Origin: an uncultured Methanomicrobiales archaeon
GTDB lineage: Archaea > Thermoplasmatota > Thermoplasmata > Methanomassiliicoccales > Methanomethylophilaceae
Direction: 5' to 3'
NCBI GenBank assembly: GCA_946528255.1
Contig: CAMMYR010000018.1
Coordinates: 1-8,482 of the forward strand
DNA length: 8,482 nt
A program made the translations under genes and the position numbers. The notes beneath the pieces are model-generated. The model worked only from the letters and a program-made list of their open reading frames with translations. It had not been told where the DNA came from and did no database searches. Below, piece by piece: positions 1 through 8,482 of this stretch. How positions within the stretch are numbered: the stretch's first letter is position 1; each line of letters opens with the position of its first letter.

Positions 1-1
1 G

Positions 2-187
2 TACGAGGACACCATCGTCTCGGGGTCTTCCGGCTTCGCCGAGGAGGACGATGATATCATCGATCTGCTCAAGCATGGCCAGATCCCGGCATCCGATTCC
101 AGGGACAACAAATGGATCATCGTCGCCACCGCCGGCGCCATAGCCGCCGTGTGCTGCGCGCTGGTACTCGCGGTCTTCAGGAAGCGA
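2..187 (+). CDS. C-terminal part of a membrane-anchored surface protein (partial)
   Basis: The 61 visible residues run off the left edge of the window. They show an acidic stretch (EEDDDII, around residues 14-20), a polar linker, then one hydrophobic segment at about residues 38-59 starting WIIVATAG, and a basic end, FRK. That is the usual layout of a single C-terminal membrane anchor with the bulk of the protein outside the cell. The family cannot be named from this piece. The frame meets CGA at 185-187 right after FRK, which is where an anchor like this normally stops. Read as arginine, the frame continues 19 more codons across the cysS promoter to TGA at 245-247, overlapping the cysS start by 10 nt. 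I place the end at the CGA. The protein type is moderately sure; its identity is unknown. Confidence 0.6.
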
Positions 188-204
188 GGCTCTCCAAGTA
201 GCCA

Positions 205-214
205 CATTTATCTA
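205..214 (+). promoter_or_regulatory. TATA-like element of cysS
   Basis: CATTTATCTA lies about 24-33 nt before the cysS ATG, in a short AT-rich patch of otherwise GC-rich DNA, consistent with an archaeal TATA box and a very short leader. A GAGGG at 229-233 could serve as ribosome binding site, 4 nt from the ATG. The element sits beyond the CGA that ends the upstream gene, as expected if transcription units separate here. Confidence 0.4.
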
Positions 215-237
215 CCCCGCGCCACTACGAGGGTTCA

Positions 238-1665
238 ATGTCCCTGATGATCCAAAACACCCTCACGAACGCCAAGGAGGAGTTCGTGACAGTCGAGCCC
301 GGCAAGGTCAGGATGTACGTATGCGGCGTGACCGTCTACGACGACATCCACATGGGCCACGCCAGGAGCATGATCGTGTTCGATACCGTCGCCCGCTACC
401 TGCGCTATCTGGGCTACGAGGTCACCCACGTCACCAATTTCACCGATGTGGATGACAAGATCATCATCAGGGCCGCCAAGGAGGGCATCGAGCCGCTGGA
501 GCTGTCCCGCAGGTACATCGACAGGTACTTCGAGGATGCCCAGAAGCTCGGCATCAACAAGGCCGACATCTATCCGAAAGCGAGCGAGTCCATACAGGAC
601 ATCATCGATATGGTGCAGTCCATAATCGACAGCGGATTCGCCTATCCCGCGCCCGATGGGAGCGTCTACTTCTCCGTGGCCAAGGTCAAGGATTACGGGA
701 AGCTCAGCGGCAGGAAGCTGGAGGATATGCAGTCCTCCGGCAGGATCGAGAACGACCCCAACAAGAAGGATCCGATGGACTTCGCCCTCTGGAAGGGCGC
801 CAAGCCCGGAGAGGTGTCCTGGCCTTCCCCCTGGGGCGAGGGCAGGCCCGGCTGGCACATAGAATGCTCGGCCATGATCAAGAGGTACCTCGGGGACGAG
901 ATCGACATCCACGGCGGAGGGAACGACCTGATCTTCCCCCACCACGAGAACGAGATCCTGCAGACCGAGGCGGTCACCGGGAAGCCCCTGTCCAGGTACT
1001 GGATGCACAACGGCATGCTGCAGGTCAAGGGCGTCGGGAACTCCAAGGAGGAGAAGATGTCCAAGTCACTTGGCAATTTCTTCACGGTCAAGGACGTCGC
1101 CGCCAAGTTCGATACCCAGACCATCAGATTCTACTTCCTCAACACCCACTACAGGAGTCCCCTCGTCTATGGGGAGGACATGCTGAAGGAGGCCGAGACA
1201 TCTCTCGGAAGGTTGGTCAACAACTACCGCGACCTCCAGGCATATGCCAGGACCGCCCCCGAGGGCGATGCGGAGTCCGATGACGTGTGCGATTCTATAG
1301 AATCCTACAGGGCCTCTTTCAGAGCCGCCATGGACGACGATTTCAACACCCGCCGTGCCATCGAGACGATGTTCGAGATGGCCAGGGCCACCAACCGCGC
1401 CATGGGCGACAAGACCCTGTCCAAGAAGGCCGCCGGCAAGTACATCGCGCTGATCGACGAGTTCAACGGCATCCTCAACATCATGCCCCCGGAGGAGGAG
1501 TCCGGAGAGGGGATGGAGGATGTAATGTCGATTCTCATAGACCTGCGCTCCGAGCTCAGGAAGAGGAAGATGTACGATCTGGCAGACATGATCCGCGACA
1601 GGCTCAAAGATGCAGGGATCGTGCTCGAGGATTCCGCAGACGGCGTCAAGTGGAAGAAGTCCCGA
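238..1665 (+). CDS. cysS: Cysteinyl-tRNA synthetase
   Basis: Class I aminoacyl-tRNA synthetase that attaches cysteine to tRNA-Cys in the cytoplasm. The 475-residue protein shows the expected signatures in order: [10 protein letters not shown] with the zinc-ligand cysteine C29, the HIGH-type motif HMGH at 38-41, FTDVDDKI around 68-75, GWHIEC at 205-210, [15 protein letters not shown] at 225-239 and KMSKS at 273-277, then the helical tRNA-binding region. The C-terminus reads [13 protein letters not shown], a typical end for this family, and is followed at once by CGA at 1663-1665. The length fits the family's usual 460-480 residues. Read as arginine, the CGA lets the frame run 43 residues (total 518, TGA ending at 1794) antisense through the 3' end of ncsA, and that tail does not look like cysteinyl-tRNA synthetase. 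Function is certain; the end rests on the CGA interpretation. Confidence 0.95.
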
Positions 1666-1672
1666 ATCGGGA
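1660..1672. other. Tail-to-tail junction of cysS and ncsA with two facing CGA codons
   Basis: The cysS CGA (1663-1665, +) and the ncsA CGA (1669-1667, -) face each other with one base between them, inside the 13-nt inverted repeat TCCCGAATCGGGA. Both proteins have reached their family-typical ends here. Replacing each CGA with TGA gives TCCTGAATCAGGA, an ordinary compact convergent stop pair that is also symmetrical. Confidence 0.7.
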
Positions 1673-2581
1673 GAGCTTGCGCCTGGCATCCTCCAGGAGC
1701 TGGCACCCCTTGCACCTATCCCCCACGGTGGGTTCCCCGCACTGGCACAGGTGGAGGTTCGATTGGGCGTATTCCTCCCTCAGGATCGGCCTGAGGGTGT
1801 CGTAAGAGGACATTATGCTGTACCTGGCACCGGGCGTGCGGTCCTCCAGGTCATCCACGATATCGCGGTACTGGTTCCTCAGGGCCTCGGTCCAGTAAGG
1901 GCACTCCCCGTTCCAGAATTCCAGCCCGGTGACCATCGCGTAGAGCAGGCACTCCTTCTCGGGGATCATCCTCAAGGGCAGGAATCTGGGTATCAGGCCG
2001 GGCTGCACCACCGTATGGGGCCCGAGCCTGGCCAACCTCTCCACATCCCCTCTGACGAAGTTCATCATTACCGACTGGCACATGTCGTCGAGATTGTGGC
2101 CGGTAGCCAGGAACTTAGCTCCGATATTCCTGGCTTCGTCGTTCATGAGCCTGCGCCTGAAGACCCCGCAGTAGGTGCAGGGGGAGCTGTCGCGCTCCAG
2201 CGGGGCGATGGCATCCATCGTCACTCCAAGCTCGGAGAACGAGCGGAGGTGGAACTCAATGTCGTTGGATTCGCAGAACCTGCGGACGATATCGACGCTC
2301 GGAGGGCGGTATCCCTCTATCCCCTCGTCGATGGTGATCGCGTGTACCATGGTGCCGTTGACCTCGCCGAAGACCGATGAGACGATCTTCAGGGCGACCA
2401 TGCTGTCCTTGCCGCCGGATACCGCGACGGCGATATCGTCGCCGGGATGGACGTCGATCTGTTTCCTGATCTCCCTCTTCACCCTCTTCTCCACGAATCT
2501 GGCGAAGTGCTCCCCGCACAGGTGGGAGCCGTTGTAGCGGATGAAGGTGACCGCATCGCGGCCGCAGGAATCGCACTTCAT
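1667..2581 (-). CDS. ncsA: tRNA 2-thiolation protein, NcsA/TtuA/CTU1 family (TIGR00269-like)
   Basis: Adenylates a uridine in tRNA and replaces its oxygen with sulfur (2-thiouridine synthesis). In order, the 304 residues show an N-terminal zinc site (C3, C6, C22, H25), the PP-loop SGGKDS at 55-60 that binds ATP, CTYCG with C135 and C138, GHNLDD at 161-166, C227 in ECPY, and a C-terminal zinc site (C279, C281, C290, C293). In characterised TtuA/NcsA proteins three cysteines equivalent to C135, C138 and C227 hold a [4Fe-4S] cluster. The ATG at 2581 is preceded by GAGG and overlaps the end of cdc6 by 11 nt, so it is the last gene of a leftward operon. The frame meets CGA at 1669-1667 after ARRKLS, one base from the cysS end. 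The conventional frame adds only six residues, to TGA at 1648-1646. NcsA versus TtuA naming is uncertain. Confidence 0.9.
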
Positions 2582-3749
2582 CCGATCCCTCTTTGCCCGA
2601 ATCCAGGATCTCCGCCATCTTGTCGGCTAGGACCTTGGACGGGATGTCGGGTATGGATATCAGGGTGGTCCTGCCGCTGCCGTCGCTGCGGACCTCCGTG
2701 CGGACGATCCCGGACCTCTCCAGGTCCTGGATGTACCCCCAGAACTGCGTGTGCTTCCTGGCGGGGTACTCGTACTCCTCGCAGACGATGGCATAGGTCT
2801 TCTCGGCCGCGGATATGGGGATCTCGGCGTTGGCCTTCATCGCCCTGGATACGGCCAGAAGGGCCAGCCTGTGGTTCATGTCGAGTGCCACCAGCTTCGT
2901 GAACGACACCGAGCTGTATATCATGGCCTTGGCGGCGCGGACGTGCTCCGGGGTGATCTCCCCGATGGTATCGTCCTCGGCGATCTGGGCGGATTTCTCC
3001 AGGAGCTCTATGGCCATCCTGGCGTCCCCGTAGTCGCAGGACACTTTGGCGATCATCCCGATGGACTCATCGGAGATCTTCCCAGGCATTATCGCCTCCT
3101 CCGACCTGCATTGGACGATGTCGTACAGCTCGTGCTCGGTGTATTTGTTGAAGAGCACCTTGTTGGCGCGTTTGAAAGTGGAAAGCGATGCCTGGTCCAG
3201 CAGCCCGTCGAGGCTGTACTGGGAGATCATTATCAGCGATACCCTGCCGACGGACTCGGTGCCGTCGGAGAAGCGGGTGAGCTGGTACACGAGGTCGATC
3301 CCGCCCTTCTTCAGGAGCAGGTCCACCTCGTCCAGGATTATCACGATGTTCCTGGTGTTTCCTGCCAGATGCGTCCTGAGGACCCTGGACATCTCCTCGG
3401 TGGAGAACCCCCTGTCCGGGAACCCCTTGTCGAAGTGCCTTATGAGCTGGAGCACCACGGCGGATTCGGAGTTCCTGTTCCTGCAGTTCACCAGTATGGT
3501 GTCCAGCGGCGTTCCTTTGGAATTGCAGTACTCGGTCATATCGGCGCAGAAGCGCCTGGCGGTGACCGTCTTTCCGGTTCCCACGCCGCCGGTGAGGAAC
3601 GCGGTGCAGGCGCGGCCCTCCCTGGCCAGGGGGGTGAAAAGAAGCTCCAGGGTGTGGAGCTGCTCCTCCCTGTTGACCAGCACCTTCGGTACGTAGTCGT
3701 AGTCCAGTTTGGATCCGTCGCGGATGATTGTCGATGACCTCTCGAACAT
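2571..3749 (-). CDS. cdc6: Orc1/Cdc6 family replication initiator
   Basis: AAA+ ATPase that in archaea binds replication origins and helps load the MCM helicase. The 392-residue protein shows Walker A GGVGTGKT at 54-61, Walker B IVIILDEVD at 135-143, a sensor 1-like ISQ near 175-177, sensor 2 GDAR at 241-244, and a C-terminal winged-helix region at about 285-370. Length is typical. The ATG follows an AGGA and comes 1 nt after the end of the nif3-like gene. The frame meets CGA at 2573-2571 after GKEGSDEV, 11 nt into ncsA, a normal operon overlap. Read as arginine, the frame goes on 105 residues to TGA at 2258-2256, all of it ncsA sequence in the wrong frame and very rich in arginine, so that tail is not a domain. 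I saw no origin-like intergenic repeats beside this gene; it lies inside an operon. Confidence 0.92.
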
Positions 3750-3750
3750 C

Positions 3751-4707
3751 TCGATTCCTGCTGAAGCGTGTGAAACCGGAGCAGGGGAGCACGTCTATGC
3801 CCTCCCTCTCCCAGACATCGCACAGGAGGTTGATCCCCAGCGAGTCGGATGACATGTGGCCGGATATGACCAGGTTGACATGGGCCTCCCTGGCCGCATC
3901 GTAGTGGTTGTCGGGGAAGTGCATGCCCACGACCGTTCCAACGCCGGCATCGGCGAGGGCCTTGTAGATGTCCTTGGGCGCGGATGTGCCGCCGTTCATC
4001 TTGCAGACGATCCTGCCGCAGCGGGCGGTCTTGGATCCGACGGCGATGTTCGGCGGGCTGTTGCATTTCGCCGCCTCCCTGAATTCGGGCTCCTTGTACA
4101 GGGAATCCACCAGGTCGCCCAGGGTGCGGGGCTCCTCCCTCTCGAAGAAATCGGTGAGGTAGGCCTGCACCATGTTGTCGGCGGGGCAGTGGATGTTCAT
4201 GATCGGGATGCCCAGGAGCTTCGCCGCATCGACTGCCTGGTTGTAGTTCAGCCCCTGCATGGCCTGGAGGACCTCGTTCATCCTCGGTCCCACCAGCGCC
4301 TCGGCGATGTTGATCGGCACGCCCTGGTTGTGGAACAGGTCCGACTGGAGGGCGATGACCTCCGGGAAGCGGGTGCGGGCGGTCCCGAGGGGGTGGTGGC
4401 CGACGATCGCGGAGATCGTCTCGCCCTTCTCCCTGAGCCTGTCTGCCAGGAGGACCTCGGCCGGGCCGATGTCGATGCCCCACATCATGCGTACAGCATC
4501 GATGTCCTCATCTGGGAGGTACGACAGCCTGGTGTCCGCGTAGGGGTTCCACAGGCGCTCCGTGTCGTAGAGCTCCCTGCGGTCCTCCGGGAGGGCGTCG
4601 TGGGTGGATCTGGCATCCGCCAGGATCCTGTCCACCTCGTCCTTGGGGCGGACGTCCTTGGACATGCCAGTCTCGACGGCCAGCCTGTAGGCTTCCTGAA
4701 TCTTCAT
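3751..4707 (-). CDS. NIF3-like (NGG1p-interacting factor 3 family) putative metal-binding protein
   Basis: The NIF3 family is conserved in all domains but its reaction is unknown; members form rings with a two-metal site. This 318-residue protein shows GHHPLG at 103-108 and HMSSDSLG at 284-291 near the C-terminus, which match the histidine-containing metal-binding motifs of the family, plus H173 in NIHCP. A long N-terminal helical extension (about residues 1-95) precedes the core. It has its own TATA element and leads a tight run with cdc6 and ncsA. The protein ends CSGFTRFSRN, followed by CGA at 3753-3751, 1 nt before the cdc6 ATG (CGAGATG). A second in-frame CGA lies three codons on (3744-3742). 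Read as arginine, the frame continues through cdc6 in the wrong frame to 3067 (546 residues). Family assignment is fairly sure, function unknown. Confidence 0.8.
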
Positions 4708-4730
4708 GAGCGGGAGTATCCTTCATCGGG

Positions 4731-4742
4731 CGTTATATATTT
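4731..4742 (-). promoter_or_regulatory. TATA element of the nif3-cdc6-ncsA operon
   Basis: On the minus strand AAATATATAACG sits about 24-35 nt before the nif3-like ATG at 4707, a canonical archaeal position for a leaderless or nearly leaderless transcript. No strong ribosome binding site precedes that ATG, which agrees. This is probably the main promoter for all three genes, because cdc6 and ncsA have no intergenic space of their own. Confidence 0.55.
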
Positions 4743-4758
4743 GCGCCCGCGCGGGGAC

Positions 4759-4899
4759 TCACTCGATGAATCCGATGATCGAGTTGATGTCGTCGTTGTT
4801 GCGCCTGTTGTCCCTGCGCCTGTCCTTCTTGCTCCCCTGGGGGATGTTCTGCTTCGGGAGGGGCATGAGTATCGTCTGGTAGGTTGACATTGTCTTCAT
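4759..4899 (-). CDS. Small basic protein of unknown function, 46 residues
   Basis: I do not recognise this protein. The ATG at 4899 has GGAG directly before it; a second ATG at 4890 is 9 nt from the same GGAG and may be the true start (43 residues). The protein begins MKTMSTYQTILMPLPKQ, has a charged middle (KKDRRRDNRRNNDD) and a short hydrophobic end (IIGFIE). Third codon positions are strongly G or C and arginines are AGG or CGC, as in the surrounding genes, which supports real coding. A TATA-like element lies about 50 nt upstream. It ends in TGA (4761-4759), unlike the ten larger genes here, which reach CGA. A 64-residue ORF in another frame over the same DNA looks non-coding. Confidence 0.55.
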   Translation of the reverse strand: MKTMSTYQTILMPLPKQNIPQGSKKDRRRDNRRNNDDINSIIGFIE

Positions 4900-4947
4900 C
4901 TCCTGCGCCGGTCCTCGCCGGCTGCATTACTAAGACTGCGGACAGGG

Positions 4948-4955
4948 TATAATAA
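4948..4955 (-). promoter_or_regulatory. TATA-like element of the small-protein gene
   Basis: TTATTATA on the minus strand lies 49-56 nt before the ATG at 4899. Transcription would start near 4923 and give a leader of about 24 nt carrying the GGAG site. The AT-rich sequence here is short, and the same patch adjoins a tandem repeat, so regulation through the repeat is possible but not shown. Confidence 0.35.
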
Positions 4956-4959
4956 CTGC

Positions 4960-4995
4960 TGTTTGTAATGTTTGTAATAGTTGTAATAAATGTAA
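4960..4995. repeat. Four tandem 9-bp units (NNNNTGTAA)
   Basis: Read on the plus strand the units are TGTTTGTAA, TGTTTGTAA, TAGTTGTAA and TAAATGTAA, contiguous, sharing TGTAA at their ends. They lie just downstream of the CGA end of the DUF6293-type gene and upstream of the small-protein promoter. The spacing is nearly one helical turn, which would place the units on about the same face of the DNA. They could be a protein-binding array, a transcript-end element, or simple low-complexity drift. Under the conventional code they would encode a repetitive LQ-rich tail on the upstream protein. Confidence 0.6.
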
Positions 4996-5034
4996 AGCAG
5001 GGTGCGCCGACGGATAGTCAGCCAGCATCCCGAT

Positions 5035-5856
5035 TCGGTCGCGGTAGAAGGTATCGATGATGTTCTCGCCATCGGGCGTGACGATGTACCTGTTCCTCAG
5101 ATCGTCCTTCTCCGCCCAACCGCGGGACACCCATTTCGCGATGAAATCCCTCTGATAGTAGACGGCTTCGGTCTGCTTGATCTTGGAAGGGTCCTTGTTT
5201 CCCGATCCGGTATCCCTGTACCAGCATCCCGCTTCCTTGAGGCAGGGGATCATCGCACCGGCGGTGACGGAGAGCTTGGAATCGCTCCTCTCCTTCAGGA
5301 TCCTCAATCCGCGGACCAGGTGCTCCTCTGGGATGTCGATGCTGTAGCTGGGCATGGACCTCGGCTCGTACGTGGATTTGGTGAGGCCCATGGGCTTCCC
5401 ATCGACGAAGTACAGCTCCTCGATCTTATCGTCGGATACCGTGTACTCCCTGGTGCCCACGGAGAACGGGGTGGTCCCGGGCACCATCATGGCGGCGATG
5501 GCCGCAGCCGCGGCGTATTCGGATGTCCCGGACGAGATGTTCACGAAGATTTCGCAATCCGGCTCCGCCGCCCTCTCCTGCTGGATTATGGACAGCACGG
5601 TCTTCAGCATGGCGGAGAAGTCGCTGACGCGGTCGTTGTGCTCCACGACCTCCACATCCCTGTTCATGGAACCGATGATATCTATCACACGGCCGTAGAA
5701 CGCCGAGTACATCCTGGCGCGGTCGCCGGCCCCGTCCTTCAGGTAGTGGATGATGTGGGCCCTGTTGACCTCGTAGAACTGGATCGGGTCCGTGACCTTC
5801 ACCGTCTCGAAGGTCACGCAAGCAATCATGATGCGGTTCCTGCGTCCCGACGGCAT
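5035..5856 (-). CDS. CARF-like plus winged-helix regulator, HFX_2341 (DUF6293) type
   Basis: Probable DNA-binding regulator of 273 residues. The N-terminal part (about 1-155) has a Rossmann-like pattern. It includes a short strand IMIACVTFE (9-17) and the motif FVNISSGTSE at 104-113 followed by an alanine-rich helix, resembling the ligand-binding loop of CARF domains. The C-terminal part (about 176-270) reads as a winged helix, with YYQRDFIAKWVSRGWAEK before a wing and IVTPDGENIID at the end. I chose the ATG at 5856 because a TATA element ends 25 nt upstream; the ORF's earlier ATG at 5937 would translate through that element. The frame meets CGA at 5037-5035 after DTFYRD. Read as arginine, it adds 34 residues through the 9-bp repeat to TAG at 4932-4930. 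No CRISPR array or cas gene is visible. The ligand and targets are unknown. Confidence 0.75.
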
Positions 5857-5880
5857 GCCCCGATGATAGCCGAGGTAGCG

Positions 5881-5886
5881 TATAAT
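5881..5886 (-). promoter_or_regulatory. TATA element of the CARF-like regulator gene
   Basis: ATTATA on the minus strand is 25-30 nt before the chosen ATG at 5856, the expected spacing for a leaderless archaeal transcript. An additional AT-rich stretch nearer the tRNA (5921-5930) could act in either direction. Confidence 0.45.
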
Positions 5887-5920
5887 CCCTGCGAAATCAT
5901 GCGCTGCGAGAACCAAAATG

Positions 5921-5930
5921 CTTTTATTAT
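5921..5930 (+). promoter_or_regulatory. TATA-like element of tRNA-Arg
   Basis: CTTTTATTAT lies about 24-33 nt before the first base of the mature tRNA, a standard position for an archaeal tRNA promoter. It is followed by a 12-nt palindrome at 5933-5944. Confidence 0.5.
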
Positions 5931-5932
5931 CG

Positions 5933-5944
5933 ACCAATATTGGT
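5933..5944. repeat. 12-nt perfect palindrome upstream of tRNA-Arg
   Basis: ACCAATATTGGT reads the same on both strands and falls between the TATA element and the tRNA, about 10-21 nt before the mature 5' end, so near the expected transcription start. It could be an operator for a dimeric regulator such as the divergent winged-helix gene next door. A chance palindrome of this length in one window is uncommon but possible. Confidence 0.5.
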
Positions 5945-5953
5945 GGAAATAAC

Positions 5954-6031
5954 GGACGAGTGGCCTAGCCTGGATATGGCGGCAGCCTCCTAAGCTGCAA
6001 GCCAAGGGTTCGAATCCCTTCTCGTTCGCCA
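5954..6031 (+). tRNA. tRNA-Arg (anticodon CCT, reads AGG), CCA encoded
   Basis: A full cloverleaf folds by eye. The acceptor arm is GGACGAG with CTCGTTC (one G-U pair), and the D arm has GCC/GGC. The anticodon stem GCAGC/GCTGC encloses the loop CTCCTAA, and the T arm AAGGG/CCCTT encloses TTCGAAT. The discriminator is G, followed by a genomic CCA. The anticodon CCT decodes AGG, the dominant arginine codon in every gene here. No intron is present. A T-rich stretch follows and doubles as the promoter region of the next gene. Confidence 0.95.
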
Positions 6032-6043
6032 TTCTTTTATTCC
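6032..6043 (+). promoter_or_regulatory. T-rich tRNA end and TATA-like element of the reductase gene
   Basis: ATTCTTTTATTC directly follows the tRNA CCA and lies about 21-32 nt before the ATG at 6064. It can end the tRNA transcript (T-rich) and act as TATA element for the following gene, which then would have almost no leader. Confidence 0.4.
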
Positions 6044-6063
6044 ATCTCGGTTTAGGCTGTGCC

Positions 6064-7107
6064 ATGGAAGGCGTTTTCGATGCGATCGTGGTCGGCGCGG
6101 GGCCGGCAGGCTCCTCCGCGGCGCATCGCCTGTCGGAGCTCGGCATCGGGAGGATCCTGGTCATCGAGAGGCTTTCAGATGCGGCCTTCTCGAGGTACCA
6201 TTCCATCTGCGGGGAGGCGGTTAGCGACAGGTCGCTGAAGCGCGCCGGGGTCGAGCCGCTGGAGTCCATCCGCAGGGTGGACGGCATAGCGATATCCTTC
6301 CCCGAAGGGATAACCGTGGAAATCCCGGTTTCCGGCCATATAATCGACAGGGAGCGCATGGTCCGCCGCCTCCTGGACGGGAGCGGTGCGGAGCGCATCC
6401 GCGCCACGGTGCTCTTCGTGTCTGCCGATGGCGATAGTTATAAGGTATCCACCACCGCCGGCGAATTCAGGTCGGGGATCCTCATCGGCGCCGACGGCGC
6501 CCATTCCGTCGTCAGGAGGTGCGTATTCGGATCGTCCCCGGCGATGATGCTCCCGATAGAGAACTGCCTGATGGATGGCGAGGGGGGCCGCATGCTGGAC
6601 TTCGAGGTGGGCGGACGGAACAAAGGATTCTACTCCTGGAGGTTCCCTTCCCACGACGGTACGGTATCCGTGGGGTCCGTCAGGGGATGGTGCCGCCCGG
6701 AGGGCGCCGTGCCCACGGGGTCGCGCCACATACCCATCGGGAAGGTGGACAGGGTCCATGACGGCAACGGGTGCTATCTCGTCGGCGATGCCGCCGGGCT
6801 CCCCAATCCCCTGAGCTATGGGGGGATCGGCGCGGCGCTCATCTCCGGCAGGAAGGCGGCCGAGGCGGCCGCCGCGGGGAAGCCACGCGGTTATACGCGC
6901 TTCATAGGGCGCGACAGGATGTTCGATCCGAGGTTCATGGAGGTCCACGACGCGTTCAGCGGATGGGACGACGCGACGATACGGGATGCCATGTCCCCAT
7001 TCAGGAACGGGTACTCGGTGGCGAGGGGATTCCTAGCCATGCTCCGGAGGCCAGGATACGCCCGGATATACTTCGGATGCTGGGTTGGATTCAGGATCGG
7101 CTGGCGA
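6064..7107 (+). CDS. Geranylgeranyl reductase family FAD-dependent oxidoreductase
   Basis: Flavoprotein family that in archaea saturates the isoprenoid chains of membrane lipids; family members also reduce other isoprenoids, so the exact substrate is open. The 347-residue protein starts with a dinucleotide-binding fold VVGAGPAGSSAA at 9-20 ending in the acidic residue of VIER. It continues with ICGEAVSDRSL around 48-58, IGADGAHSVVRR at 141-152 (second FAD-contact motif) and GDAAGLPNPLSYGGIG at 241-256 (FAD phosphate and substrate region). It ends GCWVGFRIGW followed by CGA at 7105-7107. A T-rich hairpin comes next. Read as arginine, the frame crosses the 170-nt AT-rich spacer and fuses to the zinc-ribbon gene, with no stop until 8350-8352 (762 residues). 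CGG is used four times in this gene but CGA never before the end. Confidence 0.9.
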
Positions 7108-7114
7108 TTCAGCA

Positions 7115-7135
7115 GGCGGGCAGTTTTTTTCCGCC
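7115..7135 (+). terminator. Hairpin with T-run after the reductase gene
   Basis: GGCGG (7115-7119) and CCGCC (7131-7135) can pair around a loop that contains seven consecutive Ts (7124-7130). It starts 8 nt after the CGA, where a transcript end would be expected if translation stops there. The T-run is inside the loop rather than after the stem, so the T-run itself, the usual archaeal signal, is probably what matters. Confidence 0.45.
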
Positions 7136-7314
7136 AAACACTTGTATATAAAGCTACTCCAAACTGCTATGTAATTTTATTGATACTTCATTTAAAACTT
7201 CCTAATTCTAATCGTTTCATTGTTGGTTTAATTTATGTTATATATAAAAATTATCGGTCAAACCAAAAATCTATAAATATGATACAACATAATTGGAACT
7301 GGAGGGTAAGGGAG
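7136..7314. other. AT-rich intergenic spacer with candidate promoters
   Basis: About 180 nt markedly richer in A and T than anything else here. I find no RNA gene or convincing small ORF in it. It contains two TATA candidates: TTATATATAAAAA at 7238-7250 and CTATAAATA at 7271-7279. The continuous open frame through it is the readthrough from the reductase and shows codons foreign to the neighbouring genes (ATA, TTA, AAT, TAT), so it does not look translated. Confidence 0.6.
7271..7279 (+). promoter_or_regulatory. TATA element of the zinc-ribbon gene
   Basis: CTATAAATA would place the transcription start near 7298-7302, leaving a short leader with GGAGG at 7301-7305 ahead of a TTG start at 7315. 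The upstream candidate at 7238-7250 would instead give a leaderless transcript from the ATG at 7279. Confidence 0.45.
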
Positions 7315-7809
7315 TTGACGTATCAGCCGACAGGTGTGCTTAGGTGCGCTCGTTGTTCTTACATGTGGGTTCCCAGAAGAGACAAGGAACCCGAAAGGTG
7401 CCCCAGGTGCAGATCTGTCAAATGGAACATGCCTCATCTGACGGTCACCTGCAAGAGGTGCAATTATACTTGGAATTCCCACAACGGGACGCCCAAGAGG
7501 TGCCCGCAGTGCGGTTCCCATCAGTGGGATATCCCTCCGAGGGTCAACCACTGCCTCAGATGCAACAACACCTGGACGTCCAGATCCATGGCGGAACCCA
7601 GGCGTTGCCCCAAATGCTCGTCCACCGAATGGTTCCTGGACATCCCGATCAACGACAGGCAGAAGCGCTCGGTGGAGATCGAGGATTCGGTCCGCGAGAA
7701 GATCCTGGAGAAGCACCGCGAGGGCCTGAACAACATCCAGATAGCCATCACATGCGACATCCCGTTCAGCGTCGTCCAGAGCATCATCAGCGGCGAGAGC
7801 TCCGGCCGA
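7315..7809 (+). CDS. Triple zinc-ribbon protein with C-terminal helix-turn-helix-like segment
   Basis: Probable nucleic-acid-binding protein of 164 residues. Three tandem zinc ribbons share the pattern CxRC, a W, then RCPxC and W: C11/C14/C29/C32, C46/C49/C63/C66 and C80/C83/C98/C101. Each unit is about 35 residues. After them comes a segment (about 120-160, starting VEIEDSVREKILEKH) with a helix-turn-helix look: EGLNNIQIAITCDIPFSVVQSII. The TTG start is chosen because GGAGG lies 10 nt upstream and a TATA element lies just beyond it; an ATG at 7279 would add 12 residues but overlaps that element. The frame ends at CGA 7807-7809 after SGESSG, abutting the coiled-coil gene on the other strand. 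The conventional frame would run antisense through that gene to TAA-type or TGA stop at 8352. A specific function cannot be assigned. Confidence 0.75.
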
Positions 7810-7813
7810 TCGG
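7806..7813. other. Tail-to-tail junction of the zinc-ribbon and coiled-coil genes with two facing CGA codons
   Basis: CCGATCGG is an 8-bp palindrome holding the zinc-ribbon CGA (7807-7809, +) and the coiled-coil CGA (7812-7810, -) with no base between them. TGATCA in the centre would be an ordinary shared stop pair, so two changes on opposite strands separate this site from a standard junction. Confidence 0.65.
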
Positions 7814-8337
7814 TAATCCGGCGATTCCCTGATGGCTTGGGCCCTGCGCTTGGCCTTTATGTAGAGCTCGTGCTCGGCATCCGCTGCGCGGCGGAGCTCC
7901 ATGGCCTGCTCGTGATAGGTCTGGGCCTGCTGCCTCAGCGCATCGGCTTCCTCGGTAAGCTGCTTCATCTTCTCATGAGCCAGCTGTCCGCTGTTGGAGA
8001 ACTTCACCGCCTTCTGGTGGTAGTTGTTGGATTGGGATCTGGCCTCGCCGATGTCGCCCAGACCGCCGCGGGCCTTCATGGATGCGGCGCGGTCGTTCCA
8101 TTCGTCCCTCTTGCCGCGGGCCTCGATGGCGGAGTGATTGTAATCGTCGCGCCTGTCGCGCATGTACTTTGCCTCGGACGAGAGCTTCCTGGCCTTCTCC
8201 TGGAGCTGGTTGCGCTTGTCTATGAGCACGCTGGCCTGCCTGGAGTACTTGTCCCTGGCAGCCTTGTGCTTCACTGCGTCTTTCTCGGCCTCGCCGGCCA
8301 GGTCATCCAGGGTCCTCTCGCCTTCATATTCGTCCAT
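7810..8337 (-). CDS. Coiled-coil protein of unknown function
   Basis: The 175-residue protein is almost wholly helical and highly charged, with recurring units such as RDKYSRQA, KRNQLQEKARKL, RDRRDDYN and KRDEWN spaced for a long coiled coil. A short glycine-rich break (ARGGLGDIGEA, about residues 97-107) separates two coiled-coil halves. The composition resembles uncharacterised archaeal coiled-coil proteins (COG1340-like), but I cannot assign a role. It starts 4 nt after the end of the prephenate-dehydratase-like gene, so the two are probably cotranscribed. The frame meets CGA at 7812-7810 after IRESPDY. Read as arginine, it runs 184 more residues antisense through the zinc-ribbon gene and into the AT-rich spacer, to 7258. 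Confidence 0.75.
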
Positions 8338-8341
8338 GGAT

Positions 8342-8482
8342 TCGCTCCCTGATTCTCAGGAGATGGAATTCCGTCATATTGTCCTTGCGGTCCTCGATGT
8401 TCTCGTGGATCATCCTCAGCCCGAACATCTCGCCGGCGTTGGATCTGCAAAGCACAGCCACGGTATCGGGGAGCCTCCCCTC
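8342..8482 (-). CDS. pheA: C-terminal part of a prephenate-dehydratase-like protein (partial)
   Basis: Forty-six residues enter from the right edge of the window. The stretch AVLCRSNAGEMFGL, then HENIEDRKDNMTEFHLL, resembles the conserved end of prephenate dehydratases, where a similar 'AAELYGL... NIQDNPNNYTRF' pattern lies near the catalytic domain's end. In that family the enzyme turns prephenate into phenylpyruvate for phenylalanine synthesis. The usual T-R-F catalytic triplet reads T-E-F here, so either the enzyme has diverged or this is a related protein; I cannot check the rest. There is no C-terminal ACT domain after it. The frame reaches CGA at 8344-8342 after LLRIRE, 4 nt before the coiled-coil ATG. 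The conventional frame would add five residues and end at TGA 8326-8324, inside the next gene. Confidence 0.5.

Follow-up and report, generated by a model that had tools for sequence, protein, structure and literature searches.

In an archaeal family related to methane producers, CGA is likely to serve several genomes as a fourth stop codon. Like TGA, TAA and TAG, it would probably be recognised there by the ordinary release factor aRF1. A lineage where CGA terminates translation was one of the readings offered by the first-pass annotation of the window (the whole stretch of 8,482 nucleotides that was analysed) and is the one favoured here, restated as a CGA stop used beside the three standard ones. 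The CGA pattern in the window was confirmed to be natural.

CGA at the gene ends of the window

The ten CGA codons claimed as gene ends were checked in the window sequence and lie at the announced positions and strands (Table 1). The protein lengths of 475, 304, 392 and 318 residues are also correct when the genes end at CGA. The standard code does produce tails, as had been claimed, with a range of 6 to 415 codons instead of 5 to over 200. No internal in-frame CGA was found in the 2639 codons of the eleven window genes, where the other Arg codons number 220, and the CGA triplet occurs over all frames 194 times on the plus strand and 225 times on the minus strand. The eleventh gene is small (4896 to 4759, minus strand) and ends in TGA; TGA is therefore also a stop in the window organism. 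In the case of the gene announced as nif3-like, the CGA end stands and the name remains unconfirmed because Pfam gave no family match.

Table 1. Stop codons and tRNA gene of the window. Tails are those obtained with the standard code, CGA itself being counted as Arg.
Feature	Position	Strand	Gene	Tail (codons)	Basis
Surface-protein C-terminus, CGA stop	185..187	+	2-184, partial	20	sequence
cysS, CGA stop	1663..1665	+	238-1662	43	sequence, homologues
ncsA/TtuA-like, CGA stop	1667..1669	-	2581-1670	7	sequence, homologues
cdc6/orc1, CGA stop	2571..2573	-	3749-2574	105	sequence, homologues, codon constraint
"nif3-like", CGA stop	3751..3753	-	4707-3754	228	sequence, homologues, codon constraint
Small gene, TGA stop	4759..4761	-	4896-4762		SIG8 homologue ends in CGA
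HFX_2341/CARF-like regulator, CGA stop	5035..5037	-	5937-5038	35	sequence, homologue; family by Pfam
tRNA-Arg(CCT)	5954..6031	+			ARAGORN; only tRNA it detected in the window
FAD-dependent reductase, CGA stop	7105..7107	+	6064-7104	415	sequence, homologue, GC
Zinc-ribbon protein, CGA stop	7807..7809	+	7279-7806	181	sequence, homologue
Coiled-coil DUF7121-like protein, CGA stop	7810..7812	-	8337-7813	184	sequence, homologue
Prephenate dehydratase-like (pheA-like), CGA stop	8342..8344	-	8482-8345, partial	6	sequence, homologue

Homologues were found in the compared relatives for nine of the ten CGA ends. The exception is the surface-protein end, the weakest of the ten, for which the relatives compared gave no homologue and whose assignment rests on its membrane-anchor look. 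TGA lies 0-1 codon beyond the aligned end of cysS in 8/8 matched relatives and within 7 codons for ncsA/TtuA-like in 9/10, the tenth (L008) having CGA and then TGA. The stop position of the "nif3-like" gene carries CGA in L001, L008 and L009 and TGA in 8/11 relatives, and that of cdc6/orc1 carries TGA in L011 and CGA in SIG8, an independent public genome of the same family (G001 hereafter). In G001, CGA also stands at the matching codon of the CARF-like regulator and of the reductase, beyond which the codons (ten in the case of the regulator) appear unrelated. It lies two codons further on in the zinc-ribbon protein; in the coiled-coil protein the alignment stops at residue 173 of 175 and CGA lies one codon beyond that point; the prephenate dehydratase-like homologue has TGA one codon beyond the aligned end. 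Altogether, comparison of ten homologous ends between the window and G001 gave CGA/CGA in 6 cases, CGA/TGA in 3 and TGA/CGA in 1, showing that CGA and TGA swap in frame.

Further observations concern the sequence around these codons. At both sites tested, third-position substitutions shift to the frame of the next gene after the CGA, the constraint passing to the ncsA frame beyond the cdc6 CGA and to the cdc6 frame beyond the "nif3-like" CGA. At the reductase end, the GC content falls from 0.61 before to 0.29 after the CGA (174 nt on each side). The stops of the zinc-ribbon and coiled-coil genes adjoin and form the palindrome CGATCG.

An altered sequence record or an assembly artefact could be suspected, since the presence of CGA in ten of the ten larger genes is striking. 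This explanation, also raised by the first-pass annotation, is hardly credible: the pattern recurs in G001, G008 and G009, one end pairs a TGA of the window with a CGA of G001, and the representative of the public protein cluster P0002 (15 member sequences on 17 contigs from three sources; retrieved by a protein search among the best 120 of 2833 matches) carries the same read-through as the window.

CGA at conserved ends and inside genes of related genomes

The ends of conserved genes were mapped by homology, from alignments of at least 40% identity that came to within 6 residues of the query terminus, one being kept per place; 80 of the 263 query ORFs contain CGA (226/100,914 codons), part of them being shadow or read-through frames. 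In G001, 35 of 77 mapped ends lacked TAA, TAG and TGA within +10 codons, and 31 of these 35 carried CGA, 18 exactly at the stop of the homologue. Likewise, 16/103 ends lacked a standard stop in G008 (12 CGA, 8 exact) and 16/50 in G009 (10 CGA, 6 exact). The ends devoid of both a standard stop and CGA were 4/35, 4/16 and 6/16 in G001, G008 and G009, respectively.

With the same filters but one alignment per query and target genome, the CGA ends of G001 faced TGA in 25/25 homologues of G002, TGA in 22 and TAA in 3 of G005 (n = 25), TGA in 15 and CGA in 1 of G003 (n = 16), TGA in 29, CGA in 8 and TAA in 1 of G008 (n = 38), and TGA in 7, CGA in 5 and no stop in 2 of G009 (n = 14). Among called ends CGA amounted to 147/321 in G001, 86/296 in G009 and 54/292 in G008, which gives a graded share of about 4% in G002, 6% in G005, 10% in G003, 18% in G008, 29% in G009 and 46% in G001, the low values being possibly due in part to miscalls. 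CGA is also used at ends in G006 and G010. A survey of a wider genome set (38% identity, queries ending in TAA, TAG or TGA only) revealed no CGA end in the clade A genomes G059, G060 and G062-G067 (15-20 kb each), in which the CGA of the aRF1 gene is kept. Single CGA ends were called in G012, G021 and G058; these genomes lie outside clades A and B, so that single calls represent the noise level.

Coding potential was examined with a model trained with CGA as stop. After an in-frame CGA following coding sequence, the next stretch was non-coding in 149/162 cases in G001, compared with 157/165 for TGA, and in 59/68 cases in G009; 8 of the 162 CGA of G001 appeared internal. In a parallel run with CGA-delimited training, the continuations were non-coding, middle and coding in 128/6/3 cases in G001, 47/6/0 in G009 and 49/3/2 in G008. 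Training on standard-code ORFs gave 71/22/20, 22/4/5 and 14/13/32, respectively. The models trained in this way were set aside, as many of their entries were antisense shadow frames; the list of internal CGA drawn from the same ORFs, full of such frames, and the ORF-based CGA usage, unusable for the same problem, were discarded too. The conclusions on CGA rest on homology instead of ORF lists.

Conversion of the terminal CGA into UGA by C-to-U editing of the mRNA, another reading of the first-pass annotation, would make gene ends appear alike, since a single C-to-U change suffices at each site to give UGA. The "edited" residue is found in homologues somewhat more often at out-of-frame CGA of G009 (21/422 vs 27/1011), which goes in the same direction. 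In G001, however, the residue of the homologue at out-of-frame CGA is mostly the unedited one (473/662), about as for other NCG codons (1537/2137), and matches the edited one in 13/662 vs 46/2137 cases, which argues against a general editing activity. The search for an editing motif around CGA ends gave weak context biases only, and editing would need knowledge of the reading frame. We therefore regard this mechanism as very improbable.

Inside genes, conserved Arg residues were defined as Arg aligned to Arg with at least 6 identities in the 15 columns on each side. CGA encodes none of them in G001 (0/2883) or in the window (0/141), 30/14909 in clade A, 12/2675 in clade B and 79/4372 in the rest of the family; no other Arg codon is as rare in clades A and B. 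Over the roughly 305,000 codons covered, in which part of the sequence is present twice, well-supported internal CGA was found nearly only in the aRF1 gene, besides about ten weakly aligned places. At the level of aligned sequences, CGA has thus almost disappeared from the positions of conserved Arg, with aRF1 as the exception.

The release factor aRF1 and tRNA-Arg(UCG)

The internal CGA of the aRF1 gene occupies a fixed site of its own in each of two separate clades. In clade A, one site is conserved in 23 of 24 genes, the exception being G001; the gene of G069, which could not be parsed into this set, carries CGA all the same. The context of the 23 codons is always [GT]CT-CGA-CT, and the T ahead of CGA is kept across an Ala/Ser exchange in 23/23 genes, T-ending Ala or Ser codons being otherwise 71/1119 there. 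In clade B, CGA is codon 25 in 9/9 genes and is followed by G (CGA-G). The reading frame runs on through the codon and no +1 frameshift is needed for the full-length factor. In G001, CGA stands at the conserved C-terminus of aRF1 itself. No aRF1 gene was found in G006 and G010. An in-frame copy of CGA is thus conserved within the gene of the factor that, we infer, reads it, and its fixed position suggests self-regulation.

The first-pass annotation had pointed to aRF1 and to the tRNA-Arg set as places to inspect, and both were examined in the relatives. The position of human Arg68 is occupied by Met or Leu in 61/61 family members, and by Arg in 24/27 outgroups as well as in the human, haloarchaeal and Aeropyrum factors. 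In the part of the published study considered here, human Arg68 is modelled as helping to discriminate against C in the first position of the stop codon (PMC5681627). Loss of this Arg may have relaxed that discrimination in the family. Met/Leu68 with an unchanged NIKS motif is common to relatives that use CGA as Arg, and no residue near the codon pocket, including the NIKS and YxCxxxF motifs, was found to be specific to the CGA-stop clades. Two outgroups with Met68 have CGA at 2/80 and 0/14 conserved Arg, few Arg codons being available.

ARAGORN was applied to each of the 43 places where Rfam indicates a tRNA in G001, and to further stretches. It gave no Arg-TCG tRNA, although it recovered the U34 tRNA for every other four-codon box; the list is incomplete, because the Tyr tRNA is also missing. 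Five pattern matches in G001 consisted of one tRNA-Pro, three sites without tRNA and a fifth outside the 43 Rfam places. G003 retains the CGA of aRF1, and none of the pattern matches in this genome was recognised as a tRNA-Arg(UCG) gene. The gene is kept in G006, G008, G009 and G010, all with CGA ends, which leaves the competition at these ends unexplained.

A CGA codon without decoder, at which stalled ribosomes are freed by aPelota/ABCE1 rescue and not by aRF1, would fit the apparent lack of this tRNA in G001, which makes the heaviest use of CGA ends of all genomes that were sampled at scale. It fits poorly with the four genomes that have CGA ends yet retain the tRNA gene, and with a strongly conserved internal CGA located in aRF1, none being listed in the matched pelota domain. 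Rescue would moreover be slow for about 46% of the called ends of G001. This possibility is judged improbable, and reading of CGA by aRF1 is preferred.

The putative scenario is as follows. After the loss of Arg68, CGA, served by one rare tRNA, would have turned into a poor sense codon, been purged and been captured as a stop. Within the aRF1 gene it may act as a sensor: when aRF1 is plentiful, its own synthesis would end there, and when aRF1 is scarce, tRNA-Arg(UCG) would read the codon as Arg. In the G001 line, the tRNA and the sensor codon are both apparently gone, which fits a completed reassignment. Alternatively, the aRF1 CGA could be a rare codon that merely slows translation, unrelated to termination. 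CGA is indeed the rarest Arg codon in both clades and the flanks give no clear weak-stop sign: C follows CGA ends in 7% of cases in G001, 18% in G008 and 15% in G009, and T precedes them in 7%, 13% and 8%, respectively. Judged by the ends of G001, the T-CGA-C of the 23 clade A aRF1 genes would be a weak-termination context; judged by those of G008 and G009, this is not clear. Against a simple slowing role stand the near uniqueness of this internal CGA, its fixed site in two separate clades and the preceding T kept despite Ala/Ser exchange; we hold such a role to be possible, although rather unlikely. Concerning the sensor, we see an even chance for the complete proposal. CGA would be a stop at gene ends and Arg essentially only in the aRF1 gene, where read-through would gauge the supply of aRF1, at different sites in two clades. 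The G001 line would have completed the switch by dropping tRNA-Arg(UCG) and the sensor, and the family would provide the first cellular genome with four stops and the first natural C-initial stop.

Known systems and significance

To our knowledge, cellular stop codons all begin with U. A CGA stop in these archaea would break this rule, carry a sense-to-stop change into free-living cells as the first case known outside mitochondria and plastids, and offer a natural test of first-base reading by eRF1/aRF1. The graded shares of CGA ends across relatives would also make codon-capture models testable. No report of a CGA stop in archaea was found in the titles and abstract starts of the papers listed by searches of the open-licence PMC literature, preprints excluded.

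The closest systems are compared here on the basis of excerpts of the cited papers. In the mitochondria of Scenedesminia, UCA became a stop, with "codon disappearance" proposed as the main drive (PMC6821328); there too the sense codon is gone from coding positions and present at gene ends. That system is nevertheless an organelle with RF1-type factors bearing their own mutations, whereas a cellular archaeal genome, a C-first codon and a single aRF1 are concerned here. The UUA/UCA (UYA) stops of peDinoflagellate plastids, called in 2025 the first sense-to-stop case outside mitochondria (PMC12574857), are likewise confined to the 3' ends of coding sequences, but are U-first codons of an organelle with RF1/RF2-type release factors. 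In low-GC bacteria, rare CGN Arg codons also shift meaning, CGA or CGG being reassigned to Trp or Gln, with three Firmicute CGG cases devoid of tRNA-Arg(UCG); these changes are sense-to-sense, and the screen states that new stop codons are beyond its detection (PMC8629427).

Bacterial RF2 (prfB) is autoregulated through an in-frame UGA that requires a +1 frameshift, and the same review lists the read-through form of control as not found in bacterial RF genes (PMC5009743). The aRF1 gene similarly holds the codon that its factor would read, followed by C in clade A as in RF2. Unlike in RF2, the aRF1 frame continues and the full-length factor would need CGA read as Arg; if true, this would be read-through self-control of a release factor. 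For aRF1 autoregulation, the best 20 of 148 open-licence PMC matches dealt with Arf1 GTPases or were unrelated. On the practical side, standard gene calling merges neighbouring genes in CGA-stop genomes, as observed in the cluster P0002.

Gene ends in the window and in SIG8

A CGA codon had been placed by the first-pass annotation at the end of each of the ten larger genes of the window, and all ten codons were found at the expected places. Within the eleven window genes, none of the 2639 codons is an in-frame CGA, other arginine codons number 220, and the triplet itself is abundant in all frames (194 on the plus strand, 225 on the minus strand). TGA is a working stop in the window too, as it terminates the eleventh, small gene. 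To our knowledge, a stop codon beginning with C is used by no known code.

Eleven related loci, taken from named public genomes, served for comparison of the ends; Methanomethylophilaceae is named in several of the record titles. Homologues were compared for nine of the ten CGA ends; for the surface protein, none was found among these genomes. The closest relative, the MAG SIG8 (SUTA01000001.1; G001), has CGA at the identical codon of cdc6, nif3-like, CARF-like and reductase, and no more than two codons from the aligned end in the zinc-ribbon and coiled-coil genes. Its TGA ends lie one codon past the aligned end in cysS, seven in ncsA and one in pheA. In the small gene the exchange runs the other way: the window has TGA where SIG8 has CGA. 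Among public proteins, the representative of cluster P0002 (89% identical; 15 member sequences, 17 contigs, three sources) is a 521-aa protein which begins within the small gene and reads on through nif3-like into its tail. The same CGA ends in SIG8 and the read-through in P0002 oppose the reading, proposed in the first-pass annotation, that the sequence data had been altered. Among 120 listed of 2833 nif3-like homologues, 113 measure 306 to 342 aa and seven exceed 400 aa, the window's own read-through being one of the seven.

Ahead of the CGA, substitutions between the window and SIG8 concentrate on third codon positions of the upstream gene; past it, they concentrate on third codon positions of the downstream gene. 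At the nif3 to cdc6 junction, the value at position 3 was 0.31 ahead of the CGA, and beyond it position 1 of the upstream frame gave 0.39; the cdc6 to ncsA junction gave a similar pattern. C-to-U editing, which would turn the CGA ends into UGA, is opposed by out-of-frame CGA triplets, which are mostly read unedited.

Five further over-long nif3-like homologues are present in public data (P0040, P0108, P0118, P0044 and P0117). In the protein sequences of P0040, P0108 and P0118, R directly follows the conserved ..SRN end, and these three likely represent further CGA-stop species. The nif3-like protein matched no Pfam family, although the 2833 homologues passed E 1e-60. The palindrome at the zinc-ribbon/coiled-coil junction is also present in SIG8.

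Window features with coordinates
Feature	Positions	Strand	End
Small gene	4896 to 4759	-	TGA
nif3-like gene	3751-4707		CGA
Palindrome CGATCG, convergent zinc-ribbon and coiled-coil genes	7807-7812		back-to-back CGA

CGA at gene ends and arginine positions across genomes

Sequence was sampled from G001 (~400 kb), G009 (~400 kb) and G008 (386 kb), with smaller stretches of other related archaeal genomes. The queries were standard-code ORFs (263 in all, drawn from G002, G003 and G005), and TAA, TAG or TGA was sought within +10 codons of conserved ends.

Conserved and called gene ends, with bases flanking CGA ends
Source	No TAA/TAG/TGA within +10 codons	CGA in that stretch	CGA exactly at homologue's stop	CGA share of called ends	Preceding T	Following C
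G001	35/77	31/35	18/35	147/321	7%	7%
G008	16/103	12/16	8/16	54/292	13%	18%
G009	16/50	10/16	6/16	86/296	8%	15%
G006	1/13	1/1	1/1
G010	1/12	1/1	1/1
Window	5/6	5/5	4/5
G003				5/51
G005				8/124
G002				5/138

Homologues of the CGA-ending G001 genes terminate in TGA in 25 of 25 cases in G002, in TGA (22) or TAA (3) in G005 (n=25), and in TGA (15) or CGA (1) in G003 (n=16). G008 (n=38) gave 29 TGA, 8 CGA and 1 TAA, and G009 (n=14) 7 TGA, 5 CGA and 2 with none. By coding potential, G001 continuations past in-frame CGA were non-coding in 149 cases, middle in 5 and coding in 8, and those past TGA in 157, 3 and 5, respectively. The training of this model took CGA as a stop and the contrast was weaker when standard-code ORFs were used, so the weight rests on the homology test. 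In the G001 stretches L032-L051, coding continues past an in-frame TAG in 10 of 53 cases after coding sequence; these are perhaps pyrrolysine codons.

CGA occupied conserved arginine positions in 0/2883 cases in G001, 0/141 in the window, 30/14909 in clade A, 12/2675 in clade B (labels coined in this analysis), 79/4372 in the remaining family members and 35/594 outside the family. Over ~305,000 covered codons, some stretches being counted twice, well-aligned internal CGA was nearly confined to the gene of the release factor aRF1; ten other places were weaker, several resembling gene junctions and one, in G002, looking real. In a survey of 40 loci, each of ~20 kb or less, CGA encoded arginine in many genes of G098, G102, G044, G097 and G100, among others, and at most clade A and B loci the only convincing internal CGA was in aRF1. 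CGA ends were few there, between 0 and 2 at each locus, and single calls also arose outside both clades.

No report of a CGA stop in archaea stood among the papers listed by searches of open-licence PMC. Neither Codetta nor its 250,000-genome screen detects new stops, according to the papers describing them (PMC9825746, PMC8629427), and the sense-to-stop cases found were organellar (PMC6821328, PMC12574857).

The release factor and tRNA-Arg(UCG)

A single aRF1 with NIKS and GGQ motifs was found in nine of eleven genomes; none was found in G006 and G010. The SIG8 aRF1 gene itself has CGA at its conserved C-terminus. The residue equivalent to human Arg68 is Met in 56 and Leu in 5 of 61 family proteins. 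Among 27 outgroup Thermoplasmatota, 24 have Arg there, 2 Met and 1 Lys, and human, haloarchaeal and Aeropyrum proteins have Arg. A simulation described in PMC5681627 predicts that Arg68 to Ala loosens the NIKS loop and lessens rejection of first-base C. We infer that, in the ancestor, a change at residue 68 turned CGA into a weak stop. Met68 would be permissive for a CGA stop and insufficient alone, because relatives with Met68 use CGA as arginine. The outgroup genomes G126 and G115, which have Met68, carry CGA at 2/80 and 0/14 conserved arginine positions.

In the aRF1 tree, clades A and B each lie on one branch (100/100), and lineages using CGA as arginine fall between them; the fork parting A from B and these lineages has support 85/89. 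Clade A aRF1 has exactly one CGA in 23 of 24 genes read, in every case within [GT]CT-CGA-CT. Of the Ala/Ser codons in these 23 genes, 94/1142 end in T, the 23 before CGA counted in. The sole exception is G001, with CGC instead. Clade B has one CGA in 9/9 genes, at codon 25. From the flanking T and C percentages, the aRF1 context is disfavoured at G001 ends, and elsewhere not clearly.

A tRNA-Arg(UCG) gene was read in G002 and G004 to G011; in G003, none of the pattern hits was recognised as one. In G001, ARAGORN was run on every one of the 43 Rfam tRNA places and on the fetched stretches; its 49 calls include tRNA-Arg with GCG, CCG, CCT and TCT and none with TCG, tRNA-Tyr being missing as well.

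Release at CGA would be performed by aRF1, sense positions having been purged of CGA and the codon captured at gene ends. At the CGA inside aRF1, competition between release and tRNA-Arg(UCG) may let the cell gauge its aRF1 supply, a proposal that fits G001, which appears to lack both tRNA-Arg(UCG) and this internal aRF1 CGA. RF2 autoregulation is described in PMC5009743.

A third recurrent site, codon 11, carries CGA in the aRF1 of G019, G020 and G021 (L168-L170), near clade B in the tree; in G021, codon 78 is CGA as well. The aRF1 of G016 (L165) ends in ILRYKV-CGA-TAG, where CGA is either the last arginine or a stop ahead of TAG.
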